A stretch of 64,000 nt of DNA from positions 1 through 64,000 of IMG/VR virus record IMGVR_UViG_3300031951_000022, one strand, 5' to 3'. A program made the translations under genes and the position numbers. The stretch's first letter is position 1, and every line of letters starts with the position of its first letter. The DNA comes from a virus. This document shows, piece after piece, positions 1 to 64,000 of the stretch. Under the pieces are notes generated by a model. The model saw nothing but the letters and a program-made list of their open reading frames with translations. It searched no databases and had not been told where the DNA came from.

Positions 1-1665
1 TCCATTGACAGTGCCGAAGTTGTTGTACGAATAGTCGTTGAACGTGGCGTTGCCAGTGACAAAGGCACTACCGTCGTTCCACGAACTGTTGTTGAACGTG
101 GCGTCTCCATTGACGGTGCCGCCGCTGGAGTTGCCCGCAGCGCCGCCGAACGTCGCATCGCCAATGACTGTGCCGTTGTTGTACGAGTTGTTGAACGTGG
201 CGTCTCCATTGACGGTGCCGCTGTTGGACGAACCGTCATTGAACGTCCAGTTCTGCCCCGTCGTGAGAAAGACCCAATCGCTTGTGTCAGCAGACCAAGT
301 GTTGTTGTTTACCGTGAAAGAAACAGGGCTTGCAGAAGAAAAAGTGACCGTTCCGTTGATAGTGCCTGCTGGGTTGTCAATATACGATGACGCCGTGAAC
401 GTGGCGTCTCCATTGACGGTGCTGTAGTTGTACGAACTGTCGTTGAACGTGGCGTCTCCATTGACAGTGCCGAAGTTGTTGTACGAATAGTCGTTGAACG
501 TGGCGTTGCCGGCGATGGTGGCGTTGAAGTTGTTGTACGAATTGTCGTTGAACGTGGCGTCTCCATTGACAGTGCCTCTGTTGTACGAACTGTCGTTGAA
601 CGTGGCGTCTCCATTGACAATGCCGTCGTAGTTGACCGAATTGTCGTTGAACGTGGCGTTGCCGGTAACGGTGCCGCTGTTGGACGAACCGTCATTGAAC
701 GTCCAGTTCTGCCCCGCCGTGAGAAAGACCCAATCGCTTGTGTCAGCAGACCAAGTGCCGGCGTAGTTGTTTACCGTGAAAGAAACAGGGCTTGCAGAAG
801 AAAAAGTGACCGTTCCGTTGATAGTGCCGCCTGCTGGGTTGCCAATATACGACGACGCCGTGAACGTGGCGTCTCCATTGACGGTGCCGTCGTAGTTGAT
901 CGAATTGTCGTTGAACGTGGCGTCTCCATTGACGGTGCCGTCGTAGTTGATCGAATTGTCGTTGAACGTGGCGTTACCGGCGATGGTGGCGTCATCGTCG
1001 TAGTTGATCGAATTGTCATTGAACGTGGCGTCTCCATTGACAGTGCCGTTGTTGTACGAATAGTCGTTGAACGTGGCGTCTCCATTGACGGTGCCGCTGT
1101 TGTCCGCACTGTAGTTGAACGTCCAGTTCTGCCCCGTCGTGAGAAAGACCCAATCGCTTGTGTCAGCAGACCAAGTGTTGTTGTTTACCGTGAAAGAAAC
1201 AGGGCTTGCAGAAGAAAAAGTGACCGTTCCGTTGATAGTGCCGCCTGCTGGGTTGCCAATATACGACGACGCCGTGAACGTGGCGTCTCCATTGACGGTG
1301 CCGTCGTAGTTGATCGAATTGTCGTTGAACGTGGCGTCTCCATTGACGGTGCCGTAGTTGATCGAATTGTCGTTGAACGTGGCGTTGCCCGTGATCGTTG
1401 CGTCGGAGATAAAACCTCCGCTGAACGTTGCAACTCCAGTGACTACAACATTAATAGCCAGCCCCCTGAACGATGGGTTGGAACACGTTAGGTTGACAAC
1501 AGTCGGCGTTGCGCCGGAGTTGTTGTTGCAGGTCTGAGACAAGAACACGCTGTCTCCGCTGGCGGGGAGGCTTGCGGCAGCGGCGGTGTGAGTTGAGTTG
1601 GTCCACCAGTTGCCAAGCGTGTTCCAGTCACCATCAACCGCAGCGTTGAAATACAAAGTTGCCAT
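1..1665 (-). CDS. Repeat-rich surface/tail-type protein (3' end missing)
   Basis: Reads 555 codons from an ATG at 1665, with GGAG upstream, off the left edge, so the C-terminus is missing. The first ~90 residues (MATLYFN, GDWNTLGNWW) form a unique head. The rest is an array of 12-14-residue repeats of the type GTVNGDATFNDNS. It is interrupted three times by a ~60-residue module (SSYIGNPAGG, then SFTVNN, TWSADTSDWVFLTTGQNW) near 245-400, 700-880 and 1120-1290. Such short G/N/D-rich repeats usually build beta-solenoids of phage fibres or adhesins; that role is inferred. Base composition is clearly GC-richer than the rest of the window. Confidence 0.8.
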   Translation of the reverse strand, partial: MATLYFNAAVDGDWNTLGNWWTNSTHTAAAASLPASGDSVFLSQTCNNNSGATPTVVNLTCSNPSFRGLAINVVVTGVATFSGGFISDATITGNATFNDNSINYGTVNGDATFNDNSINYDGTVNGDATFTASSYIGNPAGGTINGTVTFSSASPVSFTVNNNTWSADTSDWVFLTTGQNWTFNYSADNSGTVNGDATFNDYSYNNGTVNGDATFNDNSINYDDDATIAGNATFNDNSINYDGTVNGDATFNDNSINYDGTVNGDATFTASSYIGNPAGGTINGTVTFSSASPVSFTVNNYAGTWSADTSDWVFLTAGQNWTFNDGSSNSGTVTGNATFNDNSVNYDGIVNGDATFNDSSYNRGTVNGDATFNDNSYNNFNATIAGNATFNDYSYNNFGTVNGDATFNDSSYNYSTVNGDATFTASSYIDNPAGTINGTVTFSSASPVSFTVNNNTWSADTSDWVFLTTGQNWTFNDGSSNSGTVNGDATFNNSYNNGTVIGDATFGGAAGNSSGGTVNGDATFNNSSWNDGSAFVTGNATFNDYSYNNFGTVNG

Positions 1666-1735
1666 ATTTTCTCCTTAAAAATTCTGGAAAAGGCTAATCA
1701 CTATTAACTAGCCAGTTCCAGAAAATTAATTAAAT

Positions 1736-2047
1736 TTAGCGAGTTGGTCTAACTGGTGGTAAAAACAACCCTTCAAGACTAGCCTTAACATCAGAGCCAA
1801 GCAACTCAAGAATTCGTGCTTCAACTTGAGCTTGAGTATAATCACCAGCCGCTGTATAAGCATCACCTTCCCAAAGAACTAATGGTCTTGGACAAGGACG
1901 AATTTGAGCCACAGCACTCTTTCTAGTAGAATTATCAATAATGGTAACATCTAGTGATGAGAGAGTAATGGGCTTTTGAACTCGCACTTCACCATTAGCT
2001 CTGGTAATAGTGGGAGGTTGAATAGTAACTGGATTGGGTAAATTCAT
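1736..2047 (-). CDS. Hypothetical protein, probable virion region
   Basis: 103 aa with GGAGATAG before the ATG. Central segment resembles a beta-rich domain (VTIIDNSTRKSAVAQIRP, LVLWEGDAY) followed by a short helix. Family not recognised. It sits between the repeat protein and a fibre-like protein, so a structural role is plausible but unproven. Confidence 0.75.
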   Translation of the reverse strand: MNLPNPVTIQPPTITRANGEVRVQKPITLSSLDVTIIDNSTRKSAVAQIRPCPRPLVLWEGDAYTAAGDYTQAQVEARILELLGSDVKASLEGLFLPPVRPTR

Positions 2048-2074
2048 AATCTATCTCCTTTTAAAGTCGTAATG

Positions 2075-2524
2075 TTAGTAACCGGGAACAAAAGCAACAA
2101 CGTCCCACTTGTCTCGCCCAGCATGATATGTGGCAGCTAATGTGTCCATATTATTTGGGGCGATACTCCAAGGCAGTGGCGATGTGGCACTAGTGGGAAT
2201 GTTAAATTTGTTGCCTAGAGTCACGGTGCGAGATCCGGTAGAATCTTGGGTTATTCTCCAACGTAATGTTTTGCCATTAACGGGATTGGTTGGGTTGGCT
2301 AAAGTAGCGCCTCCAGTTAATGTAACGTCAAAAATATCTCCGGCGCTGGCATCGGTATTTAAGGTTGAAGCATAACTTAATGATACAACATGAGGATTTC
2401 TAAGAACAGAAGCTGATATCTTTTTGGTTACTGGAGATCCGGCCGGATCATCAACAATAACAAAAAGATCGTCTGGTGTTACTGAAGTTGCGCTAGTAAG
2501 TTCTGAAATTTTTACATCTGCCAT
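2075..2524 (-). CDS. Tail-fibre-like protein
   Basis: 149 aa. It begins with MADVKISELTSATSVTPDD and then VIVDDPAG...KKIS, an N-terminal attachment module I recognise from many phage fibre and neck proteins. The remainder is a T/S/G-rich beta domain (VTLTGGATLANPTNPVNG). Stop and start sit 2 nt from the next gene. Assignment rests on the N-terminal pattern only. Confidence 0.7.
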   Translation of the reverse strand: MADVKISELTSATSVTPDDLFVIVDDPAGSPVTKKISASVLRNPHVVSLSYASTLNTDASAGDIFDVTLTGGATLANPTNPVNGKTLRWRITQDSTGSRTVTLGNKFNIPTSATSPLPWSIAPNNMDTLAATYHAGRDKWDVVAFVPGY

Positions 2525-2526
2525 AA

Positions 2527-3132
2527 CTACTCCTCTATAGATAGTGGTTGATTCAATTCTGTATTTAATACCATGTTGTTTTCGGTCAAAAGCCTAAATG
2601 TTTCTTGTTGTTGTTCAATAACCATTTTATAGTTTTGATTAATGGGTATAGGATTACCTATATTAAAAGTTAATTTTCCCTTAAAAGTATCTGTCATTCT
2701 AGCGGCGCTATCTTCGCCAAAATTATCAAAAGACAATACTGGATAGCTCATAGCAAAAGTATTATCATATAGGTTATATTTATTTTGTCTTATTGCAGAG
2801 GATAGCTGTTCTGTTCTGGTGGTTTCTAGTTTGTTAATACCTGTTATTAGTCCTGGCTCTAAGGCTCCACTTAATAAGTAATTATTTACTACGTTCGCCA
2901 AGGACGATGTTGTTTTCTTAGCTATTGGTCTTTTATTATTATGTACAAAAGTTCCAACACTTAAAATAGAGTCAACAAACCTATTATTTATTACTGTTGT
3001 AGCTGGGGTGTCTGCTCCTGAGAGGGAGACTGAGGATAGTTTTGTAGATTGACCAATATTAATAGCAACGCCATTATTATTGTTAGTGCTACCAGAAACT
3101 ACGGGTTGTCCGTTAACTTGGGCTATTGACAT
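2527..3132 (-). CDS. Hypothetical protein, virion region
   Basis: 201 aa. N-terminus is N/S/T-rich (VNGQPVVSGSTNNNNG), the middle holds K/T/N-rich helices. No family recognised. Placed directly upstream of the fibre-like gene in the same orientation, so it may belong to the same structural operon. Confidence 0.7.
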   Translation of the reverse strand: MSIAQVNGQPVVSGSTNNNNGVAINIGQSTKLSSVSLSGADTPATTVINNRFVDSILSVGTFVHNNKRPIAKKTTSSLANVVNNYLLSGALEPGLITGINKLETTRTEQLSSAIRQNKYNLYDNTFAMSYPVLSFDNFGEDSAARMTDTFKGKLTFNIGNPIPINQNYKMVIEQQQETFRLLTENNMVLNTELNQPLSIEE

Positions 3133-3197
3133 AATAAGCCTATTTTAGAAGGTCTATAAACACTAATATAGTGTTACACCAAAGAACTCTGATAGAC

Positions 3198-3434
3198 TTA
3201 CCATTTATTCAAAGGACACTGTTGATCTGCCCAAGCTAATTTGTTCATAAATATTTTGCGATTACTAATTGAACAGCCGCACTCATTACACAGCTTATCT
3301 TGGAGATTGAATGATTCGCAATCAATACATATAGCATATCTAGAATTTATAGTTTGTTGAGTGCTTTTTGGTAATCCACGGCTAATATGCCAAAACAAAG
3401 ACTTTAAAAATGTTTGAATCCTGAGTAATAGCAT
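3198..3434 (-). CDS. Small zinc-binding protein
   Basis: 78 aa with a CxxC (CIDCESF), a second CxxC (CNEC), then CPLNKW at the extreme C-terminus: four or more cysteines fit to bind zinc. The KLAWADQQCPLNKW ending is a recurrent phage motif. Exact role unknown. Confidence 0.7.
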   Translation of the reverse strand: MLLLRIQTFLKSLFWHISRGLPKSTQQTINSRYAICIDCESFNLQDKLCNECGCSISNRKIFMNKLAWADQQCPLNKW

Positions 3435-3441
3435 AATAATT

Positions 3442-3648
3442 TTATAATGGTATAATATTGTTGTCTTTATCTATAGTAAAAACTGAAAGACCCTCTACAA
3501 TGGCCTGACTATTAATCCAAACCAGAGATCCGCTATGTAGGTTAATAGCTAGTCTATCTCCGTTTTTTTTGAAGTCTGTGGTCAAAATAAAATGGCCGTT
3601 ATTATAAGTAAACCTGTCACCATGTTTACATTCTTCAAGGTATTTCAT
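3442..3648 (-). CDS. Hypothetical protein
   Basis: 68 aa, beta-rich (GDRFTYNNGHFILTTDF), small-barrel-like composition. Overlaps the end of the upstream gene by 14 nt, suggesting coupled translation. No family recognised. Confidence 0.65.
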   Translation of the reverse strand: MKYLEECKHGDRFTYNNGHFILTTDFKKNGDRLAINLHSGSLVWINSQAIVEGLSVFTIDKDNNIIPL

Positions 3649-3817
3649 TTTCCCAATCTTCCCAAAGCTCTTCTGCTTTCATATCTTCTAGCTGTCTCTT
3701 TAATTGTTTTTTGCTTTTAGACACAAATCGCTGTTCCTCAGATATTTTTGATTTTTTGTTTTGAGAATTATCGAGAAACTTTTGTCTTCTTAAATCTTTT
3801 TTATCTTGTTCTGACAT
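3635..3817 (-). CDS. Small charged coiled protein
   Basis: 60 aa, dominated by K, E, Q and R (KKDLRRQKF, KQLKRQLEDMKAEELWEDW), probably all helix. First gene of the pair that overlaps the 68-aa protein. Function unknown. Confidence 0.6.
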   Translation of the reverse strand: MSEQDKKDLRRQKFLDNSQNKKSKISEEQRFVSKSKKQLKRQLEDMKAEELWEDWENEIP

Positions 3818-3879
3818 GACTGTTTAATAAAAGTAGGGTTACATATTCATAATATGAGGATGGGTGAGGTACGCAAGAA

Positions 3880-4635
3880 TTATTTCTTTTTTAGATTTTG
3901 TTTAATCCAATCCAAATGTTCACTAACTCTAGTGTGTCCCGATTCTGTAGCATAGTCTGATTTTGGTGGAGTTGTCCCGTTTGCCAAAACACAAGAATTA
4001 ATACCAGCTAATTTCCCGTCTATAAACAAACCACCCCCACTATCTCCACTACAAATTAAAAACTCTAATTCTGTTCTTCTATATTTACCAGGAGACGGTG
4101 AGCATATTAGCAAATGTTTTTCAACACGATCTATAATATTAGATCCTGCCCTACGCTTATTATCAGATATAATTGCACCAGTTTTAAAGGTACCAGTCAA
4201 GCCAAACCCAGATATAGAACACACCTTATCTACTTCATCTTTTTGGTCGTATAGCTCAGGATAAAAATCCATATCCATTTTTCTATCACAATATCCTATT
4301 GCAATATCATTTAATCCAAAGTGTTTATCATCAAAATCTTTATGTGCTATAATTTCTACAATACAATATTTTGTTTCTCCTACCGTTACTAAACACCTTT
4401 TAGAGTTTTTAACAACGTGGGCCGCTGTTAGTATGTGGTGTGGATCAATAATAACAGCAGAAGCACAGAACTCCGAATTGTTTGTATAAACTCCACAAAT
4501 AGGCACAACATTATGAAATTTTGTACCATATTCTATGTATTTAGAATCTGGCGTATAGGGGTCGATAGTTCCAGCAAAAACCGACATATGCAAAAATAGT
4601 ATAACAGTTATTGCTAGATAAATGATGTTTTTCAT
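3880..4635 (-). CDS. Secreted trypsin-like serine protease
   Basis: 251 aa with an N-terminal hydrophobic signal segment (residues 2-22) ending near VFAG. The chymotrypsin-fold triad is visible: His in TAAHVV, Asp in DIAIGYC and Ser in CSGDSGGGLF, plus several cysteines that could form disulfides. It should cleave peptides outside the cytoplasm. It is close to a thioredoxin-like gene that also has a signal segment, so both may act in the periplasm or cell surface. RBS AGGAGG before the ATG. An export-dependent protease is unusual cargo for a phage. Confidence 0.88.
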   Translation of the reverse strand: MKNIIYLAITVILFLHMSVFAGTIDPYTPDSKYIEYGTKFHNVVPICGVYTNNSEFCASAVIIDPHHILTAAHVVKNSKRCLVTVGETKYCIVEIIAHKDFDDKHFGLNDIAIGYCDRKMDMDFYPELYDQKDEVDKVCSISGFGLTGTFKTGAIISDNKRRAGSNIIDRVEKHLLICSPSPGKYRRTELEFLICSGDSGGGLFIDGKLAGINSCVLANGTTPPKSDYATESGHTRVSEHLDWIKQNLKKK

Positions 4636-4682
4636 ACGACCTCCTATAAGTTTAGGAATATTAAAAGCCTAGATTAATACAC

Positions 4683-5201
4683 CTAATGAGTGGTTCCTTT
4701 CCTAAAAACAATAGAATATCGCTTATTTGAAACTGGTAAAATTGCGTGTTTCCACTTATATCTAATTTCATTTCTCATTTGTACTAGACTTAACCTAGGT
4801 ATATTTAAGGTAAAATCTTGAAAGTCATTACTAAATACCATTGTAGCATCCGAAAGCAAGCTCAAAACTGAAATAATCTCACCACTAGCCAGACTATCAA
4901 TATGAGCAGCTATGCGATTGCCGATACAATATTCATTAATAGATACTGAGTCGGGTTTTTCTGGCAAATAACCCTCATTCACCAATTTGTAGCAAAGGGT
5001 CTCTAAGAAGTCGGGTATTCCCTTTGACTCCATTTGGTTTTTATATGGCACATTCGAGCCGTATCTTCTAATGCTATTACGATCAGACCCCTTATTGATT
5101 TTGGTAGAAGGTTCAATATTAGAGAGAATTTCCTTCTCTTCCTTGAGGGAGATAAAGTTGGTGTAAAGATTCAAGCCTATAGCTTCAAAATTTTTTATCA
5201 T
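4683..5201 (-). CDS. 2OG-Fe(II) oxygenase, AlkB-like
   Basis: 172 aa. HxD (AAHIDS) and a distal His (KWKHAI) would chelate iron; Arg in RYSIVFR fits 2-oxoglutarate binding. Spacing and the N-R-Y-G segment early in the protein match AlkB-type demethylases that reverse N-alkyl damage in DNA or RNA. Substrate cannot be told from sequence. Located between protease and thioredoxin genes. Confidence 0.8.
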   Translation of the reverse strand: MIKNFEAIGLNLYTNFISLKEEKEILSNIEPSTKINKGSDRNSIRRYGSNVPYKNQMESKGIPDFLETLCYKLVNEGYLPEKPDSVSINEYCIGNRIAAHIDSLASGEIISVLSLLSDATMVFSNDFQDFTLNIPRLSLVQMRNEIRYKWKHAILPVSNKRYSIVFRKGTTH

Positions 5202-5207
5202 TACTAC

Positions 5208-5582
5208 TTATTTAATAAAAGCCAATAGTTTTTCATGAGACAAATATCCAACCTGCCTATTAATTTCTTCGCCCTTAGAGTTTAATAACATATAATCGGG
5301 TATCTTTTTTACTTTATATTCTTTTCTAAGCTCTGGGCGACTATCTATGTCTATATAGACTATTATAATATCCTGATATTTTGCTATATTAGACTTGATA
5401 TCGTTTTTAGTTTTTGTGCAATATCCGCACCACTCAGCACTAAATAATACTAGTATTGGTAGCTTGGTCTCGTTTGCTAATGCAACAGCATCTTCTAAAG
5501 AGTCTACGCTAATAGACGGGGCAGATAATGACGTAGCACTAAACAAACCTATTAAAACTGTTAGTAGTATTTTTTTAATCAT
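5208..5582 (-). CDS. Thioredoxin-like protein with signal segment
   Basis: 124 aa. Hydrophobic N-terminus (ILLTVLIGLFSATSLS) followed by a thioredoxin fold with active site WCGYC and a later cis-Pro region (KKIPDY). Likely a periplasmic thiol-disulfide oxidoreductase. Its start overlaps the stop of ruvB by 4 nt, indicating coupled expression. Confidence 0.85.
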   Translation of the reverse strand: MIKKILLTVLIGLFSATSLSAPSISVDSLEDAVALANETKLPILVLFSAEWCGYCTKTKNDIKSNIAKYQDIIIVYIDIDSRPELRKEYKVKKIPDYMLLNSKGEEINRQVGYLSHEKLLAFIK

Positions 5583-6490
5583 ATTTGACCTAGGATTCGA
5601 CCCTTTTGAGTTCTAATTACATATCCGATTCTTACTAGGAAAGGCTCAATACTATTTTCTATTGTATCAATAGCAATGCCAGTCATAGAAGATATGCTTT
5701 TCAAACCTAAAGGATTGCCTTTCGATTTTTTGAGAATATCAAGATACAACCTATCATAACCATCTAAACCCCTATTATCAATACCCTGACTATCAAAAAC
5801 TTCCTCGACTGTTACAGATCGGTCTTGGTGGTAGGCTGCGTAGTTCTTATACCACTGTAGTCTAGCGTTTAAAATTCTCGGTGTTCCCTTGCTTCTTTTG
5901 GCAATTTCCAAAAGATCATTTTCTGAAACATTTAGTCCGAGCTTTTGTGCGTTCAACCCTGCTAGTTTAGCTAGTTCATCTGGGTTATAGAACGACAAAT
6001 GTTCTTTAATAGTAAAACGATCATAAAACGGCTGACTTAAACTACCTCCACTAGTAGTAGCTCCAACAATAGTAAAGATGGGTAGTTCAATAGATTGTGG
6101 TTCTTCTTTATCTTCCTTGTTTTTAGCTGTAATATTAATTACAAAATCTTCCATCACAGGATATAAGAATTCTTCCACAATTTTAGGAAGTCTGTGAATT
6201 TCATCAATAAATAAAACTGATCTTGGGGCTATTCCCATGATATATGGAAGAATATTTTTAATGCTACGAATATTGGCTGCGTTGGCAGTATATAGATTCA
6301 CCCCTAGTTCATTGGCAATAGCACTAGCTATGGTTGTCTTACCAAGGCCAGGAGGCCCGTCTATTAAAGTATGAGGCATCGCCCCATCTGAATTTAAACA
6401 GCCACTCACCATGATCTTGAGCCTGTTTACTACCTTGTCTTGTCCAATAATATCGTTAAAGCAAGATGGTCTGATAGTGTTGCGTGACAT
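5579..6490 (-). CDS. ruvB: RuvB-like Holliday junction branch-migration ATPase
   Basis: 303 aa, close to bacterial RuvB (~330). Order: opening FNDIIGQDKVVNRL, Walker A GPPGLGKTT, Walker B SVLFIDEIHRL, sensor 1 VGATTSGG, arginine-finger-like FYDRF, sensor 2 in GTPRILNARL, and a C-terminal winged helix (SMTGIAIDTIENSIEPFL). It should drive branch migration of recombination intermediates. No full RuvA or RuvC is visible, but the gene just upstream ends in a RuvA-domain-III-like segment. Confidence 0.92.
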   Translation of the reverse strand: MSRNTIRPSCFNDIIGQDKVVNRLKIMVSGCLNSDGAMPHTLIDGPPGLGKTTIASAIANELGVNLYTANAANIRSIKNILPYIMGIAPRSVLFIDEIHRLPKIVEEFLYPVMEDFVINITAKNKEDKEEPQSIELPIFTIVGATTSGGSLSQPFYDRFTIKEHLSFYNPDELAKLAGLNAQKLGLNVSENDLLEIAKRSKGTPRILNARLQWYKNYAAYHQDRSVTVEEVFDSQGIDNRGLDGYDRLYLDILKKSKGNPLGLKSISSMTGIAIDTIENSIEPFLVRIGYVIRTQKGRILGQI

Positions 6491-6493
6491 AAA

Positions 6494-6901
6494 TTATACT
6501 CCAAGTGATGCCAAAGAATTTTTGATAAGTAATCCAAGATCGTCAGTTTGATGCTTTTTATAGGTATCCATTAACATAGAATGAGCCTCTGCCACAGTAA
6601 ATCCGTATCTGCTTAAAATATCTATGCCTTGATCTAATATTTGTTTAGAAAGTTCAGTTTGTTTAGTTTGTACAGGAATGGGTGGTGCTGGTGTTTTTGG
6701 CTTGATGCTCTTTTTTTGATAAATAATTTTACAGCGTTTGGTTAGCTTAACTCTAAACACATTTCCACAATCACAAACAACCTTAAAATTCTTAGTAGAA
6801 GTTTCTCTTAAAGAAAGCCAGTGTGTTTGACCACATGATTCACACAAGTATTTAAGATGAACATCTAGCTCAATCGGTTTCTGGATGCTCTTTGTTTTCA
6901 T
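6494..6901 (-). CDS. Zinc-ribbon protein with RuvA-C-like tail
   Basis: 135 aa. N-terminus carries two cysteine pairs (CESCGQTHW, CDCGNVF), a zinc ribbon. After a proline linker comes a ~50-residue helical tail (ILSRYGFTVAEAHSML, then DDLGLLIKNSLASLG) that resembles the pattern of RuvA domain III, which contacts RuvB: L-Y/F-G-F/Y-eA followed by LI..aL..LG. It lies 3 nt from ruvB. A RuvB-partner role is inferred. Confidence 0.65.
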   Translation of the reverse strand: MKTKSIQKPIELDVHLKYLCESCGQTHWLSLRETSTKNFKVVCDCGNVFRVKLTKRCKIIYQKKSIKPKTPAPPIPVQTKQTELSKQILDQGIDILSRYGFTVAEAHSMLMDTYKKHQTDDLGLLIKNSLASLGV

Positions 6902-7292
6902 TTGTTTTTACCCAAAAGATAAAGTCGTTTGCTTCGTTATCGTAAGCACTCTCTACCAAACCCTTACTCACCAGCGCTTGTAGAATATTACTAATCATTC
7001 GACTGTTCATGGACGTTACAATATCCATAAATATCTCATCAGAGATAATGTAGCGAAATTTTTTAGACTTACGATTTTGTTGTTTCTTAGCAAAATTTTT
7101 CGTGATTATTATCGACTCATTATAAGATAACACACTGTCTAGTTCTTTTTGTTCTGTTTCATTTAGCTCATTTAGTATTGCGTCCTCTGTCTCTTCCTCT
7201 TGCTCATTAGAGGAAGCAAAATTCTGATATACTATAGCTCTTGTATTTTGAACAAAATTTTCTAAATCTTCTATTACATACCATTTTGTCAT
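6870..7292 (-). CDS. Hypothetical protein, winged-helix-like
   Basis: 140 aa. Acidic middle (EQEEETEDAILNELNETEQKE), then a helix-turn-helix-like C-terminus (SRMISNILQALVSKGLVESA) ending in a beta hairpin with DFIFWVK. A similar ending occurs in the 118-aa protein at 19658-20014. Overlaps the next gene by 32 nt. Confidence 0.65.
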   Translation of the reverse strand: MTKWYVIEDLENFVQNTRAIVYQNFASSNEQEEETEDAILNELNETEQKELDSVLSYNESIIITKNFAKKQQNRKSKKFRYIISDEIFMDIVTSMNSRMISNILQALVSKGLVESAYDNEANDFIFWVKTNENKEHPETD

Positions 7293-7343
7293 AAAGTTTC
7301 CATATCTTTCTAAGATATTTAAGAAAAGTACTCTTTCACTGTT

Positions 7344-7742
7344 TCAATTAAGGATCTCAAACAGCCCCTTATAGTACTGAGGCTGACAGATAAAATACCT
7401 AGCATGACTTTGTAAATGTAAGACATATTCTATTTTTAGACTATCTATAATAAAGTTTTTGGATTTCCAAATATTTTCATTGTGCTGATTATTCCCCAAA
7501 TACAGTAGCGAACTAGATCCGCTAACTGTATTGGAGAAATAACCATTCACAGGAAAACCATACACATACCATGTATTAGGAGATTGTTCTACCACATCAT
7601 TTAATGTATCGTATAAAAACTTACCCCAAGCATCCCAAGCATCTGCGTCAAACTTGAAGTAGTGTTTATACTTATCAATAGCAGAATCATTCTCATAATC
7701 ATCTTCTGGATAATATTCTGAATCGTCGTTTTCATACAACAT
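7344..7742 (-). CDS. Hypothetical acidic protein
   Basis: 132 aa starting MLYENDDSEYYPEDDYE. I chose the ATG at 7742 because AAGGG lies 8 nt upstream. Any longer frame would translate the tRNA-like element at 7762-7817. Tyr/Trp-rich C-terminus. No family recognised. Confidence 0.65.
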   Translation of the reverse strand: MLYENDDSEYYPEDDYENDSAIDKYKHYFKFDADAWDAWGKFLYDTLNDVVEQSPNTWYVYGFPVNGYFSNTVSGSSSLLYLGNNQHNENIWKSKNFIIDSLKIEYVLHLQSHARYFICQPQYYKGLFEILN

Positions 7743-7761
7743 ATTGTAAACCCTTTTATAA

Positions 7762-7817
7762 GAAGTGGTGATGGAATCGAACCATCTTTTAACTAGTATC
7801 CGCCCAGCGGACCACTT
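7762..7817 (-). tRNA. 56-nt tRNA-like element lacking normal D and anticodon arms
   Basis: A perfect 7-bp acceptor stem (AAGTGGT with ACCACTT) and a canonical 17-nt T-arm (GATGG-TTCGATT-CCATC) are joined by only 24 nt instead of ~45. That short core holds a small hairpin (CCGC-TGG-GCGG). No anticodon can be assigned. No CCA is encoded. It lies between rIIB and the 132-aa gene. It may be a decayed tRNA or a structured tRNA mimic. Confidence 0.6.
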
Positions 7818-7828
7818 TCCTCCAACGA

Positions 7829-8686
7829 TCAATATTGATCGTCGTAATCCTCATCGTCTAGATCATCTTCATCTTCATCAAACTGACCCCAATAATTGTC
7901 ATCATATTCATCATACAGCTCTTCTTCTTCGTCATAATACGAATCCTCATTAAATTCACTCTTATACAGTGGCTTTAACAGTTCGCCCTGATATTCACCC
8001 ACTACCTCATAACGACAAGTACGAAGCTTTTCACAATTACAATCACTAGGAACACTGACTACATCCTTTGGATTGATTTTAACAATCACAATCTTGTCGC
8101 CAGCATCAAGACTACCATATCCGGCTACATAGTTCAATGCACCAGCATGAAGTCCTTGAGAACAACCAACACCACGATTGTCATCAACTTTTGCTCTAGT
8201 CATATGGCAAACGTCGCCAACCTTATTACGAAACTTTCCAGCATACTTATCCATGTAATCAGAACGAACAGCCTTATAGGCTAGAAAATGTCCATCCTCT
8301 GTTACTGGTAGATACTGATGTTCCAGAAAATCATACAGTTCCTTTTGGCTCTGCATACTTGGATTTTCCATAAGATTATTCAAGAAATTAACTAGGGGTT
8401 CAAAAGGCAAACCCTTGCTCATAAACTCAAGAATACGCTTACTAATCGCACCATGTACTTCTTCGCCTTCGTAAAAGACCTTACCATTCTTAACCTCTAC
8501 CGCTCCATCACTAAAGCTGGCAACGGCCTTTTCAATATCCACTAATTCGACCAACTCCTGCTCTGTAGCAGAACTTAGTTTTTCCATAATCAGCTTATAA
8601 TTAAGATGGTCTGGAAGAATCTGATGAGCCTTATTATTAAGGATCAGAGTCAAATTACCATCAACCCACATAAAAGGAACGCTCAT
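7829..8686 (-). CDS. rIIB: rIIB-like protein
   Basis: 285 aa. The middle (YKAVRSDYMDKY, then CSQGLHAGALNYVAGY, then IVIVKINPKDVVSVPSD) matches the conserved core of rIIB-like phage proteins, and the C-terminal ~55 residues are almost entirely D, E and Y. It follows rIIA directly, as in T4. In T4 the rII pair affects lysis control and exclusion by lambda; the exact biochemistry is unsettled. RBS AGGAG. Confidence 0.85.
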   Translation of the reverse strand: MSVPFMWVDGNLTLILNNKAHQILPDHLNYKLIMEKLSSATEQELVELVDIEKAVASFSDGAVEVKNGKVFYEGEEVHGAISKRILEFMSKGLPFEPLVNFLNNLMENPSMQSQKELYDFLEHQYLPVTEDGHFLAYKAVRSDYMDKYAGKFRNKVGDVCHMTRAKVDDNRGVGCSQGLHAGALNYVAGYGSLDAGDKIVIVKINPKDVVSVPSDCNCEKLRTCRYEVVGEYQGELLKPLYKSEFNEDSYYDEEEELYDEYDDNYWGQFDEDEDDLDDEDYDDQY

Positions 8687-8714
8687 TTTTAAATCTCCTG
8701 TTTTCCTGTGAAAA

Positions 8715-11360
8715 TTAAACTATCGTACTAGCAACTAAATCTCTGAATTGTTCAACATTATCCATCTTTGAAAACCATACCGGCTTACCATAATACCCCT
8801 TAGATGTTAAAGTCGATAACGGATTAGCATCTTTGAGGTCTTTCAGGTTCCAGTGATCGTCCTGACTACACACAATATACTTCAACATCGGCTGTTTGTC
8901 AAGCACAACTTTAATTTGCTTACGCAGATTTTCGATATTCGTCAATTTATCCTTGATCGAAGTATCTGCCTTAAACATTTTAATCAAATCGTCATTAGCA
9001 TAAAACTCTTTTACTACTTGTGTAATTTGAACATAAAGACATCTGGCCTGTGTTACGTCCTTACTATTTATTCCATTGATTCCCAAATTGTGCAGAATCT
9101 TTGTCATATGAGCATAGTAGTCTGCGGACTTGAACTTTGGAATATTAAAGTTGTGGACTGTATTGGCGAAAAATTCCATCACCATACATTGATCCACAAG
9201 AGAAACAATATCTGCATCTTTAATATAGGTGCCGTAGTCTAGTCCGAAAATATTTAGTATATGCCAAACGAAAACCCTGTCGGTATAACCCACATTGTAG
9301 TAACGATATGAGTCTTTGTGTTCTGCTTTCTCATATTCATTTCGAGCATATTCTACAACCGCATTATACTTAGAAATATCTCTAAGATTATCATCATAGA
9401 GCTTTGTGGTCTTACTCTTAAAGAAGTCGTTGAAACTAATAAGGTTATAACCTTGCTTGACTAGCTGTTCAGCATAGCTTTGCTTAATGGCAAATACTTT
9501 ATTGTCTCCAAGCAATGACTTTACAAGTTCTTTGTTGTGTTCATTACTAATGAAACTATAAATACTCTTAATAGACGGATAACCGCTAGTAGCAGCATAT
9601 CTAATAATTGGAATATAGATAATTTCTTCTTGATCCAGAACACTATCTCTTTCTTCTTGGTCAGAGATTTCTTTCATGTAGGCAGAATCATTCATAGAAT
9701 GACCACCAGTAATAGCCTTGGCACTAGTCATACTACCATAAACCAGAAACAAACTATCACTACTAACAGTCCCTAAAGGATCTCGACTACCTACTTTACG
9801 AGTGCCACTATTTAGTAGGCTCTTATAATCTGAGACATTAAGGACGTTAGACTCTCCACCAATATCAGCAATCAGCTTATCAAAACCATCAGTAGAATCT
9901 TCTGGGTTGTCACTATCAATCATTAGGTAGGCAAAACAATCCTGTTGATTGCAATATTTGGTGACAATCTTTTTAGCTGACTCAGCACCCTTAACGTCGC
10001 ATCGGAAAAATACAATTTTATTACTCTTACGATTGCTATTCCAATAGTAAGAACCCTTACCGTTTAGTGTCTCATGGTGAATTTGATTAGTCAAATAAAC
10101 CATTCTGCGAGAACGATAACCGGCAGTTCTAAAGTTAAAGACGTAAAGCTGCTTACTCTTTTTAAGAGCATATTCTAGGTCTTTACCAGACTCTAATTCA
10201 TGAACCTTGCCATTCTTGTCAGTCCAAGATGCTCCAGCAGTCCATCCACCAGCAAGATCACTGAGACTATAATAAGTCTGATAAGCATCAACTAAGCTTG
10301 TGGCAGTAGCCAGCTTATCTGTCATATCCTGTTTCAGTTGCAGATAAATATCTTGTGTCTTATCTCGTAGACACTTAATAACTTGCTTGGTATACTGCAA
10401 ACCTTCTCGACTAACATCCATTTCCAGTTCACCAATATTGAACTGAATTTCAAGATAAAGACCAGCGTGAAGAATTTCTTTAACAAGATTCTTCCAATTA
10501 TCAACATCAGCCTTACCAAAAGCTCTATTCCAAGCCTGAATATGGTCTGGTTGATCCGGCTTATCTTCACCAACAATCTTAGAGGCATCTACTGGATAGG
10601 CAATATTTCCCATGATAGCAACCACGCCGCTGCCAGGACTATTATATTGACTAGGATATTTGGCGTTATCAGTTGCTACTCGACCAATCTTCCATCCCTG
10701 ACCTTCAATCACAACATTGTGATGAGAATATGACCCGTCATTAACGGAGCCACAAACTCCGCCATGAATAGTAGGCTTGATTCTAAAGTAGTGAAAAATA
10801 CGCTTTGCTTTAGTGGTAAATTCATGAAAATCATGCTGCTTAACAGCAAAACTAATTTCTAAACCATTAGGTTCAGTAGTATCTGTGATGGAGATAAGGT
10901 TAAGACTAGGCACGCCCTCTTCGTTCATAGCGGCAATATAGGACAGTTTCTTTCCGTTGTAGTAAGAAACAGTGCTAAAGCTTTTAGTATATGCAAAAGG
11001 ACTCTTGCTACCAAGTCCAAGACAACCCACAAAATCGTTGCTGTCATTCTTGTTACTAGCACCGTATGTAGTATAAAGTTCCTCCATATCGGTCTGACTA
11101 AGGCCAGTGCCGTAATCTCTAACCATAAAAACAGGATTAGCCTGCGTTGGGAGCGTTACCTTAAAAGGATTTTTATGACCAGAAGCAATATGACTATCAT
11201 AAGCGTTTGTGCTAAGTTCACGCACAACCGCCATAATCTTGTCAGAATAAAGAGAGTCTGACAAAATCTTAAACATTTTAGAACTTTGAGAAATGCTAAA
11301 CTGATTAGCAGACTTAACACCCGCAGAATGAATCTCAACCGTTCTGTCAGCCAACTTCAT
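8715..11360 (-). CDS. rIIA: rIIA-like GHKL ATPase
   Basis: 881 aa. The N-terminal ~220 residues carry the GHKL/Hsp90-type ATP site: N-box VRELSTNAYDSH, G1 DYGTGL, G2 GLGSKSPFAY. The order and the neighbouring rIIB gene identify it as rIIA-like. The C-terminal half is long, helical and not recognised. A strong sigma-70-like promoter lies ~40 bp upstream, so it probably starts the rIIA-rIIB transcript. Confidence 0.88.
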   Translation of the reverse strand: MKLADRTVEIHSAGVKSANQFSISQSSKMFKILSDSLYSDKIMAVVRELSTNAYDSHIASGHKNPFKVTLPTQANPVFMVRDYGTGLSQTDMEELYTTYGASNKNDSNDFVGCLGLGSKSPFAYTKSFSTVSYYNGKKLSYIAAMNEEGVPSLNLISITDTTEPNGLEISFAVKQHDFHEFTTKAKRIFHYFRIKPTIHGGVCGSVNDGSYSHHNVVIEGQGWKIGRVATDNAKYPSQYNSPGSGVVAIMGNIAYPVDASKIVGEDKPDQPDHIQAWNRAFGKADVDNWKNLVKEILHAGLYLEIQFNIGELEMDVSREGLQYTKQVIKCLRDKTQDIYLQLKQDMTDKLATATSLVDAYQTYYSLSDLAGGWTAGASWTDKNGKVHELESGKDLEYALKKSKQLYVFNFRTAGYRSRRMVYLTNQIHHETLNGKGSYYWNSNRKSNKIVFFRCDVKGAESAKKIVTKYCNQQDCFAYLMIDSDNPEDSTDGFDKLIADIGGESNVLNVSDYKSLLNSGTRKVGSRDPLGTVSSDSLFLVYGSMTSAKAITGGHSMNDSAYMKEISDQEERDSVLDQEEIIYIPIIRYAATSGYPSIKSIYSFISNEHNKELVKSLLGDNKVFAIKQSYAEQLVKQGYNLISFNDFFKSKTTKLYDDNLRDISKYNAVVEYARNEYEKAEHKDSYRYYNVGYTDRVFVWHILNIFGLDYGTYIKDADIVSLVDQCMVMEFFANTVHNFNIPKFKSADYYAHMTKILHNLGINGINSKDVTQARCLYVQITQVVKEFYANDDLIKMFKADTSIKDKLTNIENLRKQIKVVLDKQPMLKYIVCSQDDHWNLKDLKDANPLSTLTSKGYYGKPVWFSKMDNVEQFRDLVASTIV

Positions 11361-11401
11361 AATTCTATCTCCAAAAGTTTGATCTTGCCTGTGATGCTAC
11401 C

Positions 11402-11430
11402 AGTATAACATCGGCAATTGGTCTTGTCAA
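11402..11430 (-). promoter_or_regulatory. Sigma-70-like promoter for rIIA
   Basis: Minus strand: TTGACA, 17 bp, TATACT. It overlaps the stop of the 82-aa membrane gene. A GCCGAT box lies in the spacer, here close to the -10. Confidence 0.8.
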
Positions 11431-11675
11431 GCTTGAGTCTGTTTTTTTTGCTTCCGCACTAACGCTAAATATCCTAGATAAATATCTAATAGTCCGTAAT
11501 AGCGTATACTTGGTATGGGTAATAGCAACCACCAAATTCCTGTGAGAATTGCTATCAGTCCTAATATTCTAGTTAAACAATATGAAGGAAAATATATAGA
11601 GAATAGATATGATAAGGGTCCGATAATTAATACAAAAATAAACATCATACTAACTATCAAAGCCAAACTAGCCAT
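11427..11675 (-). CDS. Small integral membrane protein
   Basis: 82 aa with three hydrophobic segments (from ~3-28, 32-52 and ~58-70) and a basic tail (RKQKKQ). Start abuts the stop of the upstream gene. Function unknown. Confidence 0.65.
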   Translation of the reverse strand: MASLALIVSMMFIFVLIIGPLSYLFSIYFPSYCLTRILGLIAILTGIWWLLLPIPSIRYYGLLDIYLGYLALVRKQKKQTQA

Positions 11676-12004
11676 TATTCATCACTATCTTGTTCATAGT
11701 CCTCATATAAACCATATGTATCTTCTTCGTCGTATGAGTAGTTATCTTCATTATATGGAGTCCAATCCTCAACATCATCGTCTGTATCAGTATGATAGTC
11801 TGATTCTTCGATCAAAACACTAATAGTATTTAAAATGTCAAATAGCTTTTCTAGAGTTTGATCCATTAAATTAATCTTTTTTTCAATATTTTTGATACCT
11901 TTTTTGAGTTCTGCTATGTCTAGAGATAATTTCTGTTCTTGTTCTTGATGATTAATAGTATTTCCGACTACCTGTTTCATAAGATCATCAATATCTTTAG
12001 ACAT
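11675..12004 (-). CDS. Coiled-coil protein with acidic tail
   Basis: 109 aa. Heptad-like helix in the middle (SLDIAELKKGIKNIEKKIN) and a D/E/Y-rich C-terminus. RBS GGAGATAATA. Function unknown. Confidence 0.65.
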   Translation of the reverse strand: MSKDIDDLMKQVVGNTINHQEQEQKLSLDIAELKKGIKNIEKKINLMDQTLEKLFDILNTISVLIEESDYHTDTDDDVEDWTPYNEDNYSYDEEDTYGLYEDYEQDSDE

Positions 12005-12013
12005 TATTATCTC

Positions 12014-12319
12014 CTATTTTAGCTTTCTATATTCTGGAATGTCGCCATTTGCAAGGATTTTATTATCCTCATAGGGTGAGGCAGCTCGTCTATAAAACTC
12101 TTGTTTAATATTCTCTAATACACCAGTTATCATGGCGATATTCTTATACGATAAACGACCCATTAAACCGGCAATAACTCGTGAAAAACAATAATTAATT
12201 TTGCCTAGATAACTACTAAAATCGAAAGCGTCTGCCTCACGACTATTTTGAATAGCTTTTGTTAAAACTTCAATAGCATCATCTAGTTCTTTTCGTTCTA
12301 TTTCTGAAATATAGGGCAT
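12014..12319 (-). CDS. Hypothetical helical protein
   Basis: 101 aa, mostly predicted helix (RKELDDAIEVLTKAI), ending in a flexible tail. Phage-type hypothetical; no motif recognised. Confidence 0.65.
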   Translation of the reverse strand: MPYISEIERKELDDAIEVLTKAIQNSREADAFDFSSYLGKINYCFSRVIAGLMGRLSYKNIAMITGVLENIKQEFYRRAASPYEDNKILANGDIPEYRKLK

Positions 12320-12322
12320 ATT

Positions 12323-12871
12323 TTACTCACTACAACGACATTGGTATTTATTACAATATGAACATTTTGGCCCAGGTTCCGCAAAACCCCAAGCATTAGC
12401 ATATCCATCAAAGCTTTCTTTGCCGGTATCAATACAAACCAATTTTTGGGTATTGTTGCGGTCTACTAAACCAATATTATAATAGTGGCAATCCCAAAAT
12501 TTCAAACCAGATTTTTCATAAATCTCATTAACTAAGTTTTGTATCTTAGCCAAGCTTAATTTTTTAGGCTGAATATCCTCGGCCACTTCTGTAACATATC
12601 CCCAATCACTAATACAGTCATAGTCTGGATCGTCCCTATCAAAAAACTTTAGTTTGCATACAGGGCTATAAATTTTAGGGGCTAAATCAAATTTGCTCAA
12701 TTCTTTTTGTACAGATCGGGAGTAGTTGGCTTTTCTTTTTGAACGGAATTCTTTAAAACCCAAAAAAGAGTGTCCTTTAATTGGATAAAATTGACAATAT
12801 CCGCCCTCATCAAACCAACTACTACAGTCAATCTGGTGTTCTGTATACTGGTTGTTCTGTTTCTTTGACAT
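12323..12871 (-). CDS. Kinase-like phage protein
   Basis: 182 aa. It carries DWGYVTEVA, then a catalytic-loop-like WDCHYYNIG and LVCIDTGKES. These parallel the D-x-H-x-x-N and D-F-G elements of the protein-kinase-like fold and align with the protein at 55930-56541. C-terminus has a cysteine cluster (CSYCNKYQCRC). No full kinase N-lobe or Walker motif is visible, so activity is uncertain. Start at 12871 follows AGGTGG. Confidence 0.65.
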   Translation of the reverse strand: MSKKQNNQYTEHQIDCSSWFDEGGYCQFYPIKGHSFLGFKEFRSKRKANYSRSVQKELSKFDLAPKIYSPVCKLKFFDRDDPDYDCISDWGYVTEVAEDIQPKKLSLAKIQNLVNEIYEKSGLKFWDCHYYNIGLVDRNNTQKLVCIDTGKESFDGYANAWGFAEPGPKCSYCNKYQCRCSE

Positions 12872-13166
12872 AGCCACCTGTTAAGTTTTCTACAAGCTTT
12901 ATTGCTCTTTCTAAGGAATCAGAAAATGTAATAAGCATTGAGGTTTGTTTAAAGTCCTCTTTAAAAGTACCATAAACAGCATAAAACGGATCACCAATTC
13001 TTTCGTCATCGAAATAAAAATCTTCCATCTTGTTTATTGTTTCCAAAACAGAACCTCCATTATAGTCTGTAATTTCTCTAACACTTTCAATAATGTAGTA
13101 TCGAAAGCTAGACTTGGCGTTCCCTTTATTAGAACAATACCCATGAAAAAATCTGTTATGTGTCAT
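12828..13166 (-). CDS. Hypothetical protein
   Basis: 112 aa, mixed alpha/beta (FYAVYGTFKEDF, SLERAIKLVENLTGG). The start ATG overlaps the stop of the upstream gene. No family recognised. Confidence 0.65.
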   Translation of the reverse strand: MTHNRFFHGYCSNKGNAKSSFRYYIIESVREITDYNGGSVLETINKMEDFYFDDERIGDPFYAVYGTFKEDFKQTSMLITFSDSLERAIKLVENLTGGYVKETEQPVYRTPD

Positions 13167-13413
13167 TAAACAGCCTAATGTCGTCGGAGTAAAGAGGTAC
13201 TACTATATTAGGGTCATTATAGGGATTAAATCTGGTTCTAAGATCATATAAAATACCTTGAGGATTTATACGCCCCCAACCAACAACACGATAATCTTTT
13301 AAAGCTCTAAGTCTTTTAAGTTCATCTTTAGCGTTATTTACCCAAAAACGATCAGCACCAGCAGACCACGCAAAATCTATAATAGTATCTAAAGGATCAG
13401 AGTGTTTATTCAT
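13156..13413 (-). CDS. Hypothetical protein
   Basis: 85 aa (MNKHSDPLDTIIDFAWSAGA). I chose the ATG at 13413 over an upstream TTG. Contains WGRINPQG and YDLRTRFNPY, a small beta domain. Unrecognised. Confidence 0.65.
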   Translation of the reverse strand: MNKHSDPLDTIIDFAWSAGADRFWVNNAKDELKRLRALKDYRVVGWGRINPQGILYDLRTRFNPYNDPNIVVPLYSDDIRLFNDT

Positions 13414-13415
13414 AA

Positions 13416-13634
13416 TCAAACAAATCCTATTTTGGTCTTTTCTACCAGAGTAACTTCAATTTCGTTGGCGGCAAATGTTTGTGTGGTATATGATCTACTA
13501 TTCCACCATCCACACTCATAATAAATATCATTATTAGCACGAATATTAATACCAGTAATAGTACCAAATACGTCCTCCGTTAGTTTCACTTTGCTTCCGA
13601 CCTTATAAACATCAATCGTAGTATTTTTACTCAT
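13416..13634 (-). CDS. Hypothetical SH3-like small protein
   Basis: 72 aa. GSKVKLTEDVFGTITGI then YECGWWNSRSY resemble a KOW/SH3-like barrel seen in many phage 70-mers. RBS GGAAGG. Role unknown. Confidence 0.65.
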   Translation of the reverse strand: MSKNTTIDVYKVGSKVKLTEDVFGTITGINIRANNDIYYECGWWNSRSYTTQTFAANEIEVTLVEKTKIGFV

Positions 13635-13672
13635 ATTATTTCCTTCCTATGGATTTTATATTAATAACTGAA

Positions 13673-13746
13673 TAGCCCGAATCGGATTTGAACCGATACT
13701 GTCAAAATTTTAAGTTTTGTGTCTCTGCCAGTTGGACTACCGGGCC
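13673..13746 (-). tRNA. tRNA-Leu(TAA), short variable loop
   Basis: Acceptor GGCCCGG pairs with TCGGGCT (two G-U). T-arm ATCGG-TTCAAAT-CCGAT. Anticodon arm CAAAA-CTTAAAA-TTTTG gives TAA, reading UUA. The variable loop is only ~5 nt, although bacterial tRNA-Leu normally has a long variable arm. Amino-acid identity is therefore less sure than the anticodon. Confidence 0.8.
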
Positions 13747-13752
13747 ATAAAA

Positions 13753-13829
13753 GCGACTGACTACAATAACTCGTAGTATGAGGTTGATTATTAAGTGTGC
13801 CTCTCCTTTGAACTATCATAGTCAATCGC
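13753..13829. repeat. Imperfect inverted repeat between tRNA-Leu and the DNA-binding gene
   Basis: GCGACTGACT at 13753-13762 pairs with AGTCAATCGC at 13820-13829 (one mismatch) and perfectly with AGTCAGTCGC at 14168-14177 on the far side of the next gene. It could be a terminator or operator; no T-run follows. Confidence 0.45.
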
Positions 13830-13846
13830 CGCTAATTTATTTAGTA

Positions 13847-14128
13847 TTAGCTATTTGTATGGGCTTTAAGACGAGCGACAATCTGAGCGAGTTGCTCAAT
13901 ATTATCAACTGCCTTTACCGGCTTTGCTCGCTCCATCGCGGGCAGTTCGATACCCTTCTTAGCCAAAGCAGACTTAGTTCTAGCATAACGGGCCATAGTG
14001 GTAGGAACCTTCTGACCAGTCTTAGACGCAATTTCAGCATATGTCTTTGAAGAAAACACAGCCTCAAGAAATTGCTCATCGGTGCAACGAACACGCTTCT
14101 GCTTATCAACCGAAAATACTTCTGCCAT
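13847..14128 (-). CDS. Small putative DNA-binding protein
   Basis: 93 aa. EQFLEAVFSSKTYAEIASKT looks like a helix-turn-helix, followed by a basic stretch (RYARTKSALAKKG). Start at 14128 has a perfect GGAGG. It has its own promoter and is flanked by an inverted repeat, as expected of a regulator. Family not recognised. Confidence 0.7.
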   Translation of the reverse strand: MAEVFSVDKQKRVRCTDEQFLEAVFSSKTYAEIASKTGQKVPTTMARYARTKSALAKKGIELPAMERAKPVKAVDNIEQLAQIVARLKAHTNS

Positions 14129-14203
14129 AATCAACCTCCAAGTCTTACTTCCAAGTCTTTGTTGATGAGTCAGTCGCTCGACCAATCTCTCACCAACAAC
14201 ATC

Positions 14204-14231
14204 ATTCTATCTCACAGTATCGGAATGTCAA
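14204..14231 (-). promoter_or_regulatory. Sigma-70-like promoter
   Basis: TTGACA, 16 bp, TAGAAT on the minus strand, with CCGATA starting 2 nt after the -35. Drives the 93-aa putative DNA-binding protein. Confidence 0.8.
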
Positions 14232-14267
14232 CTGCCAACCTTGATTTTTTTTGGTTTTCTGCAAACA

Positions 14268-14459
14268 TTAGTCAGCTAGATTAGTAGCCGTTTGTTCCGG
14301 CAGCTCTGTTGTTGCAATCAAAGAGAGGTGATCTTTTAGGCTTTGGTTTTCTGTTTCTAGAAAAGAGATCATTTTATTAGCTTGAAACAAAGCCTCATGT
14401 AGATACTTAACTTTGTTTGCTAATTCATCACCGATATAGTTATTCATACTAGTTTTCAT
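14268..14459 (-). CDS. Short coiled-coil protein
   Basis: 63 aa. Helical heptads (ELANKVKYLHEALFQANKM). RBS GGAAG. Function unknown. Confidence 0.6.
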   Translation of the reverse strand: MKTSMNNYIGDELANKVKYLHEALFQANKMISFLETENQSLKDHLSLIATTELPEQTATNLAD

Positions 14460-14495
14460 TGTGCTTCCTTGTTTTAAAGAAACTAGATAGCTCTA

Positions 14496-14762
14496 CTATA
14501 ATACACTTTTTAAGAACAAGAATAGATCTTTGATTTGATTTTTATTGAGCATCGTTTGGTCTGCAAATGGAGTGCCGTTAATCAACACAGCATAGACATA
14601 ACGAATTTTCTGCCATAATGACATACGGTAGTTGTTTGCGTATATGGCAAATTCTGCCATCTCAATATCTGCGTCATATTCTATTCGCAGCACCTCCGAT
14701 CTGCAATCGCAGGTTGTTAAAAACTCAGCGGGTTTTTGTTGTCTTTTTTTGCTTTTTTTCAT
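14496..14762 (-). CDS. Conserved phage/bacterial hypothetical
   Basis: 88 aa from the ATG at 14762. CDCRSEVLRIEYDAD then MSLWQKIRYVYAVL and a helix-rich end match a small family common in phages (beta-hairpin plus SLWQRI). No biochemical function known. Overlaps the upstream 41-aa gene by 38 nt. Confidence 0.7.
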   Translation of the reverse strand: MKKSKKRQQKPAEFLTTCDCRSEVLRIEYDADIEMAEFAIYANNYRMSLWQKIRYVYAVLINGTPFADQTMLNKNQIKDLFLFLKSVL

Positions 14763-14850
14763 TTTTAAATATACGATCAAAATTCTTCGACCAAGTAGTA
14801 TAGTCTACGCTCTTTGGTCTTGTTTTGTCACCCTTACCGTTTTGGCTCAT
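14725..14850 (-). CDS. 41-aa basic phage peptide
   Basis: MSQNGKGDKTRPKSVDY then WSKNFDRIF is a recurrent small phage protein pattern (KGDKxRP...Y...FDRIF). The start overlaps the HNH stop (ATGA), so translation is probably coupled. Confidence 0.7.
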   Translation of the reverse strand: MSQNGKGDKTRPKSVDYTTWSKNFDRIFKNEKKQKKTTKTR

Positions 14851-15470
14851 AAATATTTTCCAGATTTTTTAAGATTATCTTTTGCCCACAACGGTTGAAG
14901 GTTGGTATAATGAAAACATTTTTGCTGTTGTTCTGGATCAGTTAAATCAAATGCACAGCATGGTTTGATATGATCAATATGCCACTCTCCAAAATTATCC
15001 CAACTCATACCAACCGTAAATTGTTTCTCTAAATATAGTTTCAGATATTCCCAAGAACAGCCAGTTAAATCATAAGAAGTGCTATTTTTTGAACCTCTAG
15101 ATAGAGCCATTCTGATACGATTACTAATAATAGTTCTTAATCTAAAATTAATGTTCTTTTTTCTTTTCTCTCGTCGTTTTTTATTTATTTTTTCTCGATG
15201 TTTTTCTCTATATTTTCTTCGAATGGCTAAAATTTTATCTGGATTTTCCTGTATCCATTGTTTATTATACTGGTTGAGTGTTTCTCTGTTTTTTACTTTA
15301 TATTGTTGTTGCTGTTTTTTAATTTTCTTTTTATTTTTTAATTTCCATTTTGTGCAATATTTTTTATGACAATTTTTACAATATGAAGATTTTCCATCTG
15401 CTGACGCTTTTTGATTATGAAAGTTGTCTATGTTATGTTTTTTATTACATTTGCTGCATTGTTTTTTCAT
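14847..15470 (-). CDS. Free-standing HNH endonuclease
   Basis: 207 aa. Two N-terminal CxxC pairs (CSKC, CKNC), a highly basic central region, and an HNH core WHIDHIKPCCAFDL followed by NLQPLWAKDNL. The same architecture is encoded on the plus strand at 40297-40971. Likely a homing endonuclease. A CTTTGGTGTAT motif shared with other endonuclease genes lies upstream. Confidence 0.85.
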   Translation of the reverse strand: MKKQCSKCNKKHNIDNFHNQKASADGKSSYCKNCHKKYCTKWKLKNKKKIKKQQQQYKVKNRETLNQYNKQWIQENPDKILAIRRKYREKHREKINKKRREKRKKNINFRLRTIISNRIRMALSRGSKNSTSYDLTGCSWEYLKLYLEKQFTVGMSWDNFGEWHIDHIKPCCAFDLTDPEQQQKCFHYTNLQPLWAKDNLKKSGKYL

Positions 15471-15511
15471 TGGAGTATACTCTATTTGCTTATTATATAC
15501 ACCAAAGTGTC

Positions 15512-16207
15512 TTATTCTTCAAATACATATGACCAATAACGAGAATCTGTTTTATTTTGTTTAGCGTCCCAAAAAATACACCTAGCAATATACAAGGGAA
15601 CACCAAGTTTTCCGCAATTAATACTCCAATGTCTTTCCATCTTCTTATATAGAGATAGTCCAGTTTTATTCTGATATGTAAGAGTTTTCATTCCATATAA
15701 CTCAAGCATATGAGTATCTCCACAAAATACTCTACATTCATTTGGATGAATCTGTTCAAGACTGAATGATACTTTTGCGGAGCCTAGTCCGCTAATCTTA
15801 TTTACGATACTGTCTCTCTTTTTAACGTGACCCTTTTTAGCAGTAAAATAGAAGTCTCTAGGATTCGCCCAAAATAGATCTTTAAAATTCCAGATAAACT
15901 TTGTTCTATTATTATAGAGGCCGCAACCACTATTCTTAATTTTTTCTCTTAGTATTTCTTTATTATCAATCCATTCATCAAAATTTTTAATTGCATTATA
16001 GCCATTAACGTTTGATTTCCAAGTAGTATGAACACTCATAAAACTGAAAAGATATCTACGAAAAATATCTTCAGTGTTTTTTGGACGAACACTCTCCCAA
16101 TAGTCCTTATATGCTACAGCCTTATCTTTGGGAAAGCTCTTAAAAAACTCGTCAGCCTTGGTTGTATTGATAACCAAAGGTTGTTTGATCTGTTCGACTT
16201 GATCCAT
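15512..16207 (-). CDS. Helix-hairpin-helix DNA glycosylase (8-oxoG type)
   Basis: 231 aa. The segment NKISGLGSAKVSFSLEQIHP followed by CGDTHM matches the HhH-GPD motif, with the catalytic Lys (GSAK) and Asp (GDTHM) of OGG/AGOG enzymes. It would excise oxidised purines and nick the strand. The start at 16207 follows GGAGATTGAGG. It has its own promoter and sits upstream of an HNH gene. Confidence 0.75.
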   Translation of the reverse strand: MDQVEQIKQPLVINTTKADEFFKSFPKDKAVAYKDYWESVRPKNTEDIFRRYLFSFMSVHTTWKSNVNGYNAIKNFDEWIDNKEILREKIKNSGCGLYNNRTKFIWNFKDLFWANPRDFYFTAKKGHVKKRDSIVNKISGLGSAKVSFSLEQIHPNECRVFCGDTHMLELYGMKTLTYQNKTGLSLYKKMERHWSINCGKLGVPLYIARCIFWDAKQNKTDSRYWSYVFEE

Positions 16208-16239
16208 AATCCTCAATCTCCTGTGGGTTGGTTTCACAC

Positions 16240-16268
16240 AGTATACCAATTGACCTCTCTTGTGTCAA
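16240..16268 (-). promoter_or_regulatory. Sigma-70-like promoter
   Basis: TTGACA, 17 bp, TATACT. Drives the HhH glycosylase gene. Confidence 0.8.
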
Positions 16269-16280
16269 GCCTTTAGCAAA

Positions 16281-16940
16281 TTATCTTGGGAAGTACCCTA
16301 AACTAGCCTCTACTGACCAGTCTATATTATCGTCGATAATTTTTTTAATTTTTTTATCTAGTTGAATTTTAGGTTTATCTATAGGTGCTGGTGGATTACC
16401 AAATATTTTTAAATTAAAACGATCTCTAATAATATTTAAGTAATTTTCATGATTATACAAAAAACTATCATAAGAGATTAATATATAGTTGGATGCTAAT
16501 ACTGGCATTATTTGAGAAAGATAAATACATTTTTCTTTTCTCATATGAAAAATATTACGATATCTTATAGCTCTATTCCCGGTAGTATAGTCTCTATCTT
16601 GCATTATTTCTTTGCCATGATAGTCTACTGAATACCACTCACTAGTTAAAAATCTTTCTATAGTTTCTGTGTGTTGTTTGGGAACATGATGAGGTAAAGA
16701 ATAAAAAGCGGCTATCCAATCATAGGGATGACGTACAATGCCAGTAAATAAAACATGACGATCATACGCAATACGTTCTGGTTTAGCAAAACCCATCCAG
16801 TGTTTAAATCCATAAAAGTATGTCAGATCTAGATTAAACTTTTGTTTAAAGCACTGTTCTAAAAAATTAGTGCCAGAATGTCTTTCTCCATATATAGTAT
16901 ATCGGAAAATATGTTCGTATTTACTTCTAAAAATTTGCAT
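16281..16940 (-). CDS. Sulfotransferase-like protein
   Basis: 219 aa. YGERHSGTNFLEQ fits the 5'-phosphosulfate loop of PAPS-dependent sulfotransferases, and VRHPYDWIAAFY fits the 3'-phosphate-binding segment. Would transfer sulfate to a glycan or similar acceptor; substrate unknown. No Shine-Dalgarno is obvious before the ATG at 16940, so the start is uncertain. Confidence 0.7.
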   Translation of the reverse strand: MQIFRSKYEHIFRYTIYGERHSGTNFLEQCFKQKFNLDLTYFYGFKHWMGFAKPERIAYDRHVLFTGIVRHPYDWIAAFYSLPHHVPKQHTETIERFLTSEWYSVDYHGKEIMQDRDYTTGNRAIRYRNIFHMRKEKCIYLSQIMPVLASNYILISYDSFLYNHENYLNIIRDRFNLKIFGNPPAPIDKPKIQLDKKIKKIIDDNIDWSVEASLGYFPR

Positions 16941-17024
16941 CAAAAAAATAAATCTGTAATTAACAGTAAGAAAAAACAATATTATAAAAACAATAAAGAC
17001 AATATTAGTAAAGGCAATAAGATA

Positions 17025-18158
17025 TTATCTATCTAATTTCAGACAATTATTCCCGTCAACCCTAGCAAAGTTAGGAGTACCTTTACCAGTTAATCCATTA
17101 TAGAGAAACTCCACATTTTGACCGATCCATTTTTTTCTTTCTTTAAGGAATTGGGTCGCTTCTTCATAAGACCCCTTAAAGGTAGCATCAAAAATCTTTC
17201 CGTTCCAATCCAAGGTGATAGTCTTTCCTGTACCACTCCAATTACCAGTTCCTTCTTTAATATCGACGATAATAGCTTCTTCGGAATCTTCCGGCTTAAC
17301 CTTCAAAAGATTCTTACTTCTTTTATGTTCATAGCCCATATTAGAATATCTGAGCATAACACCCTCATGACCATCATCAATAAAACTAGAATAGTGCTTG
17401 TCTAGATCTGATTCAGAATTAACACTGAAGTCTTTGACAGGCATAACATATTTATACGAGTTTACTACGTTAGAATCAATCCACTTCTTGCGTTCCTTAT
17501 AGCAACAGTCTTTGCTAATTCCAAAATCGTATCCATCATAAACATAATATCTAACAAGTTTTTCGCTACGATCCAAATCATCCTGAGAAATATTAACGGT
17601 ACGGCGGATTAACTTGCTCATTTCATTAAGTTGTTGACGAAGATCATTATTAAACAACTCACCGTCCAAAACCGCGTCGGGATACTTTTCAAAGAAAGGA
17701 GCCAAAGATTTTTCAATATGGGGACAAGACAAATACTTTTCACCTTTTCTGGTAAATAAACCACTCTTGGTAGCCACACATCTCATGCCATTAAACTTGC
17801 ACTGAAGAATATACTCTCCTTCAGAAAAATCAATCTTATCACTATAGTCCTTATACAACTTAGCCAACATAGGTTCGATATAACCCATATCGTCAACGCT
17901 ATTAATATCGTCAAAATATCCCGTCTTTTTTTGCTTTTTATATTTAGCCTCAATCTCTTTAGTGGCCTGTTCAACAGAAGATGTTTCGTTTTTCTTTCCC
18001 TGATTCTTACCTTCTGCAACAGTCCATTCGCTAGTAACCTGTTCGCCATTTTGTAGCCCGGCGATTGTACGGTACTTAGAACCATTTTGCTCCATCTTCC
18101 AAATGCGAATATTACCCAAACTGTCTCTGGAATAAAGGGGTTCGTAATGCTTATTCAT
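17025..18158 (-). CDS. ATP-dependent DNA ligase
   Basis: 377 aa. N-terminal WGR-like segment (residues ~15-80), then nucleotidyltransferase motifs: I KFNGMR with the AMP-accepting Lys, III VLDGEL, IV EGVMLR, V LLKVKP, and a C-terminal OB fold. The KxxG form is KFNG rather than the common KxDG. Seals nicks in phage DNA. Own promoter at 18185-18213; start chosen at the ATG behind AGGAG. Confidence 0.9.
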   Translation of the reverse strand: MNKHYEPLYSRDSLGNIRIWKMEQNGSKYRTIAGLQNGEQVTSEWTVAEGKNQGKKNETSSVEQATKEIEAKYKKQKKTGYFDDINSVDDMGYIEPMLAKLYKDYSDKIDFSEGEYILQCKFNGMRCVATKSGLFTRKGEKYLSCPHIEKSLAPFFEKYPDAVLDGELFNNDLRQQLNEMSKLIRRTVNISQDDLDRSEKLVRYYVYDGYDFGISKDCCYKERKKWIDSNVVNSYKYVMPVKDFSVNSESDLDKHYSSFIDDGHEGVMLRYSNMGYEHKRSKNLLKVKPEDSEEAIIVDIKEGTGNWSGTGKTITLDWNGKIFDATFKGSYEEATQFLKERKKWIGQNVEFLYNGLTGKGTPNFARVDGNNCLKLDR

Positions 18159-18184
18159 TTCCAATTTCTCCTGTGTGTTCCACC

Positions 18185-18213
18185 ATCATATCATGCGACA
18201 ACCCTCTTGTCAA
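18185..18213 (-). promoter_or_regulatory. Sigma-70-like promoter
   Basis: TTGACA, 17 bp, TATGAT. Precedes the DNA ligase gene. Confidence 0.8.
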
Positions 18214-18219
18214 GTATCG

Positions 18220-18432
18220 TCAATCTGGTTTGGTTTGCTTGAATGTTTTATTTAATTTTGCCACTAAATCGCTGCCAGCAGTTTGGAAAAAACAAGGAAA
18301 CACAGCATGAAAGATAAGATAACAACCCGCTAAAATACAAAGAAGCCCATAATATAAAGCAAAAATATAATGCTCTATGTACGTCATGCTATTTTCTTGC
18401 AGATGGTTTTTCCATTTGGATAATAGGTTCAT
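18220..18432 (-). CDS. Small membrane protein
   Basis: 70 aa with one long hydrophobic segment (YYGLLCILAGCYLIFHAVF). Overlaps the endonuclease VII gene by 44 nt. Function unknown. Confidence 0.6.
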   Translation of the reverse strand: MNLLSKWKNHLQENSMTYIEHYIFALYYGLLCILAGCYLIFHAVFPCFFQTAGSDLVAKLNKTFKQTKPD

Positions 18433-18778
18433 TTTGATATTTCCTATTTTGAACCACTATTAAATAGTTCACAGCTTTAATTAACCCGTCTAGATTATCA
18501 CCAAGCTTACCTAAACCTTCGTTACATTTGCTACATAGCCAACCTCTAAAACTATCATCCTTATGATCATGATCCAAACACCATTTAAACGGAACTTTTC
18601 CGCAACATTCGCATAGTTCTGGTTTTGGTGGCGCCTCTTTATGTAATTTGCTTCTAACTTTAGAATGTTTTTTAACACATTTTCTACATCTACTGTCTAA
18701 TTTATCTTTATACATATTATGTTTGGGAAAACTTTTTTTATTTTTCCTTTCTCCACAATATGAACAGATTTTTCTCAT
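18389..18778 (-). CDS. Recombination endonuclease VII family protein
   Basis: 129 aa. Zinc pairs CSYCGERK and CRKC, then CLDHDHK and FRGWLCSKCNEGLGKLGDN, the hallmark of phage endonuclease VII. T4 endo VII resolves Holliday junctions during packaging; here the enzyme could be either that resolvase or a mobile homolog. Short tail after the core. Confidence 0.88.
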   Translation of the reverse strand: MRKICSYCGERKNKKSFPKHNMYKDKLDSRCRKCVKKHSKVRSKLHKEAPPKPELCECCGKVPFKWCLDHDHKDDSFRGWLCSKCNEGLGKLGDNLDGLIKAVNYLIVVQNRKYQNEPIIQMEKPSARK

Positions 18779-18779
18779 A

Positions 18780-18923
18780 CTATTTTTGTTTTTTACTTTT
18801 TTTAATTTTATTCTCTATCTTATCCATTCTTTTAGATAAAATCTTTAAGTATTTCATTTCTTCTTCATGATTTTTATCGTTTTGCTTTTGTGTCTTTTTA
18901 AATAGTTTTTTCCACAAACTCAT
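18780..18923 (-). CDS. Small basic helical protein
   Basis: 47 aa (MSLWKKLFKKTQKQ...). Lysine-rich single helix. RBS AGGAG 9 nt before ATG. Lies between the tmRNA and endonuclease VII. Confidence 0.6.
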   Translation of the reverse strand: MSLWKKLFKKTQKQNDKNHEEEMKYLKILSKRMDKIENKIKKSKKQK

Positions 18924-18947
18924 AAATATTTACTCCTTAATGTTAAG

Positions 18948-19301
18948 TGGAGGCGTTCGGTACTGCCCCGAAGTGCCGCGATATGTCAAAATATATTATC
19001 TACAAGTTTATTTTATTCGTAAGTTTTAAGAAAGACTAGAAAATAAACAACATTCATCTTTCCGTACCAACTAATCTCAGGCTAGAACCCGTTGGCTATT
19101 CTAGCAGCCGAAGGATTTTACGACAATCTTTTGAACGCTACCTTCATCGCTTTCTAAGATTGTTGCTGTTATTTAATTAAGCAGCAAGAGCTAACTGAGT
19201 TGTGCCAGTTAAAGCATTTGATAGATTTTTAAAGTGGCCCTTCTATCAACCACTACTTGCAAATATATTAATCTTTATCCGGTCGATACTATTTCGCCCC
19301 C
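18948..19301 (-). ncRNA. ssrA: tmRNA (ssrA)
   Basis: 354 nt. The 5' end GGGGGCGAAATAGTATCGAC resembles tmRNA starts, and its first 7 nt pair with CGCCTCC at the 3' end as an acceptor stem. An internal reading frame gives tag NALTGTTQLALAA followed by TAA (19177-19218), ending in the LALAA degron typical of ssrA tags. A TTGATAG/CTATCAA helix precedes the tag. The T-arm stem TTCGG/CCGAA is perfect but its loop is GGCAGTA, not TTCRANY. No SmpB gene is seen, so host SmpB is presumably used for ribosome rescue. Confidence 0.85.
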
Positions 19302-19308
19302 ATATATG

Positions 19309-19506
19309 TTATTTTACACCTAATGGATTACTTTCAAGTCTTTTAATTTCATTGATAATTTGCTTGTATTCGCTACCGCTGACCCAATACCGCTTTTCTT
19401 GCTCAATTTTGAGTTCATTATATAGCGACACATTTATAATAACCGACACAAAGAACAATAACAACAAACAAGTTTTAAAGGGGAAGTGTTTAAGTCTATC
19501 TACCAT
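19309..19506 (-). CDS. Membrane-anchored small protein
   Basis: 65 aa, N-terminal transmembrane helix (CLLLLFFVSVIINVSLY) then a helical soluble tail. Sits just upstream of the tmRNA. Function unknown. Confidence 0.6.
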   Translation of the reverse strand: MVDRLKHFPFKTCLLLLFFVSVIINVSLYNELKIEQEKRYWVSGSEYKQIINEIKRLESNPLGVK

Positions 19507-19530
19507 AAAGCCATATCCTTTCTCAAGTGG

Positions 19531-19683
19531 TTATTGTACGATATCTTTTTCTAGTTCTTCTATTTGCTGTTCATAATCTTGAATTTGTTTAAGAATATAT
19601 TCACAATGCTGACAACAATCAGATAGTAAATATTCTCTTAATTCAGAAACTATGTCTTTAAGTTTTTGTATTTGTTGAAACAT
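19531..19683 (-). CDS. Short coiled-coil protein with Cys cluster
   Basis: 50 aa (MFQQIQKLKDIVSELREY...), with CCQHC in the middle of a helix. Overlaps the upstream gene by 26 nt. Function unknown. Confidence 0.6.
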   Translation of the reverse strand: MFQQIQKLKDIVSELREYLLSDCCQHCEYILKQIQDYEQQIEELEKDIVQ

Positions 19684-20014
19684 TATTTTTATGCCAGAAA
19701 ATCATAGTGTTAGAATCATTGTTCCAAGCACATTCTAAAATATCATTAGCGGCTAATTTTGCCAAGCCGGAATTTTCTATCCAAGTTTCTATATTATCTA
19801 CAATATAGTAGTGAGTTTCTTCGTCTATGATAGGATTATTATCTTCATCATAACCAATACAATATTCATGAACAAGAGATATAGCTTGTTCGTTAGTGAT
19901 AAAACTATCTAGGTTTTCGCCGCAATTAGACGAAATGTTTTTTGCTGCTGATTCTCTAAGAATAGTAGCATATCCATCCAAATCTGTAACAGAGTAGGTG
20001 TCGTTGTTTTTCAT
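19658..20014 (-). CDS. Hypothetical protein, related to 6870-7292
   Basis: 118 aa. C-terminal LAKLAANDILECAWNND then MIFWHK parallels the ending of the 140-aa protein near ruvB, a pattern common in small phage proteins. Role unknown. Confidence 0.65.
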   Translation of the reverse strand: MKNNDTYSVTDLDGYATILRESAAKNISSNCGENLDSFITNEQAISLVHEYCIGYDEDNNPIIDEETHYYIVDNIETWIENSGLAKLAANDILECAWNNDSNTMIFWHKNNVSTNTKT

Positions 20015-20016
20015 GA

Positions 20017-20301
20017 TTAGATATATCTATTAATGGTTATGTTTATAAATTCTGGATTATTAATCTTATCCTCAATTCTTTTGATCGAATGTTCCATATT
20101 TTGCTGTCCCCTTGGTAGCCATCTACTATCGTCATAAAGAGCAGTCATAATTTGAGGTATCCAGTGTTGATAGGCTATATTAAATTCCTCTGGAAAATAT
20201 GTTTTTAACAAAGACTCGATAGCATATAATTCGGATACAATAGTATCTCTATGTTGCAAAAGGTCTTTTAGTCTATTCTTTTGCTCAACAGTCAAGCTCA
20301 T
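20017..20301 (-). CDS. Hypothetical helical protein
   Basis: 94 aa. Helical N-terminus (KNRLKDLLQHRDTIVSELYA). Overlaps the next upstream gene by 4 nt. Unrecognised. Confidence 0.65.
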   Translation of the reverse strand: MSLTVEQKNRLKDLLQHRDTIVSELYAIESLLKTYFPEEFNIAYQHWIPQIMTALYDDSRWLPRGQQNMEHSIKRIEDKINNPEFINITINRYI

Positions 20302-20705
20302 ACCATGACCTCTTTTTGTTTAAGCTTAATCATTTTGTGTGCTGTTTTCCATACTCCAGTATCTTTGTTCTGCATATCTCCAGCCATCCAAATATGGGCA
20401 AAGCCGGTGTGCTTATCCAAACCCCAAGCCTTTATTCCAAATTCATCTAGAGAATCTACAACAAACCTACCCCTATATCCCATAGGAATAAATTCACCCT
20501 TGTGGACGTAATAGGGGCCGGATGAAACCTTAATGCGATCACCCTTGACCAGATCCCTCCAATTAAAGTCACGAATAATCTTGGTGCTTCGCTTTTCCTT
20601 GCTTTGAGCCTTAAAAGCAAAAGCAGTATTGCATTTAGGACACATATAAGCTCTAGGGCCAGTCAGATGGCCGCAGTTATCGCAAGTTTTCTTTCCCTTG
20701 GGCAT
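20298..20705 (-). CDS. Zinc-ribbon protein
   Basis: 135 aa. CDNCGHLTGPRAYMCPKC is a four-cysteine zinc ribbon, followed by a beta-barrel-like domain (RDLVKGDRIKVSSG). First gene after its own promoter. A nucleic-acid-related role is likely but not shown. Confidence 0.7.
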   Translation of the reverse strand: MPKGKKTCDNCGHLTGPRAYMCPKCNTAFAFKAQSKEKRSTKIIRDFNWRDLVKGDRIKVSSGPYYVHKGEFIPMGYRGRFVVDSLDEFGIKAWGLDKHTGFAHIWMAGDMQNKDTGVWKTAHKMIKLKQKEVMV

Positions 20706-20737
20706 AATGTTATCTCCTGTGAGTGATGTATGTTCTA

Positions 20738-20766
20738 AGCATACACAGCATATCGGCTTTTGTCAA
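20738..20766 (-). promoter_or_regulatory. Sigma-70-like promoter
   Basis: TTGACA, 17 bp, TATGCT, with CCGATA in the spacer. Drives the zinc-ribbon gene. Confidence 0.8.
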
Positions 20767-20776
20767 GTGTTCACTT

Positions 20777-21016
20777 TCAGAATTTTTTCTTTGTATTCTC
20801 AGGAAGTTGTGGCCCATCAATAATTTCTAAGCTGCCTGGAGAATAGTGACAAAAATAACTAGATTCAATTTTACGCTTAACTAAATTATCTTCATATAAT
20901 TCAACATATACATTGATTCTATATCTGTTTTCCCACAGATTAATAATTTTAGTCATTAAATGATTTTTAGGCTTTTTAACTTGCTTAAACAACAGACTTT
21001 CGATTTCCATATCCAT
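20777..21016 (-). CDS. Hypothetical protein
   Basis: 79 aa, beta-rich (NRYRINVYVELYEDNLVKRK). Start shares a base with the stop of the upstream gene. Unrecognised. Confidence 0.65.
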   Translation of the reverse strand: MDMEIESLLFKQVKKPKNHLMTKIINLWENRYRINVYVELYEDNLVKRKIESSYFCHYSPGSLEIIDGPQLPENTKKKF

Positions 21017-21237
21017 TAAGAATTCTCCTCAAAAATCTTTTCGATGTTAGTTATAAGAACCAGCCTATCTTCTCCACGATTATCGGATACATAATAAGTA
21101 TCGCATGAAAACTCGTCGCCAGTATTAGCATCATGCACTAGCACTGGTCTACTCCAGTCAAAAGTGCCTACTGCATTAATATTGTTCGCTCTTTCATGTA
21201 AAAAATTGTACAGGTTAAGCCAGGTCATATTATTCAT
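21016..21237 (-). CDS. Hypothetical protein
   Basis: 73 aa. TWLNLYNFLHERANN then PVLVHDANTGDEF: resembles small phage proteins with a conserved VLVHDxxTGDE core. Coupled to both neighbours by 1-nt overlaps. Confidence 0.65.
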   Translation of the reverse strand: MNNMTWLNLYNFLHERANNINAVGTFDWSRPVLVHDANTGDEFSCDTYYVSDNRGEDRLVLITNIEKIFEENS

Positions 21238-21455
21238 TATCTACTTCTCCTATTTGCTCTATTAAGAATACGGATGGTTTCTTTAGCGTTTGATGGAACC
21301 ATTACAAGCTGTGGGGCTGTTTTATGTTCCCACGACATATACCCTATAGCCCTATTCTCAACGCTACATTCTTTACAGATAATCTTACGACTAGTTTCAA
21401 CAAGAAACTCATAACGATCAACACCAACACAATTTTTGCAATAGATACAGTTCAT
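21237..21455 (-). CDS. Zinc-finger protein
   Basis: 72 aa. CIYCKNC near the N-terminus and CKEC later form a treble-clef-like zinc site. Basic C-terminus (RANRRSR). Function unknown. Confidence 0.65.
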   Translation of the reverse strand: MNCIYCKNCVGVDRYEFLVETSRKIICKECSVENRAIGYMSWEHKTAPQLVMVPSNAKETIRILNRANRRSR

Positions 21456-21474
21456 ATTTTCCTCCGTTGAGCGG

Positions 21475-21502
21475 ATTATACCATAACCATCGGTATAGTC
21501 AA
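21475..21502 (-). promoter_or_regulatory. Sigma-70-like promoter
   Basis: TTGACT, 16 bp, TATAAT, with CCGATG in the spacer. Embedded in the last codons of the deaminase gene; drives the 72-aa zinc-finger gene. Confidence 0.75.
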
Positions 21503-21934
21503 GCTATCAACTTGAATAAACTTTCCAAAACTGTCACAAAAATTACCACAATCAGTACTATAATAGATTTTATTTAATCCAACAGCATTAAGTAGCTTAC
21601 TACAGTTCTCACAAGGCTTACTTCCTAAAATAAGTCCTTTTCGATTAATGCGAACAACAACCACTGACCAATTAGCATCAATGGTATTATAGCGATCCAA
21701 AAGTTTAGAAATAATATGAGACTCAGCATGATAAAAAGCAAATTCCTTATATTTGGGAAGATTAAACTGCTCTCCTATTCTATAAGCTCCTGTATGGGTT
21801 TTAATAGGATTATTTTGAGCAAAACAAATCATTTTTGTGCCATCAAAAACAGAACAATAATGCCAACAGCGTATTTCCTTACAGGGGCTCCAATTATTAT
21901 ATGCTTTACGAATTGTCTTTTGAATAATTTTCAT
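21476..21934 (-). CDS. Cytidine/dCMP deaminase-like protein
   Basis: 152 aa. YHAESHII supplies the His and catalytic Glu, and KPCENCSKL the two zinc cysteines of the deaminase superfamily. A dCMP deaminase would feed dUMP to the ThyX encoded nearby. The overall length fits the family but the substrate is inferred. Confidence 0.75.
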   Translation of the reverse strand: MKIIQKTIRKAYNNWSPCKEIRCWHYCSVFDGTKMICFAQNNPIKTHTGAYRIGEQFNLPKYKEFAFYHAESHIISKLLDRYNTIDANWSVVVVRINRKGLILGSKPCENCSKLLNAVGLNKIYYSTDCGNFCDSFGKFIQVDSLTIPMVMV

Positions 21935-21961
21935 ATAAGCCACTCCACTCGCTAGACCCCT

Positions 21962-21989
21962 ATCCTAGCACACAAACACATATCGTCAA
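21962..21989 (-). promoter_or_regulatory. Sigma-70-like promoter
   Basis: TTGACG, 16 bp, TAGGAT. Precedes the deaminase-like gene. Confidence 0.7.
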
Positions 21990-22010
21990 GTGGAACTGCC
22001 AAAATTTAGC

Positions 22011-22157
22011 TTACTTAGATGCCAGTATATATAAACCTATATTGGCATAGGAATATCCAGTATAGGCTATAAACATACCATAATTACCTTTATACCACTG
22101 CTCTGCTGCAACATACGCATAAATCAATCCGCATACCGCTATTAACCATCCACTCAT
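22011..22157 (-). CDS. Small membrane protein
   Basis: 48 aa (MSGWLIAVCGLIYAYVA...). Two hydrophobic segments separated by AEQWYKGN. The pattern recurs in phage genomes. Start overlaps the HNH stop (ATGA). Confidence 0.65.
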   Translation of the reverse strand: MSGWLIAVCGLIYAYVAAEQWYKGNYGMFIAYTGYSYANIGLYILASK

Positions 22158-22609
22158 TTGGTTTGTCCTTTATTAGAGTAAAAACTTAAAATTTCTTCAC
22201 ACAAGGCTATTAGCTCATGGTGTAATAGATTGCCTTTAGCTTGATTAGCATCTTTGCAAGCTATATTACAATTATCCAATGAATTTGGGCCACCTTTATT
22301 TTTAGGAATAATATGATCTAAGTGATAGGATTTGCCATCCATAAGATCTATTTTTCTTCCAGTTAAATAACAGGTTGGGTTTGGTCCGATTTTATCTAGT
22401 AATTCTTGTACCTTAAATGTCATGGGCGGATATTTCCATTCCTTTTTATCTCTATGAAACCTAATAATTTTATTTCTAATTATTTGATTTAAAGTATCTT
22501 CTTTAGATGGTTTGGGGACGTAAATTGGTTTGTTTTTATAATTATCTCTATTACCCCTAAAGTTAGAGATTTTTTTATTTAATGTTTTATGTATTAAGCT
22601 TTCTGACAT
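22154..22609 (-). CDS. HNH endonuclease
   Basis: 151 aa. HNH core YHLDHIIPKNKGGPNSLDN then C-KDANQAKGN. Highly basic N-terminus. Overlaps the uvdE stop by 16 nt. Probably a mobile endonuclease. Confidence 0.85.
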   Translation of the reverse strand: MSESLIHKTLNKKISNFRGNRDNYKNKPIYVPKPSKEDTLNQIIRNKIIRFHRDKKEWKYPPMTFKVQELLDKIGPNPTCYLTGRKIDLMDGKSYHLDHIIPKNKGGPNSLDNCNIACKDANQAKGNLLHHELIALCEEILSFYSNKGQTK

Positions 22610-23505
22610 AGTATAGACTCAAACCTCTCTATTGCTAAATCTTTTGCTTTTAGTTCCATATCAACATCAAATTCCAAACCATAAGTCTCAAACTTATTAT
22701 AGGCAAAATCATTATGAGCCCTAGGATTATTTCCCGGTCTACTTTCGCTATAATGAAATAGTGGCTTTGTTTGCCATGTATCATAACACATACTAATAGC
22801 TTCACACTCAGTTAGATTATTTGAATGACATTTATGATGCAGGTAATCGAAGCATATTGGGATTCGTGTGGTTGGGTGGAAAATTTCTACTAATTCTTTT
22901 ACGCTCCAACAATTAAGCTTATCGTCATTTTCTATCGAAATGCGGGCTTGGCAGTTTTCATCAAGTCTTTTAAAGTTTTGGTAAAATCTGTTTGCTATTT
23001 CTTCTCTAGAGCCATTGTTATTATGAACATGAAAATTAAGAGGAGAATTTGTATTTGCGGGCAAACCTATTCTATCAAAAAAACTACTGTAAAAATTTAG
23101 TTCTGTGATTGTTTTTTCAACAACCCTATCAGATAGACTAGCTAAACTGTTAAACTCTGACGGATGGGCTGAGACACGAACACCAGTAGTTTTAATTGTT
23201 TGTTCAATATTATCAAATTCGTCTTGAATAAGATCGTGATTTGGCAAATCTTCCAGACTTACATTTGCTTCGTCATAAGTTATAAGAGGAAAAATATCAC
23301 TACTAACACGATAGGTATAATTATGTTCGCCGCAAAACTCAATAGTTCTGCGGGTTGTTTCTAAATTATTAAAAATTCTATCTCCAAGAATAGTAAGAGC
23401 TTCTTCTCTTGGTAAAGAATTAAATCTCTTGAAAGTCATAGTCTGATGACCAATGCCTTGCTCTTTAAGTTTAAGAGATATGCAACACAAACCTAGTCTA
23501 TTCAT
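22594..23505 (-). CDS. uvdE: UV DNA damage endonuclease
   Basis: 303 aa. RLGLCCISLKL at the N-terminus, HPSEFNSLAS, NFHVHNNNGS, ISIENDD, and CFDYLHHKCH are the TIM-barrel metal motifs of UvdE/UvsE. It nicks 5' to UV photoproducts and other lesions. Own promoter. Full family length. Confidence 0.92.
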   Translation of the reverse strand: MNRLGLCCISLKLKEQGIGHQTMTFKRFNSLPREEALTILGDRIFNNLETTRRTIEFCGEHNYTYRVSSDIFPLITYDEANVSLEDLPNHDLIQDEFDNIEQTIKTTGVRVSAHPSEFNSLASLSDRVVEKTITELNFYSSFFDRIGLPANTNSPLNFHVHNNNGSREEIANRFYQNFKRLDENCQARISIENDDKLNCWSVKELVEIFHPTTRIPICFDYLHHKCHSNNLTECEAISMCYDTWQTKPLFHYSESRPGNNPRAHNDFAYNKFETYGLEFDVDMELKAKDLAIERFESILCQKA

Positions 23506-23520
23506 AAAGCCTCCGATGCT

Positions 23521-23548
23521 AGTATACTGTATTGTCGGAGTTTGTCAA
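23521..23548 (-). promoter_or_regulatory. Sigma-70-like promoter
   Basis: TTGACA, 16 bp, TATACT, with CCGACA in the spacer. Drives uvdE. Confidence 0.8.
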
Positions 23549-23736
23549 CTAGCTACTTGAGAAATTTCTTCAACGCTGTAGATTTTTACTACTTCGTAAG
23601 CAGATTCTAATCTATTCCGAAAAAGAATTTTAGCCTCATATTCAGATAGAGCTTGAACAATCTCATTCATAAAAAGTGTCTGTTTTGATGTGTCCAACTT
23701 AAAATAAATTAATGCTGTAACATTAAATTTTTTCAT
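23545..23736 (-). CDS. Hypothetical protein
   Basis: 63 aa (MKKFNVTALIYFKLDTSK). Start at 23736 overlaps the thyX stop (TAATG). A small alpha/beta fold; unrecognised. Confidence 0.65.
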   Translation of the reverse strand: MKKFNVTALIYFKLDTSKQTLFMNEIVQALSEYEAKILFRNRLESAYEVVKIYSVEEISQVAS

Positions 23737-24389
23737 TATATGATCCATTCATTATTATATCCACCAAGAGCTTCGCTGATAGTGGGAAACTGCTCACAGA
23801 AAATCTTTTTACATTCTTTGGCAATGTCTATGTGTTCTTTTTGAGTTCCACTTTTTTCCCTTAAAGCAATATAAGTCATCCATGAGCGGGCATTTCCTGT
23901 CATATAAAGTCTTGTCGGAGTAGCCAAAGGTAAAACAAATCTAGCACATTCTTTAGCAATACCATCAGCGATCATATCATCGTAAATAGCTTTAGCTTTT
24001 GCAAAATGCTCGCGGATCTTAACATTCCACTTAACTCTAATTTCGTTTGAAATATCGTCAATACTGTTTTGTCTGTTTTTAGTATCTTGTCTGCGGATAT
24101 CAAATAGAGGTATTTCCTCTCCTAAAAGGGTTGTATCGGCATATCTTTGACTAAATTCCTGAAATTGGAAGCTTCTATGTCTAAGAATTTGTGCAGCCAA
24201 TCCTCTGGTTGTGTTTATTTCTAGAGTTAAAAATCCGTGTTCAAATATTGATACGTGTTTATGTTTAATACAATATTTTAATAAATTAGCTATATTATCA
24301 TTGTCTTGTCCTTTTGGATTCGACACTCTCGCACAATAAGCCATTAGTTTTTCTGCGTCTGGAGTAACGCTAATAAGTTTAACTGACAT
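23736..24389 (-). CDS. thyX: FAD-dependent thymidylate synthase
   Basis: 217 aa. The ThyX motif RHRSFQFQEFSQRY is intact, preceded by HVSIFEHGFLTLEI and followed by ARFVLPLATPT. It methylates dUMP with CH2-THF and FAD, supplying dTMP to phage DNA. The nearby deaminase supports a nucleotide-supply role. Confidence 0.95.
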   Translation of the reverse strand: MSVKLISVTPDAEKLMAYCARVSNPKGQDNDNIANLLKYCIKHKHVSIFEHGFLTLEINTTRGLAAQILRHRSFQFQEFSQRYADTTLLGEEIPLFDIRRQDTKNRQNSIDDISNEIRVKWNVKIREHFAKAKAIYDDMIADGIAKECARFVLPLATPTRLYMTGNARSWMTYIALREKSGTQKEHIDIAKECKKIFCEQFPTISEALGGYNNEWII

Positions 24390-24391
24390 AA

Positions 24392-24613
24392 TTATTCCTT
24401 AGATTTAAGATATTCGTTTTGGTGGTCTACCCACTTATCATTTGTATGATGGTTATATATTGCTTTAGCAAGTTTACTAACGCTAGGTACAGAGCCACAA
24501 CTACTAGGGTCATCATTATCCAGTTTTGACCAATAATATTGACCATCGTTTTTATCTTTGATAGTTTCATAACCAAGGCTTTTAGCCCATGAGCGTATGT
24601 CTGTCCACAACAT
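24392..24613 (-). CDS. Hypothetical protein
   Basis: 73 aa. WAKSLGYETIKDKNDGQYYW is a short helix-strand unit seen in phage hypotheticals. Two nt upstream of thyX. Function unknown. Confidence 0.65.
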   Translation of the reverse strand: MLWTDIRSWAKSLGYETIKDKNDGQYYWSKLDNDDPSSCGSVPSVSKLAKAIYNHHTNDKWVDHQNEYLKSKE

Positions 24614-24623
24614 AAATCAGTCC

Positions 24624-24902
24624 TCAACAACTAAAGTTATCAGATTTTTCTGGTTTGTCAACATATTTTCTTTGCTTGCTATCGTATTCTTCTAGTGGCC
24701 TATCATATCTTTTCCACGCTTCCTTATGTTTGAGACCAATAATCTCCACTCTCTGTTGATTTATCATTTCTTTTTGATAGTTAATTAGCTCATACAACTC
24801 CATAATATAGTCATAGATTTGTTCATGCTTATAGGCTTCTAATATAAGTTGCACCTTTTTTGGGTGCATAGGACCATATTTAAATTCTGTAGGTTTACTC
24901 AT
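24624..24902 (-). CDS. Hypothetical helical protein
   Basis: 92 aa. Coiled-coil-like middle (ELINYQKEMINQQRVEIIGL), polar tail ending in FSC. Overlaps its upstream neighbour by 4 nt. Confidence 0.65.
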   Translation of the reverse strand: MSKPTEFKYGPMHPKKVQLILEAYKHEQIYDYIMELYELINYQKEMINQQRVEIIGLKHKEAWKRYDRPLEEYDSKQRKYVDKPEKSDNFSC

Positions 24903-25099
24903 TTTTGTAAATATTCCTGAGCCGAATGACGCCGTTTATTAAGCCAACCCGCCACAAAACCATCTATATAAATCTTTTTCATTATTGGTATATACTCTGA
25001 ATTTTCCAAGATATATTTATAATTAGCTTTTGTCCATTGATTAAAGTTATTTTCTTCATCACTCAGATTATCATCCCATACATTATTTGTGTCGTTCAT
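24899..25099 (-). CDS. Hypothetical protein
   Basis: 66 aa. The end FVAGWLNKRRHSAQE resembles FVAGLNYLRHQAL of the duplicated proteins at 35192-35410 and 38746-38952, so probably a distant relative. Confidence 0.65.
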   Translation of the reverse strand: MNDTNNVWDDNLSDEENNFNQWTKANYKYILENSEYIPIMKKIYIDGFVAGWLNKRRHSAQEYLQK

Positions 25100-25685
25100 A
25101 AAGATTATTAAACTCTTTTATAACTGTTGAGGGAGTGTTGTTAATGATAAATTCATCTTCATTATCTGTAATATATGCTTGTAGTTCATCGTTTAATACG
25201 TCAGAGCTATATCCTTTCTCAAAAATATACTTCTTTGTTTTTTCTAGCTGTTTACTAAACTTGCGACATAGCTTATTTACTTCTGAGTTATACTTGGAGC
25301 TGTATAGATAAAGAGCATGGGCTAATTCATGTCTCAAAACAGCTTTATCTTGGGCTCCTATAATATAGAAATCATCATGTCTATATTTAAAAAACTCTAA
25401 TAGTTCTTGTTCTTGTGTTGTTAAAGGGTCAAAAAATCCCCTCTTAAAAGGTATTAATACTTTGCTGGGAAAATTAAATCCAGTCCAGTCATGGTGATAA
25501 GTATCTCCACCATACTTTATGGAATACCAAGCACGAACTTGTCCAACAGTAAATATCTTGTCTTTAAAATCTGGATTAGGACTTTCATAAAATTCTTGAA
25601 AGCGTAAAAAAGCCGACCCTAGTTCAGCTTGAGAATCAGCACTGATCCAAACGCTATTATAGGGTTGTTGTTTTATTTTCAGCAT
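25083..25685 (-). CDS. Putative zinc metalloprotease-like protein
   Basis: 200 aa. LRHELAHALYLY contains HExxH, the zincin signature. A distal ligand is not obvious. Start at 25685 preferred; another ATG lies 15 nt upstream. Could be an anti-host or lysis-related protease; untested. Confidence 0.65.
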   Translation of the reverse strand: MLKIKQQPYNSVWISADSQAELGSAFLRFQEFYESPNPDFKDKIFTVGQVRAWYSIKYGGDTYHHDWTGFNFPSKVLIPFKRGFFDPLTTQEQELLEFFKYRHDDFYIIGAQDKAVLRHELAHALYLYSSKYNSEVNKLCRKFSKQLEKTKKYIFEKGYSSDVLNDELQAYITDNEDEFIINNTPSTVIKEFNNLYERHK

Positions 25686-25899
25686 AATCTCTGTACGCAT
25701 CTAGTTTAAAACACTGACTCATAGTATCTATTAGTGTTTGAGTGTGAATATTTAAAAGAACTCTAATACCTTCTAAAGCATTAGATGTCTCGTCTGGATC
25801 TAAATCATATTCTAAAACTCCCTTACTAATACTACCAATCTGATCTGCAAAATTATATAACTGAGAAATTTCTTCTTCCAAATTAAATCGGTCTTTCAT
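25657..25899 (-). CDS. Hypothetical helical protein
   Basis: 80 aa, helical (NLEEEISQLYNFADQIGSIS). Overlaps the metalloprotease-like gene. Function unknown. Confidence 0.65.
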   Translation of the reverse strand: MKDRFNLEEEISQLYNFADQIGSISKGVLEYDLDPDETSNALEGIRVLLNIHTQTLIDTMSQCFKLDAYRDYAENKTTTL

Positions 25900-25910
25900 T
25901 TTATAAACTC

Positions 25911-26054
25911 CTACTCAATATTATATTGTTCTGGAAATAAATCTAAGTATAGATCGCCAAACAGAACCAACTCGCCGTCTGCATATTGTACTCCATAGAT
26001 CGGCAGTTGGCAAGACTCTTCTGAACTATTTTTAGTTTGTTCTTCACTATTCAT
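25911..26054 (-). CDS. Short acidic protein
   Basis: 47 aa (MNSEEQTKNSSEESCQLP...), ending with FGDLYLDLFPEQYN. Overlaps its neighbour by 8 nt. Function unknown. Confidence 0.6.
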   Translation of the reverse strand: MNSEEQTKNSSEESCQLPIYGVQYADGELVLFGDLYLDLFPEQYNIE

Positions 26055-26259
26055 ATGCCACTTCCCATAACACATCATTAAAATCTTTCAAAGGATACTC
26101 CGACTGTATCATTGGATAATATCCCCATAAATATATCACGTTTCCTCTTGTCCAACCAAGTTCATCTGGTATGCAAAACCATACTGGAGTATTTGGTTCT
26201 AAAGTATAATGCTGACCAATAGGTACTAGTAATAAAATCAATAAATAAATATATTTCAT
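26047..26259 (-). CDS. Secreted or membrane-anchored small protein
   Basis: 70 aa starting MKYIYLLILLLVPIGQH, a signal-like segment, behind a perfect GGAGG. Trp/Tyr-rich remainder. Start chosen by the RBS. Confidence 0.65.
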   Translation of the reverse strand: MKYIYLLILLLVPIGQHYTLEPNTPVWFCIPDELGWTRGNVIYLWGYYPMIQSEYPLKDFNDVLWEVAYE

Positions 26260-26696
26260 TCCATACCTCCCATTAGCCACTTTTTAACATCCATAGGATG
26301 AGTACTACTAAATCTTTTAGAGGTACTAATATAACCAGCGGCAAGATCTAAAATAACATTCTGTTTTTGAATAACTCGTTCTAGATCCATATTTCTAGAC
26401 TTAAGATTATAATTATCTTGTCTACAGCTTTGAATTTCTTTATTTGCTTGAGCCATAGTATCTACTAGTCTATCAATTTCTTGATTTTTTTCTTGTTCTA
26501 GTTTTTCTAGTTTTTCTTCTAATTCTTTATAACTTTTACCCGGAGCATAAACCGTATGAGTAAATTTTTGTAACTCATCTTGATAAAGTCTAAGTTCTGT
26601 AATAATCTGTCTTAGTTCTTTATTTTTTTGAATTAATTCATCACGACTTAAATTATCATAATGAGTGCCTTTTGCAACGTCTGAATAATTATTCAT
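26256..26696 (-). CDS. Coiled-coil protein
   Basis: 146 aa with long heptad segments (ELIQKNKELRQIITELRL, ELEEKLEKLEQEKNQEID). Overlaps the next gene by ATGA. Structural or scaffold-type role possible; not recognised. Confidence 0.65.
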   Translation of the reverse strand: MNNYSDVAKGTHYDNLSRDELIQKNKELRQIITELRLYQDELQKFTHTVYAPGKSYKELEEKLEKLEQEKNQEIDRLVDTMAQANKEIQSCRQDNYNLKSRNMDLERVIQKQNVILDLAAGYISTSKRFSSTHPMDVKKWLMGGME

Positions 26697-26707
26697 TTAT
26701 TATCTCC

Positions 26708-27284
26708 TTAATTTTCTTGATTAAATAGTTTTTGTAGTTCTTTGAAACTCCAAGGCTGACCGAATGGTTTATTATAGTTAATCGTATTATCAACACCAAC
26801 GTCCAGAGTTAATCTGTTTGATATTCTATCTTCATGATCTAATTTAGAGTGAACATGACCATAACAATGAAAACTGCCTTTATGACTAGAAGGCCAACTT
26901 CTGTGAGGATAATGAGATAAAAATATTTTTTGGTTACAATGTATTATTTCTTTAACATCTTGTACTGAACTAAATCCATTCATGTCAACAGTATTATCAT
27001 CTAGATAAAAATCTTTTCTGCGGTCATGATTCCCCCATATTAAATGAACATCGCGGCAATTTATGCGAAGTCTATAGTCTAGTGGTTTTTTACCTTTAAA
27101 ACAAAAATCACCAAGTATGTATAGAGTATCATCATATCCAACAACTTCATTTATATTATCAAGAATAGTCTTGTTCATATGATGAACATCTTCAAATGGG
27201 CGATTACAGTATTTGATTATATTATTGTGACCTTGATTAGCCCGAAGGCTAACCAAAGTGAGTATCAGATATAAAATATATCAT
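26708..27284 (-). CDS. Metallophosphoesterase, coding gap at 27230-27251
   Basis: Calcineurin-like phosphoesterase: GDFCF, GNHDRR, SHYPHRSW, GHVHS are intact downstream. The first metal motif DTH lies in the 5' part, MIYFISDTHFG (27284-27252), which stops at TAG. The frame resumes at GGT-CAC (HNNIIKYCNRPF) after 22 nt. Take-off GGT and landing GGT are identical and enclose a UUCG hairpin, as in translational bypassing of T4 gene 60. Without bypass the product lacks DxH. Alternative: a broken gene translated from a downstream start. An HNH gene precedes it. Confidence 0.7.
27230..27254 (-). other. Candidate translational bypass site
   Basis: Order on the minus strand: take-off GGT (27252-27254), stop TAG (27249-27251), a stem TTAGCC-TTCG-GGCTAA that includes the stop codon, AA after a C, and landing GGT (27230-27232). 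Eight base pairs close a UUCG tetraloop (one G-U). Confidence 0.6.
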
Positions 27285-27288
27285 AATA

Positions 27289-28143
27289 TCACTTATTGTT
27301 TTTCCTTTCATATCTTTGTCCAGCTTTATATGCTAAAATGAGCGTTCTGCAAAGTTCTTGTTCCGACCAGTTTCCTGCGTAAGATTCAATCTTATCAAAT
27401 AACTCGTCTATTGTCAAGTGGTCAGCATCAATATATCTTCCATTTTTCTTTTTAATGTTATCTTTTGCTGTCAAGATTTGACAATTTGCCGGATGCCTTA
27501 AGACTTGTGGAAATACACCCAGACTAAATCCTGTTCTTCTAGACAACATATGATCTCTAACAACACCACTTGTATTATTTTTGTTATGAAAAACTCCATA
27601 CTTTTTAAGTAATCTTAATTGTTTTTTGCAATCTATAAGATCAAACATTTTCTCAATCCAATCTGCTTCTTGATAGTATATTTCAAAATCGCTTTTTTCG
27701 GATATGGGAATCCAATAGCCGTTATTTTCCATAGTTTGTCTATATTTTTGTAAATACTCTGGATTTTCCCATTTTTGTTTAGATTTAATACCAATAAGAT
27801 CTTTTGATTTTTTTGTATGAGGTCTAGAATAAGACTGTTTATCTCTATGCTTATGCATAGCTTCTATTCTTTCTTGATTAAATTTTTTACCTCTATTTGC
27901 TGTGCCATATTTATACCTAAGTTCATCAGTAACTTTTGATCTTATTAATTGTGATTGTTTCTTTTTTTGTTGTTCAGACCACCGTTTATTGAAATTAGGA
28001 TTGTTTTTTCCTTTCATTGAGGATTGCATATTTATTGCATAACATTCTTTACTACAATACACAGACTTTGCTTTCGCTTGTGAAGCATATCTATTGAATG
28101 TTTTATTACATACTGGACATTTTAATCTTAATAATTTAGACAT
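27289..28143 (-). CDS. HNH homing endonuclease with NUMOD-like repeats
   Basis: 284 aa. N-terminal zinc finger (CPVCNKTF, CSKEC), repeated K-basic helices like NUMOD3 (KYGTANRGKKFNQERIEAM), then an HNH core VVRDHMLSRRTGF, PANCQILTAKDNIKKK. It sits inside the metallophosphoesterase gene: the first 12 codons of that gene are present both upstream (28222) and downstream (27284) of it. RBS AAGGAG and a CTTTGGTGTAT motif upstream. Confidence 0.88.
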   Translation of the reverse strand: MSKLLRLKCPVCNKTFNRYASQAKAKSVYCSKECYAINMQSSMKGKNNPNFNKRWSEQQKKKQSQLIRSKVTDELRYKYGTANRGKKFNQERIEAMHKHRDKQSYSRPHTKKSKDLIGIKSKQKWENPEYLQKYRQTMENNGYWIPISEKSDFEIYYQEADWIEKMFDLIDCKKQLRLLKKYGVFHNKNNTSGVVRDHMLSRRTGFSLGVFPQVLRHPANCQILTAKDNIKKKNGRYIDADHLTIDELFDKIESYAGNWSEQELCRTLILAYKAGQRYERKNNK

Positions 28144-28183
28144 ATTATAATCTCCTTAAAAATATAATACACCAAAGTCTGAT

Positions 28184-28222
28184 TTAATGTCCAAAATGCG
28201 TATCAGATATAAAATATATCAT
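28184..28222 (-). pseudogene. Truncated duplicate 5' end of the metallophosphoesterase
   Basis: Encodes MIYFISDTHFGH then TAA. The nucleotide match with 27284-27252 is nearly exact, with silent third-position changes (ACG/ACT, CAT/CAC, GGA/GGT). Its ATG overlaps the stop of the 51-aa upstream gene, so it is probably the original start of the gene before endonuclease insertion. Confidence 0.75.
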
Positions 28223-28374
28223 GAAAAATACAAACCGTCTATCTTCTTGATAATGTTAATATAAACTTCTGGTTGCTGATGAATCTCAGTTCCTTCTGGC
28301 CCGTTATTTATTTTCTTAAGTTTATCTTCTACTAGTTCTCTTAAAATATCTAAATCTTGATTGGTTAGTTTCAT
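28219..28374 (-). CDS. Hypothetical helical protein
   Basis: 51 aa (MKLTNQDLDILRELVEDKL...). RBS AAGAG. Stop overlaps the ATG of the duplicated phosphoesterase 5' end. Confidence 0.65.
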   Translation of the reverse strand: MKLTNQDLDILRELVEDKLKKINNGPEGTEIHQQPEVYINIIKKIDGLYFS

Positions 28375-28384
28375 ATTTATCTCT

Positions 28385-28846
28385 TTACTGTAAGAATTTT
28401 TCTTTCATCAATCTATTTATTTGTAAAATATTTAATCCAACAACTTGTCCTGAATCGGTTCCAATATACAAATCTAAAACCCCATTAATATTTTTTACAT
28501 TAAAACTTTCATTTTGAAAAATTACTTCTATAGCATCCATATCTTCGCTATAAGAAGTTGCCGGAGTAAACTGACAAGGATTGTATTTTTTAAAATATTC
28601 ATCAACAGTCATGGTATTATAAACGCCACATTTTTCCAATTCTTTCCTAAAAGATTCATGTGCGTCTAAAACCCTATTAATATCAACGGCGTTTTGATGT
28701 CCTTTTAAGGGGTTATTATATTTGCCCCAACCACACCTATCATATAACTCTTGCATCTTAATATCAAGATCATCACTAAGTTCTTGATAAGTTTTGGGAG
28801 GAAACATCCAATCGAATAAACTAGTAAAACCTTTTAGGAGACTCAT
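28385..28846 (-). CDS. Hypothetical protein
   Basis: 153 aa. Mixed alpha/beta (FTSLFDWMFPPKTYQEL; VEVIF-like strands near the C-terminus). Overlaps upstream gene by 4 nt. Unrecognised. Confidence 0.65.
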   Translation of the reverse strand: MSLLKGFTSLFDWMFPPKTYQELSDDLDIKMQELYDRCGWGKYNNPLKGHQNAVDINRVLDAHESFRKELEKCGVYNTMTVDEYFKKYNPCQFTPATSYSEDMDAIEVIFQNESFNVKNINGVLDLYIGTDSGQVVGLNILQINRLMKEKFLQ

Positions 28847-29055
28847 AATTGTTCCTTTTCTGGTCTTAATACTTTTAGTTCTATTGCTGATGTTAATAAC
28901 AAATGCTGATTATTAATATTACAGCTCTTTTTCCAATCTATAATCTTTTGTTCAACTCTGTGATAAGTTTCAGCACTTAATTTATCTACAGTAGAGAATA
29001 CTAGCACATCATCTGGTTTTAAACTCATTACTGATATTTGTGGTAGATCGTTCAT
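28843..29055 (-). CDS. Hypothetical protein
   Basis: 70 aa from MNDLPQISVMSLKPDDVLVF. KPDDVLVF... is common in small phage proteins. Start at 29055 overlaps the upstream stop. Confidence 0.6.
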   Translation of the reverse strand: MNDLPQISVMSLKPDDVLVFSTVDKLSAETYHRVEQKIIDWKKSCNINNQHLLLTSAIELKVLRPEKEQL

Positions 29056-29333
29056 TTTGATAGTATCCATAGCGTTGTGATAAATAAAGTTGCTTGAACT
29101 ATTGGAAAAACAGCAACATAAAGAGACCAACGATTAAGAGCCAAAGGAATAGCTGAACAGATAAAACAAACAATGGGAAAAGTTAATATAATCCACATCA
29201 TTATATGAGCTAACATACTATCTTGTGCTTGAGGACTATCCATGCTCATTAGTCCCGCCATTAAACAAGGTAAAAAACCAACGACCCCAAATACCAAGTT
29301 AAAAAAAGACAATACTTTTATTAGTAAAATCAT
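29052..29333 (-). CDS. Integral membrane protein
   Basis: 93 aa, three hydrophobic segments, resembling the small DUF-type membrane proteins of phages. Function unknown. Confidence 0.65.
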   Translation of the reverse strand: MILLIKVLSFFNLVFGVVGFLPCLMAGLMSMDSPQAQDSMLAHIMMWIILTFPIVCFICSAIPLALNRWSLYVAVFPIVQATLFITTLWILSK

Positions 29334-29515
29334 TTTCTAACTCCTGCTCCACCAGTAACTAATCCAGTAAGCCACAAGGTTGCTAAATATGTCCATATAT
29401 TCATGGGAATATTAGTATGAAACAAAGTGTTAACTGCCCATATGGTTATAAATGGACAAACTATAACAAGTATAACTATAAAAATTAAGAACCAAATAAA
29501 CATATCAGTTTTCAT
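29330..29515 (-). CDS. Small integral membrane protein
   Basis: 61 aa starting MKTDMFIWFLIFIVILVIV. Two hydrophobic segments, basic C-terminus. Overlaps both neighbours. Confidence 0.65.
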   Translation of the reverse strand: MKTDMFIWFLIFIVILVIVCPFITIWAVNTLFHTNIPMNIWTYLATLWLTGLVTGGAGVRK

Positions 29516-30191
29516 TATTTTTCTTTCTAATTTGATATAAGTTGATACCCTTTTTGATATTTTTAATAACAGCACAGATCTTTTTTATAATATCCGTACC
29601 TGATATAGTTTTACCATCAATTATAGTATACGAATCACCAACATAAATGGCTAACTGCTCAGACGCTTTAATCATATCATCTGTGATCTGGTTGTCAAGA
29701 TATTCTAGATCGTGGCTTAGTCCTTTAATTGTCCAGCCTTTGAGTTTAAGTTCATTTCTGAGTTCTATATTTTCTTGTCTAGTTTGAGAAGTAGGTTCAA
29801 CCCAAGGAAAATCTCTGACAATCCTTTTATAGAATTCTAGATTCTTGCGGTGTCTTTTATTGCTAGTTTGAAGTTTCTTAATCTTCTTTTCTAATCTCTG
29901 AATTTTAATTTGTTCTGGCGATAGTGTTGAATAATTTTTAGCATCTGTTTTGTCAGGAAAAACTGGCCATTCTAATGCTAGTTCTTTTAAAAGATCATGA
30001 GGTTTTTTGTGAAGTATATCAAAATAAAAGGTGTCTTGGTATGAACCAGTAATTTGATGATATTTTTGCGGCCAGACTTTAGACAATTCATCCAATATAA
30101 TTTGGCCGTACCTTAATCGTTCAGATTTAGGCTTGTCACCTTGATTCGCATAAATATTCTCAATATTTTCAAGAAATTTTTTATATGTCAT
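29505..30191 (-). CDS. Hypothetical protein, family repeated at 34586
   Basis: 228 aa. N-terminal RYGQIILDELSKVWPQKYHQI matches the small protein at 34586-34831 (RYGQTVMNVLWEVWPNKYREI). The rest is coiled coil (RLEKKIKKLQTSNKRHRKNL). Function unknown. Confidence 0.65.
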   Translation of the reverse strand: MTYKKFLENIENIYANQGDKPKSERLRYGQIILDELSKVWPQKYHQITGSYQDTFYFDILHKKPHDLLKELALEWPVFPDKTDAKNYSTLSPEQIKIQRLEKKIKKLQTSNKRHRKNLEFYKRIVRDFPWVEPTSQTRQENIELRNELKLKGWTIKGLSHDLEYLDNQITDDMIKASEQLAIYVGDSYTIIDGKTISGTDIIKKICAVIKNIKKGINLYQIRKKNNEN

Positions 30192-30351
30192 TTGAATCAC
30201 TATTAAAAAATGTTTCGTTACCTAAAAAACCCAAAATAAATCCCATAGAAAGCATTGCTGCAAATGGATCATTCCAATATAAACAAGAACATATAAAAAT
30301 AGCAGCAGCACTATATGCTATAATAAGTTTTTGAATTTGTGATTTAGTCAT
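30181..30351 (-). CDS. Small membrane protein
   Basis: 56 aa (MTKSQIQKLIIAYSAAAIF...), two hydrophobic stretches. Function unknown. Confidence 0.6.
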   Translation of the reverse strand: MTKSQIQKLIIAYSAAAIFICSCLYWNDPFAAMLSMGFILGFLGNETFFNSDSNDI

Positions 30352-30353
30352 TA

Positions 30354-30602
30354 TTATAACATCCATTCTCTTAGGTCAATTATATTAAACCAATCATATG
30401 TTTTATCAGTATTGATGTGCAAATATTGTATTTCTGGTTCTTTTTTGTATTGAATCCCATTTAGATCAAAAGTTCCGCGTTCTTTAGTTATAACTGTGAA
30501 AGAATTTATCGCTTCCTCTCTTGAGGAAAAGGTTCCTATCCAATCCTTATCGCCAGACTGAGGATAATAATCATTACCCATAGTTAATAGATAAAATTTC
30601 AT
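30354..30602 (-). CDS. Hypothetical protein
   Basis: 82 aa beginning MKFYLLTMGNDYYPQSGDKD; DWIGTFSSREEAINSF is a pattern shared by several small phage proteins. Coupled to the next gene by a 4-nt overlap. Confidence 0.65.
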   Translation of the reverse strand: MKFYLLTMGNDYYPQSGDKDWIGTFSSREEAINSFTVITKERGTFDLNGIQYKKEPEIQYLHINTDKTYDWFNIIDLREWML

Positions 30603-30799
30603 CTTCCCAAAATCCTTTCCTCTAAGAACATAAAATATCCATTATAAAATACTCTGCACATTATATCCAATATTTCTTCATCGTTTTGTGAGTTCTTGAT
30701 ACTGTATAGTAGATATTCTCTTTTGTTAGAAAATTTCGGACTACTCCAATCTATTTCGTCTAAAAAAGTTTCAAATTTTTCTCTAATACTCTTACTCAT
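30599..30799 (-). CDS. Hypothetical protein
   Basis: 66 aa, helical, with YNGYFMFLEERILGR at the end. Function unknown. Confidence 0.6.
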   Translation of the reverse strand: MSKSIREKFETFLDEIDWSSPKFSNKREYLLYSIKNSQNDEEILDIMCRVFYNGYFMFLEERILGR

Positions 30800-30800
30800 A

Positions 30801-31145
30801 TCAATATATAGATTCGATAGGAAAAGGTTTGTTATGTGTTTCTGGTTGTTGAACTTCTTTAAGAAATTGTTCTCCAGAAATTTTTCTTGTTATTGCTGTA
30901 AAGTTTCCATTAAATGTATAAGAGTTTCCATGATAGTCCATAAAAGTATTCTTGGTTAATTCATAAAGATTTCTGTATGTTTTCCCACTACTATCAGTAA
31001 CATCAACAACAGTATATATTTTTTGAGGATTTATTACTCTGCATGATTTAATTCCTGACCCAATAGTAATTATCAGAAATAAAATGGACAATCCAACAAC
31101 TGTTCCATGAATGAATGTAAAAAGATAGTGGTTAAATTTTCCCAT
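30801..31145 (-). CDS. Membrane-anchored protein
   Basis: 114 aa. N-terminal transmembrane helix (GTVVGLSILFLIITIGSGI) followed by a beta-rich soluble domain (IYTVVDVTDSSGKTYRNLY). Start abuts the upstream stop. Confidence 0.65.
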   Translation of the reverse strand: MGKFNHYLFTFIHGTVVGLSILFLIITIGSGIKSCRVINPQKIYTVVDVTDSSGKTYRNLYELTKNTFMDYHGNSYTFNGNFTAITRKISGEQFLKEVQQPETHNKPFPIESIY

Positions 31146-31582
31146 TATTTTCCTATCTTAACTATTTCAAAACCCCAACCAAAAATTCTAAAATTAAAAC
31201 CTTTTCCCCAATCGTATGTATAATAATACATTTCGGTAGTTAAATTTAAAGATATACCATATTCATAAAGATCATCGCTGGGTTCCCAGTTAGTGTCAAT
31301 CTTGGGTCTTTTATAAAACAAGAAATTAAATGGATGAAACCACTTCGTTTCAATATTATCATACCATTTTCTGTTATCTTCAGGGAGATATGTTTCTTGA
31401 CAGTTTTCACAAATCCACAATCCCCCATTGGTTTCATAACCATTATTATGGCTCTTGATGGGACAAAGATAACTATTGTTCACACTATTTTCTCTTTCGC
31501 AGGTATAAATAGTTTCTCCACAAACAACACACTTTTCGGTAGGAGCATCTGGATCAACACATTTTGTATTAGTATCACTCAT
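31145..31582 (-). CDS. Zinc-binding protein
   Basis: 145 aa. CVVCGETIYTC and CENC cysteine pairs near residues 18-60 suggest a zinc site; tryptophan/tyrosine-rich C-terminal half. Function unknown. Confidence 0.65.
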   Translation of the reverse strand: MSDTNTKCVDPDAPTEKCVVCGETIYTCERENSVNNSYLCPIKSHNNGYETNGGLWICENCQETYLPEDNRKWYDNIETKWFHPFNFLFYKRPKIDTNWEPSDDLYEYGISLNLTTEMYYYTYDWGKGFNFRIFGWGFEIVKIGK

Positions 31583-31778
31583 AATAATGAAGTTTTCTTT
31601 TATAAATATCTGGATATTTGTTTTCTATGGTTTCAGAATCATTTTCGATTCCTAAAGCATACAGAACGTGGGAATAAAATGCAAGACCCTCAAATTCACT
31701 TTCTGGATATTCTCTATGATCCCTATCATAGTCTACTACTAAAATTCGTAGTTTATCTAAAAATTCTTCATTAGTCAT
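31575..31778 (-). CDS. Hypothetical protein, paralog of part of 45314-45679
   Basis: 67 aa. FLDKLRILVVDYDRDHREYP then FEGLAFYSHV matches the C-terminal half of the protein at 45314-45679 (FLNKLKELVVKYDKEQGRYQ). Start chosen at the internal ATG 31778. Confidence 0.65.
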   Translation of the reverse strand: MTNEEFLDKLRILVVDYDRDHREYPESEFEGLAFYSHVLYALGIENDSETIENKYPDIYKRKLHYYE

Positions 31779-32116
31779 AATACTTCTGTAAGAATTCTCC
31801 AACTTTTAAGTTTGAGCCCCTCATTAATAACTTCTATTGGCTTACCTTTAAGTTCATCAATAGTTTTAACTTTAGCATCTTTTAGTAGCTTATTAATCTT
31901 TTTTATCATTTCTACTCTTTGATTTGAACGATCTTCTTCTGTCCATTTGGTATATTGATCCACCCAAATATCTTCACTCCATCCTCCCTCAATAAAATCA
32001 ACACATCCTTTTCCATCAAAACTTAATTCCACAGTTAAACCAAACTGAGCATCTTGGTATCCACCATATCCGAAATATACTTTTTCAATTTTACCAAGTT
32101 CTTTTTTAGAATTCAT
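31775..32116 (-). CDS. Conserved phage hypothetical
   Basis: 113 aa. YFGYGGYQDAQFGLTVELSF is a recognisable signature of a phage hypothetical family (GYQD..GL...LGG..). Biochemical function unknown. Confidence 0.7.
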   Translation of the reverse strand: MNSKKELGKIEKVYFGYGGYQDAQFGLTVELSFDGKGCVDFIEGGWSEDIWVDQYTKWTEEDRSNQRVEMIKKINKLLKDAKVKTIDELKGKPIEVINEGLKLKSWRILTEVL

Positions 32117-32369
32117 CTTCTGTTACCTCTCTAAAGTCACTAGTATGTCTCATAACCTCAATTCTGCCATTATCTAAGTCTGCCAAAACACAATGACCGG
32201 GAGCGTTTTTAATTTCGGTTAAGAATACAAAAAACTTTTTCTTATTTGATCCATATCCCAACGAATCATAATATTTAATTTTATCTTGGTCTGATAATTG
32301 ATTCCAAAAATCTGGATTAAAATTTTTTGGTTCAAAAACAACTACTGTGCCGGGAGTAAAAGTATTCAT
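32106..32369 (-). CDS. Hypothetical protein
   Basis: 87 aa. FTPGTVVVFEPKNFNPDFW ... GHCVLADLDNGRIEVMRHT is a small beta-barrel-like pattern. Function unknown. Confidence 0.65.
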   Translation of the reverse strand: MNTFTPGTVVVFEPKNFNPDFWNQLSDQDKIKYYDSLGYGSNKKKFFVFLTEIKNAPGHCVLADLDNGRIEVMRHTSDFREVTEDEF

Positions 32370-32371
32370 AT

Positions 32372-32626
32372 TTAGTCTTCTTTTGCTGCTTTAATTACAT
32401 CTTCTCTTGAGATAATTACTGTAACACGATAAGTGTTTGACTTCCATTGTTCCCAAGCCTTACATAATACGCATCTAGGTTCATAGTTTGTACAAGGTTC
32501 TCCATAAATATCAATCATTTCGTTCATAGTTAAAGGTACAGTAACTTCAACAAAATTTAAACTAAATCCATAATGCGCTTTTAGATTTTCTAATTGATCT
32601 TTTTGAGATAGTGGGATTTTATACAT
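32372..32626 (-). CDS. Hypothetical protein
   Basis: 84 aa. Has CVLCKAWEQW in the second half. Unrecognised. Confidence 0.6.
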   Translation of the reverse strand: MYKIPLSQKDQLENLKAHYGFSLNFVEVTVPLTMNEMIDIYGEPCTNYEPRCVLCKAWEQWKSNTYRVTVIISREDVIKAAKED

Positions 32627-32627
32627 C

Positions 32628-32831
32628 TTATTTATCTACTTTAGAATTCCACTTAAATTCAACTTTTCCTGTGTCATCCACTATTACCCAATGAGCCGCT
32701 TTATTGATAATGGCTTGTCTTTTAAATTTATGGTCTGTCCAGTTTGTTCCACAACCCCAGCCTATAACAAAACCAACCAATAGAATTAATACTGCTGGTA
32801 TAAAAAGTTCATTATCATTATAATATGTCAT
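32628..32831 (-). CDS. Membrane-anchored small protein
   Basis: 67 aa; one transmembrane helix (FIPAVLILLVGFVIGWGCG) then AAHWVIVDDTGKVEFKW, a pattern of Cys/His-anchored phage proteins. Function unknown. Confidence 0.65.
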   Translation of the reverse strand: MTYYNDNELFIPAVLILLVGFVIGWGCGTNWTDHKFKRQAIINKAAHWVIVDDTGKVEFKWNSKVDK

Positions 32832-32836
32832 ATTGT

Positions 32837-33859
32837 TTACTCTTTAAGCAAAAAATCGTTATTGATAGCCTTAAAACTAACTTCTCCACAAAAACTACGA
32901 ATAACAATTCCCTCACGATCCTGAGAATCTTTCGCAGAAGGGAAGTGGGTTTTATACTTACCCTTTGCCATCTCCAATAGATCGGTTTTAGTATATCCGA
33001 AACTTGAGCCTTTGTCAACTATAGGAACAAAATTCAAACCAAGTTGAGAGGTTACAATTAAAGATTTATCTAAACATAATTTTTGACCTGTTCTAATATC
33101 TACCACATTAAATATATAAAGATCAACATGAGATAATCCTAATGGGTTTTTTTGAATACCCGGCCCAACAACTTCTCCCTGTAATGCTAGTCTGTGACCC
33201 TTTTCCCAAAAATTCCTTAAACCCTGCTCAATATTGTATTTTCTACTTAAGACCCAAAAGTTATGGGTGTCGTTTTCTTTATAGGAGAAATTTCTTCCAC
33301 AAACATGATAAGTTTCATCTTTGGGATCAATTAAAAATGTACTAGAAGTACCATCTAATTTAAGACTAATATAATAAGGTTGTCCAGTTAATCTTTCAAT
33401 AAAACCATATTCATCATCTAATTGAACCCGTATTTCATCTGTTTTACTTATGGGCCATATGAATTTCTTAGCATCTCCAGATATAGAAGTTGGGATGGGA
33501 GGATCATATTTTTCAATACCCAATAGGTCTGTAACATCAGCCCCAGCGGTCAATCCTGCTAGTATAGGAAAGACACTTATGGGTAATGCCAAGCCCTGAC
33601 TAAGTTGTTTCTTTAATTTACAACTCTTTAAACGATATTTTTTTAGATTATCATTCCAACAACTCTTACGAAGGAATTCAAATTCTGGAAGTTCTGGAAG
33701 TAAACTATCTATCTCTATAAATAGACAAGTATCACCGGGTTGAAATTCACCCTTTTTACTAACAACTTCCCAACCTAAAACACCAACAGTTTCTATACTG
33801 TCTGCATCTGGTATAGATTTAACATATTTCACAGTTTGTATACTTGCTAGTTTTCTCAT
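32837..33859 (-). CDS. RNA ligase, DraRnl-like
   Basis: 340 aa. N-terminal OB-like domain (residues ~1-110), then the nucleotidyltransferase core with SLKLDGTS (motif I Lys), LQGEVVGPGIQ (motif IIIa/III), EGIVIR (IV) and SFKAINNDFLLK (V). The N-terminal OB plus ligase order fits the Rnl5/DraRnl family that seals 3'-OH/5'-phosphate nicks in RNA. It may repair cleaved tRNA during host defence; that is inferred. Confidence 0.9.
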   Translation of the reverse strand: MRKLASIQTVKYVKSIPDADSIETVGVLGWEVVSKKGEFQPGDTCLFIEIDSLLPELPEFEFLRKSCWNDNLKKYRLKSCKLKKQLSQGLALPISVFPILAGLTAGADVTDLLGIEKYDPPIPTSISGDAKKFIWPISKTDEIRVQLDDEYGFIERLTGQPYYISLKLDGTSSTFLIDPKDETYHVCGRNFSYKENDTHNFWVLSRKYNIEQGLRNFWEKGHRLALQGEVVGPGIQKNPLGLSHVDLYIFNVVDIRTGQKLCLDKSLIVTSQLGLNFVPIVDKGSSFGYTKTDLLEMAKGKYKTHFPSAKDSQDREGIVIRSFCGEVSFKAINNDFLLKE

Positions 33860-33860
33860 T

Positions 33861-34148
33861 TTATGCTATTCCTACAATCCAACCGGGACTATCATCTATC
33901 CATATATCTACAACTATATTTTGTCTTTTAATATAATCGGCTTTTGGTTCATCATAAGAAAAATATGTTTCTATTCCTTCTGGTAGAGATTTCATAACTT
34001 CCTGACGATGTTCTAATATATTTCTTCGTGCTGTAATACAAATTACATTATGTCCGTGATCTTTTGCTAATTCTATCACTTTGTTCCAAAATGGTGGATC
34101 AGCAGTATATGTATCGTCATAATCTATAGCGATGGTGAGTTTATTCAT
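33861..34148 (-). CDS. HAD-like phosphatase
   Basis: 95 aa. IAIDYDDTYT (motif I DxDxT), CITAR (motif II), DIWIDDSPG (motif IV). Small phage HAD protein similar to deoxyribonucleotidase-type or 3'-phosphatase-like domains. Lies next to the RNA ligase, so end repair of nucleic acids is a possible role. Confidence 0.8.
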   Translation of the reverse strand: MNKLTIAIDYDDTYTADPPFWNKVIELAKDHGHNVICITARRNILEHRQEVMKSLPEGIETYFSYDEPKADYIKRQNIVVDIWIDDSPGWIVGIA

Positions 34149-34324
34149 TTAGTTTTTAATTGTTCTAAGTATTTTGCTCTTGCGTCTTTTAAATATGCTT
34201 CAGCAATGTCAAATAAATATTCATAATCATCATTACCAGCCTTTTTTATTAAAATAAGGTTTCCAATAGCAGCATCTAGATAATCCTGCCAAGAATCTCC
34301 TTGTTTAAGTGTAAAATATCCCAT
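34145..34324 (-). CDS. Hypothetical helical protein
   Basis: 59 aa (MGYFTLKQGDSWQDYLDAA). Start 34324 chosen; overlaps the HAD gene by 4 nt. Function unknown. Confidence 0.6.
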   Translation of the reverse strand: MGYFTLKQGDSWQDYLDAAIGNLILIKKAGNDDYEYLFDIAEAYLKDARAKYLEQLKTK

Positions 34325-34325
34325 A

Positions 34326-34589
34326 TTATTGTAAACCCTTATCAATAGCATCCCAACCTATATCACTATTATGATTATGCCAATAAGGAGGGCTATTATT
34401 TGGAATATGAGGCCAATATTTTATTGGCTCTTGAGTATTGTCTTTTGGAGAATATACTGGATAATTAGATCTTTCAAGAGATTCTACTCTTTTAATTAAG
34501 TCTTTAACTGCTCTTTCAAGATTAAGTAAAGACTCTAATACAACATCAATTTTTTGTTTACGTTTAATTTGTTTCTTTTTCTTTTTCAT
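34326..34589 (-). CDS. Coiled-coil protein with Pro/His-rich tail
   Basis: 87 aa. Basic start (MKKKKKQIKRKQK), heptads (LLNLERAVKDLIKRVESLER), then W/H/P-rich C-terminus. ATGA overlap with the upstream gene. Confidence 0.65.
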   Translation of the reverse strand: MKKKKKQIKRKQKIDVVLESLLNLERAVKDLIKRVESLERSNYPVYSPKDNTQEPIKYWPHIPNNSPPYWHNHNSDIGWDAIDKGLQ

Positions 34590-34831
34590 ACTATCCATTC
34601 CTTCTCTAATTTATCGAGAGTTATATCAACTGTAGAGTTTGTGTAAAAGCAATCAAAATCGCTATCTTGAATTTCTCTATATTTGTTCGGCCAAACTTCC
34701 CACAAAACATTCATTACTGTTTGACCATATCTCCACTGATTTTCTGCTTTTATTTTACCGTTTGATCTTGCTGCTTGATGGCTCAAGAATGTATCGTCTA
34801 CTTTTTTTAGAAATTCATTAAATGTAACCAT
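34586..34831 (-). CDS. Hypothetical protein, paralog of 29505 N-terminus
   Basis: 81 aa. WRYGQTVMNVLWEVWPNKYR is shared with 29505-30191. A widespread phage fold; function unknown. Confidence 0.65.
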   Translation of the reverse strand: MVTFNEFLKKVDDTFLSHQAARSNGKIKAENQWRYGQTVMNVLWEVWPNKYREIQDSDFDCFYTNSTVDITLDKLEKEWIV

Positions 34832-35130
34832 TATACTTCTAACATTTCTCCAATTCCTTCTAACACGCTTTTTCTAACAAACTTACTCATATTAGATACG
34901 AGAATATGATTCTTAAAAAAATCTTCGCCCTTCTCTTTTACAATAACTCCAAAAACATTTCTAGACCAACCTGTAGTAACTGTACGAACATCTTTAAAGT
35001 CAACCTCAACATTAAAGCCAAGGTCTATTTCGTCAAGTATAGACTTACGCAATTCACTAGCAAGTTTAGTGCTGCTTAAATCACTACCATACATATCTTG
35101 AATTTCGTAATAAATCAATGGTCCTTTCAT
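34831..35130 (-). CDS. STAS-like (DUF4325-type) protein
   Basis: 99 aa. VEVDFKDVRTVTTGWSRNVF followed by a short helix and IVSNM-like strand resembles the STAS-like domain of DUF4325. Such domains act as regulators in bacteria; here the target is unknown. Confidence 0.65.
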   Translation of the reverse strand: MKGPLIYYEIQDMYGSDLSSTKLASELRKSILDEIDLGFNVEVDFKDVRTVTTGWSRNVFGVIVKEKGEDFFKNHILVSNMSKFVRKSVLEGIGEMLEV

Positions 35131-35192
35131 ATATTCTCCACATTCTTTTCTATAATATCAGCAATAAAATCAACTTTGTTTTCTGTTTCCAT
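35127..35192 (-). CDS. 21-aa coupled peptide
   Basis: METENKVDFIADIIEKN..., start overlapping the upstream stop (TAATG) and stop overlapping the downstream start (ATGA). Amphipathic helix. Supported only by the overlaps. Confidence 0.45.
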   Translation of the reverse strand: METENKVDFIADIIEKNVENI

Positions 35193-35410
35193 TATTGAAG
35201 TCCCAATTCTTGATCGTGTTCGCTTAGTTTATTTAGTGCTTGATGTCTGAGATAATTTAAACCCGCCACAAATCCACACTCAAAGTAATAGAAATCATTA
35301 GGGGTTCCTTCGTGATCTCCCTCTATCCATATTTCTTGTGCTAATTCTTTGGCTCGGCTATAGGCAGATTGAATACTCTCTTTTTGTTTTTGTTGCCAAG
35401 TTTTTTTCAT
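35192..35410 (-). CDS. Hypothetical protein, recently duplicated
   Basis: 72 aa. The last ~48 residues (IWIEGDHEGTPNDFYYFECG...) are almost identical, also at DNA level, to 38746-38952; the N-termini differ. Function unknown. Confidence 0.7.
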   Translation of the reverse strand: MKKTWQQKQKESIQSAYSRAKELAQEIWIEGDHEGTPNDFYYFECGFVAGLNYLRHQALNKLSEHDQELGLQ

Positions 35411-35898
35411 TTTTCTTTTTCTCTTTTTTCGTATTCTTTTTGGGTCAGATATGTTCCATCTGCTTTTTTGCTAGTAAACTGCCCCATACCCATACAATGT
35501 CCACAAATGGTCTTAGACATTTTCGGCCCAGCAGCACCATATTCTTGAAGCAAAATTTGGTAATGGGAGTTTACGCTGTCGCAGTAATCATAATGTTCGC
35601 CGTATGGCAGTTTAACACATTTCGGGCATCTGTCAACCATTAAATGTTTATTGAGCCACAAAGCCATCTTGGCATCAAACATAATTTTGTTAACATCTTC
35701 AACCCTTTCTCCCGTTCCTTCACAATAAATACAAGATATTAGGTGTTTCTTGTAATATAACTCTAGTCTTTTTGTTTTAAGATAGTCGTAAAGATTATAT
35801 TTATTTGGAGGAATGACAAAGTACAATACAATTATAAAACCGATACATCCAACTATGGATATAAAATTTAGAAAACTCATTTTATTATGATCATTCAT
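35407..35898 (-). CDS. Membrane-anchored DnaJ-type zinc-finger protein
   Basis: 163 aa. N-terminal transmembrane helix (IVGCIGFIIVLYFVI), then CIYCEGTGERVEDV, DRCPKC, YDYCDSV and CGHCMGMGQF, the CxxCxGxG repeats of DnaJ zinc domains. Close paralog at 37411-38058. May bind unfolded protein or act as a thiol platform; inferred. Confidence 0.75.
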   Translation of the reverse strand: MNDHNKMSFLNFISIVGCIGFIIVLYFVIPPNKYNLYDYLKTKRLELYYKKHLISCIYCEGTGERVEDVNKIMFDAKMALWLNKHLMVDRCPKCVKLPYGEHYDYCDSVNSHYQILLQEYGAAGPKMSKTICGHCMGMGQFTSKKADGTYLTQKEYEKREKEK

Positions 35899-36122
35899 AG
35901 ATAAGCCTCACCCCACATATATTTTCCTCTTACTATTCTACCAAATCTATTAATTGTAAACTCACCAGTGTCAGGAAATTTTTCTTCCCATTTACAATCG
36001 TGTCTTTTGAGCCAATGGACAGCATCGTAATAATTATGAAATATCAAACACTTTGGTATTGGTCCTACTGGCATAAGACTATCAATATCTGTTTGGTCGA
36101 AATATATTACTAGTTTATTCAT
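35895..36122 (-). CDS. Hypothetical protein
   Basis: 75 aa, small alpha/beta unit (LVIYFDQTDIDSLMPVGPI). Overlaps both neighbours by 4 nt. Unrecognised. Confidence 0.6.
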   Translation of the reverse strand: MNKLVIYFDQTDIDSLMPVGPIPKCLIFHNYYDAVHWLKRHDCKWEEKFPDTGEFTINRFGRIVRGKYMWGEAYL

Positions 36123-36268
36123 TTTGGTCCCATATCATTAGTTTTAAAGTTTGGATTGATAAAATAGTAAAATAATTCATATAGTTCATAAACTAAAACA
36201 ACAGATAAAAATACTGTTTGTAATATTAAAAAACCGAAGAAACAATAGAATAAAAAGTATTTTAACAT
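36119..36268 (-). CDS. Small membrane protein
   Basis: 49 aa (MLKYFLFYCFFGFLILQTVF...). Mostly hydrophobic. No clear RBS, but the stop overlaps the next start. Confidence 0.5.
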   Translation of the reverse strand: MLKYFLFYCFFGFLILQTVFLSVVLVYELYELFYYFINPNFKTNDMGPK

Positions 36269-36341
36269 GGCAGGTGAGGTATCATTACTAATACTCTGAA
36301 AATAACACTGATATCCAAGGCCAATGTTCCAGACCTAAGCT

Positions 36342-36481
36342 TTATTTTCTCATATTAGTCAAATCCCATTCTCCTTTTCCTTGTCTTACCATGTATGTTG
36401 TATTGAAAACGCCCCAATTATCGTTGGTTAATACCCTTCGTGAGAAATCTCAACAATACGGATATTAGAGCAACAGGACAT
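36342..36481 (-). pseudogene. Small gene with a -1 frame break
   Basis: ATG at 36481 behind GGGAGG gives MSCCSNIRIVEISHEGY then TAA. In the -1 frame, coding continues as VLTNDNWGVFNTTYMVRQ...KGEWDLTNMRK to 36342. The junction lies at a GGG. Either programmed/slip frameshift, a mutation, or a base-call error. Confidence 0.5.
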
Positions 36482-36512
36482 TACCTCCCGGTGATCAAGT
36501 CGGTGGTGAGTG

Positions 36513-36752
36513 TTAATTCACTTCTTCTCCCGTATTATAGTCGATAACTGGCTTTTTACAAGCCTCCATCATTCTTTCTAAGTTCCACTGCAATCCCTCT
36601 AAATCATCAGATATTGGATGAGCCAAACTTTCAGAAATATTAACAATATCTCCGTTATCGTCATAGTAAACCTCATGAATACCATAGCTAATATCGGTAT
36701 CTCCAAGAGGAATTTTGGTAACTTGTTTCACGACCCTATATGACCAACTCAT
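36513..36752 (-). CDS. Conserved phage hypothetical
   Basis: 79 aa. SWSYRVVKQVTKIPLGDTDISYGIHEVYYD is a familiar phage pattern, with a C-terminal ERMMEACKKPVIDY. Function unknown. Confidence 0.7.
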   Translation of the reverse strand: MSWSYRVVKQVTKIPLGDTDISYGIHEVYYDDNGDIVNISESLAHPISDDLEGLQWNLERMMEACKKPVIDYNTGEEVN

Positions 36753-36970
36753 TTTCTGCTCTCCAGTTCAATTATACGCTCATATATCTCATGTGTAATA
36801 AGTTCAACAAAGATTATCTCGTCTTTAGATAAAACATCATCAAGAAATTGACTAAACTCACGAATATCACCAATATGAGTAGGCGAACTAATATCGTTAG
36901 TGTTCTTCCAGAACTTTAGTTGTTGTTCAAGAAATTCTATAACTTTAAGTTGTTTGCTGGATGGTTTCAT
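36749..36970 (-). CDS. Hypothetical helical protein
   Basis: 73 aa (SKQLKVIEFLEQQLKFW). Overlaps both neighbours. Unrecognised. Confidence 0.65.
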   Translation of the reverse strand: MKPSSKQLKVIEFLEQQLKFWKNTNDISSPTHIGDIREFSQFLDDVLSKDEIIFVELITHEIYERIIELESRK

Positions 36971-37199
36971 TTTTAATGGTTTTTGATTGCTCTGAACTAA
37001 AAACTAAATAAAGATTTGATAGATCATCAAGAGAATAACCTTTATTATGTGGTACTCCCCATTTTGCCTTATCTTTCATATTTTTGTGCATGAGATATAG
37101 TGAGTCAAGAATCATTTCATAAAAATATTTCTTCAAATTTTCTTGACTTACATCAATAGCTTTGAGTGCTGACTGAATTTTATCATGGTTTATGCTCAT
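36945..37199 (-). CDS. Hypothetical helical protein
   Basis: 84 aa (DKIQSALKAIDVSQENLKKY). Overlaps the next gene by 26 nt. Unrecognised. Confidence 0.65.
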   Translation of the reverse strand: MSINHDKIQSALKAIDVSQENLKKYFYEMILDSLYLMHKNMKDKAKWGVPHNKGYSLDDLSNLYLVFSSEQSKTIKNETIQQTT

Positions 37200-37200
37200 A

Positions 37201-37377
37201 TTATTCCTTTCTTTTAGGCAACTTTTTAGGCTTTACTGTCGGCTTGTTTTGTTCATTTATTTCTGGAAGTTCCAACTCATCAATTTCTGCTGATCTTATA
37301 GCATCCAACATCTTATTCAGATTTTGTAGTCTTGTGACCAACTCCTGACCAACATTAATTTGTTTATCGGTACTCAT
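37201..37377 (-). CDS. Small basic-tailed helical protein
   Basis: 58 aa (MSTDKQINVGQELVTRLQNL...), ending KPTVKPKKLPKRKE. First gene after the promoter at 37387-37414. Function unknown. Confidence 0.65.
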   Translation of the reverse strand: MSTDKQINVGQELVTRLQNLNKMLDAIRSAEIDELELPEINEQNKPTVKPKKLPKRKE

Positions 37378-37386
37378 GGTAGGTCT

Positions 37387-37414
37387 AGTTTAACAGAAAT
37401 TTTTGATTTGTCAA
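37387..37414 (-). promoter_or_regulatory. Sigma-70-like promoter
   Basis: TTGACA, 16 bp, TAAACT. Lies over the stop of the upstream gene; drives the 58-aa gene and followers. Confidence 0.7.
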
Positions 37415-38058
37415 TCCGGTATTCCGCTCTCTAGTCTATATAACATAGCCTCTATTTGATTGGTATTTTGCTCTATAACCATTTGTCGTGGTGTTTTATT
37501 GTTAAATGCCGGATTAGGAGAGTCCAACCAAGAATCAATAAATGTTTCTTGTACTATTCTTTTTAGTCTTTCTTTAAGCTCATCTGTGGTTTTCATTTTG
37601 TTTCTTTCTCTATCTTCGTATTCTTGTTGGGTTAAATATCTTTGAGTTTTTATATCAAACGAAGAAAACTGTCCCATTCCTAAACATTGTCCACAACTTG
37701 TCTTTTCCATTTTCGGCCCAGCAGCACCATACTCTTTAAGAAAAATATGATACTGAGAGTTAACTTTATCGCAATAGTCGTAATGTTCAACGTATGGTAG
37801 TTTAACACACTTGTCGCATCTGTCAACCTTCAAATGTTTATTAAGGTATAATGCCATTTTAGCATCAAACATAATTTTATTAATGTCCTCGACTCTTTCT
37901 CCTGTTCCTTTACAGTATATGCAAGTTATGAAGACCTTTTTATGTTTTTGATTATATGATTGTAGATTTTTTCTATGCAAAGGATCTAATACAAATAAAC
38001 ATATTAAAAATCCTATTGCAGAAACTACTGCTACTTGATAGCAAAATTTATTATTCAT
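37411..38058 (-). CDS. DnaJ-type zinc protein with antitoxin-like tail
   Basis: 215 aa. The first ~150 residues are a paralog of 35407-35898 (CIYCKGTGERVEDI, CDKC, CGQCLGMGQF, N-terminal TM). The extra C-terminus (WLDSPNPAFNNKTPRQMVI, then LYRLESGIP) resembles the toxin-binding domain of MbcA/ParS/Xre antitoxins (DUF2384 type). No toxin gene is adjacent. A fusion is suggested. Confidence 0.7.
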   Translation of the reverse strand: MNNKFCYQVAVVSAIGFLICLFVLDPLHRKNLQSYNQKHKKVFITCIYCKGTGERVEDINKIMFDAKMALYLNKHLKVDRCDKCVKLPYVEHYDYCDKVNSQYHIFLKEYGAAGPKMEKTSCGQCLGMGQFSSFDIKTQRYLTQQEYEDRERNKMKTTDELKERLKRIVQETFIDSWLDSPNPAFNNKTPRQMVIEQNTNQIEAMLYRLESGIPD

Positions 38059-38293
38059 AATCAAAACACTCTGCTTTCTTAACTTGACCACGCCTTATAT
38101 ATCTTATATCGTCCTCAATATATTTTTGTGCTTGTTCTATCGTAAAAAACTTGTGAGTATTCCGTATCATACCACCAGCACCAAAATATTCATAAGCAAA
38201 AGCCCAATACCAAAATAATAAAACTCTTTTTTTAACTTGATACCATTCTTCTCCGTTACCATTAACGAATTTACATATTCTATATTTAGTCAT
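38051..38293 (-). CDS. Conserved phage hypothetical
   Basis: 80 aa. YRICKFVNGNGEEWYQVKKR then FTIEQAQKYIEDD is a common small-phage-protein pattern. Function unknown. Confidence 0.7.
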   Translation of the reverse strand: MTKYRICKFVNGNGEEWYQVKKRVLLFWYWAFAYEYFGAGGMIRNTHKFFTIEQAQKYIEDDIRYIRRGQVKKAECFDYE

Positions 38294-38516
38294 TGATATA
38301 TGCTTTCATAATAGGAACAAACTGATCTATACTTTCTTGTGTAGTATCTTTTGTATCTCCATGATCTATAAATAACCATCCATTCCATCCTGACCAGATA
38401 TATAATTTGGTTGGTGAAGTCTCAGAGATTTTAAATAATCGTCCATTATAATCGACTATAGCAGATAAGAGGATATTTCCATCTGTTCGTGATCGTCTTT
38501 CATTAATGATTCTCAT
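38286..38516 (-). CDS. Hypothetical protein
   Basis: 76 aa, beta-rich (LLSAIVDYNGRLFKISETS, KLYIWSGWNGWLF). Unrecognised. Confidence 0.65.
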   Translation of the reverse strand: MRIINERRSRTDGNILLSAIVDYNGRLFKISETSPTKLYIWSGWNGWLFIDHGDTKDTTQESIDQFVPIMKAYIND

Positions 38517-38749
38517 ACTACTTCGTGGCTTTCTATTTCCATACTATAATATCCAAATTTATAATAGCTAGTATCTCCATACCTTTCTTTTATAGGTTTG
38601 GAAAGTTTACAGTTGTCTACAAAATATTCGGCGGTTTGCTTATTAGCGAATACTTTTACAATCTCTTTTCTAGGATGAGATACGAATAGCCCACCAATTT
38701 CGTCTTGGTAAACACCTTCTACTTCACCAACAACAATATAAACAGTCAT
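38513..38749 (-). CDS. Hypothetical protein, paralog of 47238
   Basis: 78 aa. VYIVVGEVEGVYQDEIGG ... ERYGDTSYYKFGYYSMEIES is shared with 47238-47474. Function unknown. Confidence 0.65.
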   Translation of the reverse strand: MTVYIVVGEVEGVYQDEIGGLFVSHPRKEIVKVFANKQTAEYFVDNCKLSKPIKERYGDTSYYKFGYYSMEIESHEVV

Positions 38750-38952
38750 TCAAATCCCATTTCTTGATCGTGTTCGCTTAGTTTATTTAGTGCTTGATGT
38801 CTGAGATAATTTAAACCCGCCACAAATCCACACTCAAAGTAATAGAAATCATTAGGGGTTCCTTCGTGATCTCCCTCTATCCATATGTCTTTAGCTAACT
38901 TCTTTGCAAGATTATATCTTTCTTTTATATCTTCTAGCTTGTCTGTGTTCAT
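38746..38952 (-). CDS. Hypothetical protein, duplicate of 35192
   Basis: 68 aa. C-terminal ~48 residues nearly identical to 35192-35410; N-terminus differs (NTDKLEDIKERYNLAKKL). Recent duplication or gene conversion. Confidence 0.7.
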   Translation of the reverse strand: MNTDKLEDIKERYNLAKKLAKDIWIEGDHEGTPNDFYYFECGFVAGLNYLRHQALNKLSEHDQEMGFE

Positions 38953-39356
38953 TATTTTCTTTCTATCATTGTACCATCTTTAACAACATAAATTTTAGGG
39001 ATAACATTAGATCTAATATATGCTCGTCCACCGTCTATCATATTGCCATTTTTAAACGTTTTATATTCGTGCCTAAACTGACTATACTGGAGGTTTCCAT
39101 CGTCATCCTCTACGCAGCCAAATGTCTCATTCTCTATTTTGTCAGCGTTAGCAATGTAGATATTATCGCCATAAACCCTGAGAGAAAAGTATTTGTTTCC
39201 AAAGGTAGGATGTGGAGTCTCTCTATAATAAATGTCTTCTGGGGCATCGGTATAATGCAAATCAGTTGTGCATACATATTTTATAGGAACACCATCTTTC
39301 TCAGAATAATGCTCAATAACTTTATTGGTTCTAGTATATGGAAAGTGTTTAATCAT
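38952..39356 (-). CDS. Hypothetical protein
   Basis: 134 aa, beta-rich (GDNIYIANADKIENETFGCV, RAYIRSNVIPKIYVVKDG). Unrecognised. Confidence 0.65.
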   Translation of the reverse strand: MIKHFPYTRTNKVIEHYSEKDGVPIKYVCTTDLHYTDAPEDIYYRETPHPTFGNKYFSLRVYGDNIYIANADKIENETFGCVEDDDGNLQYSQFRHEYKTFKNGNMIDGGRAYIRSNVIPKIYVVKDGTMIERK

Positions 39357-39645
39357 TTGTGTACTTCTCTAATTCTTTTACCGCCTCGTTTCGCCTGTGG
39401 TGCCACAGCCTAGCTAGGCCAGTTAGTTCATCATTATAACCCGTTGTGTTGGGATTGTCAAATACAAAATCGGCTATCGCCTCAGATAAATTTAACATTT
39501 CTTGCTGATCTAGTCTGTGTTCTGTATATCCTTCGTAGGCAAATACTTTAAATAAATATGGCCTATTATTAATATTAGGATTATGGTGTATCTCAATATA
39601 TGTTTCTGGAGTAATTGATATAGACTTTTGTTGATAATCGCTCAT
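39349..39645 (-). CDS. Hypothetical protein
   Basis: 98 aa. PYLFKVFAYEGYTEHRLDQQ and a helix-rich end (LTGLARLWHHRRNEAVKELE). Overlaps both neighbours. Confidence 0.65.
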   Translation of the reverse strand: MSDYQQKSISITPETYIEIHHNPNINNRPYLFKVFAYEGYTEHRLDQQEMLNLSEAIADFVFDNPNTTGYNDELTGLARLWHHRRNEAVKELEKYTND

Positions 39646-39776
39646 TCTTGCACTTTTGTTCCCATGTCATAAGGGTATCCATCTTCTGGATCGTCACTAT
39701 AAACACCTTCGTATTCATTATCCCACCAAGGAATTTTACTATCTGGTAAAGAGTTGTCTGCTTCGTTTTCGATCAT
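39642..39776 (-). CDS. Short acidic protein
   Basis: 44 aa (MIENEADNSLPDSKIPWWDN...). Acidic, W/Y-containing. Overlaps both neighbours by 4 nt. Confidence 0.6.
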   Translation of the reverse strand: MIENEADNSLPDSKIPWWDNEYEGVYSDDPEDGYPYDMGTKVQE

Positions 39777-40207
39777 GATGCTTCCGGTGATACACCGCCC
39801 TCTTTTGTTTCATAAGATTTAATAGTCCACCCTAACTTCAACAAGTCCTGTTTAATCTCATCTGTTACTACGCTTTCTGGAACATACTCTTGAACGTGGT
39901 CGCAAGCTATACCGCTACAATAGAACTGCATATAGTCCATATTGTCTCTTATTGTATTTAGGTCTTTATTATCATTAATCAATTCAGCAGCTATCCCTCC
40001 AGCATAACGCCAGCTACAACTCCATTCCTCTCCGTTTTTATAAAATAAATTATTGCAAAGACCTGCGTATAAGTTTTGTGCATAAGCGTCGGAATTTCTA
40101 CATTTATTTCTAATATATTCAGAAGATAGTAAATCCGATTCTAAATCTACTTTAGTCTGTGCCATAGATAACTTTGGTGTATAATTATATGGGGTGTGTG
40201 AGGACAT
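39773..40207 (-). CDS. Hypothetical protein
   Basis: 144 aa. SSEYIRNKCRNSDAYAQNLYAGLCNN then EWSCSWRYAGGIAAEL, a family found in phages and prophages (short Cys/Trp motif). First gene after a strong promoter. Function unknown. Confidence 0.7.
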   Translation of the reverse strand: MSSHTPYNYTPKLSMAQTKVDLESDLLSSEYIRNKCRNSDAYAQNLYAGLCNNLFYKNGEEWSCSWRYAGGIAAELINDNKDLNTIRDNMDYMQFYCSGIACDHVQEYVPESVVTDEIKQDLLKLGWTIKSYETKEGGVSPEAS

Positions 40208-40225
40208 TCCTAACCGTACAAATTA

Positions 40226-40254
40226 ATTATACCAAACGCCCAAATAGTTGTCAA
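40226..40254 (-). promoter_or_regulatory. Sigma-70-like promoter
   Basis: Consensus TTGACA, 17 bp, TATAAT on the minus strand. Drives the 144-aa gene and the long downstream operon. Confidence 0.85.
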
Positions 40255-40296
40255 CCTCACTTGACTCTATTTGGGTTGTTTGTTTTTAGGTGAAAA

Positions 40297-40971
40297 ATGA
40301 AAATTAAAGTTTGTACAAAATGTAAACATAAGTTTCCAGCAAGTCTGAACTATTTTTACAAAAATTACCAAAAATTGACTAGTCGTTGTAAAGTATGTAT
40401 TAATAATTATAGAAAAAAGAATAAAGAAAAATTAAATGCTTATAATAAAAATTACTTACTTAACAATCCAGACAAAGCTAAAAAATATCAAGAAAATAGT
40501 AAAGAAAGAAAAAAACAAAATTTTAAATTATGGTATCAAAAAAATAAAAATAAACAAGCCATAAAACACAAAAAATGGAGAGAGAACAATTTAGAGAGAC
40601 ATAGAAACAATTATAAAAAATGGAAAAAAACGCATGATAGAACTAGTTATCACAGAGATAGGAGAGAAAATATTCCAACCGTTAAATTAATAGACAATGT
40701 TAGACGAAGAATAAATATAGCCCTGCAAGGTAAAAATAAATCTTCAATAGAATATTTAGGCATAGAAATTAAATTATATAAACAATATTTAGAAAATTTA
40801 TTTCAACCAGGAATGAATTGGAATAATTATGGAATAAATGGTTGGCATATAGATCATATAGTTCCACTTTCATCTGCTAAAAACAAAAAAGAACTAATAA
40901 AATTATTTCACTATACTAATACACAACCGTTATGGGCGAATGATAATCTTAAAAAAAGTAATAAAATTTAA
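40297..40971 (+). CDS. Free-standing HNH endonuclease (plus strand)
   Basis: 224 aa. Two N-terminal zinc pairs (CTKCKHKF, CKVC), strongly basic centre, and HNH core WHIDHIVPLSSA followed by TQPLWANDNLKKS. Opposite in strand to its neighbours and convergent with the 97-aa gene at 40991; more AT-rich than them. Likely a mobile insertion; related to 14847-15470. Confidence 0.85.
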   Translation: MKIKVCTKCKHKFPASLNYFYKNYQKLTSRCKVCINNYRKKNKEKLNAYNKNYLLNNPDKAKKYQENSKERKKQNFKLWYQKNKNKQAIKHKKWRENNLERHRNNYKKWKKTHDRTSYHRDRRENIPTVKLIDNVRRRINIALQGKNKSSIEYLGIEIKLYKQYLENLFQPGMNWNNYGINGWHIDHIVPLSSAKNKKELIKLFHYTNTQPLWANDNLKKSNKI

Positions 40972-40990
40972 TTAAAATAAAGACTTAGTT

Positions 40991-41284
40991 TCATCGGTAA
41001 ACCCATACAGGATGATAAAAATATTGAACTTGAGGAACATAAACAACTTTCTGAGTCCTATACCACAAACATCTTTGTTCCACAACTATAGGCTGTTGTA
41101 CAACATATGGGGTATATTGATAAACAACTACTGGTTGTGGTGGAGGATTATAGGTTTGCTGAGTAATAGTAGTCTGTGTTACTGTAGGAGAACTATATAC
41201 ATAAGGAATCCAATCTTGAGCATAAGCACTATTAGTAATAGTCATAGCACAAAGAAAATATAAGCACTTCATCAAATTTCTCAT
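40991..41284 (-). CDS. Secreted Pro/Gln/Tyr-rich protein
   Basis: 97 aa with a signal peptide (LMKCLYFLCAMTITNSAYA) then low-complexity VTQTTITQQTYNPPPQPVVV. Resembles extracellular or envelope-associated repeats. Function unknown. Confidence 0.7.
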   Translation of the reverse strand: MRNLMKCLYFLCAMTITNSAYAQDWIPYVYSSPTVTQTTITQQTYNPPPQPVVVYQYTPYVVQQPIVVEQRCLWYRTQKVVYVPQVQYFYHPVWVYR

Positions 41285-41302
41285 TGTATCTCCTTAAATA
41301 AT

Positions 41303-41524
41303 TTATAAATCAATGTTCACATTATGTTTATTAAGTAATCTATAAAACTCATCACGAATCTTATCAAGAGCATCATTAGCGCTCTTAAAATCATGATGGT
41401 TTCGTTGCCAGCTTCTAATCTGTTCACTAAAATCCCAAAGAAAACTTTGAACTTTTGGGGCTTGAGTAGCAACATCATATTCGTGTTGATCTTCCGGCAA
41501 ATCAAACCTTAGTAAAACTTTCAT
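41303..41524 (-). CDS. Conserved phage hypothetical
   Basis: 73 aa (MKVLLRFDLPEDQHEYDVAT...), with FSEQIRSWQRN, a pattern I recognise from phage proteins that begin LLFDLPEE. Start overlaps the upstream stop. Confidence 0.7.
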   Translation of the reverse strand: MKVLLRFDLPEDQHEYDVATQAPKVQSFLWDFSEQIRSWQRNHHDFKSANDALDKIRDEFYRLLNKHNVNIDL

Positions 41525-42282
41525 GACCAAATTTCCCTTCGTATCTTAATTAGTTCAATTAGTTTCTCAGTATCTTCCTTATCATATTGTTTTTCTGTTT
41601 TTTCTATTGATGACAATGCTTTTTTATACTCTTTAGAAATCTTTGATGAAAAATGTTCATCTTCAAAGTCTTTAAACTTGTAAACTTCATGAGGGTCTGG
41701 TCTATTAGGTCTAATATCTTTCCACCACAGATAAAGCTCTTTTACTTTTTGTGCAGATAAAGCCTGTGGAGTCATTTCACCATAGTGTTTGTCTTCTTTG
41801 CTTGTGCCGTAATCTTCATTATAAACCAAAGAAGAGGCCCAATTCAAATGATCTAATCCGGCTTCTCTAGAGCGGCCATTAACAAATTTATATTTCTTAG
41901 ACTTATCATATCTGCTAGTTGTCGCCAGTTCTATTTCGACATAATCAGACAACTCATTGAATAAGCCATGTAATACTTTATAGTCAAATTCATAATATTC
42001 TCCGGGCTTGAGTCCGGTTTTTAACACATGAGTCTGATCTATCCATCTGTTCTGGATATAAATCTTTATTGTATGATACAAATCGCTGGGGAACATTACA
42101 AAATCTTGTAGCTTTTTAAGACCCTTTTCGGCCAACCAATATCTAGTCGGATACTTCTTTTTTGCTTCATTATGCCAATCGTCCCACTCTTTCCAGCCCA
42201 AAGCATAAGGCTTTTTTGTGCCTCTAATAATGTCAGCTAAATTTGAACAACTCCAGTAATTATAGCGTGATCGTCTTAGCAT
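41521..42282 (-). CDS. Conserved phage hypothetical
   Basis: 253 aa. RTKKPYALGWKEWDDWHNEA...YPTRYWLAEKGLKKLQDF matches a large phage hypothetical family, mixed alpha/beta. Function unknown. Confidence 0.7.
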   Translation of the reverse strand: MLRRSRYNYWSCSNLADIIRGTKKPYALGWKEWDDWHNEAKKKYPTRYWLAEKGLKKLQDFVMFPSDLYHTIKIYIQNRWIDQTHVLKTGLKPGEYYEFDYKVLHGLFNELSDYVEIELATTSRYDKSKKYKFVNGRSREAGLDHLNWASSLVYNEDYGTSKEDKHYGEMTPQALSAQKVKELYLWWKDIRPNRPDPHEVYKFKDFEDEHFSSKISKEYKKALSSIEKTEKQYDKEDTEKLIELIKIRREIWS

Positions 42283-42716
42283 TATTTTGATCTTTCTTCT
42301 CTATGCTTATCACACAGTACGCTAATCCATCCACCTTTAGTTGGCTTGCCGGGATCGCCACAAACCTCACAGATTTTATAACTTAGCTCATCTGCCAAAG
42401 ACACAAGTCCTCTTACATAATCATCTCCACCACTATAATATATTCTCAATCCACCAAACTTTTCTTTTATTTGGTCAAATTTTACAGGAACGTAGTCTAA
42501 ATCTGACTGATCGTTTTCTGTCCTAATTCTTATTCTGTCTGCTATATTTTTCTCATGTTTAAAAATTCTCCAACAAACAGAAGATATCAATTCATACCAA
42601 CCTAAACCACACTCTATGCCGAAACTCATGCACGACTCTCTACGAGATTTTAGTCTATTAGAAAATAGATCTGGATATTCTTCATAAAGAGTGTCCCATG
42701 ACTTTTCATTGTCCAT
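42282..42716 (-). CDS. Zinc-binding phage hypothetical
   Basis: 144 aa. GFECGLGWYELISSV-like core, GGLRIYYSGGD, and a C-terminal CEVCGDPG...LCDKH zinc motif. A family seen in several phages. Function unknown. Confidence 0.7.
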   Translation of the reverse strand: MDNEKSWDTLYEEYPDLFSNRLKSRRESCMSFGIECGLGWYELISSVCWRIFKHEKNIADRIRIRTENDQSDLDYVPVKFDQIKEKFGGLRIYYSGGDDYVRGLVSLADELSYKICEVCGDPGKPTKGGWISVLCDKHREERSK

Positions 42717-42739
42717 CGCTCTATTCCTTTTAAGGCTTA

Positions 42740-43028
42740 CTAATTATAGTAACGCTCACATCTCTGAACAAAAGCAGGAAGCATCTTACGAAGATTATGT
42801 GGCATAGTATCAAAAGAGGAATGACTAGGTTCAAAAAACCGCTCGACCAAGAGCAATCTTTAACCCCATTTTCTTACTAAACTTATCACCCTTGCGACAT
42901 TGAGCATAGCCGATAGAAAAATCTCCCTTGTACTGTGTTGGAACAGCCACCAAAACTCCCTTTGGTTCGCCTCTTTTGTCACGATAATAAGTGATAAGAC
43001 TATACTTTGGAATATTCAGATCAATCAT
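42740..43028 (-). pseudogene. Phage protein gene with a +1 frame break at a T run
   Basis: Starts MIDLNIPKYSLITYYRDKRG behind AGGAG and runs to GRAVF then TGA (stop at 42831). In the +1 frame it continues FEPSHSSFDTMPHN...LPAFVQRCERYYN to 42740. This ending fits a known phage family in which the core (SIGYAQCRKGDKFSKKMG) is followed by such a tail. The break lies in GTTTTTTGA, so it may be slip, programmed shift or a base-call error. Confidence 0.6.
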
Positions 43029-43057
43029 TTTTATTCTCCTTTGTGGGTGTACATGGA

Positions 43058-43086
43058 AGTATATCATACTATCGTCGTGCTGTCAA
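43058..43086 (-). promoter_or_regulatory. Sigma-70-like promoter
   Basis: TTGACA, 17 bp, TATACT. Lies at the stop of the upstream ASCH-like gene; drives the frame-broken gene. Confidence 0.75.
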
Positions 43087-43465
43087 CCGGCACTTTACAG
43101 TTTTTGGTAAAAACTATACCCTTTTTCGCTGGTGCTGGGATAGGTTCGTCGAATTTTTCGACATAGGAAACCACCCAACCATACTTAGGCTTATCATTCC
43201 AACCATAAAGAGGATCGTTCTGTGATACTAGATGTTTATTATAATCATCAATCCAAGATATTTTATCTGGATATTTAAAACTACCACTAAATGTAATAGT
43301 ACCAATAATTCTGGCTTTAAATTTGCCAAGTTTACCCGGAGTTTCAACTAGATATAATGGATGGTTAACATACTTCATTGGAATGTGATAGGATCGTGTC
43401 TCTATGCTTTTCAGCCCATCAATTAAAAGAGTTGACCAAGGAACCTGTATGTTTAAACCATTCAT
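43064..43465 (-). CDS. ASCH/PUA-domain protein
   Basis: 133 aa. VPWSTLLIDGLKSIETRSYHIP and PLYLVETPGK, IIGTITFSG fit the ASCH domain (PUA-like fold) that binds RNA or modified nucleobases. Own start at 43465, stop in the promoter region. Role inferred. Confidence 0.75.
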   Translation of the reverse strand: MNGLNIQVPWSTLLIDGLKSIETRSYHIPMKYVNHPLYLVETPGKLGKFKARIIGTITFSGSFKYPDKISWIDDYNKHLVSQNDPLYGWNDKPKYGWVVSYVEKFDEPIPAPAKKGIVFTKNCKVPVDSTTIV

Positions 43466-43587
43466 TTTGTAACTTCTATGTGCCACCTGTTGCCGTGAAG
43501 TTCAGCCACAACTCCCATATTCAGCTTAACAAGTTCTGCTACTATTTCGGCCAACTTTTGTGTTTCATTCAGATAAAGATAAATCAT
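43462..43587 (-). CDS. Small protein
   Basis: 41 aa (MIYLYLNETQKLAEIVAELV...), ending in RWHIEVTK. RBS GGAG. Start follows its own promoter. Function unknown. Confidence 0.65.
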   Translation of the reverse strand: MIYLYLNETQKLAEIVAELVKLNMGVVAELHGNRWHIEVTK

Positions 43588-43611
43588 GCTGTTTCTCCGT
43601 TGTGAGCGTTT

Positions 43612-43640
43612 AGTATAAGTCTCTTATCGGCAGTTGTCAA
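43612..43640 (-). promoter_or_regulatory. Sigma-70-like promoter
   Basis: TTGACA, 17 bp, TATACT, with CCGATA in the spacer. Just downstream of the terminator at 43652. Confidence 0.8.
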
Positions 43641-43651
43641 GATGGTTCTTT

Positions 43652-43687
43652 AAAAAAAAGAAACGATGGCGTGTATGCCGTCGCTTC
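43652..43687 (-). terminator. Intrinsic terminator
   Basis: Minus-strand stem GAAGCGACGGC / GCCATCGTTTC (one mismatch, one G-U) with a 6-nt loop, followed by eight Ts. Ends the transcript of the upstream 81-aa operon just before the next promoter. Confidence 0.8.
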
Positions 43688-43715
43688 TTAATTAATTTAT
43701 GATTGTTCGTCAATT

Positions 43716-43961
43716 TTAACTTTTACTTAAATTCCTAAGAGATTCACTATCTTCAGTCATTACTTTTTTGGCTATATTCATTTGATGCTCATAAGGATCA
43801 AATCCTGTTAATTGATAATAAAAATGAAATAATCGCTCAATTCTATTAGACGCATCATTCCATAACTTTTCGCCATCTTCACTACCGCCATCAATAGTAT
43901 CTCTATAATCTTGAATACAAGAAATAGCGATCATAATATCTTCAGCAAGAGTTGGTTTCAT
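43716..43961 (-). CDS. Hypothetical helical protein
   Basis: 81 aa (LAEDIMIAISCIQDYRDTID). Last gene before the terminator. Function unknown. Confidence 0.65.
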   Translation of the reverse strand: MKPTLAEDIMIAISCIQDYRDTIDGGSEDGEKLWNDASNRIERLFHFYYQLTGFDPYEHQMNIAKKVMTEDSESLRNLSKS

Positions 43962-44050
43962 TTCTTTTTCCCATATTTTTTAAAGGTCGCATAAACGGTA
44001 ATACAAATAGCAATAGATTGAATAGCATACCAGAAGTATAATTCGTTCAT
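43958..44050 (-). CDS. Tiny membrane protein
   Basis: 30 aa (MNELYFWYAIQSIAICITVY...), one transmembrane helix and basic tail KKYGKKK. Stop overlaps the next start. Confidence 0.6.
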   Translation of the reverse strand: MNELYFWYAIQSIAICITVYATFKKYGKKK

Positions 44051-44057
44051 TATCTCA

Positions 44058-44234
44058 TTAAGACCCATACTTACCATCGCTAAATCCTTCTTTATAGCCG
44101 TCATCATATGCTGTTTCTATAACTATTCTGAGTAATGCCAACAATTCTTTAGGAATAGTTAAATTTTTGTTTCTTACAAATATTTGATTAATGTTGTGTT
44201 TTTCGATCCAATCGTCAAATTCTTTATTATTCAT
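44058..44234 (-). CDS. Hypothetical protein
   Basis: 58 aa (MNNKEFDDWIEKHNINQIF...), ending AYDDGYKEGFSDGKYGS. Overlaps the upstream gene by 8 nt. Confidence 0.65.
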   Translation of the reverse strand: MNNKEFDDWIEKHNINQIFVRNKNLTIPKELLALLRIVIETAYDDGYKEGFSDGKYGS

Positions 44235-44457
44235 TTTTGGACAATTTCTTATAAGTTAATGGAGCAGGATGTTGTTTTCGTTCTGTGGCCGCAACTAATT
44301 CTCCGTCCTCGTTCATTACTGGTTTAGTTTTACCATTTTCTATAATTAGATGAAATGCCTCGCCAGTTTCAGTATCCGCCCAAACTACCCAATTTAATGG
44401 ATTACCATGAGCATCAAAAACAGAATATGAACAATGTTCGGGAACTTTAAGTATCAT
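44227..44457 (-). CDS. Hypothetical protein
   Basis: 76 aa, beta-rich (WVVWADTETGEAFHLIIENG), a typical small phage beta protein. Function unknown. Confidence 0.65.
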   Translation of the reverse strand: MILKVPEHCSYSVFDAHGNPLNWVVWADTETGEAFHLIIENGKTKPVMNEDGELVAATERKQHPAPLTYKKLSKNE

Positions 44458-44992
44458 TTTTCTCTGGTTGATTCACAAAAGTAATGAAATTCTCAAGATT
44501 TTGAATATAATCTACTAATTCTGGAATAGTATTTAAATATCCATGTCTAATAACAGCACTATACATATTAATGTTCTTCGCCCCTTCAATATCTCCAAAT
44601 TTTGGATTAGCAGTAACCATCAATGTTTCTGTTGGCTTAAAATTTGTGTCTGTTTCTATGGTCTTATAAGCATCAAAATGAGGTTTGTAAACTTTGTGTT
44701 TATTTAAGTTAATAATATAGTTCCAATAAATATTATTAGATTCTGATATGGTTTTAATTAAATCATAAGAACCATTGCTTAATGCTAAACAATAATATCC
44801 ATTATCTTGCAAGAGTTTTATTCCTGCTGCACTATCTTCGTGGGCCGTTAAAGCATACCAACTATTAGGGAAAGAGTATGGAGAAAAATCTTTTTTATTT
44901 ACATGATCTACATAGTCTTGTATTTCTTGTCTGGATATGTTCCTCATATCAAAAACAGTACCAAAACAATCAAAAGCAATACATTTAATCAT
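44447..44992 (-). CDS. HAD superfamily hydrolase
   Basis: 181 aa. FDCFGTVFD (motif I), ALSNGS (II), KVYKPHFDAY (III Lys), FGDIEGAKN (IV). Close to haloacid-dehalogenase-like phosphatases. Substrate unknown; may trim nucleotides or phosphosugars. Confidence 0.8.
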   Translation of the reverse strand: MIKCIAFDCFGTVFDMRNISRQEIQDYVDHVNKKDFSPYSFPNSWYALTAHEDSAAGIKLLQDNGYYCLALSNGSYDLIKTISESNNIYWNYIINLNKHKVYKPHFDAYKTIETDTNFKPTETLMVTANPKFGDIEGAKNINMYSAVIRHGYLNTIPELVDYIQNLENFITFVNQPEKNDT

Positions 44993-45189
44993 TTCTTTTC
45001 TCCGATAATACTATACAAAAAATCGGCCAATCCCTTAATTTGCTTGTTTCCATAGACAAATATTATTTTAGAATCACTATCATAGTGAGATAGTTCTATA
45101 ACGTGTTCATCAAAATGAGATTTAACTATAATTTTAATTTTATTATCTTGATCTTGATAGTAACCTGTTTCTGGACTATTCATGCTCAA
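44989..45189 (-). CDS. Hypothetical protein
   Basis: 66 aa, beta-rich (NKIKIIVKSHFDEHVIELSH). Overlaps the HAD gene by 4 nt. Confidence 0.65.
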   Translation of the reverse strand: MSMNSPETGYYQDQDNKIKIIVKSHFDEHVIELSHYDSDSKIIFVYGNKQIKGLADFLYSIIGEKK

Positions 45190-45310
45190 TTTTCCAAATT
45201 ATATTATGAAATGTTTTTTCTCCGTCCACGGCAGGATAACAATAGATCATAACCATAAATAAAGAACCGCCAAAATATAAAAATGTCATATCTCCAGTAA
45301 TATCAATCAT
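45176..45310 (-). CDS. Small membrane protein
   Basis: 44 aa (MIDITGDMTFLYFGGSLFMV...), one transmembrane helix. Overlaps the next gene. Confidence 0.6.
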   Translation of the reverse strand: MIDITGDMTFLYFGGSLFMVMIYCYPAVDGEKTFHNIIWKIEHE

Positions 45311-45313
45311 TGG

Positions 45314-45679
45314 TTAATAATCCTTTTGGTCATACAGTTCTGGGTATTCTTTGGTTAGTTTGTCTCTAGGATCAAAGTCTTGATTAAATTCTTCACAAAC
45401 AAAAGCATAAAATTCATATCCTTCATATTCACTCTCTTGATAACGTCCCTGCTCTTTATCGTATTTAACAACAAGTTCTTTTAGTTTATTTAGAAAATCG
45501 GTTTGTTCAGCAGTTTTTCTAACTTTTTCTTTGTGAAGTTCTAATTCTTCTTGGGTTAATTGGTAAAAATAAATATCTGCCTCTTCTCTAATTTTGTCGG
45601 CTATTGCACTATTTAGTTCTTCATCACTCATAGAGTATAATAGTTTCCAACATTCATACAATTTATCTAAATTAGTCAT
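45314..45679 (-). CDS. Hypothetical protein
   Basis: 121 aa. C-terminal FLNKLKELVVKYDKEQGRY is paralogous to 31575-31778; the N-terminus is helical with YSMSDEELNSAIADKI. Function unknown. Confidence 0.65.
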   Translation of the reverse strand: MTNLDKLYECWKLLYSMSDEELNSAIADKIREEADIYFYQLTQEELELHKEKVRKTAEQTDFLNKLKELVVKYDKEQGRYQESEYEGYEFYAFVCEEFNQDFDPRDKLTKEYPELYDQKDY

Positions 45680-45692
45680 TTCTTTTTCCCTA

Positions 45693-45818
45693 TTATACAA
45701 TTTTAATATGCAGATATAACCATGAGATTATTTCAATAATTTTCCAAATACCAACAATAGACAATACAAACATAATAGCGAGTGGAAGTATCAGTCCTTT
45801 AAAATTAATATCAATCAT
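45693..45818 (-). CDS. Small membrane protein
   Basis: 41 aa (MIDINFKGLILPLAIMFVLS...), almost all hydrophobic. RBS GGAGAAATAA. Confidence 0.6.
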   Translation of the reverse strand: MIDINFKGLILPLAIMFVLSIVGIWKIIEIISWLYLHIKIV

Positions 45819-46180
45819 TTATTTCTCCAACTATCATATATAATAGGTTGACCATTTTCATCTTGACCAATAATTGGCCTAGTATGACTCCAACCTTCTT
45901 TTGGTTTCTTGTCTCTAATAAAGTTGAAACAATCTTTTAGATTTTCCTTACTAAAAGACATAATATCATTTACATATTTAGTCAAATTTTGACTACCATC
46001 TTCAGTATAAATATTCCAATCGTTCTCCTTCATCCAGTTATTATATGCAATATGTGCAGATCTACTACTTTTAAAGCTATCAATCAATCTAAACTCAAAA
46101 ATATCAATTCGTCTAATAATATCTTGTCCATAAACCAATTCGTTGCCTTGTGGTTTTCCATATTTCTGATTATATGTCAT
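45815..46180 (-). CDS. Phage hypothetical, YGxPxGNE family copy 1
   Basis: 121 aa. NQKYGKPQGNELVYGQDIIRRI is the signature shared with 46177-46479 and 47077-47241; C-terminus differs. Function unknown. Confidence 0.65.
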   Translation of the reverse strand: MTYNQKYGKPQGNELVYGQDIIRRIDIFEFRLIDSFKSSRSAHIAYNNWMKENDWNIYTEDGSQNLTKYVNDIMSFSKENLKDCFNFIRDKKPKEGWSHTRPIIGQDENGQPIIYDSWRNK

Positions 46181-46479
46181 TTACATTTTCCTTTTGTCTC
46201 AATCATATCGTCTACAATAACTTGATTGCATTTATATCCACACAAATAATGATGATTATTAGCCAGAACTATTTTTCGCCATGTACTCTGAAATGCTTCT
46301 GGATTTTCACTAATCCAAGCACGATAAATTTCACAGGCTTTTTTAACTGTGTCAAATTGATCAACTATCCAAAATTGAGTGGTGATATTTTCTTTTTCGA
46401 TTTGTCTTAAAATATAGTTTCCATACAGAAACTCATTACCTTGTGGTTGGCCGTATTTTTCAGTAAGAGTTAGATTCAT
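46177..46479 (-). CDS. Phage hypothetical, YGxPxGNE family copy 2
   Basis: 100 aa from MNLTLTEKYGQPQGNEFLYG. Contains HHYLCGYKC. Overlaps both neighbours. Second of three paralogs. Confidence 0.65.
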   Translation of the reverse strand: MNLTLTEKYGQPQGNEFLYGNYILRQIEKENITTQFWIVDQFDTVKKACEIYRAWISENPEAFQSTWRKIVLANNHHYLCGYKCNQVIVDDMIETKGKCK

Positions 46480-46759
46480 TTTTCTTTCCATGACATTGAA
46501 TTACTCCAAATTCATCAACATAACAATTGTCTAATGATTTTGTTCTTTCCACTAATTTTTCAATTCCACCAACCGGCCCGTCTACTATTTCTTTCATGAT
46601 TTTATTACATTCAATAATACTGTTATAAAGAATCATGATCTCTTCATATTTATCGTCTGGTATTGAGCCAAGAGGTAATGGAATTATACCCAATCTTTGC
46701 AAATTGTCAAGTTGTTCCTGTAAGATTGTTTTGATATCGTCAATATCTTCGTTAGTCAT
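46460..46759 (-). CDS. Hypothetical protein
   Basis: 99 aa, helical (IDDIKTILQEQLDNLQRLGI). Separates two paralogs. Function unknown. Confidence 0.6.
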   Translation of the reverse strand: MTNEDIDDIKTILQEQLDNLQRLGIIPLPLGSIPDDKYEEIMILYNSIIECNKIMKEIVDGPVGGIEKLVERTKSLDNCYVDEFGVIQCHGKKNESNSY

Positions 46760-47048
46760 TATTTTTTTCCAGTTTTTTCATATCTTCTTTTAGTCTTTTA
46801 TGAAAACATTCTTCTCCATCATCATCAGAAAGTAGCCAATCAATCCTTTGAGCATAAATGGCTGCTTTTTTAATAAGATTAACGGCATTACGAAATTCTA
46901 CAATTGTAAGAGGATCTTTAAAATCCCACTGAAGATTATCGTCCCATTCTGATTTTTTCTTATTTTCATAATCCAGAATAACTTGTTCAATACTATCAGC
47001 GATAGCATTTAGTTCATATTGTTTGTAATCAAAATATCCACCGCTCAT
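46752..47048 (-). CDS. MSGGYFDY-family phage protein
   Basis: 98 aa. Begins MSGGYFDYKQYELNAIADSI, a widespread phage hypothetical family, helical with acidic tail. Function unknown. Confidence 0.75.
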   Translation of the reverse strand: MSGGYFDYKQYELNAIADSIEQVILDYENKKKSEWDDNLQWDFKDPLTIVEFRNAVNLIKKAAIYAQRIDWLLSDDDGEECFHKRLKEDMKKLEKNND

Positions 47049-47076
47049 AAGTTTTTCTCCAAAAAGAATTTAGTCA

Positions 47077-47241
47077 TTATTGATTTTCCTTCATCCATTC
47101 ATAGAAAGCCTTGTTCGCATCAAGATAGTTATCGAAATAGGCCACCTTTTTAAATCTATGCACTCCAACCATTCTGAGAATTAAACGTCCCCAAATCAAT
47201 TCATTGCCTTCTGGCTTGCCCCACATTTCAGTATACTTCAT
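47077..47241 (-). CDS. Phage hypothetical, YGxPxGNE family copy 3
   Basis: 54 aa. MKYTEMWGKPEGNELIWGRL, ends EWMKENQ. Third member of the local paralog group. Start at 47241. Confidence 0.65.
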   Translation of the reverse strand: MKYTEMWGKPEGNELIWGRLILRMVGVHRFKKVAYFDNYLDANKAFYEWMKENQ

Positions 47242-47474
47242 TCTACTTCCCAACTTTCAATTTCCATATCATAATATCCATTACGATAGTACGAAGTATC
47301 ACCATAGCGTTCTCTTTTACCTTTAGCCAATTTATTATCAGATACAAACTTTGTTGCATCACTAAAGTCTGAGAATACTTGTACAATTTCCTTATCTGGA
47401 TGGGGCAAAAACGGCCCACCTATTTCATCTTGAAAAACATTTTCTTTTGTGCCAATAACAATATAAACTATCAT
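47238..47474 (-). CDS. Hypothetical protein, paralog of 38513
   Basis: 78 aa. VYIVIGTKENVFQDEIGG ... ERYGDTSYYRNGYYDMEIES pairs with 38513-38749. Function unknown. Confidence 0.65.
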   Translation of the reverse strand: MIVYIVIGTKENVFQDEIGGPFLPHPDKEIVQVFSDFSDATKFVSDNKLAKGKRERYGDTSYYRNGYYDMEIESWEVE

Positions 47475-47734
47475 TTCTTTTCTCTAATAGTTTCCCACGA
47501 ACAATTTGGAGGCATAAGTTCTGGTTCTGAAAATGTTATTTTTGTAACCCTAATATTTTCATCAAACACAACAGCAGGGCCAGTAAAAGTAGCCTTTATA
47601 GTATTATTAAATTCTAATGTCACAGACTGTATCATGCTATTTGTTTTTATAGTTTTAATTTCCTTATTAAGTTTATTTATCACTATATCAGGCTCAAGAA
47701 TACTATCTTCTATTTGTTGTTTAGAAAATTTCAT
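47471..47734 (-). CDS. Hypothetical protein
   Basis: 87 aa from MKFSKQQIEDSILEPDIVIN. Beta-rich second half (VTLEFNNTIKATFTGPAVVF). Unrecognised. Confidence 0.65.
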   Translation of the reverse strand: MKFSKQQIEDSILEPDIVINKLNKEIKTIKTNSMIQSVTLEFNNTIKATFTGPAVVFDENIRVTKITFSEPELMPPNCSWETIREKK

Positions 47735-47921
47735 TATTTTTTGCAATGGTTTTGATTAATTTTATTGCTTCTATTAAAGTTGCATTTTCACAATCCCTTT
47801 TACAAAAAGAACTGTGACTTTGACCACAAGGCCCAGTACAGTTTATTTTACGCAATTCTTCTAGTCTGTCAACTAATGGTTTTTTAAGCCATTCGGCGGG
47901 ATTGTTGTATATTGTATTCAT
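47721..47921 (-). CDS. Cysteine-rich zinc-binding protein
   Basis: 66 aa. CTGPCGQSHSSFCKRDC is a likely zinc knuckle. Function unknown. Confidence 0.65.
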   Translation of the reverse strand: MNTIYNNPAEWLKKPLVDRLEELRKINCTGPCGQSHSSFCKRDCENATLIEAIKLIKTIAKNNEIF

Positions 47922-48067
47922 TTCTTTTCCTCAATAGTTTCCTTTAACAAACTAATAGCCGTTTCTAAAAATGAATAATAATCGGCCAATCCCCAACTAT
48001 CCTCATTAAACATAGAACGATAGTCTGTTAAAAATTCTTTAATATTATTTTCAAGTTGAATGTTCAT
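47918..48067 (-). CDS. Hypothetical helical protein
   Basis: 49 aa (MNIQLENNIKEFLTDYRSMF...). Overlaps both neighbours. Unrecognised. Confidence 0.6.
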   Translation of the reverse strand: MNIQLENNIKEFLTDYRSMFNEDSWGLADYYSFLETAISLLKETIEEKK

Positions 48068-48245
48068 TATTTTGCTCCAGCATATTATTCAAATATTTAG
48101 CTAAATTTTCCACATCAGTTTCAGTCCAAGAATAAAAATTTACATTAATAGTGCGACTGTTACCAAAATGCTCAATATCCAGTTGATAACTTTCCAGAGC
48201 GTCAAGAATTAGACCAACCTCATGCTTATCAAGATTAATATTCAT
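48051..48245 (-). CDS. Hypothetical protein
   Basis: 64 aa. NINLDKHEVGLILDALESYQ matches a frequent phage pattern (L..Ei..il.AL..y). Function unknown. Confidence 0.65.
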   Translation of the reverse strand: MNINLDKHEVGLILDALESYQLDIEHFGNSRTINVNFYSWTETDVENLAKYLNNMLEQNNEHST

Positions 48246-48272
48246 TAGTTTTCATTTCTTTTGATTTGTGGT

Positions 48273-48458
48273 TTATTTGCCACTAAAGGCTATTTGATTT
48301 CTTGGTTCAGTGGGTTTTTTACCACCTATTTGTCTTAAAAGAATATGAGCATTAGTATAATTTGGGTCATTTTTAGACCGTTTTTCTACCAAATACCATC
48401 CTAGAACTTGTTGTAAAAGTTCCATTTCACTATCGGTCAAAAGAATAGATTTATACAT
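48273..48458 (-). CDS. Hypothetical helical protein
   Basis: 61 aa (LTDSEMELLQQVLGWYLVEK). First gene after the promoter at 48503. Function unknown. Confidence 0.65.
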   Translation of the reverse strand: MYKSILLTDSEMELLQQVLGWYLVEKRSKNDPNYTNAHILLRQIGGKKPTEPRNQIAFSGK

Positions 48459-48502
48459 TTTTCCCCTAGAATAATCAACTTCACCATATTACTACTAGTA
48501 GC

Positions 48503-48531
48503 AGTATATCCTATGGGTAGTAGGTTGTCAA
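48503..48531 (-). promoter_or_regulatory. Sigma-70-like promoter
   Basis: TTGACA, 17 bp, TATACT. Starts the leftward operon at 48458. The rest of 48532-48643 holds no convincing gene. Confidence 0.8.
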
Positions 48532-48643
48532 TGGGGATTATCGGTCATTTCCCGCAGTGGTCTTTAATTAGTTTTTTCACCACGGGTAATAGCGATAAGT
48601 TAAAACGGCGAAAATAAAGGCGAAAGTTAATGCTAAAACTTAA

Positions 48644-48814
48644 TCAGCGTTCGCTTTTGGTGGAAATGTCAGATGGAAATGTGGTAAAAGCTTGGTTTTT
48701 ATAGGGGGTTGAATATAATTTCTGAACAAAATATGGCACAGAAAGCATTGAAACTATGGTGCAGAGAGTGATAAATATCAGTGAATTGATAAAAGGCTGA
48801 TGAAATTGTCTCAT
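48644..48814 (-). CDS. Small membrane protein
   Basis: 56 aa (MRQFHQPFINSLIFITLCTI...), one or two hydrophobic segments. Start overlaps the upstream stop (ATGA). Confidence 0.6.
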   Translation of the reverse strand: MRQFHQPFINSLIFITLCTIVSMLSVPYFVQKLYSTPYKNQAFTTFPSDISTKSER

Positions 48815-48906
48815 TTTGTATTTTCCCCTTTTACTATAAAGTAGGTGGCTATGGTGCAGAAAATGTATGTGGATAGTAGTATGATGTAGAATGTTGTTTC
48901 AGTCAT
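48811..48906 (-). CDS. Tiny membrane protein
   Basis: 31 aa (MTETTFYIILLSTYIFCTIA...). Start overlaps the upstream stop; one transmembrane helix. Confidence 0.6.
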   Translation of the reverse strand: MTETTFYIILLSTYIFCTIATYFIVKGENTK

Positions 48907-49015
48907 GACCATATTCATTATATAAAAAGATATAACATAAACCAAAAAATGCTAAACAGACCGGGAAAATTATGTGACTATATTGATGCAAATATCCTAA
49001 GTTATGGTGAGCCAT
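48903..49015 (-). CDS. Tiny membrane protein
   Basis: About 37 aa (MAHHNLGYLHQYSHIIFPVC...). The start lies inside the upstream gene's last codons, an out-of-frame overlap of ~14 nt. One transmembrane helix, ends NEYGHD. Confidence 0.55.
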
Positions 49016-49160
49016 AATATTTCATGATTCTGTATAGTAGTGTTAGTGATATTACTATTGTTGATCCAATTATAAATCCCCTAGTAAATTCATCGTGAAT
49101 TAATGTGGGGCAAAGCGGCCTATTGACAATACTAGATAGAAGTGGTATAATACCATTCAT
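49002..49160 (-). CDS. Small membrane protein
   Basis: 52 aa from MNGIIPLLSSIVNRPLCPTL. Start overlaps the upstream stop (TGATG). One transmembrane helix (FIIGSTIVISLTLLY). Confidence 0.6.
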   Translation of the reverse strand: MNGIIPLLSSIVNRPLCPTLIHDEFTRGFIIGSTIVISLTLLYRIMKYYGSP

Positions 49161-49348
49161 CAGTCCAATCCCATTAGTTCCTTTAGTCTTTTCCACATAG
49201 ACTTGGAGGGAATAGTATTAATATCAGTTGAAGGAATGACCGGAGTTGGTTCGCCACAAACCTTTTCTCTAGAGCATTTCCTTGCACAACTTTTCTTAGT
49301 ACTAGATTTTACTTTTTTCTTAACGGGCTTAATTTTTTTCTTTGCCAT
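49160..49348 (-). CDS. Small basic protein
   Basis: 62 aa (MAKKKIKPVKKKVKSSTKK...), with CARKCSREKVC. Lysine-rich head suggests nucleic-acid binding; unproven. A ~48-nt repeat ends at its start codon. Confidence 0.6.
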   Translation of the reverse strand: MAKKKIKPVKKKVKSSTKKSCARKCSREKVCGEPTPVIPSTDINTIPSKSMWKRLKELMGLD

Positions 49349-49352
49349 ATTT

Positions 49353-49398
49353 CTCACTGACTGTTCTCATAATTCAAATCTATTATATTAGGTGAGAC
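49353..49398. repeat. ~48-nt repeat family, copy 1 (divergent)
   Basis: CTCACTGACTG at one end and GGTGAGAC at the other. CTCAC/GTGAG pair perfectly here. Lies between the 64-aa gene and the basic protein. Confidence 0.5.
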
Positions 49399-49582
49399 TA
49401 TCGCCTTGGTATGTTATTTTAGGTAAAGGGTTATCTTCAGCATAGTCTGATACTTTTTGTAACTTGACCACTAGAAGTAAACTATCTTTTTCTTCATTAG
49501 GCACTGATCCTACTAGTCTTACTATGTCTGAAAATAATTTTCCGGGGTTAATATCTAGAGTTTGTAATTTATAATAAACCAT
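49388..49582 (-). CDS. Hypothetical protein
   Basis: 64 aa (MVYYKLQTLDINPGKLFSDI...). Ends inside repeat copy 1; copy 2 precedes its start. Beta-rich. Function unknown. Confidence 0.6.
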   Translation of the reverse strand: MVYYKLQTLDINPGKLFSDIVRLVGSVPNEEKDSLLLVVKLQKVSDYAEDNPLPKITYQGDSLT

Positions 49583-49644
49583 AAAATCTCGCTGACTACG
49601 ATCAAAAAAATCAAACCCGACAAGATAGGCTGAGACAATCCCAT
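49555..49644 (-). CDS. Tiny hydrophobic peptide
   Basis: 29 aa (MGLSQPILSGLIFLIVVSEI...) overlapping the 64-aa gene out of frame and spanning repeat copy 2. Weak AGG upstream. One membrane helix; could be spurious. Confidence 0.35.
   Translation of the reverse strand: MGLSQPILSGLIFLIVVSEILWFIINYKL
49588..49636. repeat. ~48-nt repeat family, copy 2
   Basis: CTCGCTGACTA ... GGCTGAGAC. Ends ~6 nt upstream of the ATG of the 64-aa gene on the minus strand. Confidence 0.5.
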
Positions 49645-49677
49645 GACCTATCTTACCGGGCCTATAAAATTTACTAA

Positions 49678-49914
49678 CTATAAGTTAAGGAAAAATTCAC
49701 TATCCGGAGTTTTCCACTTATGAATTTTGGGTAGTTTAATAGCTTTAGTTATTCTACCCCTATTGTCTTTGTGGTGAGCTATAATATGAATTTTACCATC
49801 TTCATTTCTAAAGCTCCAATTGTAGTTTCTAATTATGTTTTCGGGACTAGTTTCATTATCATATATCTCACCCATTATATGAAATGTAATAACCCGATTA
49901 AATAGTCTAGGCAT
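49678..49914 (-). CDS. Hypothetical protein
   Basis: 78 aa. NWSFRNEDGKIHIIAHHKDNRG, beta-rich. Overlaps the next upstream gene by 8 nt. Confidence 0.65.
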   Translation of the reverse strand: MPRLFNRVITFHIMGEIYDNETSPENIIRNYNWSFRNEDGKIHIIAHHKDNRGRITKAIKLPKIHKWKTPDSEFFLNL

Positions 49915-50137
49915 TGGTGGCCTCCTCTATTAATTCTTCGATATGAATATCGCTCATTAACATAGGATCACGCCGCATAATTTCATACTCTAATTCTTCA
50001 TTAGACATATAGTGCTTATCTTGCATCAAGCATTCTTTTAGTCTGCTTTTTATATCCAAAAAATGCATACCACCAACTATATCATCAACATATCTTTCAA
50101 TAACATAATCACGGTTGAAACTATCAATCTTATACAT
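49907..50137 (-). CDS. Phage hypothetical related to 50931
   Basis: 76 aa. FNRDYVIERYVDDIVGGMHF ... ELEYEIMRRDP is the family of small phage proteins with a DxVDDIVDGM core; relative at 50931-51122. Function unknown. Confidence 0.7.
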   Translation of the reverse strand: MYKIDSFNRDYVIERYVDDIVGGMHFLDIKSRLKECLMQDKHYMSNEELEYEIMRRDPMLMSDIHIEELIEEATNA

Positions 50138-50290
50138 AGGTCACCTCATAGAAAAGTTAAAAAATACTCATCTATGATTCCAATTGTTCCCCATCGCCAC
50201 AACGGGTAACTATCGGCTCCGTAGTTATATTGTATTTTACTTGACGAGATGAAGAGGTCAAATCTTTTTTCTTATGTTGTCATCTTAATC

Positions 50291-50457
50291 CTATTCATGG
50301 TGGTGGTTAAAGTGGTGTTCGTGATGACCCGTGAATTTTAAAAAAATGTCCTATAAGTTGACCAGTAAGCCTTAGGAGTGGTTTTATGATTCTCAAGAGC
50401 CTTCAACTCTCGCTGACTATGTCCAACCAGGCGAATCCGGCGGATGGGCTGAGACAA
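50291..50457 (-). pseudogene. Small gene with a frame break at T7
   Basis: From TTG 50457 (or 50406) the frame encodes ...SQRELKALENHKTTPK... up to TYRTFF then TAA. A -1 shift on the T7 run gives LKFTGHHEHHFNHHHE and a TAG at 50291. The His-rich tail looks like a natural C-terminus. Start codon and the shift are uncertain. Confidence 0.4.
50409..50455. repeat. ~48-nt repeat family, copy 3
   Basis: CTCGCTGACTA ... GAATCCGGCGGAT ... GGCTGAGAC. Contains an ATCC/GGAT hairpin. Precedes the T7 frame-broken small gene. Confidence 0.55.
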
Positions 50458-50564
50458 TTAGTTAAAGTTTTCTAAGAACTTAAGTTGTATTTAACAAAAA
50501 GTTTTGGGCTTGACAGCACTAGATGAGAGATTATATATTATGCAGAGGGGGCATTAATCATTAC

Positions 50565-50636
50565 TTAGTTATTTATATCTCTTACTCCTAGTATAACTCC
50601 TAAGATTCCACTCAGAGCAAAAGTAATAGTTAGCAT
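50565..50636 (-). CDS. Tiny membrane peptide
   Basis: 23 aa (MLTITFALSGILGVILGVRD...) behind AAAGGA with 5-nt spacing. One hydrophobic helix. Promoter at 50680-50707. Confidence 0.55.
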   Translation of the reverse strand: MLTITFALSGILGVILGVRDINN

Positions 50637-50679
50637 AAGAATCCTTTAAGAATGAACAAACTGGACAACCAACTTCCCC

Positions 50680-50707
50680 ATTGTACCATAAAACAGACAG
50701 TACGCAA
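50680..50707 (-). promoter_or_regulatory. Sigma-70-like promoter
   Basis: TTGCGT, 16 bp, TACAAT. Likely drives the tiny membrane peptide. Confidence 0.55.
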
Positions 50708-50736
50708 CCCCAAGCGCCACAAGGAGTTGTAAACTG

Positions 50737-50928
50737 TCAAGAAGTTTGATACAGTCCAATAGTGATATTATCATCCCTATAGACATCACCAAATTCAAAA
50801 TCGGGCATTTCTATATTAGGATCAAATTCAGTAATAAATTCTCTTGCATAAGCCACAGCATCAGAAGAATTATTGAATACTTTAACTTGAGCAACACTAT
50901 TATCTTGACAATAAACAAAAGCCCACAT
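50737..50928 (-). CDS. Hypothetical protein
   Basis: 63 aa (MWAFVYCQDNSVAQVKVFNN...). Similar in style to VY-type small phage proteins at 38513 and 47238. Function unknown. Confidence 0.6.
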   Translation of the reverse strand: MWAFVYCQDNSVAQVKVFNNSSDAVAYAREFITEFDPNIEMPDFEFGDVYRDDNITIGLYQTS

Positions 50929-50930
50929 GT

Positions 50931-51122
50931 TTAGTCCTCCAGAATATCAGGATAGTATTCTTTAATTTCTTTCTGTAAATCCCCAATACTCATATTCTCC
51001 TTATTCTCAACCAACATACTATAAGCAAAAGAGTACAGAGTATCAAAGTCCATATCTTCTAAGAGTCTTGAAGCATACACACGAACAATATCAGTAATAT
51101 TATCTTCAGTTATTTTAATCAT
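50931..51122 (-). CDS. Phage hypothetical
   Basis: 63 aa (MIKITEDNITDIVRVYASRL...), LYSFAYSMLVENKENMS, EYYPDILED. Member of the phage family noted at 49907. RBS GGAAAGG. Own promoter. Confidence 0.7.
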   Translation of the reverse strand: MIKITEDNITDIVRVYASRLLEDMDFDTLYSFAYSMLVENKENMSIGDLQKEIKEYYPDILED

Positions 51123-51149
51123 CTCAACCTTTCCTTTCTCTGCACCACC

Positions 51150-51178
51150 ACTATACCATATCGTCCTACAGTATACAA
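51150..51178 (-). promoter_or_regulatory. Sigma-70-like promoter
   Basis: TTGTAT, 17 bp, TATAGT. Drives the 63-aa gene at 51122. Confidence 0.65.
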
Positions 51179-51193
51179 GACCTTTAGTAAAAC

Positions 51194-51319
51194 TCAAATG
51201 CCCCAATATTCTCGCTGACTATCTTCAAATTGCGAATCCGTAGGATGGGGTGCGACAACAATAACTGTTAACTTTTTATATTGGGTTAGGATTATATCAT
51301 TCGTCATAAGTCTTTTCAT
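51194..51319 (-). CDS. Small protein spanning repeat copy 4
   Basis: 41 aa from MKRLMTNDIILTQYKKLTVI, behind GGTGA; ends FEDSQREYWGI. The repeat copy at 51211-51256 lies inside it. Could be a real small gene or an incidental frame. Confidence 0.4.
   Translation of the reverse strand: MKRLMTNDIILTQYKKLTVIVVAPHPTDSQFEDSQREYWGI
51211..51256. repeat. ~48-nt repeat family, copy 4
   Basis: CTCGCTGACTA ... GAATCCGTAGGAT ... GTGCGAC. AATCC/GGAT hairpin conserved. Confidence 0.55.
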
Positions 51320-51421
51320 AATTTCACCTAAACCCTTGACAGCACTACACTTACACCTCATTGTATCGTCACTTACAGCAAGAGTCTATAGCGTAAGTGT
51401 GAGATTCTTTGACAAAATTGA

Positions 51422-51503
51422 CGTAAGTGGTTGTCAGAATTAAACTTACGACAAAATCCGGCGGCCCCGCCCGCCATAAGTCCCCTTGGGCAAAGGACTT
51501 ACG
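51422..51503. repeat. Twin-hairpin element A (82 nt)
   Basis: Hairpin 51422-51450, GC-rich 24-nt spacer, hairpin 51475-51503. Ends 30 nt downstream of the DUF932 gene. The second hairpin pairs CATAAGTCC/GGACTTACG almost perfectly. Nothing else recognisable in 51320-51533. Confidence 0.75.
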
Positions 51504-51533
51504 ACGAGTTTCGGGGTCTCGATTTTACGCTAT

Positions 51534-52481
51534 TCAGACCGCATTAGCAAAATCCATAGCGATATTTAGTGCCTTGAGATTATCGTTGGCATTTTGACCG
51601 AACCATAGAGAGTCGAGCCGATTATCGGTCGTGCGACCTTTACTGTAGTTAAGATATTCATTAAAGCCATTGTAAGCAGCCCACCAAGTTCCACGAACAT
51701 TAGTAGCAGCTTGCTTCGGCCCTTCGACGCGAGACAGAATATCATCCATGATATTGCGGGTACGAGTCTTAATATCTTCATCAACCGTCTTGTCGATACC
51801 AAGTACCATCTTAACGTACTTCTTAATATCGTTCTGATTAAAGTTCTTAGAAGCGAGGAATCGGAACTGTTCTGCCGTAGCTTCAAACTCGGCATTAATA
51901 TTGTCCATAATATCACGCACGTTATCCAGATTATTTTTACTGGAGCGAGTGTGACGAATACGAATCAGTTTACTAGCCTTGTTATGATGAGCAGCAGCCA
52001 GAGTGTTGACACAGACCACACGAATCGGAGTATATCCGACACGAATAGCCGTTGTACCATCATGGCTATTACTCAGCAGGATAAACTTACAAACTTCATC
52101 ACCCTTAACAATTTCGCTATTGTCTCGGTTGAGTTGAGCAAGAACCCAAACTTTCTGACCGCTATGGAGCGAACCGGCAGTATGCAGATTGCACTCGCCA
52201 GCGTCAAGAAACGGCTGAAACCAATCAAAAGCATCCTGATTCTGGAGGGGCGTATAACGAGGCCCAACAACCCCAAGGATGCTATTATCAGTCTTGCGGT
52301 ATGTAGCACGGTGCGATACGTGAATACCGTCAACGGTTTGCAAATCCTTCAAGCCTACTTCCCAATCCAGACCGGCAGCAGTAATAGCTTCGCTAATCGT
52401 GGGGGCTTCATCCAACTGATTGCCAAGGCCATGCCAAGGGGTAGCACCAACAAACATCATTTTTTCAACAGCAGCAGGCAT
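51534..52481 (-). CDS. DUF932 (phage/plasmid-like) protein
   Basis: 315 aa from MPAAVEKMMFVGATPWHGLG. The motif VGATPWHGLGN, SHRATYRKTDN, GVVGPRYTPLQNQDAF, and a C-terminal NAAYNGFNEYLNY-like end match DUF932, a family common on phages and plasmids. Its biochemical role is unknown. RBS AAAGGG, own promoter at 52527. Confidence 0.88.
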   Translation of the reverse strand: MPAAVEKMMFVGATPWHGLGNQLDEAPTISEAITAAGLDWEVGLKDLQTVDGIHVSHRATYRKTDNSILGVVGPRYTPLQNQDAFDWFQPFLDAGECNLHTAGSLHSGQKVWVLAQLNRDNSEIVKGDEVCKFILLSNSHDGTTAIRVGYTPIRVVCVNTLAAAHHNKASKLIRIRHTRSSKNNLDNVRDIMDNINAEFEATAEQFRFLASKNFNQNDIKKYVKMVLGIDKTVDEDIKTRTRNIMDDILSRVEGPKQAATNVRGTWWAAYNGFNEYLNYSKGRTTDNRLDSLWFGQNANDNLKALNIAMDFANAV

Positions 52482-52526
52482 AATCAACCCTTTCGTGTTA
52501 TCTACTTTCGTTCTTCCGATACTCTG

Positions 52527-52554
52527 ATTCTACTATATCTTATCGGCGTGTCAA
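52527..52554 (-). promoter_or_regulatory. Sigma-70-like promoter
   Basis: TTGACA, 16 bp, TAGAAT, with GCCGATAA in the spacer. Drives the DUF932 gene. Confidence 0.8.
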
Positions 52555-52581
52555 GAGGAAAACTTGCGAAAAAAATCTCGT

Positions 52582-52663
52582 CGTAAGTGGTTGAAAATAC
52601 TGGACTTACGACTTGCCGGCCCCGCCGCCTTGCTCCTAACCCTTTGGGGCGTAAGGGTTTAGG
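52582..52663. repeat. Twin-hairpin element B (82 nt)
   Basis: Hairpins 52582-52610 and 52635-52663. The second hairpin encodes the last nine codons of the phosphoribosyltransferase, including its stop. Confidence 0.75.
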
Positions 52664-53151
52664 AGGCTCATGTTGTAGTCTTTTTCAAATAATTTGATAT
52701 TTTTTAATGTATAAGCACATTCATCTGGGATATAACAATAAAGTCCTACACACCTTGCCCTTTCATATTCGCGTGAGATAGTCCGGTTAATATGCCTAAG
52801 AGTATCGCCACTACATATAAGATCATCAAGGATGATATACCTAAAAGGTGCAACTCCCTCCATAGTGAATTCTGAATATCTTTTTTCTGAATCTTTTCTA
52901 ACAATCAGAATATGTTTATCCAGCAGTTCCGCCACTTGTGGAACAACCATGAGGCCACTGGTACCACAACAAGCAATAGTATCAAACTGATTAGAGATTT
53001 TTCTTAAATCACATACAGCTTTGATAATAATCTTATTACGTTCCCGATGATTTAATACTCTGCAAGTATGGTCAGCTCCTTGAATATACTGTCCGTCGTT
53101 TGTTTTACGGAAGTCTTCAACATCGTGCCAATTTTTAGTGATATCTTGCAT
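52636..53151 (-). CDS. Phosphoribosyltransferase-like protein
   Basis: 171 aa. FRYIILDDLICSGDTL matches the PRPP-binding loop, after FDTIACCGTSGLMVVPQVAE. Type I PRT fold; acceptor base unknown (adenine, orotate or other). Its last codons lie in twin-hairpin B. A tRNA-like gene ends 7 nt before its start, and no clear SD is visible. Confidence 0.8.
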   Translation of the reverse strand: MQDITKNWHDVEDFRKTNDGQYIQGADHTCRVLNHRERNKIIIKAVCDLRKISNQFDTIACCGTSGLMVVPQVAELLDKHILIVRKDSEKRYSEFTMEGVAPFRYIILDDLICSGDTLRHINRTISREYERARCVGLYCYIPDECAYTLKNIKLFEKDYNMSLLNPYAPKG

Positions 53152-53157
53152 AGTTAA

Positions 53158-53248
53158 AGCGGACGATACGATTCGAACGTACTAATGAAAAGAAGGAGAA
53201 AGGAGTTTTCCTTATAAAGAATTACTTGTCCCACCAAGCTGCGTCCGC
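53158..53248 (-). tRNA. Expanded tRNA-like element (91 nt)
   Basis: Perfect acceptor GCGGACG/CGTCCGC, T-arm GTACG-TTCGAAT-CGTAT, and a D-arm GCTT-AAGT. The remaining ~40 nt do not form a normal 5+7 anticodon arm; a possible AAGGA/TCCTT hairpin is present. Anticodon not assignable. May be tRNA with long variable arm, pseudo-tRNA, or a leader structure for the next gene. Confidence 0.65.
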
Positions 53249-53260
53249 CGAGGAGAAAGA

Positions 53261-53416
53261 CTACTCATCTACCAATTCATCTGCAATGTTATGATAATAA
53301 TTATCCCATTCTGGAGTACTGTCTACGACATCAGTATCATCTTCATATAAATATAAATCGTCATAGTTGGATGCAAGATTATCGTAATCATGATCGTATT
53401 CGTCGTAGTAACTCAT
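53261..53416 (-). CDS. Small acidic protein
   Basis: 51 aa (MSYYDEYDHDYDNLASNYDD...). D/Y/E-rich. RBS GGAGATGTT. Own promoter at 53435. Function unknown. Confidence 0.65.
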   Translation of the reverse strand: MSYYDEYDHDYDNLASNYDDLYLYEDDTDVVDSTPEWDNYYHNIADELVDE

Positions 53417-53434
53417 AACATCTCCTATAAACCT

Positions 53435-53463
53435 ATCTTACACCATCTAGAGAAACTTGTCAA
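53435..53463 (-). promoter_or_regulatory. Sigma-70-like promoter
   Basis: TTGACA, 17 bp, TAAGAT. Between tRNA-Lys and the acidic gene. Confidence 0.75.
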
Positions 53464-53464
53464 G

Positions 53465-53537
53465 TGGGCCCCCAGGGACTCGAACCCTGAACCTAAGAGT
53501 TAAAAGCTCCTTGCTCTGCCAATTGAGCTAGAGGCCC
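53465..53537 (-). tRNA. tRNA-Lys(TTT)
   Basis: Acceptor GGGCCTC/GGGGCCC (with wobble), anticodon arm AGGAG-CTTTTAA-CTCTT, T-arm CAGGG-TTCGAGT-CCCTG. Reads AAA/AAG. Discriminator A; CCA not encoded. Confidence 0.9.
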
Positions 53538-53542
53538 GAACC

Positions 53543-53710
53543 TTATTCTACAACAGAGTAACTATAACTATCCACATCATCCATATAAGCAGCCTGTACC
53601 CTGTCAAATACATCCATATAATTAAAGTCAAGACTATCCATAGATATAATCAAATCGGTCAAACTCTGTCCTTCACTATTAAGAATATCATAGATATGAA
53701 CATTCTTCAT
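53543..53710 (-). CDS. Small acidic protein
   Basis: 55 aa (MKNVHIYDILNSEGQSLTDL...), ends YSYSVVE. RBS GGAGAG. Lies between tRNA-Lys and tRNA-Glu with its own promoter. Confidence 0.65.
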   Translation of the reverse strand: MKNVHIYDILNSEGQSLTDLIISMDSLDFNYMDVFDRVQAAYMDDVDSYSYSVVE

Positions 53711-53730
53711 CTATTCTCTCCTTTTTGATT

Positions 53731-53759
53731 ATCATACCGTGTCCGAATCATTCTGTCAA
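53731..53759 (-). promoter_or_regulatory. Sigma-70-like promoter
   Basis: TTGACA, 17 bp, TATGAT. Immediately downstream of tRNA-Glu; drives the 55-aa gene. Confidence 0.75.
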
Positions 53760-53831
53760 TAGCCCTATGGAGAATCGAACTCCAATCTCCACCTTGAAAG
53801 GGTGGCGTCATAGCCATTAGACTATAGGGCC
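53760..53831 (-). tRNA. tRNA-Glu(TTC)
   Basis: GGCCCTA/TAGGGCT acceptor, anticodon arm CCACC-CTTTCAA-GGTGG, T-arm GGAGT-TCGATTC-TCCAT-like. Reads GAA/GAG. Confidence 0.9.
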
Positions 53832-53865
53832 ACAAACCATCGTAACTCTAACGTCAGCCTCCGAA

Positions 53866-53939
53866 TAGGGCGTGTAGGAGTCGAACCTACCTTTTGAATA
53901 CCTTATAAGAGTATGTGCAACTACCGGCTGCAACGCCCC
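53866..53939 (-). tRNA. tRNA-Ile(TAT)
   Basis: GGGGCGT/ACGCCCT acceptor, anticodon arm ATACT-CTTATAA-GGTAT gives TAT, reading AUA. T-arm GTAGG-TTCGACT-CCTAC. Not a CAT-anticodon tRNA, which needs lysidine. Confidence 0.8.
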
Positions 53940-53950
53940 ATGTTTCTTAG

Positions 53951-53979
53951 ATCATACTCTCTTTATCGGCTGTTGTCAA
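53951..53979 (-). promoter_or_regulatory. Sigma-70-like promoter
   Basis: TTGACA, 17 bp, TATGAT, with GCCGATAA in the spacer. Drives tRNA-Ile and followers. Confidence 0.8.
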
Positions 53980-53991
53980 CTACTTCTTTAG

Positions 53992-54078
53992 CGGAATCTG
54001 AGGGATTCGAACCCCCGGAGGATTTTAACCCTCGGCGGTTTAGTAAACCGCTGCCTTAAACCACTCGGCCAAGATTCC
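53992..54078 (-). tRNA. tRNA-Ser(ACT)
   Basis: Class II tRNA with a long variable arm. Acceptor GGAATCT/AGATTCC, anticodon arm GCGGT-TTACTAA-ACCGC. Anticodon ACT would read AGU; A34 is rare and usually deaminated. Discriminator G. Confidence 0.85.
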
Positions 54079-54080
54079 AA

Positions 54081-54151
54081 CAAAGGCGGAAGGAATCGAA
54101 CCTTCATCTACGGTTTTGGAGACCGTCATTCTACCGTTGAACTACGCCAAT
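54081..54151 (-). tRNA. tRNA-Trp(CCA)
   Basis: Anticodon arm ACGGT-CTCCAAA-ACCGT, T-arm GAAGG-TTCGATT-CCTTC. The acceptor stem has two T-T mismatches (ATTGGCG/CGCCTTT). Confidence 0.8.
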
Positions 54152-54154
54152 AAA

Positions 54155-54226
54155 CTGCCCGACTAGGACTCGAACCTAGAACCTACAAATTAACAGTTTG
54201 CCGCACTACCATTGTGCTATCGGGCA
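54155..54226 (-). tRNA. tRNA-Asn(GTT)
   Basis: TGCCCGA/TCGGGCA acceptor, anticodon arm GCAAA-CTGTTAA-TTTGT, T-arm CTAGG-TTCGAGT-CCTAG. Reads AAY. Confidence 0.88.
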
Positions 54227-54294
54227 ATAACTTGGTGTATAAAATGGTAACACACCATACAAGTATACACCTATTCTACCAAAAGGATTCATAA

Positions 54295-54801
54295 ATGCAA
54301 GCCAAACCAAGAAAAAATCGTAGTAAAATATGGTCAATGCCAGTAGATGATTTTAAATTATTAGTATCACAAAGTTCTACAATAGGCGAAATTTTATCAT
54401 ATTTTAAATTACGAAATAAAGGAGGTAATAGTAATACAGTTAAAAGACGTATTAAATATGAAAATATTGATATATCTCATATAAAACTTGGTAAAGGGTC
54501 CAATAAAGGTAGAACATTTAAACCCCGAAGATCCAATCAAGAACTTTTTACAAAAACATCTAATGCTCAAAACAAAGATCTAAAAAAGAGAATCTTAAAA
54601 GATAAACTATTACCATACCAATGTGAGTGTGGTTTATCACATACATGGAATAATAAACCATTAATATTACAACTAGATCATATCAATGGAAATCCACAAG
54701 ATAATAGGCTATCAAATTTACGATTTCTATGCCCAAACTGTCACAGTCAAACAGAAACATATGCTTCAAAAACTAGATGCCCGGCTAGGAGTCGAACCTA
54801 G
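54295..54801 (+). CDS. HNH endonuclease inserted in the tRNA cluster (plus strand)
   Basis: 168 aa. Basic, with C-terminal LQLDHINGNPQDNRLSNLRF then CPNCHSQTETYA, a typical HNH/NUMOD-type core, and CECGLSHTW upstream. Opposite in strand to the tRNAs; its last codons run across the 3' half of tRNA-Gln. RBS AAAGGATTCATAA. Confidence 0.85.
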   Translation: MQAKPRKNRSKIWSMPVDDFKLLVSQSSTIGEILSYFKLRNKGGNSNTVKRRIKYENIDISHIKLGKGSNKGRTFKPRRSNQELFTKTSNAQNKDLKKRILKDKLLPYQCECGLSHTWNNKPLILQLDHINGNPQDNRLSNLRFLCPNCHSQTETYASKTRCPARSRT

Positions 54802-54849
54802 AACCCGCTGGTCCAAAGCCAGCTGCTCTACCAATTAAGCTACCGGGCA
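54777..54849 (-). tRNA. tRNA-Gln(TTG)
   Basis: TGCCCGG/CCGGGCA acceptor, anticodon arm GCTGG-CTTTGGA-CCAGC, T-arm CTAGG-TTCGACT-CCTAG. Reads CAA/CAG. Its 3' end overlaps the plus-strand HNH stop region. Confidence 0.9.
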
Positions 54850-54853
54850 ATTA

Positions 54854-55063
54854 TTATTTATCTCTATGAGAACCACTATCTTTCCTACTATCTCTCAAAT
54901 ACTTAGCCGCCTCTATCATCCAATATCCCATTTTTTCAATTTTATCTGCTTCTTTACCAGTAAGGTATGATGCAGTATGAATAAAAATATACTCTATCTT
55001 ACCTTTAGATACTATATCTAGTACCCCAACTGTACTATCAATAAATTGTTCTGGTTTTTTCAT
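54854..55063 (-). CDS. Phage hypothetical
   Basis: 69 aa from MKKPEQFIDSTVGVLDIVSK. EADKIEKMGYWMIEAAKYL is a pattern of small phage proteins. Start lies 6 nt after tRNA-Thr. Confidence 0.65.
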   Translation of the reverse strand: MKKPEQFIDSTVGVLDIVSKGKIEYIFIHTASYLTGKEADKIEKMGYWMIEAAKYLRDSRKDSGSHRDK

Positions 55064-55068
55064 ATCTA

Positions 55069-55140
55069 AGCCCACAGAGGGAATTGAACCCCCATCCGAT
55101 GATTACAAATCAACTGTAATAGCCATTATACTATGCGGGC
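55069..55140 (-). tRNA. tRNA-Thr(TGT)
   Basis: GCCCGCA/TGTGGGC acceptor (one G-T), anticodon arm GTTGA-TTTGTAA-TCATC (one mismatch), T-arm GGGGG-TTCAATT-CCCTC-like. Reads ACA. Confidence 0.82.
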
Positions 55141-55143
55141 AGA

Positions 55144-55350
55144 CTACATATCATACTCATTACGCCATGCTCTGTCAATATCTTGACGTGTACGCTGGCG
55201 TTTGGGTCTGTTGTCCATAAGCGTATCTCGGTGTTCGCGGTGGCCCGTTGGGAGTTCCCACTGGTGTTTGGTTTTGACCTTGATATTGCCGTACTTGCGG
55301 CGAGGACGCATATCGTCGTTGTTCTGGGGCGTAATCATACCATAATCCAT
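55144..55350 (-). CDS. Possible overlapping basic protein
   Basis: 68 aa (MDYGMITPQNNDDMRPRRKY...), overlapping the 140-aa frame out of phase for 176 nt. It ends exactly at tRNA-Thr's 5' side. Basic (RPKRQRTRQDIDRAWRNE). Could be overprinting or spurious. Confidence 0.35.
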   Translation of the reverse strand: MDYGMITPQNNDDMRPRRKYGNIKVKTKHQWELPTGHREHRDTLMDNRPKRQRTRQDIDRAWRNEYDM

Positions 55351-55597
55351 CTTCGTGTTTATAAAAAACCTTATCTACGTTAGGGTCATACGCCATTAAG
55401 CAGTATTGTATAGGATAAATTACCTTTGTCAACTCTTTTTTTTCTTGCAGAGCTGGCAGTTTAATTTCACCCTTTTGATAATCTTTTACACCATTCCACA
55501 CAAAACCGATCAAAGCAATAGCTACGCCAATCCATTGTATCATACGTTCATTCCATGTCAAGAGCCTTTTCCGTCCCATAGAAGAATTATCGGCCAT
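55175..55597 (-). CDS. Membrane-associated protein with low-complexity tail
   Basis: 140 aa. Transmembrane helix (IQWIGVAIALIGFVWNGV), then a domain, then Q/T/P/Y-rich tail (QYQGQNQTPVGTPNGPPRTP). Start may be the internal ATG at 55579 because GGAG directly abuts the first ATG. Confidence 0.6.
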   Translation of the reverse strand: MADNSSMGRKRLLTWNERMIQWIGVAIALIGFVWNGVKDYQKGEIKLPALQEKKELTKVIYPIQYCLMAYDPNVDKVFYKHEDGLWYDYAPEQRRYASSPQVRQYQGQNQTPVGTPNGPPRTPRYAYGQQTQTPAYTSRY

Positions 55598-55620
55598 CTC
55601 CTTTTCAATCTTTAGCTTTT

Positions 55621-55702
55621 CCTAAGTCTTTGCGGGGCAACAACTTACGGCAAATCGGGCCGGCCCGGCCACGCCTAAGTCCTTACGTGGCAACGGGTTA
55701 CG
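55621..55702. repeat. Twin-hairpin element C (82 nt)
   Basis: Hairpins 55621-55649 and 55674-55702. Lies 1 nt after the upstream gene's stop and 23 nt before the next start, with no promoter in between, so here it looks intercistronic. Confidence 0.72.
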
Positions 55703-55703
55703 A

Positions 55704-55937
55704 TCACTTTTCCATAGTCCACTTAGCCTTTTTCACAACCTTCTCTGTTTTATATACCTTAGTATCTGGTAATGCTGAAACATAGTCTTTAAATCCACGC
55801 TCATCTATATAAAAATACTCATCTAATATATCAAACTTATTAGTTTCCCATAAAGCGTCACACGCTGCCCCAAGAGGACTTTTATTAGTAGAATAAATAA
55901 GTTCTAAGGTGTTGCTCTTAATATAATACTTAGGCAT
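55704..55937 (-). CDS. Hypothetical protein
   Basis: 77 aa from MPKYYIKSNTLELIYSTNKS. Overlaps the kinase-like gene. PLGAACDALWE and EYFYIDERGF: family common in phages. Function unknown. Confidence 0.65.
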   Translation of the reverse strand: MPKYYIKSNTLELIYSTNKSPLGAACDALWETNKFDILDEYFYIDERGFKDYVSALPDTKVYKTEKVVKKAKWTMEK

Positions 55938-56541
55938 ACTCTGGTTCCTCATGTTGACCACAACAGGCTTCACAGTTACAGTATGTGTTCTCCGAACCCT
56001 CCCAACAAACTTCGGGCCAATCACTTTCGTCAACTGGTGTTAAACTTTCTCGCCCAAAATCAATAACCACCAATACTTTTTCTTTACCTCTTTTAACATA
56101 TCCTAAATTATTCTCATGGGCATCAGTATAAGAGATACCATTATCCTCCATGTCGTTCAACAAATCTTGTATAGCATAATAATTAGAACACAAATCATTA
56201 CAGGCACAATCTCCATCACAATCCATAACGTCTTTACAGACATAAGGCTTTGCAATTTCGGTCAAATATCCCCAGTCGCTCAATACCATTTCCGTAACTG
56301 TAATCATCTCACCCTTGTCATTCTGCTTAACAAAATAATTAGGTATTCTAATCCTACAAACAGGACTATAAACCCTTGGGGCCATATATGGAGCTAAATG
56401 ATCCTGAACAGCATGAGCAAAAGAGGCCAAGCTTTTATTAGGAAAACTTTTGAAGCCATAGCTTTTACCTTTTACCTTATAAAAAGCATTTTGGCTACCA
56501 GCGTCTTGATATTTTCCAACATAACTATATTTAGTAGGCAT
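55930..56541 (-). CDS. Kinase-like phage protein
   Basis: 203 aa. DWGYLTEIA, then TDAHENNLGYV and VLVVIDFGRES, equivalent to kinase D-x-x-x-x-N and DFG elements. Aligns with 12323-12871 (DWGYVTEVA, DCHYYNIG, IDTGKES). Inserted CDGDCACNDLC and C-terminal Cys/His clusters suggest zinc. N-lobe lysine not identified, so activity is uncertain. Confidence 0.65.
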   Translation of the reverse strand: MPTKYSYVGKYQDAGSQNAFYKVKGKSYGFKSFPNKSLASFAHAVQDHLAPYMAPRVYSPVCRIRIPNYFVKQNDKGEMITVTEMVLSDWGYLTEIAKPYVCKDVMDCDGDCACNDLCSNYYAIQDLLNDMEDNGISYTDAHENNLGYVKRGKEKVLVVIDFGRESLTPVDESDWPEVCWEGSENTYCNCEACCGQHEEPEYA

Positions 56542-56550
56542 GATATTCTC

Positions 56551-57264
56551 TTAGTGGGAGGGAAACAAGACATTAGCCAAACCACGCGGACACAAATCAC
56601 AATGTACACTATTTTTGGTTTTGGTGCAAGTCACGACACCTCGACCACGACGGATTTCTGGACAAGTAATAAACTTCTCACCCTCCAACACAACCAGCTT
56701 CGGCAGTGCTGCTCTCCATGCGTCGGCTTTAGCCTTACTGCGAGGACGCTTGGGAGCGATTTTAGTATCACTATCGCACCATGCAAAAAGTTTGAAACCA
56801 GCCTCTTTCGCTTGTTTCATATCTTCGCCATCGTGGATACTAGCATACATATTTATGTACTTGCCAAGTTCAGTAGACAGCCGAGTATCATAGATATGGG
56901 TATAAGCCCACATGGTCGGCAGACTACCACCACTAGCAAGAATACTCTCACAAGCCCACAATACATTATTGACATATTCATTGTCGAGTTGACCGTCTTT
57001 AAAAAAGTCGCCACGTTCATGCCAGCGAACATCTTTATTTTTCTTGACAGCATCTACGAGCATCGCACGGATACGATTTTTTTCCGTGATAAGATTTTGC
57101 ATAGCAGCAGGACGAACACCGGGATAGATATTTTCCAAATCCTCAGCATAGCATCCGTTCCCGAGAAAATCACAATCGGGAGGACAAGTATCGCCAACAG
57201 GACGACTCACTACGATACAGTTTTCCTTACCCAACTTATCGTTACCATTTGCCGTTTTCATCAT
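56551..57264 (-). CDS. Conserved phage protein (gp88-like)
   Basis: 237 aa. GNDKLGKENCIVVSRPVGDT...CPPDCDFLGNGCYAE, WHERGDFF and CTKTKNSVHCDLCPRG match a phage family with many conserved cysteines, annotated in mycobacteriophages as gp88-like. Function unknown; cysteines could hold a metal or Fe-S cluster. RBS AGGAG, own promoter. Confidence 0.75.
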   Translation of the reverse strand: MMKTANGNDKLGKENCIVVSRPVGDTCPPDCDFLGNGCYAEDLENIYPGVRPAAMQNLITEKNRIRAMLVDAVKKNKDVRWHERGDFFKDGQLDNEYVNNVLWACESILASGGSLPTMWAYTHIYDTRLSTELGKYINMYASIHDGEDMKQAKEAGFKLFAWCDSDTKIAPKRPRSKAKADAWRAALPKLVVLEGEKFITCPEIRRGRGVVTCTKTKNSVHCDLCPRGLANVLFPSH

Positions 57265-57286
57265 GCTTCTCCTAGCGTGTCTCTCG

Positions 57287-57314
57287 ATTCTACACTATAT
57301 GATCGACAAGTCAA
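57287..57314 (-). promoter_or_regulatory. Sigma-70-like promoter
   Basis: TTGACT, 16 bp, TAGAAT, TCGATC in the spacer. Drives the gp88-like gene. Confidence 0.75.
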
Positions 57315-57344
57315 GAGAGAAACTTTAGCAGAGAAAAATTTAAG

Positions 57345-57426
57345 CGTAAGTCGTTGTGTGGCAAGCACTTACGTCAAGGCCGGCCGCCCGGATTTGCCCT
57401 AAGTCCTTATGCGTAAAGAACTTAGG
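57345..57426. repeat. Twin-hairpin element D (82 nt)
   Basis: Hairpins 57345-57373 (CGTAAGT/ACTTACG) and 57398-57426 (CCTAAGT/ACTTAGG). The second hairpin encodes the last codons and stop of the 26-aa frame upstream. Confidence 0.78.
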
Positions 57427-57479
57427 AGAAGCTCACAAGCTTTTAAGAATTGTTCGGTAGCTTCTGCGTGATTATTCAT
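57399..57479 (-). CDS. Possible 26-aa protein ending in a twin hairpin
   Basis: MNNHAEATEQFLKACELLLS..., helical, ending SSLRIRT inside the twin-hairpin element. Start lies just after tRNA-Arg. No good SD. Plausible but weak. Confidence 0.4.
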   Translation of the reverse strand: MNNHAEATEQFLKACELLLSSLRIRT

Positions 57480-57481
57480 AA

Positions 57482-57553
57482 TAGCCCCAAGAGGAATCGA
57501 ACCTCTAATCACTGCTTAGAAGGCAGTTGTTATGTCCATTTAACTATGGGGCC
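57482..57553 (-). tRNA. tRNA-Arg(TCT)
   Basis: GGCCCCA/TGGGGCT acceptor, anticodon arm ACTGC-CTTCTAA-GCAGT, T-arm GAGG-TTCGATT-CCTC. Reads AGA/AGG. Confidence 0.9.
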
Positions 57554-57617
57554 ATAATACCGATAGCCGCCAGTATTACCAGCGGCGTATCGGATTATTA
57601 TAGCACAGGTGCTAGGT

Positions 57618-57878
57618 TCAGGCAACAGCCTCAACTTCCTCAATCTTACTGGTCTTAGCCTTGTGACCGTCACCGGCATCCTTCACACTGATACCAAAAA
57701 TCCGACTACGAGCAACCTTCCAACCCTGCTCCGAATAGTCCTTGATACCCTGAGCCTTTACCACCACCGGAGTCTCATCCGGCAGAGCATCGGCCAGAGC
57801 CGAACTGATCGTCTGCTCTACAACCTCATGGTCAAGAACTTCGCTGGCAACAGCAACCTCAAAACGATAAACGTGCAT
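57618..57878 (-). CDS. Hypothetical protein
   Basis: 86 aa (MHVYRFEVAVASEVLDHEVV...). Start at 57878 has GAAAGGG. Beta-rich; ends in an acidic/ basic mix. Function unknown. Confidence 0.65.
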   Translation of the reverse strand: MHVYRFEVAVASEVLDHEVVEQTISSALADALPDETPVVVKAQGIKDYSEQGWKVARSRIFGISVKDAGDGHKAKTSKIEEVEAVA

Positions 57879-57921
57879 AATATAAACCCTTTCCAAAAGT
57901 GTTATCGAACCAAGTAAACCA

Positions 57922-57950
57922 ATTCTACCTAATGAATCATCACTTGTCAA
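57922..57950 (-). promoter_or_regulatory. Sigma-70-like promoter
   Basis: TTGACA, 17 bp, TAGAAT. Nearest promoter to the 86-aa gene. Confidence 0.8.
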
Positions 57951-58008
57951 GGGCTAGGTTGAACATTATTTGTTGCGATCAACCAGCGTCTTGTCGTGTG
58001 ATGCTATC

Positions 58009-58036
58009 ATTCTACAATAAGTATCGACACTGTCAA
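58009..58036 (-). promoter_or_regulatory. Second tandem sigma-70-like promoter
   Basis: TTGACA, 16 bp, TAGAAT, TCGATA in the spacer. About 87 bp upstream of the previous promoter; no gene larger than 14 codons lies between. Confidence 0.75.
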
Positions 58037-58076
58037 GTCCATTCGTGAATCATTTTTTCAGATTTGCGAAATTTGC

Positions 58077-58158
58077 TCTAAACCGTTGCAGCATAAGCAC
58101 TTACGTCGAATCCGGCCCCGCGGCCTCGCCCTAAGTTCTTTAGGAGCAAGGCTTTAGG
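58077..58158. repeat. Twin-hairpin element E (82 nt)
   Basis: Hairpins 58077-58105 (weakest first stem) and 58130-58158 (CCTAAGT/CTTTAGG). Directly abuts the TGA of the upstream gene. Confidence 0.7.
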
Positions 58159-58530
58159 TCAAGAAAGAAAACCCTCACAACCCAAGTCCCTCATTTCACG
58201 AAGAAGAAAAAGAGCCTTTTCAGGAGTATTCAGAGTGATGCTCTGCTTGGCATTTGGATTACCAGCAACATGCCTATCGCCCTGAAATCCACCAGTAAAA
58301 ACATCGGTCCAATCCTTGCTCTCTTTCAATCCCCAGCCAGTAGCGGCACGAATAGCCTTAATGCAAGGGATTCGGTTGTCAAGAGTCATACCACCAGTAA
58401 TGGTAACGGTCTTGTTCTGGTTCACACCAAGAGCAACCTCAAAAGCGGTTACGATCCGCTCATAGATTTCCAGATTGCAGTTCGTCGCAAGATTCATAGC
58501 CTCACGAACACTCAGTTCCAACTTAATCAT
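58159..58530 (-). CDS. Ribosomal L7/L12 C-terminal-domain-like protein
   Basis: 123 aa from MIKLELSVREAMNLATNCNL. IPCIKAIRAATGWGLKESKDW mimics the L7/L12 C-terminal helix (IK.VR..TGLGLKEAK). A phage factor contacting elongation factors is possible; inferred. Overlaps the upstream gene by 8 nt. Confidence 0.65.
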   Translation of the reverse strand: MIKLELSVREAMNLATNCNLEIYERIVTAFEVALGVNQNKTVTITGGMTLDNRIPCIKAIRAATGWGLKESKDWTDVFTGGFQGDRHVAGNPNAKQSITLNTPEKALFLLREMRDLGCEGFLS

Positions 58531-59005
58531 ATATTCCAAAACTTTCTGTATATTTAGGTTCGATCTCGTAAATACCGTCAAAATTTCCATTTCGTTCTTC
58601 TAGGACATATACCTGTTTACCACCAGTAATCAAGGTATCATATTCACTATTGTCCCAAATAAACTCATTGTTATCGCTTTCTCGTCGCCAGTGTGGGTCA
58701 CGAAGTGGATTATAATACAGCTTTTCCAGATTGTCAACAGGCAAAATCGGATAAAAACTTTTTCTCAACATAAATTCTTCACATCTTACCCATCCACTCA
58801 CATCATGCACACCAGCCTCAAATACCTGTTTAGCCTTATTGGGTCTATTCCACAGTTTACAACCCCGCATTTCTAACTGATACTCAGCAGGGTCATAATA
58901 GTACACATCGACAGTTTTACCGCCTTGCTTCACTTTCACTTGCCAAAACTTATAGTTTGGCCCATTACTAAGGTGAAATCTAACTTCTGCATGAAGATTT
59001 TTCAT
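58523..59005 (-). CDS. Conserved phage hypothetical
   Basis: 160 aa. PNYKFWQVKVKQGGKTVDVYYYDPAEYQL and VHDVSGWVRCEEF match a phage family. Function unknown. Confidence 0.7.
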   Translation of the reverse strand: MKNLHAEVRFHLSNGPNYKFWQVKVKQGGKTVDVYYYDPAEYQLEMRGCKLWNRPNKAKQVFEAGVHDVSGWVRCEEFMLRKSFYPILPVDNLEKLYYNPLRDPHWRRESDNNEFIWDNSEYDTLITGGKQVYVLEERNGNFDGIYEIEPKYTESFGIYD

Positions 59006-59070
59006 TGTCCATCACTTTATTGGTGTATACTGTAGTATAGTGCTTACCATCTTATCACAAGGAAAACCAT

Positions 59071-59535
59071 ATGTCAATACCAGAAACGAAAGTCTGTGCA
59101 AAATGCAAGATAGAAAAATCGGCTAATGAATATAGTATAGTTAAAACAAAAAGAGGTAAATATAATCCTCATTTAAGTAGCCGTTGTAAATTATGCAGAG
59201 CGGAGGACCAAACCAAACACCGCAAACCATACGATTCAGATTATGCTCTATCTTGGAAGTCTAAAAATCCGGATAAAGTTAAACAATACCAAAAAGATAT
59301 CTATCAAAAAAGAAAGTTACGTTGGGAAAACTTTATGAAAACACAAAAATGTAGTAGATGCGGCATATCTGATTATCGAGTCTTACAATGGCATCATATT
59401 GATCCATCAACTAAAACTATGACAATAGGCGCCCAAGCAAGACAAGGAAAATGGAATCAAATCATGGAAGAAGTCAAAAAATGTATTTGCGTCTGTGCTA
59501 ATTGTCATTTTATTCTTCATTCTGAAGAAAATTAA
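59071..59535 (+). CDS. HNH endonuclease (plus strand)
   Basis: 154 aa. CAKCKIEKSANEY, CKLC, and CSRCGISDYRVLQWHHIDPSTKT then CVCANCHFILH: an HNH core. Opposite strand to its neighbours. RBS AAGGAAAA. Confidence 0.85.
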   Translation: MSIPETKVCAKCKIEKSANEYSIVKTKRGKYNPHLSSRCKLCRAEDQTKHRKPYDSDYALSWKSKNPDKVKQYQKDIYQKRKLRWENFMKTQKCSRCGISDYRVLQWHHIDPSTKTMTIGAQARQGKWNQIMEEVKKCICVCANCHFILHSEEN

Positions 59536-59703
59536 TTATTTCCTACTTTTAGGATTATCAACAGCCTCTGCTAACTTTTCCCACAGATCCTCTACCAGTT
59601 GTTGATTACAGTCAACAGCTCTAAAAGGAACGTAATAAATAGCGTCCAAAAACTCATTGACAAGTTGTTTTAGTTCTTGGAGTTCAATACTTTCAGTTTT
59701 CAT
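59536..59703 (-). CDS. Small helical protein
   Basis: 55 aa (MKTESIELQELKQLVNEFLD...), convergent with the HNH gene. RBS GGAGAG. Own promoter at 59723. Confidence 0.65.
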   Translation of the reverse strand: MKTESIELQELKQLVNEFLDAIYYVPFRAVDCNQQLVEDLWEKLAEAVDNPKSRK

Positions 59704-59722
59704 CTTTCTCTCCTTTGTCACC

Positions 59723-59750
59723 ATTATACCATTCTTTATCGGTAAGTCAA
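59723..59750 (-). promoter_or_regulatory. Sigma-70-like promoter
   Basis: TTGACT, 16 bp, TATAAT, CCGATAA in the spacer. Confidence 0.8.
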
Positions 59751-59759
59751 GTACCACCA

Positions 59760-60352
59760 CACTGATAGTTTTACGAAGAATACGTGGTACTGTATTGTCT
59801 TCAACCTCAAGGTTTTACCTTATCTAAGGAAACTATCAGCAGAGTTGTAACCAGCGGAACTTTTTACGCCCCAGTTCCTATAACCCACCAATACCCCGAT
59901 ATTATGAACCCTTGGAGCAAGGTAAACACTGGTGGAAACCGCCCACGGAAACCTCCCTGTAACCGGATGAACTGCTAGCATCATGTTCCGGTTAGTCTGG
60001 CTCTTGGTGACGGTTACTGGTTGTATTGTATATGGCAACGTTTTTAGCCTATCACAGAGGATGGGAAGGGCGAACGTTTTTAATCCTAACCTATTATCTA
60101 GGAACCATAATAATCATCGTGGTGAGGATGCCATCCCCCATAGATTGGTACTTCTATCTAACGTATAACTCCGTTAGCAACCCCACGCTGCATAACAGCC
60201 GTAGGTTTATCGAAATAGGTTATCCCAATCTAGTCCCGCCGCATGGACCCACGAAAGTTTGTCATAGTACGCTAGGTTTAGTGCTGCTTCTCTATCCTAG
60301 CACGGCTTAGTATGATGTTATCTCTGGCACTTAACCGCTATGTTTGTATTGT
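59760..60352 (-). ncRNA. Large structured RNA (GOLLD/ROOL size class)
   Basis: About 590 nt without a convincing gene, with its own promoter and GC content well above its AT-rich surroundings. A 10-bp perfect stem CTGATAGTTT/AAACTATCAG closes the 3' domain (59761-59838) around CCTTAGATAAGG and AAACCTTGAGGTT hairpins. Further stems include TAACCGGA/TCCGGTTA (8 bp) and TAACG/CGTTA. Length and proximity to tRNAs in a phage match GOLLD and ROOL RNAs; homology is not proven. The 72-aa frame at 59820-60038 has no RBS. Confidence 0.6.
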
Positions 60353-60358
60353 GTCACC

Positions 60359-60386
60359 AATATAGCATACGTTCTTGGTTTGTCAA
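60359..60386 (-). promoter_or_regulatory. Promoter of the large RNA
   Basis: TTGACA, 16 bp, TATATT. Transcription would start near 60352. Confidence 0.8.
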
Positions 60387-60427
60387 GCGTACAACACCGA
60401 ATGAATCGGATTTTCGTTGGTGACTAG

Positions 60428-60529
60428 GGGCGAAGGGTGGAATCGAACCACCTCATGGGCATTTGCTTGCCTACTCCACTGGTCAGTGTCTCGGAACTTC
60501 CCACACGCTACCATTACGCTACATTCGCC
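60428..60529 (-). tRNA. Expanded tRNA-like element (102 nt)
   Basis: Acceptor GGCGAA/TTCGCC and canonical T-arm GGTGG-TTCGATT-CCACC. The 70-nt core has a weak D-arm and a GTGGG/CCCAT stem with a ~40-nt loop in the anticodon position, containing CACTGACCAGTG. No anticodon can be assigned. An insertion or intron-like segment is possible. Confidence 0.6.
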
Positions 60530-60544
60530 ATGTCTTACTCTATC

Positions 60545-60572
60545 ATTCTACACTCTATTATCGGCTTGTCAA
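60545..60572 (-). promoter_or_regulatory. Sigma-70-like promoter
   Basis: TTGACA, 16 bp, TAGAAT, GCCGATAA in the spacer. Drives the 102-nt tRNA-like element. Confidence 0.8.
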
Positions 60573-60589
60573 GAGGGTTTCTTGAATTT

Positions 60590-60796
60590 TTAGTTGGCAG
60601 ACGGAGACAAAACCTTTTCGGCCGTTTCCACAATATAATTCATCATCACCTTTTGCAAAACCTTTTCTGCCAAAAAAATAGCATTAGCCTTATCCATATT
60701 ACCCACACCTTGCATTTGAGCAATACTTACCACAGTTCCAGTAAACTCCATAATTTCTGCCAGAACCATATCGCTTTTAGTTGGTACAGCAATCAT
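60590..60796 (-). CDS. Hypothetical helical protein
   Basis: 68 aa (MIAVPTKSDMVLAEIMEFTG...). RBS AGGAG. Function unknown. Confidence 0.65.
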   Translation of the reverse strand: MIAVPTKSDMVLAEIMEFTGTVVSIAQMQGVGNMDKANAIFLAEKVLQKVMMNYIVETAEKVLSPSAN

Positions 60797-60815
60797 GATT
60801 TTCTCCTCTATTAGG

Positions 60816-60844
60816 ATTCTACACTATGAATTAATGCTTGTCAA
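60816..60844 (-). promoter_or_regulatory. Sigma-70-like promoter
   Basis: TTGACA, 17 bp, TAGAAT. Drives the 68-aa gene. Confidence 0.8.
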
Positions 60845-60856
60845 GGGTACGCAAAT

Positions 60857-60904
60857 CTCGCTGACTAAATCCACCCAAGCCGAATCCGTAGGATTAGGAG
60901 AGAC
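60857..60904. repeat. ~48-nt repeat family, copy 5
   Basis: CTCGCTGACTA ... GAATCCGTAGGATT ... GAGAGAC. Lies between two genes and overlaps the end of the 53-aa gene. Confidence 0.5.
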
Positions 60905-61055
60905 TAGCAATCCGCTCTAGCCAAATGTCTTTACCATATTTTTCGCTAGCTTTCCTAGTCGCGTCAGTTTCGCTAAACGATACAACATAACCCACAAAGC
61001 GATTATGCTGAAAAACACGCCAAGTGTAACCGGCATAGCAGTTCATGGTTTTCAT
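60894..61055 (-). CDS. Small protein
   Basis: 53 aa (MKTMNCYAGYTWRVFQHNRF...), SFSETDATRKASEKYG. Own promoter; CAGGG just before ATG. Ends in repeat copy 5. Confidence 0.6.
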   Translation of the reverse strand: MKTMNCYAGYTWRVFQHNRFVGYVVSFSETDATRKASEKYGKDIWLERIASLS

Positions 61056-61061
61056 ACCCTG

Positions 61062-61089
61062 ATTCTACAGTATTATCGGCATTTGTCAA
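61062..61089 (-). promoter_or_regulatory. Sigma-70-like promoter
   Basis: TTGACA, 16 bp, TAGAAT, GCCGATAA in the spacer. Drives the 53-aa gene. Confidence 0.8.
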
Positions 61090-61107
61090 TAGGAGTCTTT
61101 AATTTGT

Positions 61108-61189
61108 CGTAAGTTGTTGTGGAGCAAAGAGTTACGACGAATCCGGCCCGCCGCCCTAGTCCTAAGTGCTGCCGTAGCAACGACTTAGG
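61108..61189. repeat. Twin-hairpin element F (82 nt)
   Basis: Hairpins 61108-61136 (CGTAA.../TTACG) and 61161-61189 (CCTAAGT/ACTTAGG). Confidence 0.75.
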
Positions 61190-61220
61190 AGAAGGGTTTT
61201 TGGTTTTAGTGTACTAGTGT

Positions 61221-61628
61221 TCAGAGCATAGCCGCAACTGCATTGCGGAAGAGTCGGTTGGTGAACACACACCTACGCACGTTCTTAGTACGCTCTGCAT
61301 AGAAGTTGCGAATACTACCGTCAACCATTTCACACGTTACAAGATGCTTAGTACGCTTGAAATTAGGATCATTAACACGGTAATTACTACGAGCATTAAG
61401 CCTCTTAATCTGGTAGTCATCCATAGTATAAACAGGCTCAATAACCCTAGCAAGAATACGCTCAGGCTCACCATGATAAGGCTGCTCATATTCAAAGTTA
61501 TAAACTTCTCCAACCTTAGCATTGGTAAGCGAACCATGTACGCCACGAACAATATTATACGCCAGAGCAAGCAAAGCAATGACACCAACCACACCAGCAC
61601 CAATCATCACAATCGTTTCATTCGACAT
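61221..61628 (-). CDS. Membrane-anchored protein with WYL-like end
   Basis: 135 aa from MSNETIVMIGAGVVGVIALL. One transmembrane helix, then a beta domain ending NFYAERTKNVRRCVFTNRLF. Start has AAAGGG. Function unknown. Confidence 0.65.
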   Translation of the reverse strand: MSNETIVMIGAGVVGVIALLALAYNIVRGVHGSLTNAKVGEVYNFEYEQPYHGEPERILARVIEPVYTMDDYQIKRLNARSNYRVNDPNFKRTKHLVTCEMVDGSIRNFYAERTKNVRRCVFTNRLFRNAVAAML

Positions 61629-61667
61629 AAAAACCCTTTCTTTAGAAGACAAACCCTCAATGACTCA

Positions 61668-61696
61668 AGTCTATACCATATATCGGCAGTTGTCAA
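61668..61696 (-). promoter_or_regulatory. Sigma-70-like promoter
   Basis: TTGACA, 17 bp, TAGACT, CCGATA in the spacer. Confidence 0.65.
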
Positions 61697-61956
61697 GCGT
61701 GAACTTTACCAAAATTCTCAACCCAAAATTCTTGCATTTCATACAGGTTGACGCCCGTATCATGCCAAGAAATTCGGTCAGGAGTTTCGATACCAATCTT
61801 TCCATGCTTGCAAACCTCACGAATTTCATTCTTGAAAGTGTCGTAAGAATCACACTGGGCCGCAAATCTATTTAGACCTTCATCATTTGATATCCACAAA
61901 CAGACATTCCATGTGGCATAATTAGCATAACCGTTGTAAGTGCCATCAGGACTCAT
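61693..61956 (-). CDS. NGYxNYxTWNV phage protein
   Basis: 87 aa (MSPDGTYNGYANYATWNVCL...), a small phage family (NGYxNYxTWNVxLWI). RBS AAAGGG. Function unknown. Confidence 0.75.
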   Translation of the reverse strand: MSPDGTYNGYANYATWNVCLWISNDEGLNRFAAQCDSYDTFKNEIREVCKHGKIGIETPDRISWHDTGVNLYEMQEFWVENFGKVHA

Positions 61957-61985
61957 GATTAACCCTTTCGTTAGGTGACACCCTA

Positions 61986-62013
61986 AGCATACCATATAGA
62001 TCGGCTAATGCAA
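61986..62013 (-). promoter_or_regulatory. Sigma-70-like promoter
   Basis: TTGCAT, 16 bp, TATGCT, CCGATC in the spacer. Drives the NGY-family gene. Confidence 0.7.
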
Positions 62014-62041
62014 GGGCTAATCTTGAAAAAATTTTTTTAGA

Positions 62042-62123
62042 CGTAAATCCTTGTGGCATAAGTACTTACGTCGAGCTGGGCGGCGCGGCCTCGCCCTAAG
62101 TCCTTTAGTGGCAAGGCTTTACG
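62042..62123. repeat. Twin-hairpin element G (82 nt)
   Basis: Hairpins 62042-62070 and 62095-62123. Ends 7 nt after the upstream stop. Confidence 0.72.
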
Positions 62124-62130
62124 CTCAATT

Positions 62131-62421
62131 TCACTCAAAGTCTACGAAAATTACTTGATTGTAACCCCGCGGCTTAATAGTGAGACTGTCACCATAATCG
62201 TAAGTATCACTCTTAACGCCAGTCATACCAGCCGCAAGCTTAGCCTTTCGCACAATATTACGTTGTGATGCCTCAGAGTTAATAGCAAACTCATAACGGT
62301 TAGCCCAAGAGTAATTAGCTTCACCACCAAAAGTATCGGTCTGCGTAACGGTAACCTTCATCATCTTATTATTCCTATTAGAGAAAAAAGTATCGATCCA
62401 ATTTTTAATGTCTTTACTCAT
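62131..62421 (-). CDS. Phage hypothetical
   Basis: 96 aa. MMKVTVTQTDTFGGEANYSW, NSEASQRNIVRKAKLAAG: family known from phages. Overlaps the acidic gene by 4 nt. Confidence 0.7.
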   Translation of the reverse strand: MSKDIKNWIDTFFSNRNNKMMKVTVTQTDTFGGEANYSWANRYEFAINSEASQRNIVRKAKLAAGMTGVKSDTYDYGDSLTIKPRGYNQVIFVDFE

Positions 62422-62705
62422 TCACCTCCATAATAGTCTTCATACATTGGGGTGTCATCCCCGTAATATCCATAGTCTTCATCTGTACCCCAACCAACAG
62501 ACTCCATAGCCGAATCGTGGTCGCCATCCATGCTATCATCATACTCATCTGCGTCATCCATAGCCCTATCTGTCCACCAATTTTCATCCTCATGACCATC
62601 ATACAGGTACTCGGCAAAAAGAATATCGCTAGGATCATGCTCAACAATCATATCATCATCCTCGTAAGAGTTATCGGGATCGAAAAGGGGGTCAGGGTGA
62701 CTCAT
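62418..62705 (-). CDS. Very acidic protein
   Basis: 95 aa, ~40% D/E (YEDDDMIVEHDPSD, DDADEYDDSMDGDHD). Possible DNA mimic, but no fold is recognised. Confidence 0.65.
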   Translation of the reverse strand: MSHPDPLFDPDNSYEDDDMIVEHDPSDILFAEYLYDGHEDENWWTDRAMDDADEYDDSMDGDHDSAMESVGWGTDEDYGYYGDDTPMYEDYYGGE

Positions 62706-62718
62706 GACTTTCTCCTAT

Positions 62719-62907
62719 TTAAGAAACATACCATACTTCGCCGTTCTCGTCAACCATCTCTTGCGGCTCTGGATACATTTCTTCCCAAAGCCCCGTCACT
62801 TCCGCATAGTCGAAAGGATCGCAGTTCGGTTCGTCAATCGGCTCGACCATACCCTCGTCAACCATTCCGTTCAGGATCGCGTTGATTTCATCAAAATCGT
62901 TCAGCAT
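62719..62907 (-). CDS. Small acidic protein
   Basis: 62 aa (MLNDFDEINAILNGMVDEGM...), ending WEEMYPEPQEMVDE. RBS GGGAG, own promoter at 62933. Confidence 0.65.
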   Translation of the reverse strand: MLNDFDEINAILNGMVDEGMVEPIDEPNCDPFDYAEVTGLWEEMYPEPQEMVDENGEVWYVS

Positions 62908-62932
62908 GATCTTTCTCCCTTGTGATGCTTTC

Positions 62933-62960
62933 ATTCTACAGTATTTATCGACCAATGCAA
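62933..62960 (-). promoter_or_regulatory. Sigma-70-like promoter
   Basis: TTGCAT, 16 bp, TAGAAT, TCGATA in the spacer. Confidence 0.75.
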
Positions 62961-63043
62961 GCGAAATCTTTGGAAAAAAGAAAATATAATTCCATGCCAA
63001 ATGAAGAAAATTCTTTCGGCACAGCATTTGCGTTGAAACTCGC

Positions 63044-63125
63044 CCTAAGTGCTTACGCCACAACAACTTACGTCAAGCCGGGCGGGCCGCGTTCGCCCTA
63101 AGTCCTTATGCTGCAAGCACTTAGG
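63044..63125. repeat. Twin-hairpin element H (82 nt)
   Basis: Hairpins 63044-63072 (CCTAAGT/ACTTACG) and 63097-63125 (CCTAAGT/ACTTAGG). Confidence 0.75.
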
Positions 63126-63138
63126 TTAAGAATTAACT

Positions 63139-63252
63139 TCATTTCTTTCTTGCAGGAAAAACCAAATTAGACAATAATGATACTATCTCTTCATTAACAA
63201 AGCCAATAATAAATGCCACAAATACCCACACCCAGTTTATATCGTCTAACAT
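63139..63252 (-). CDS. Tiny membrane protein, paralog of 63338
   Basis: 37 aa (MLDDINWVWVFVAFIIGFVN...), ending FPARKK. Same design as the protein at 63338-63451. Confidence 0.6.
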   Translation of the reverse strand: MLDDINWVWVFVAFIIGFVNEEIVSLLSNLVFPARKK

Positions 63253-63264
63253 CTGTGTAAGCCT

Positions 63265-63336
63265 TTAGTTTAGAAGTACAGCAAAAATCAGACCGAAAGC
63301 AAAAGCCATGCCGAATATAATAAATTCCTTACGCAT
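63265..63336 (-). CDS. Tiny membrane peptide
   Basis: 23 aa (MRKEFIIFGMAFAFGLIFAV...). RBS AAAAGG. Confidence 0.55.
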   Translation of the reverse strand: MRKEFIIFGMAFAFGLIFAVLLN

Positions 63337-63337
63337 A

Positions 63338-63451
63338 TTACCTTTTCTTCCTAATAGGATAAACCAGATCAGCCACCACCCACGAACTACCCACACCAAT
63401 TATAAAACCAAGGCCCATCCATAGCCATTCTACATTTAGATTATCTAACAT
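63338..63451 (-). CDS. Tiny membrane protein, paralog of 63139
   Basis: 37 aa (MLDNLNVEWLWMGLGFIIGV...), ending YPIRKKR. Probably a tandem duplicate of 63139-63252. Confidence 0.6.
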   Translation of the reverse strand: MLDNLNVEWLWMGLGFIIGVGSSWVVADLVYPIRKKR

Positions 63452-63468
63452 CCATGTATTCCTTTGTT

Positions 63469-63561
63469 TTAGAGCTTATCCCCCATATCTAAAATAGCCA
63501 GAGCAATACCGCCCACAACTATAATAGAAAACATATACAATAAAAAGGTCAAAATTATCAT
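63469..63561 (-). CDS. Tiny membrane peptide
   Basis: 30 aa (MIILTFLLYMFSIIVVGGIA...). Start overlaps the upstream stop (ATGA). Confidence 0.55.
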   Translation of the reverse strand: MIILTFLLYMFSIIVVGGIALAILDMGDKL

Positions 63562-63746
63562 GATACCACCATCCTATCCTCAAACTCTGTACCATCCTGC
63601 AAGTACCATTCATGCTTTTTCTGATAAACTTTAACAGAAGAATACTGATTAATACGCTTTTTAGTAGTAACAGTCCGCTGGCGGGACAGGTAGCAACATC
63701 CAGTGAGTGATAACTTGATCAGTTTTGCCCCATTTAGTATTTCCAT
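63558..63746 (-). CDS. Hypothetical protein
   Basis: 62 aa as read from 63746; the natural part is likely the C-terminal half (RINQYSSVKVYQKKHEWYLQ...), because the N-terminal half overlaps a DUF551-like frame. Start uncertain. Confidence 0.5.
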   Translation of the reverse strand: MEILNGAKLIKLSLTGCCYLSRQRTVTTKKRINQYSSVKVYQKKHEWYLQDGTEFEDRMVVS

Positions 63747-63777
63747 TTTCTTTTCCTTTGTGATAGCTGTCGAGCAT
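63661..63777 (-). CDS. DUF551-like small protein
   Basis: 38 aa (MLDSYHKGKENGNTKWGKTD...), with ITHWMLLPVPP, close to the THWMPLPEPP hallmark of DUF551. Overlaps the next gene out of frame. Confidence 0.55.
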   Translation of the reverse strand: MLDSYHKGKENGNTKWGKTDQVITHWMLLPVPPADCYY

Positions 63778-63778
63778 A

Positions 63779-63985
63779 TTACTTCTCCACGTAATTGGTA
63801 AGTTCGTTCTGATTGAAGATACCATGCTGGCCGTTTTCGTCAACAACAAAAAACATAATCAAAGGCTGTCCGCTATGCGGAAGCATCCCTGTCTTTTGGA
63901 TAATCACATCAAAACTTTTAACGGTTACTTTTTTACCGCTGGGGGTGGTGGCGTGAATCGTAATATCAGTGGTCGAAGGATTCAT
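63779..63985 (-). CDS. Hypothetical protein
   Basis: 68 aa (MNPSTTDITIHATTPSGKKV...), beta-rich, ends NELTNYVEK. Unrecognised. Confidence 0.65.
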   Translation of the reverse strand: MNPSTTDITIHATTPSGKKVTVKSFDVIIQKTGMLPHSGQPLIMFFVVDENGQHGIFNQNELTNYVEK

Positions 63986-64000
63986 TTTATCTCTTTCTAT

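Follow-up and report, generated by a model that had tools for sequence, protein, structure and literature searches.

To our knowledge, programmed ribosome bypassing in phages has been well studied essentially only in gene 60 of phage T4. As late as 2024, a paper named only T4 gene 60 and yeast mitochondria for bypassing, and the T4 elements that it describes include a 5' stem-loop and a take-off stem-loop (PMC11194080). Sliding has been attributed to refolding of the T4 stem-loops behind the ribosome (PMC11194080; PMC5009743). T4 bypassing strongly depends on a signal in the nascent peptide, some 30 residues from the P site; a mobile endonuclease origin has been cited, and the gap is viewed as protection against nuclease (PMC5009743). 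The byp elements of Magnusiomyces capitatus mitochondria are many and lie in different genes, with loosely matched take-off and landing codons (PMC5009743).

The window analysed here is a stretch of 64,000 nucleotides (IMG/VR virus record IMGVR_UViG_3300031951_000022, positions 1 to 64,000). A metallophosphoesterase gene on its minus strand is interrupted near the 5' end (Table 1). The initial annotation had described a 5' part, MIYFISDTHFG, ending in GGT-TAG and a continuation from GGT-CAC after 22 nt in another frame, with GGT as both take-off and landing codon. The coordinates were correct on the minus strand, and the GGT/GGT pair was seen in the window and in seven homologs. The gap opens with TAG (27251-27249) directly 3' of the take-off GGT and closes with the landing GGT (27232-27230) as its final three bases; coding resumes with CAC at 27229. 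The frame of ORF2 differs from that of ORF1, and the gap length is +1 relative to frame 0. ORF2 matched Metallophos_2 with a score under the gathering cutoff. The fused ORF1-ORF2 product aligned unbroken across the junction with PDB 1xm7 (SDTHFYHENII), a solved phosphoesterase-like protein, and motif I after a 22-nt hop reads DTHFGH.

Table 1. Features of the interrupted metallophosphoesterase locus, in window coordinates.
Feature	Coordinates	Strand	Remarks
ORF1, MIYFISDTHFG, 11 codons	27252..27284	(-)	ATG 27284-27282; take-off GGT 27254-27252
22-nt coding gap, TAGCCTTCGGGCTAATCAAGGT	27230..27251	(-)	about 1 of 22 positions differs across 8 contigs
ORF2, rest of metallophosphoesterase, HNNIIKYCNRPF..., 173 codons + stop	26708..27229	(-)	
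5' stem-loop, AAGUGAUAUUA...UGAUACUCACUU	27256..27294	(-)	z = -3.8; encloses ORF1 start codon
Take-off stem-loop, 13 bp, UUCG loop	27230..27259	(-)	take-off, stop, and landing codons all inside
Putative HNH/NUMOD3 homing endonuclease, 284 aa	27289..28143	(-)	upstream of ORF1
Truncated resident 5' end of phosphoesterase, MIYFISDTHFGH	28187..28222	(-)	followed by TAA (28222-28184 including TAA)
Mobile cassette (inferred), 957 bp	27230..28186	(-)	endonuclease gene + recoded 5' copy + bypass gap

The locus shares with T4 gene 60 matched Gly take-off and landing codons, a UAG directly after take-off, a UUCG-capped take-off hairpin of near-identical sequence, a 5' stem-loop, an HNH-type endonuclease immediately upstream, and the interruption of a conserved enzyme gene. 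The differences were also clear. The window has a metallophosphoesterase with a 22-nt gap, whereas T4 gene 60 has a 50-nt gap; its ORF1 has 11 codons against 46 in T4, which leaves no room for a nascent-peptide signal (about 25–30 residues before take-off). Unlike T4 gene 60, the window lacks a 3' stem-loop signal and a Shine-Dalgarno-like GAG before landing, and its endonuclease family is unrelated to the T4 MobA type. The flush position of the 5' stem-loop at the take-off codon and the recoded duplicate of the target 5' end also set the window apart from T4 gene 60. Since two tests that define the T4 element failed (nascent peptide and 3' stem-loop), the locus is a variant and not the same element as gene 60.

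The gene 60 homologs of Salmonella phage S16, Shewanella phage Thanatos-1, and Escherichia phage UoN_LG358_1 (Straboviridae) were also compared. Like the window, they have a GGT take-off codon and an HNH gene directly upstream; they differ in the interrupted gene (topoisomerase), a longer gap, and endonucleases that are not alignable with that of the window. The byp elements resemble the window in that short inserts with hairpins are bypassed (PMC5009743), but they work on mitochondrial ribosomes with relaxed decoding and are context-independent. The split nrdA/mobE of Aeromonas phage Aeh1 likewise has a free-standing homing endonuclease within a conserved gene; however, the Aeh1 nrdA halves are separate proteins, whereas in the window a new 5' end and a hop come with the cassette. 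We know of no T4-type UNCG hairpin in the M. capitatus byp elements.

A search of the viral collection with the query protein matched 24 loci. Four of them (L004, L005, L006, and L019) share the 22-nt insert, positioned at the identical codon, and pattern scans added three more (L041, L136, and L137). The insert was missing from the other relatives inspected, in which DTHFGH or its equivalent is read straight through. Since it occupies the identical codon in seven other phage contigs, the insert is not a sequencing error. The sequence GGTTAGCCTNCGGGCTAA was found in only 11 of 2.9 million viral contigs, and nine of these sites are mid-gene interruptions of otherwise continuous coding sequence; GGTTAGCCTNCGGGCTAAYT, two bases longer, had zero matches in 257 Gb of prokaryote genomes. 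Among the approximately 120 tblastn matches listed, no interrupted phosphoesterase was found in named phages, and all begin within or before motif I except that of Pseudomonas phage Henu5. In Henu5 (L221:290-310), the 5' end of the phosphoesterase is broken or missing beside an N, probably an assembly fault.

Conservation and selection on both frames were observed directly. In the eight insert-bearing genes, ORF2 had a mean pS of 0.66 and pN of 0.19 with synonymous sites near-saturated, and pairwise dN/dS of the downstream ORF was 0.07–0.22. In the gap, p was 0.05, against a downstream pS of about 0.66. This tight conservation is partly due to recent spread of the cassette, which counts against the bypass reading. 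ORF1 has 11 codons in all eight copies, and UAG stands directly after the take-off codon in every 22-nt copy. Frame 0 meets TAG and then TAA inside the gap (8/8), and a TAA just before the landing GGT closes the downstream frame in 7/8. The exception is the window, where the +1 frame is open through the gap. Because of the TAA in the other seven, +1 frameshifting or initiation upstream of the landing codon cannot yield the enzyme.

Internal initiation, with ORF2 translated by itself into a truncated enzyme, is quite improbable, as is assembly of two pieces in the manner of Aeh1 NrdA. A TTG opens the downstream frame across the gap in the window, and split genes made by homing endonucleases have already been described (PMC2988022). 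However, the TTG is found in the window alone, and the TAA closes this frame in the seven other copies. An in-frame ATG first occurs some 17 codons into ORF2, and uninterrupted relatives have it at the same position; the product would be without the DxH metal ligands. The conserved GGT pairing and the flush hairpins described below would also be needless for either form of this explanation.

The initial annotation had placed the stop codon inside a hairpin closed by UUCG, and none of 200 shuffles was as stable as this hairpin (z = -5.9). The hairpin core (27254-27235) is T4/S16-like. Its counterpart in T4 gene 60 is GGATAGCCTTCGGGCTATC, and S16 gene 60 has GGTTAGCCTTCGGGCTAATCA, letter-identical to the window over 21 nt; the likeness to T4 gene 60 is thus closer than had been recognized. 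Pairing was investigated in aligned copies from three gene families (phosphoesterase, glycosyltransferase, and gene 60), across which compensatory changes occur. In the 13-bp stem, 97.2% of cells were paired, with changes on both sides in 6 of the 13 pairs. The covariation score was reached by 0 of 500 shuffles, and sliding the partner by 1–3 columns lowered pairing to 19–49%. One flank letter of L004/L006 in the alignment does not agree with the record, but it lies beyond the helix and leaves the pair counts unaffected. The loop was UUCG or UGCG, both of the UNCG type, and UUAG in Thanatos-1. A search for a second copy of the hairpin in the same genome found none (single site). Looser hairpin patterns mostly gave transcription terminators or sites without continuing frames and were rejected.

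The insert could instead be a scar in a decaying pseudogene. A stop and a frame change within a conserved enzyme motif would be expected of such a scar, and the interruption is rare overall, the intact form being the norm. The initial annotation had suggested comparing homologs without the 22 nt and searching related phages for the same gap with a covarying hairpin. Against a scar, the identical insert stands at the same codon in eight diverged contigs, the downstream ORF is under strong purifying selection, and the RNA structure covaries. A scar is therefore very unlikely.

It is extremely unlikely that the 22 nt are cut from the RNA, by intron-like or hairpin excision or as a group I intron remnant that still splices. 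The hairpin does place both GGT codons near each other, and a degenerate-intron origin has been proposed for the gene 60 gap (PMC5009743). However, no Rfam intron (Group I/II) matched over 26600-28600, even at a relaxed threshold, and a group I intron with an HNH ORF was rejected on this ground. The 22 nt are much too short for a self-splicing intron, gaps range over 4–26 nt of differing sequence, and a stop right after take-off with matched Gly codons is a hallmark of bypass. Next to no credence remains for +1 frameshifting at GGU_UAG or stop readthrough adding extra residues, for although 22 nt is +1 versus frame 0 and the +1 frame of the window is open across the gap, the stop codons (TAA in the +1 frame of 7/8 homologs, TAG and TAA in frame 0 of all) refute both for the 22-nt family, and they may still hold for the 4-nt gap of L158.

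The 5' stem-loop ends one nucleotide ahead of the take-off codon in the window, and the two hairpins fold side by side, mutually flush. The L004/L006 version is AAAGUGAGU...ACUCACUUU. Across the interrupted genes, the 3' arm stops at, or one base before, the take-off codon. The structure was present in 13/13 interrupted genes examined, including genes of unrelated sequence; by folding, it was lacking in 11 uninterrupted relatives and 3 resident remnants. When arms were swapped between families, the stability of own-arm pairing was beaten by just 6 of 5040 arm permutations. The evidence for the 5' stem-loop consists of folding and arm swaps only. A 3' stem-loop after landing was sought and not found, downstream folding being the same as in uninterrupted relatives, and no Shine-Dalgarno-like GAG was found before landing within the 22-nt gap. 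In the window (27282-27310), the SD-like AAAGGA is some 18 nt away from the ATG of ORF1, a start that the 5' stem-loop encloses; in several copies, the nearest SD-like stretch is about 18 nt from the ORF1 start. The endonuclease stop codon sits in the 5' arm of this stem-loop, and ORF1 initiation by coupling to that stop codon is possible.

The results suggested that the phosphoesterase is very probably expressed by programmed translational bypassing of 22 nt, although no protein, reporter, or ribosome-profiling data are available. No reading other than the hop restoring motif I, as inferred in the initial annotation, accommodates the conserved frames under selection, the stop codons within the gap in both relevant frames, the paired GGT codons, and a covarying hairpin of the T4 type. 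The hop remains an inference, as do its dynamics and efficiency. In the proposed mechanism, ribosomes would initiate at the cassette ATG, synthesize MIYFISDTHFG, and stall on GGT with tRNA-Gly in place, since the A site is filled by UAG and the take-off hairpin. The tRNA would let go of the take-off GGT, and the mRNA would slide by 22 nt as both the flush 5' stem-loop and the hairpin at take-off refold behind the P site. The tRNA would then re-pair with the landing GGT, and translation would go on as HNNIIKYC..., so that the enzyme is uninterrupted and keeps its motif I. Since ORF1 has 11 codons, a T4-type nascent-peptide signal cannot operate. The short ORF1, the absence of a 3' stem-loop signal, the GGA landing codon of L047, and the distant SD-like stretch count against bypassing.

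The homing endonuclease that the initial annotation had noticed is more than a neighbor: the hop is part of the endonuclease cassette. The 284-aa gene matched NUMOD3 weakly, just under the cutoff, and its identification as a putative HNH homing endonuclease is inferred from the C-terminal motif. Relatives were found in L005 (71% identity), L047 (45%), and L029 (49%); a search for more relatives gave only 3 other viral contigs and zero in prokaryote genomes. Common ancestry with MobA was unsupported, with no meaningful alignment to the gene 60-adjacent enzymes; the best alignment with the S16, UoN, and Thanatos-1 endonucleases had an E of 0.008 over 51 aa. T4 MobA is annotated as a pseudogene.

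The left cassette boundary is marked by the TAA after the resident stump (slash: GGACAT/TAAATC in the window, GGGCAT/TAAATC in L005, and GGTCAT/TAAATC in L047) and is the same in the three insertions. Empty sites were found in L007-L018 and L020-L026, in keeping with fixed-site insertion. The duplicated 5' end was observed directly. ORF1 copies of the window and L005 are 33/33 identical while the resident stumps differ at 8/36, so the endonuclease and the recoded 5' copy move together. A 5' copy and nearly the whole gap are common to L004 and L006, whose downstream genes are far apart. In the protein tree, insert-bearing and insert-free genes were mixed, and well-supported branches forced at least two changes. 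The best explanation is that a cassette inserted after codon 12 of the phosphoesterase and brought the recoded 11 codons and the 22-nt insert. The nuclease target is presumed to be CAYTTTGGN/CAY, split in two (slash) by the insert. The cassette would not cut itself, as the insert keeps the target halves apart, and from this a self-protection role is inferred. If the 22 nt were left out, joining the 5' copy to the gene would restore the insertion site. The inferred role parallels the protection against nuclease ascribed to the T4 gap (PMC5009743).

Related elements were observed in other phages. L047 has a phosphoesterase, a related endonuclease, and the same hairpin, with a 26-nt gap from GGT to GGA. 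In L079 (10190-10300), a glycosyltransferase-like gene (RSGAFG/DNIILTPV, slash at the gap) is interrupted by 21 nt, from GGT to GGC; the same UNCG hairpin recurs there, next to a flush 5' stem-loop, and no endonuclease was found nearby. L029 (2750-3830) has a related HNH gene upstream of a phosphoesterase that reads GAT-ACC-TGA and, 8 nt later, ACT-CAT, and its start codon is enclosed by a long stem that reaches as far as the take-off codon. The phosphoesterases of L157 (1320-1400) and L158 (5388-5450) have GGT-TAG in the same motif with gaps of 5 nt and 4 nt, respectively. Both have a 9-bp stem-loop flush with GGT and no take-off hairpin; L158 lacks a matched landing codon, and +1 frameshifting might operate there. 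These short gaps (4–8 nt) are less certain, come from single contigs, and could be accidents. In Campylobacter phage vB_CjeM_WX1 (L217:795-3365), nrdA is interrupted by an HNH gene distantly related to that of the window; bypass was rejected there, as the flanks look like intein halves.

A tentative proposal, given somewhat less than an even chance, is that these elements form a modular phage bypass family independent of the nascent peptide. Its common core would be a flush 5' stem-loop and an immediate stop, with the UNCG hairpin optional and gaps of 4–26 nt; it would have arisen as self-protection of unrelated homing endonucleases and moved into other genes (the glycosyltransferase of L079). 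If this is true, mRNA refolding behind the P site, and not the nascent peptide, can suffice for ribosome hopping.

The flush 5' stem-loop, the duplicated recoded 5' end, and the related elements in other genes and phages are additions to the initial annotation. No earlier report was found in the literature searched, whose scope excluded subscription journals (the main T4 mobA paper among them). With a second family, replicated in nature, comparative evidence (conservation and covariation) becomes available on which mRNA parts matter. The much shorter hop with an 11-residue peptide makes the claimed need for a nascent-peptide signal directly testable. An endonuclease and a ribosome hop have been paired more than once, with unrelated nucleases, which supports hopping having evolved so that homing elements enter conserved coding sites without killing the gene. 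Gene 60-type bypass hairpins were also seen beyond T4 in S16 (L151), Thanatos-1 (L149), UoN_LG358_1 (L150), and L069. In T4-like phages with such hairpins, the ORFs are annotated as separate fragments.
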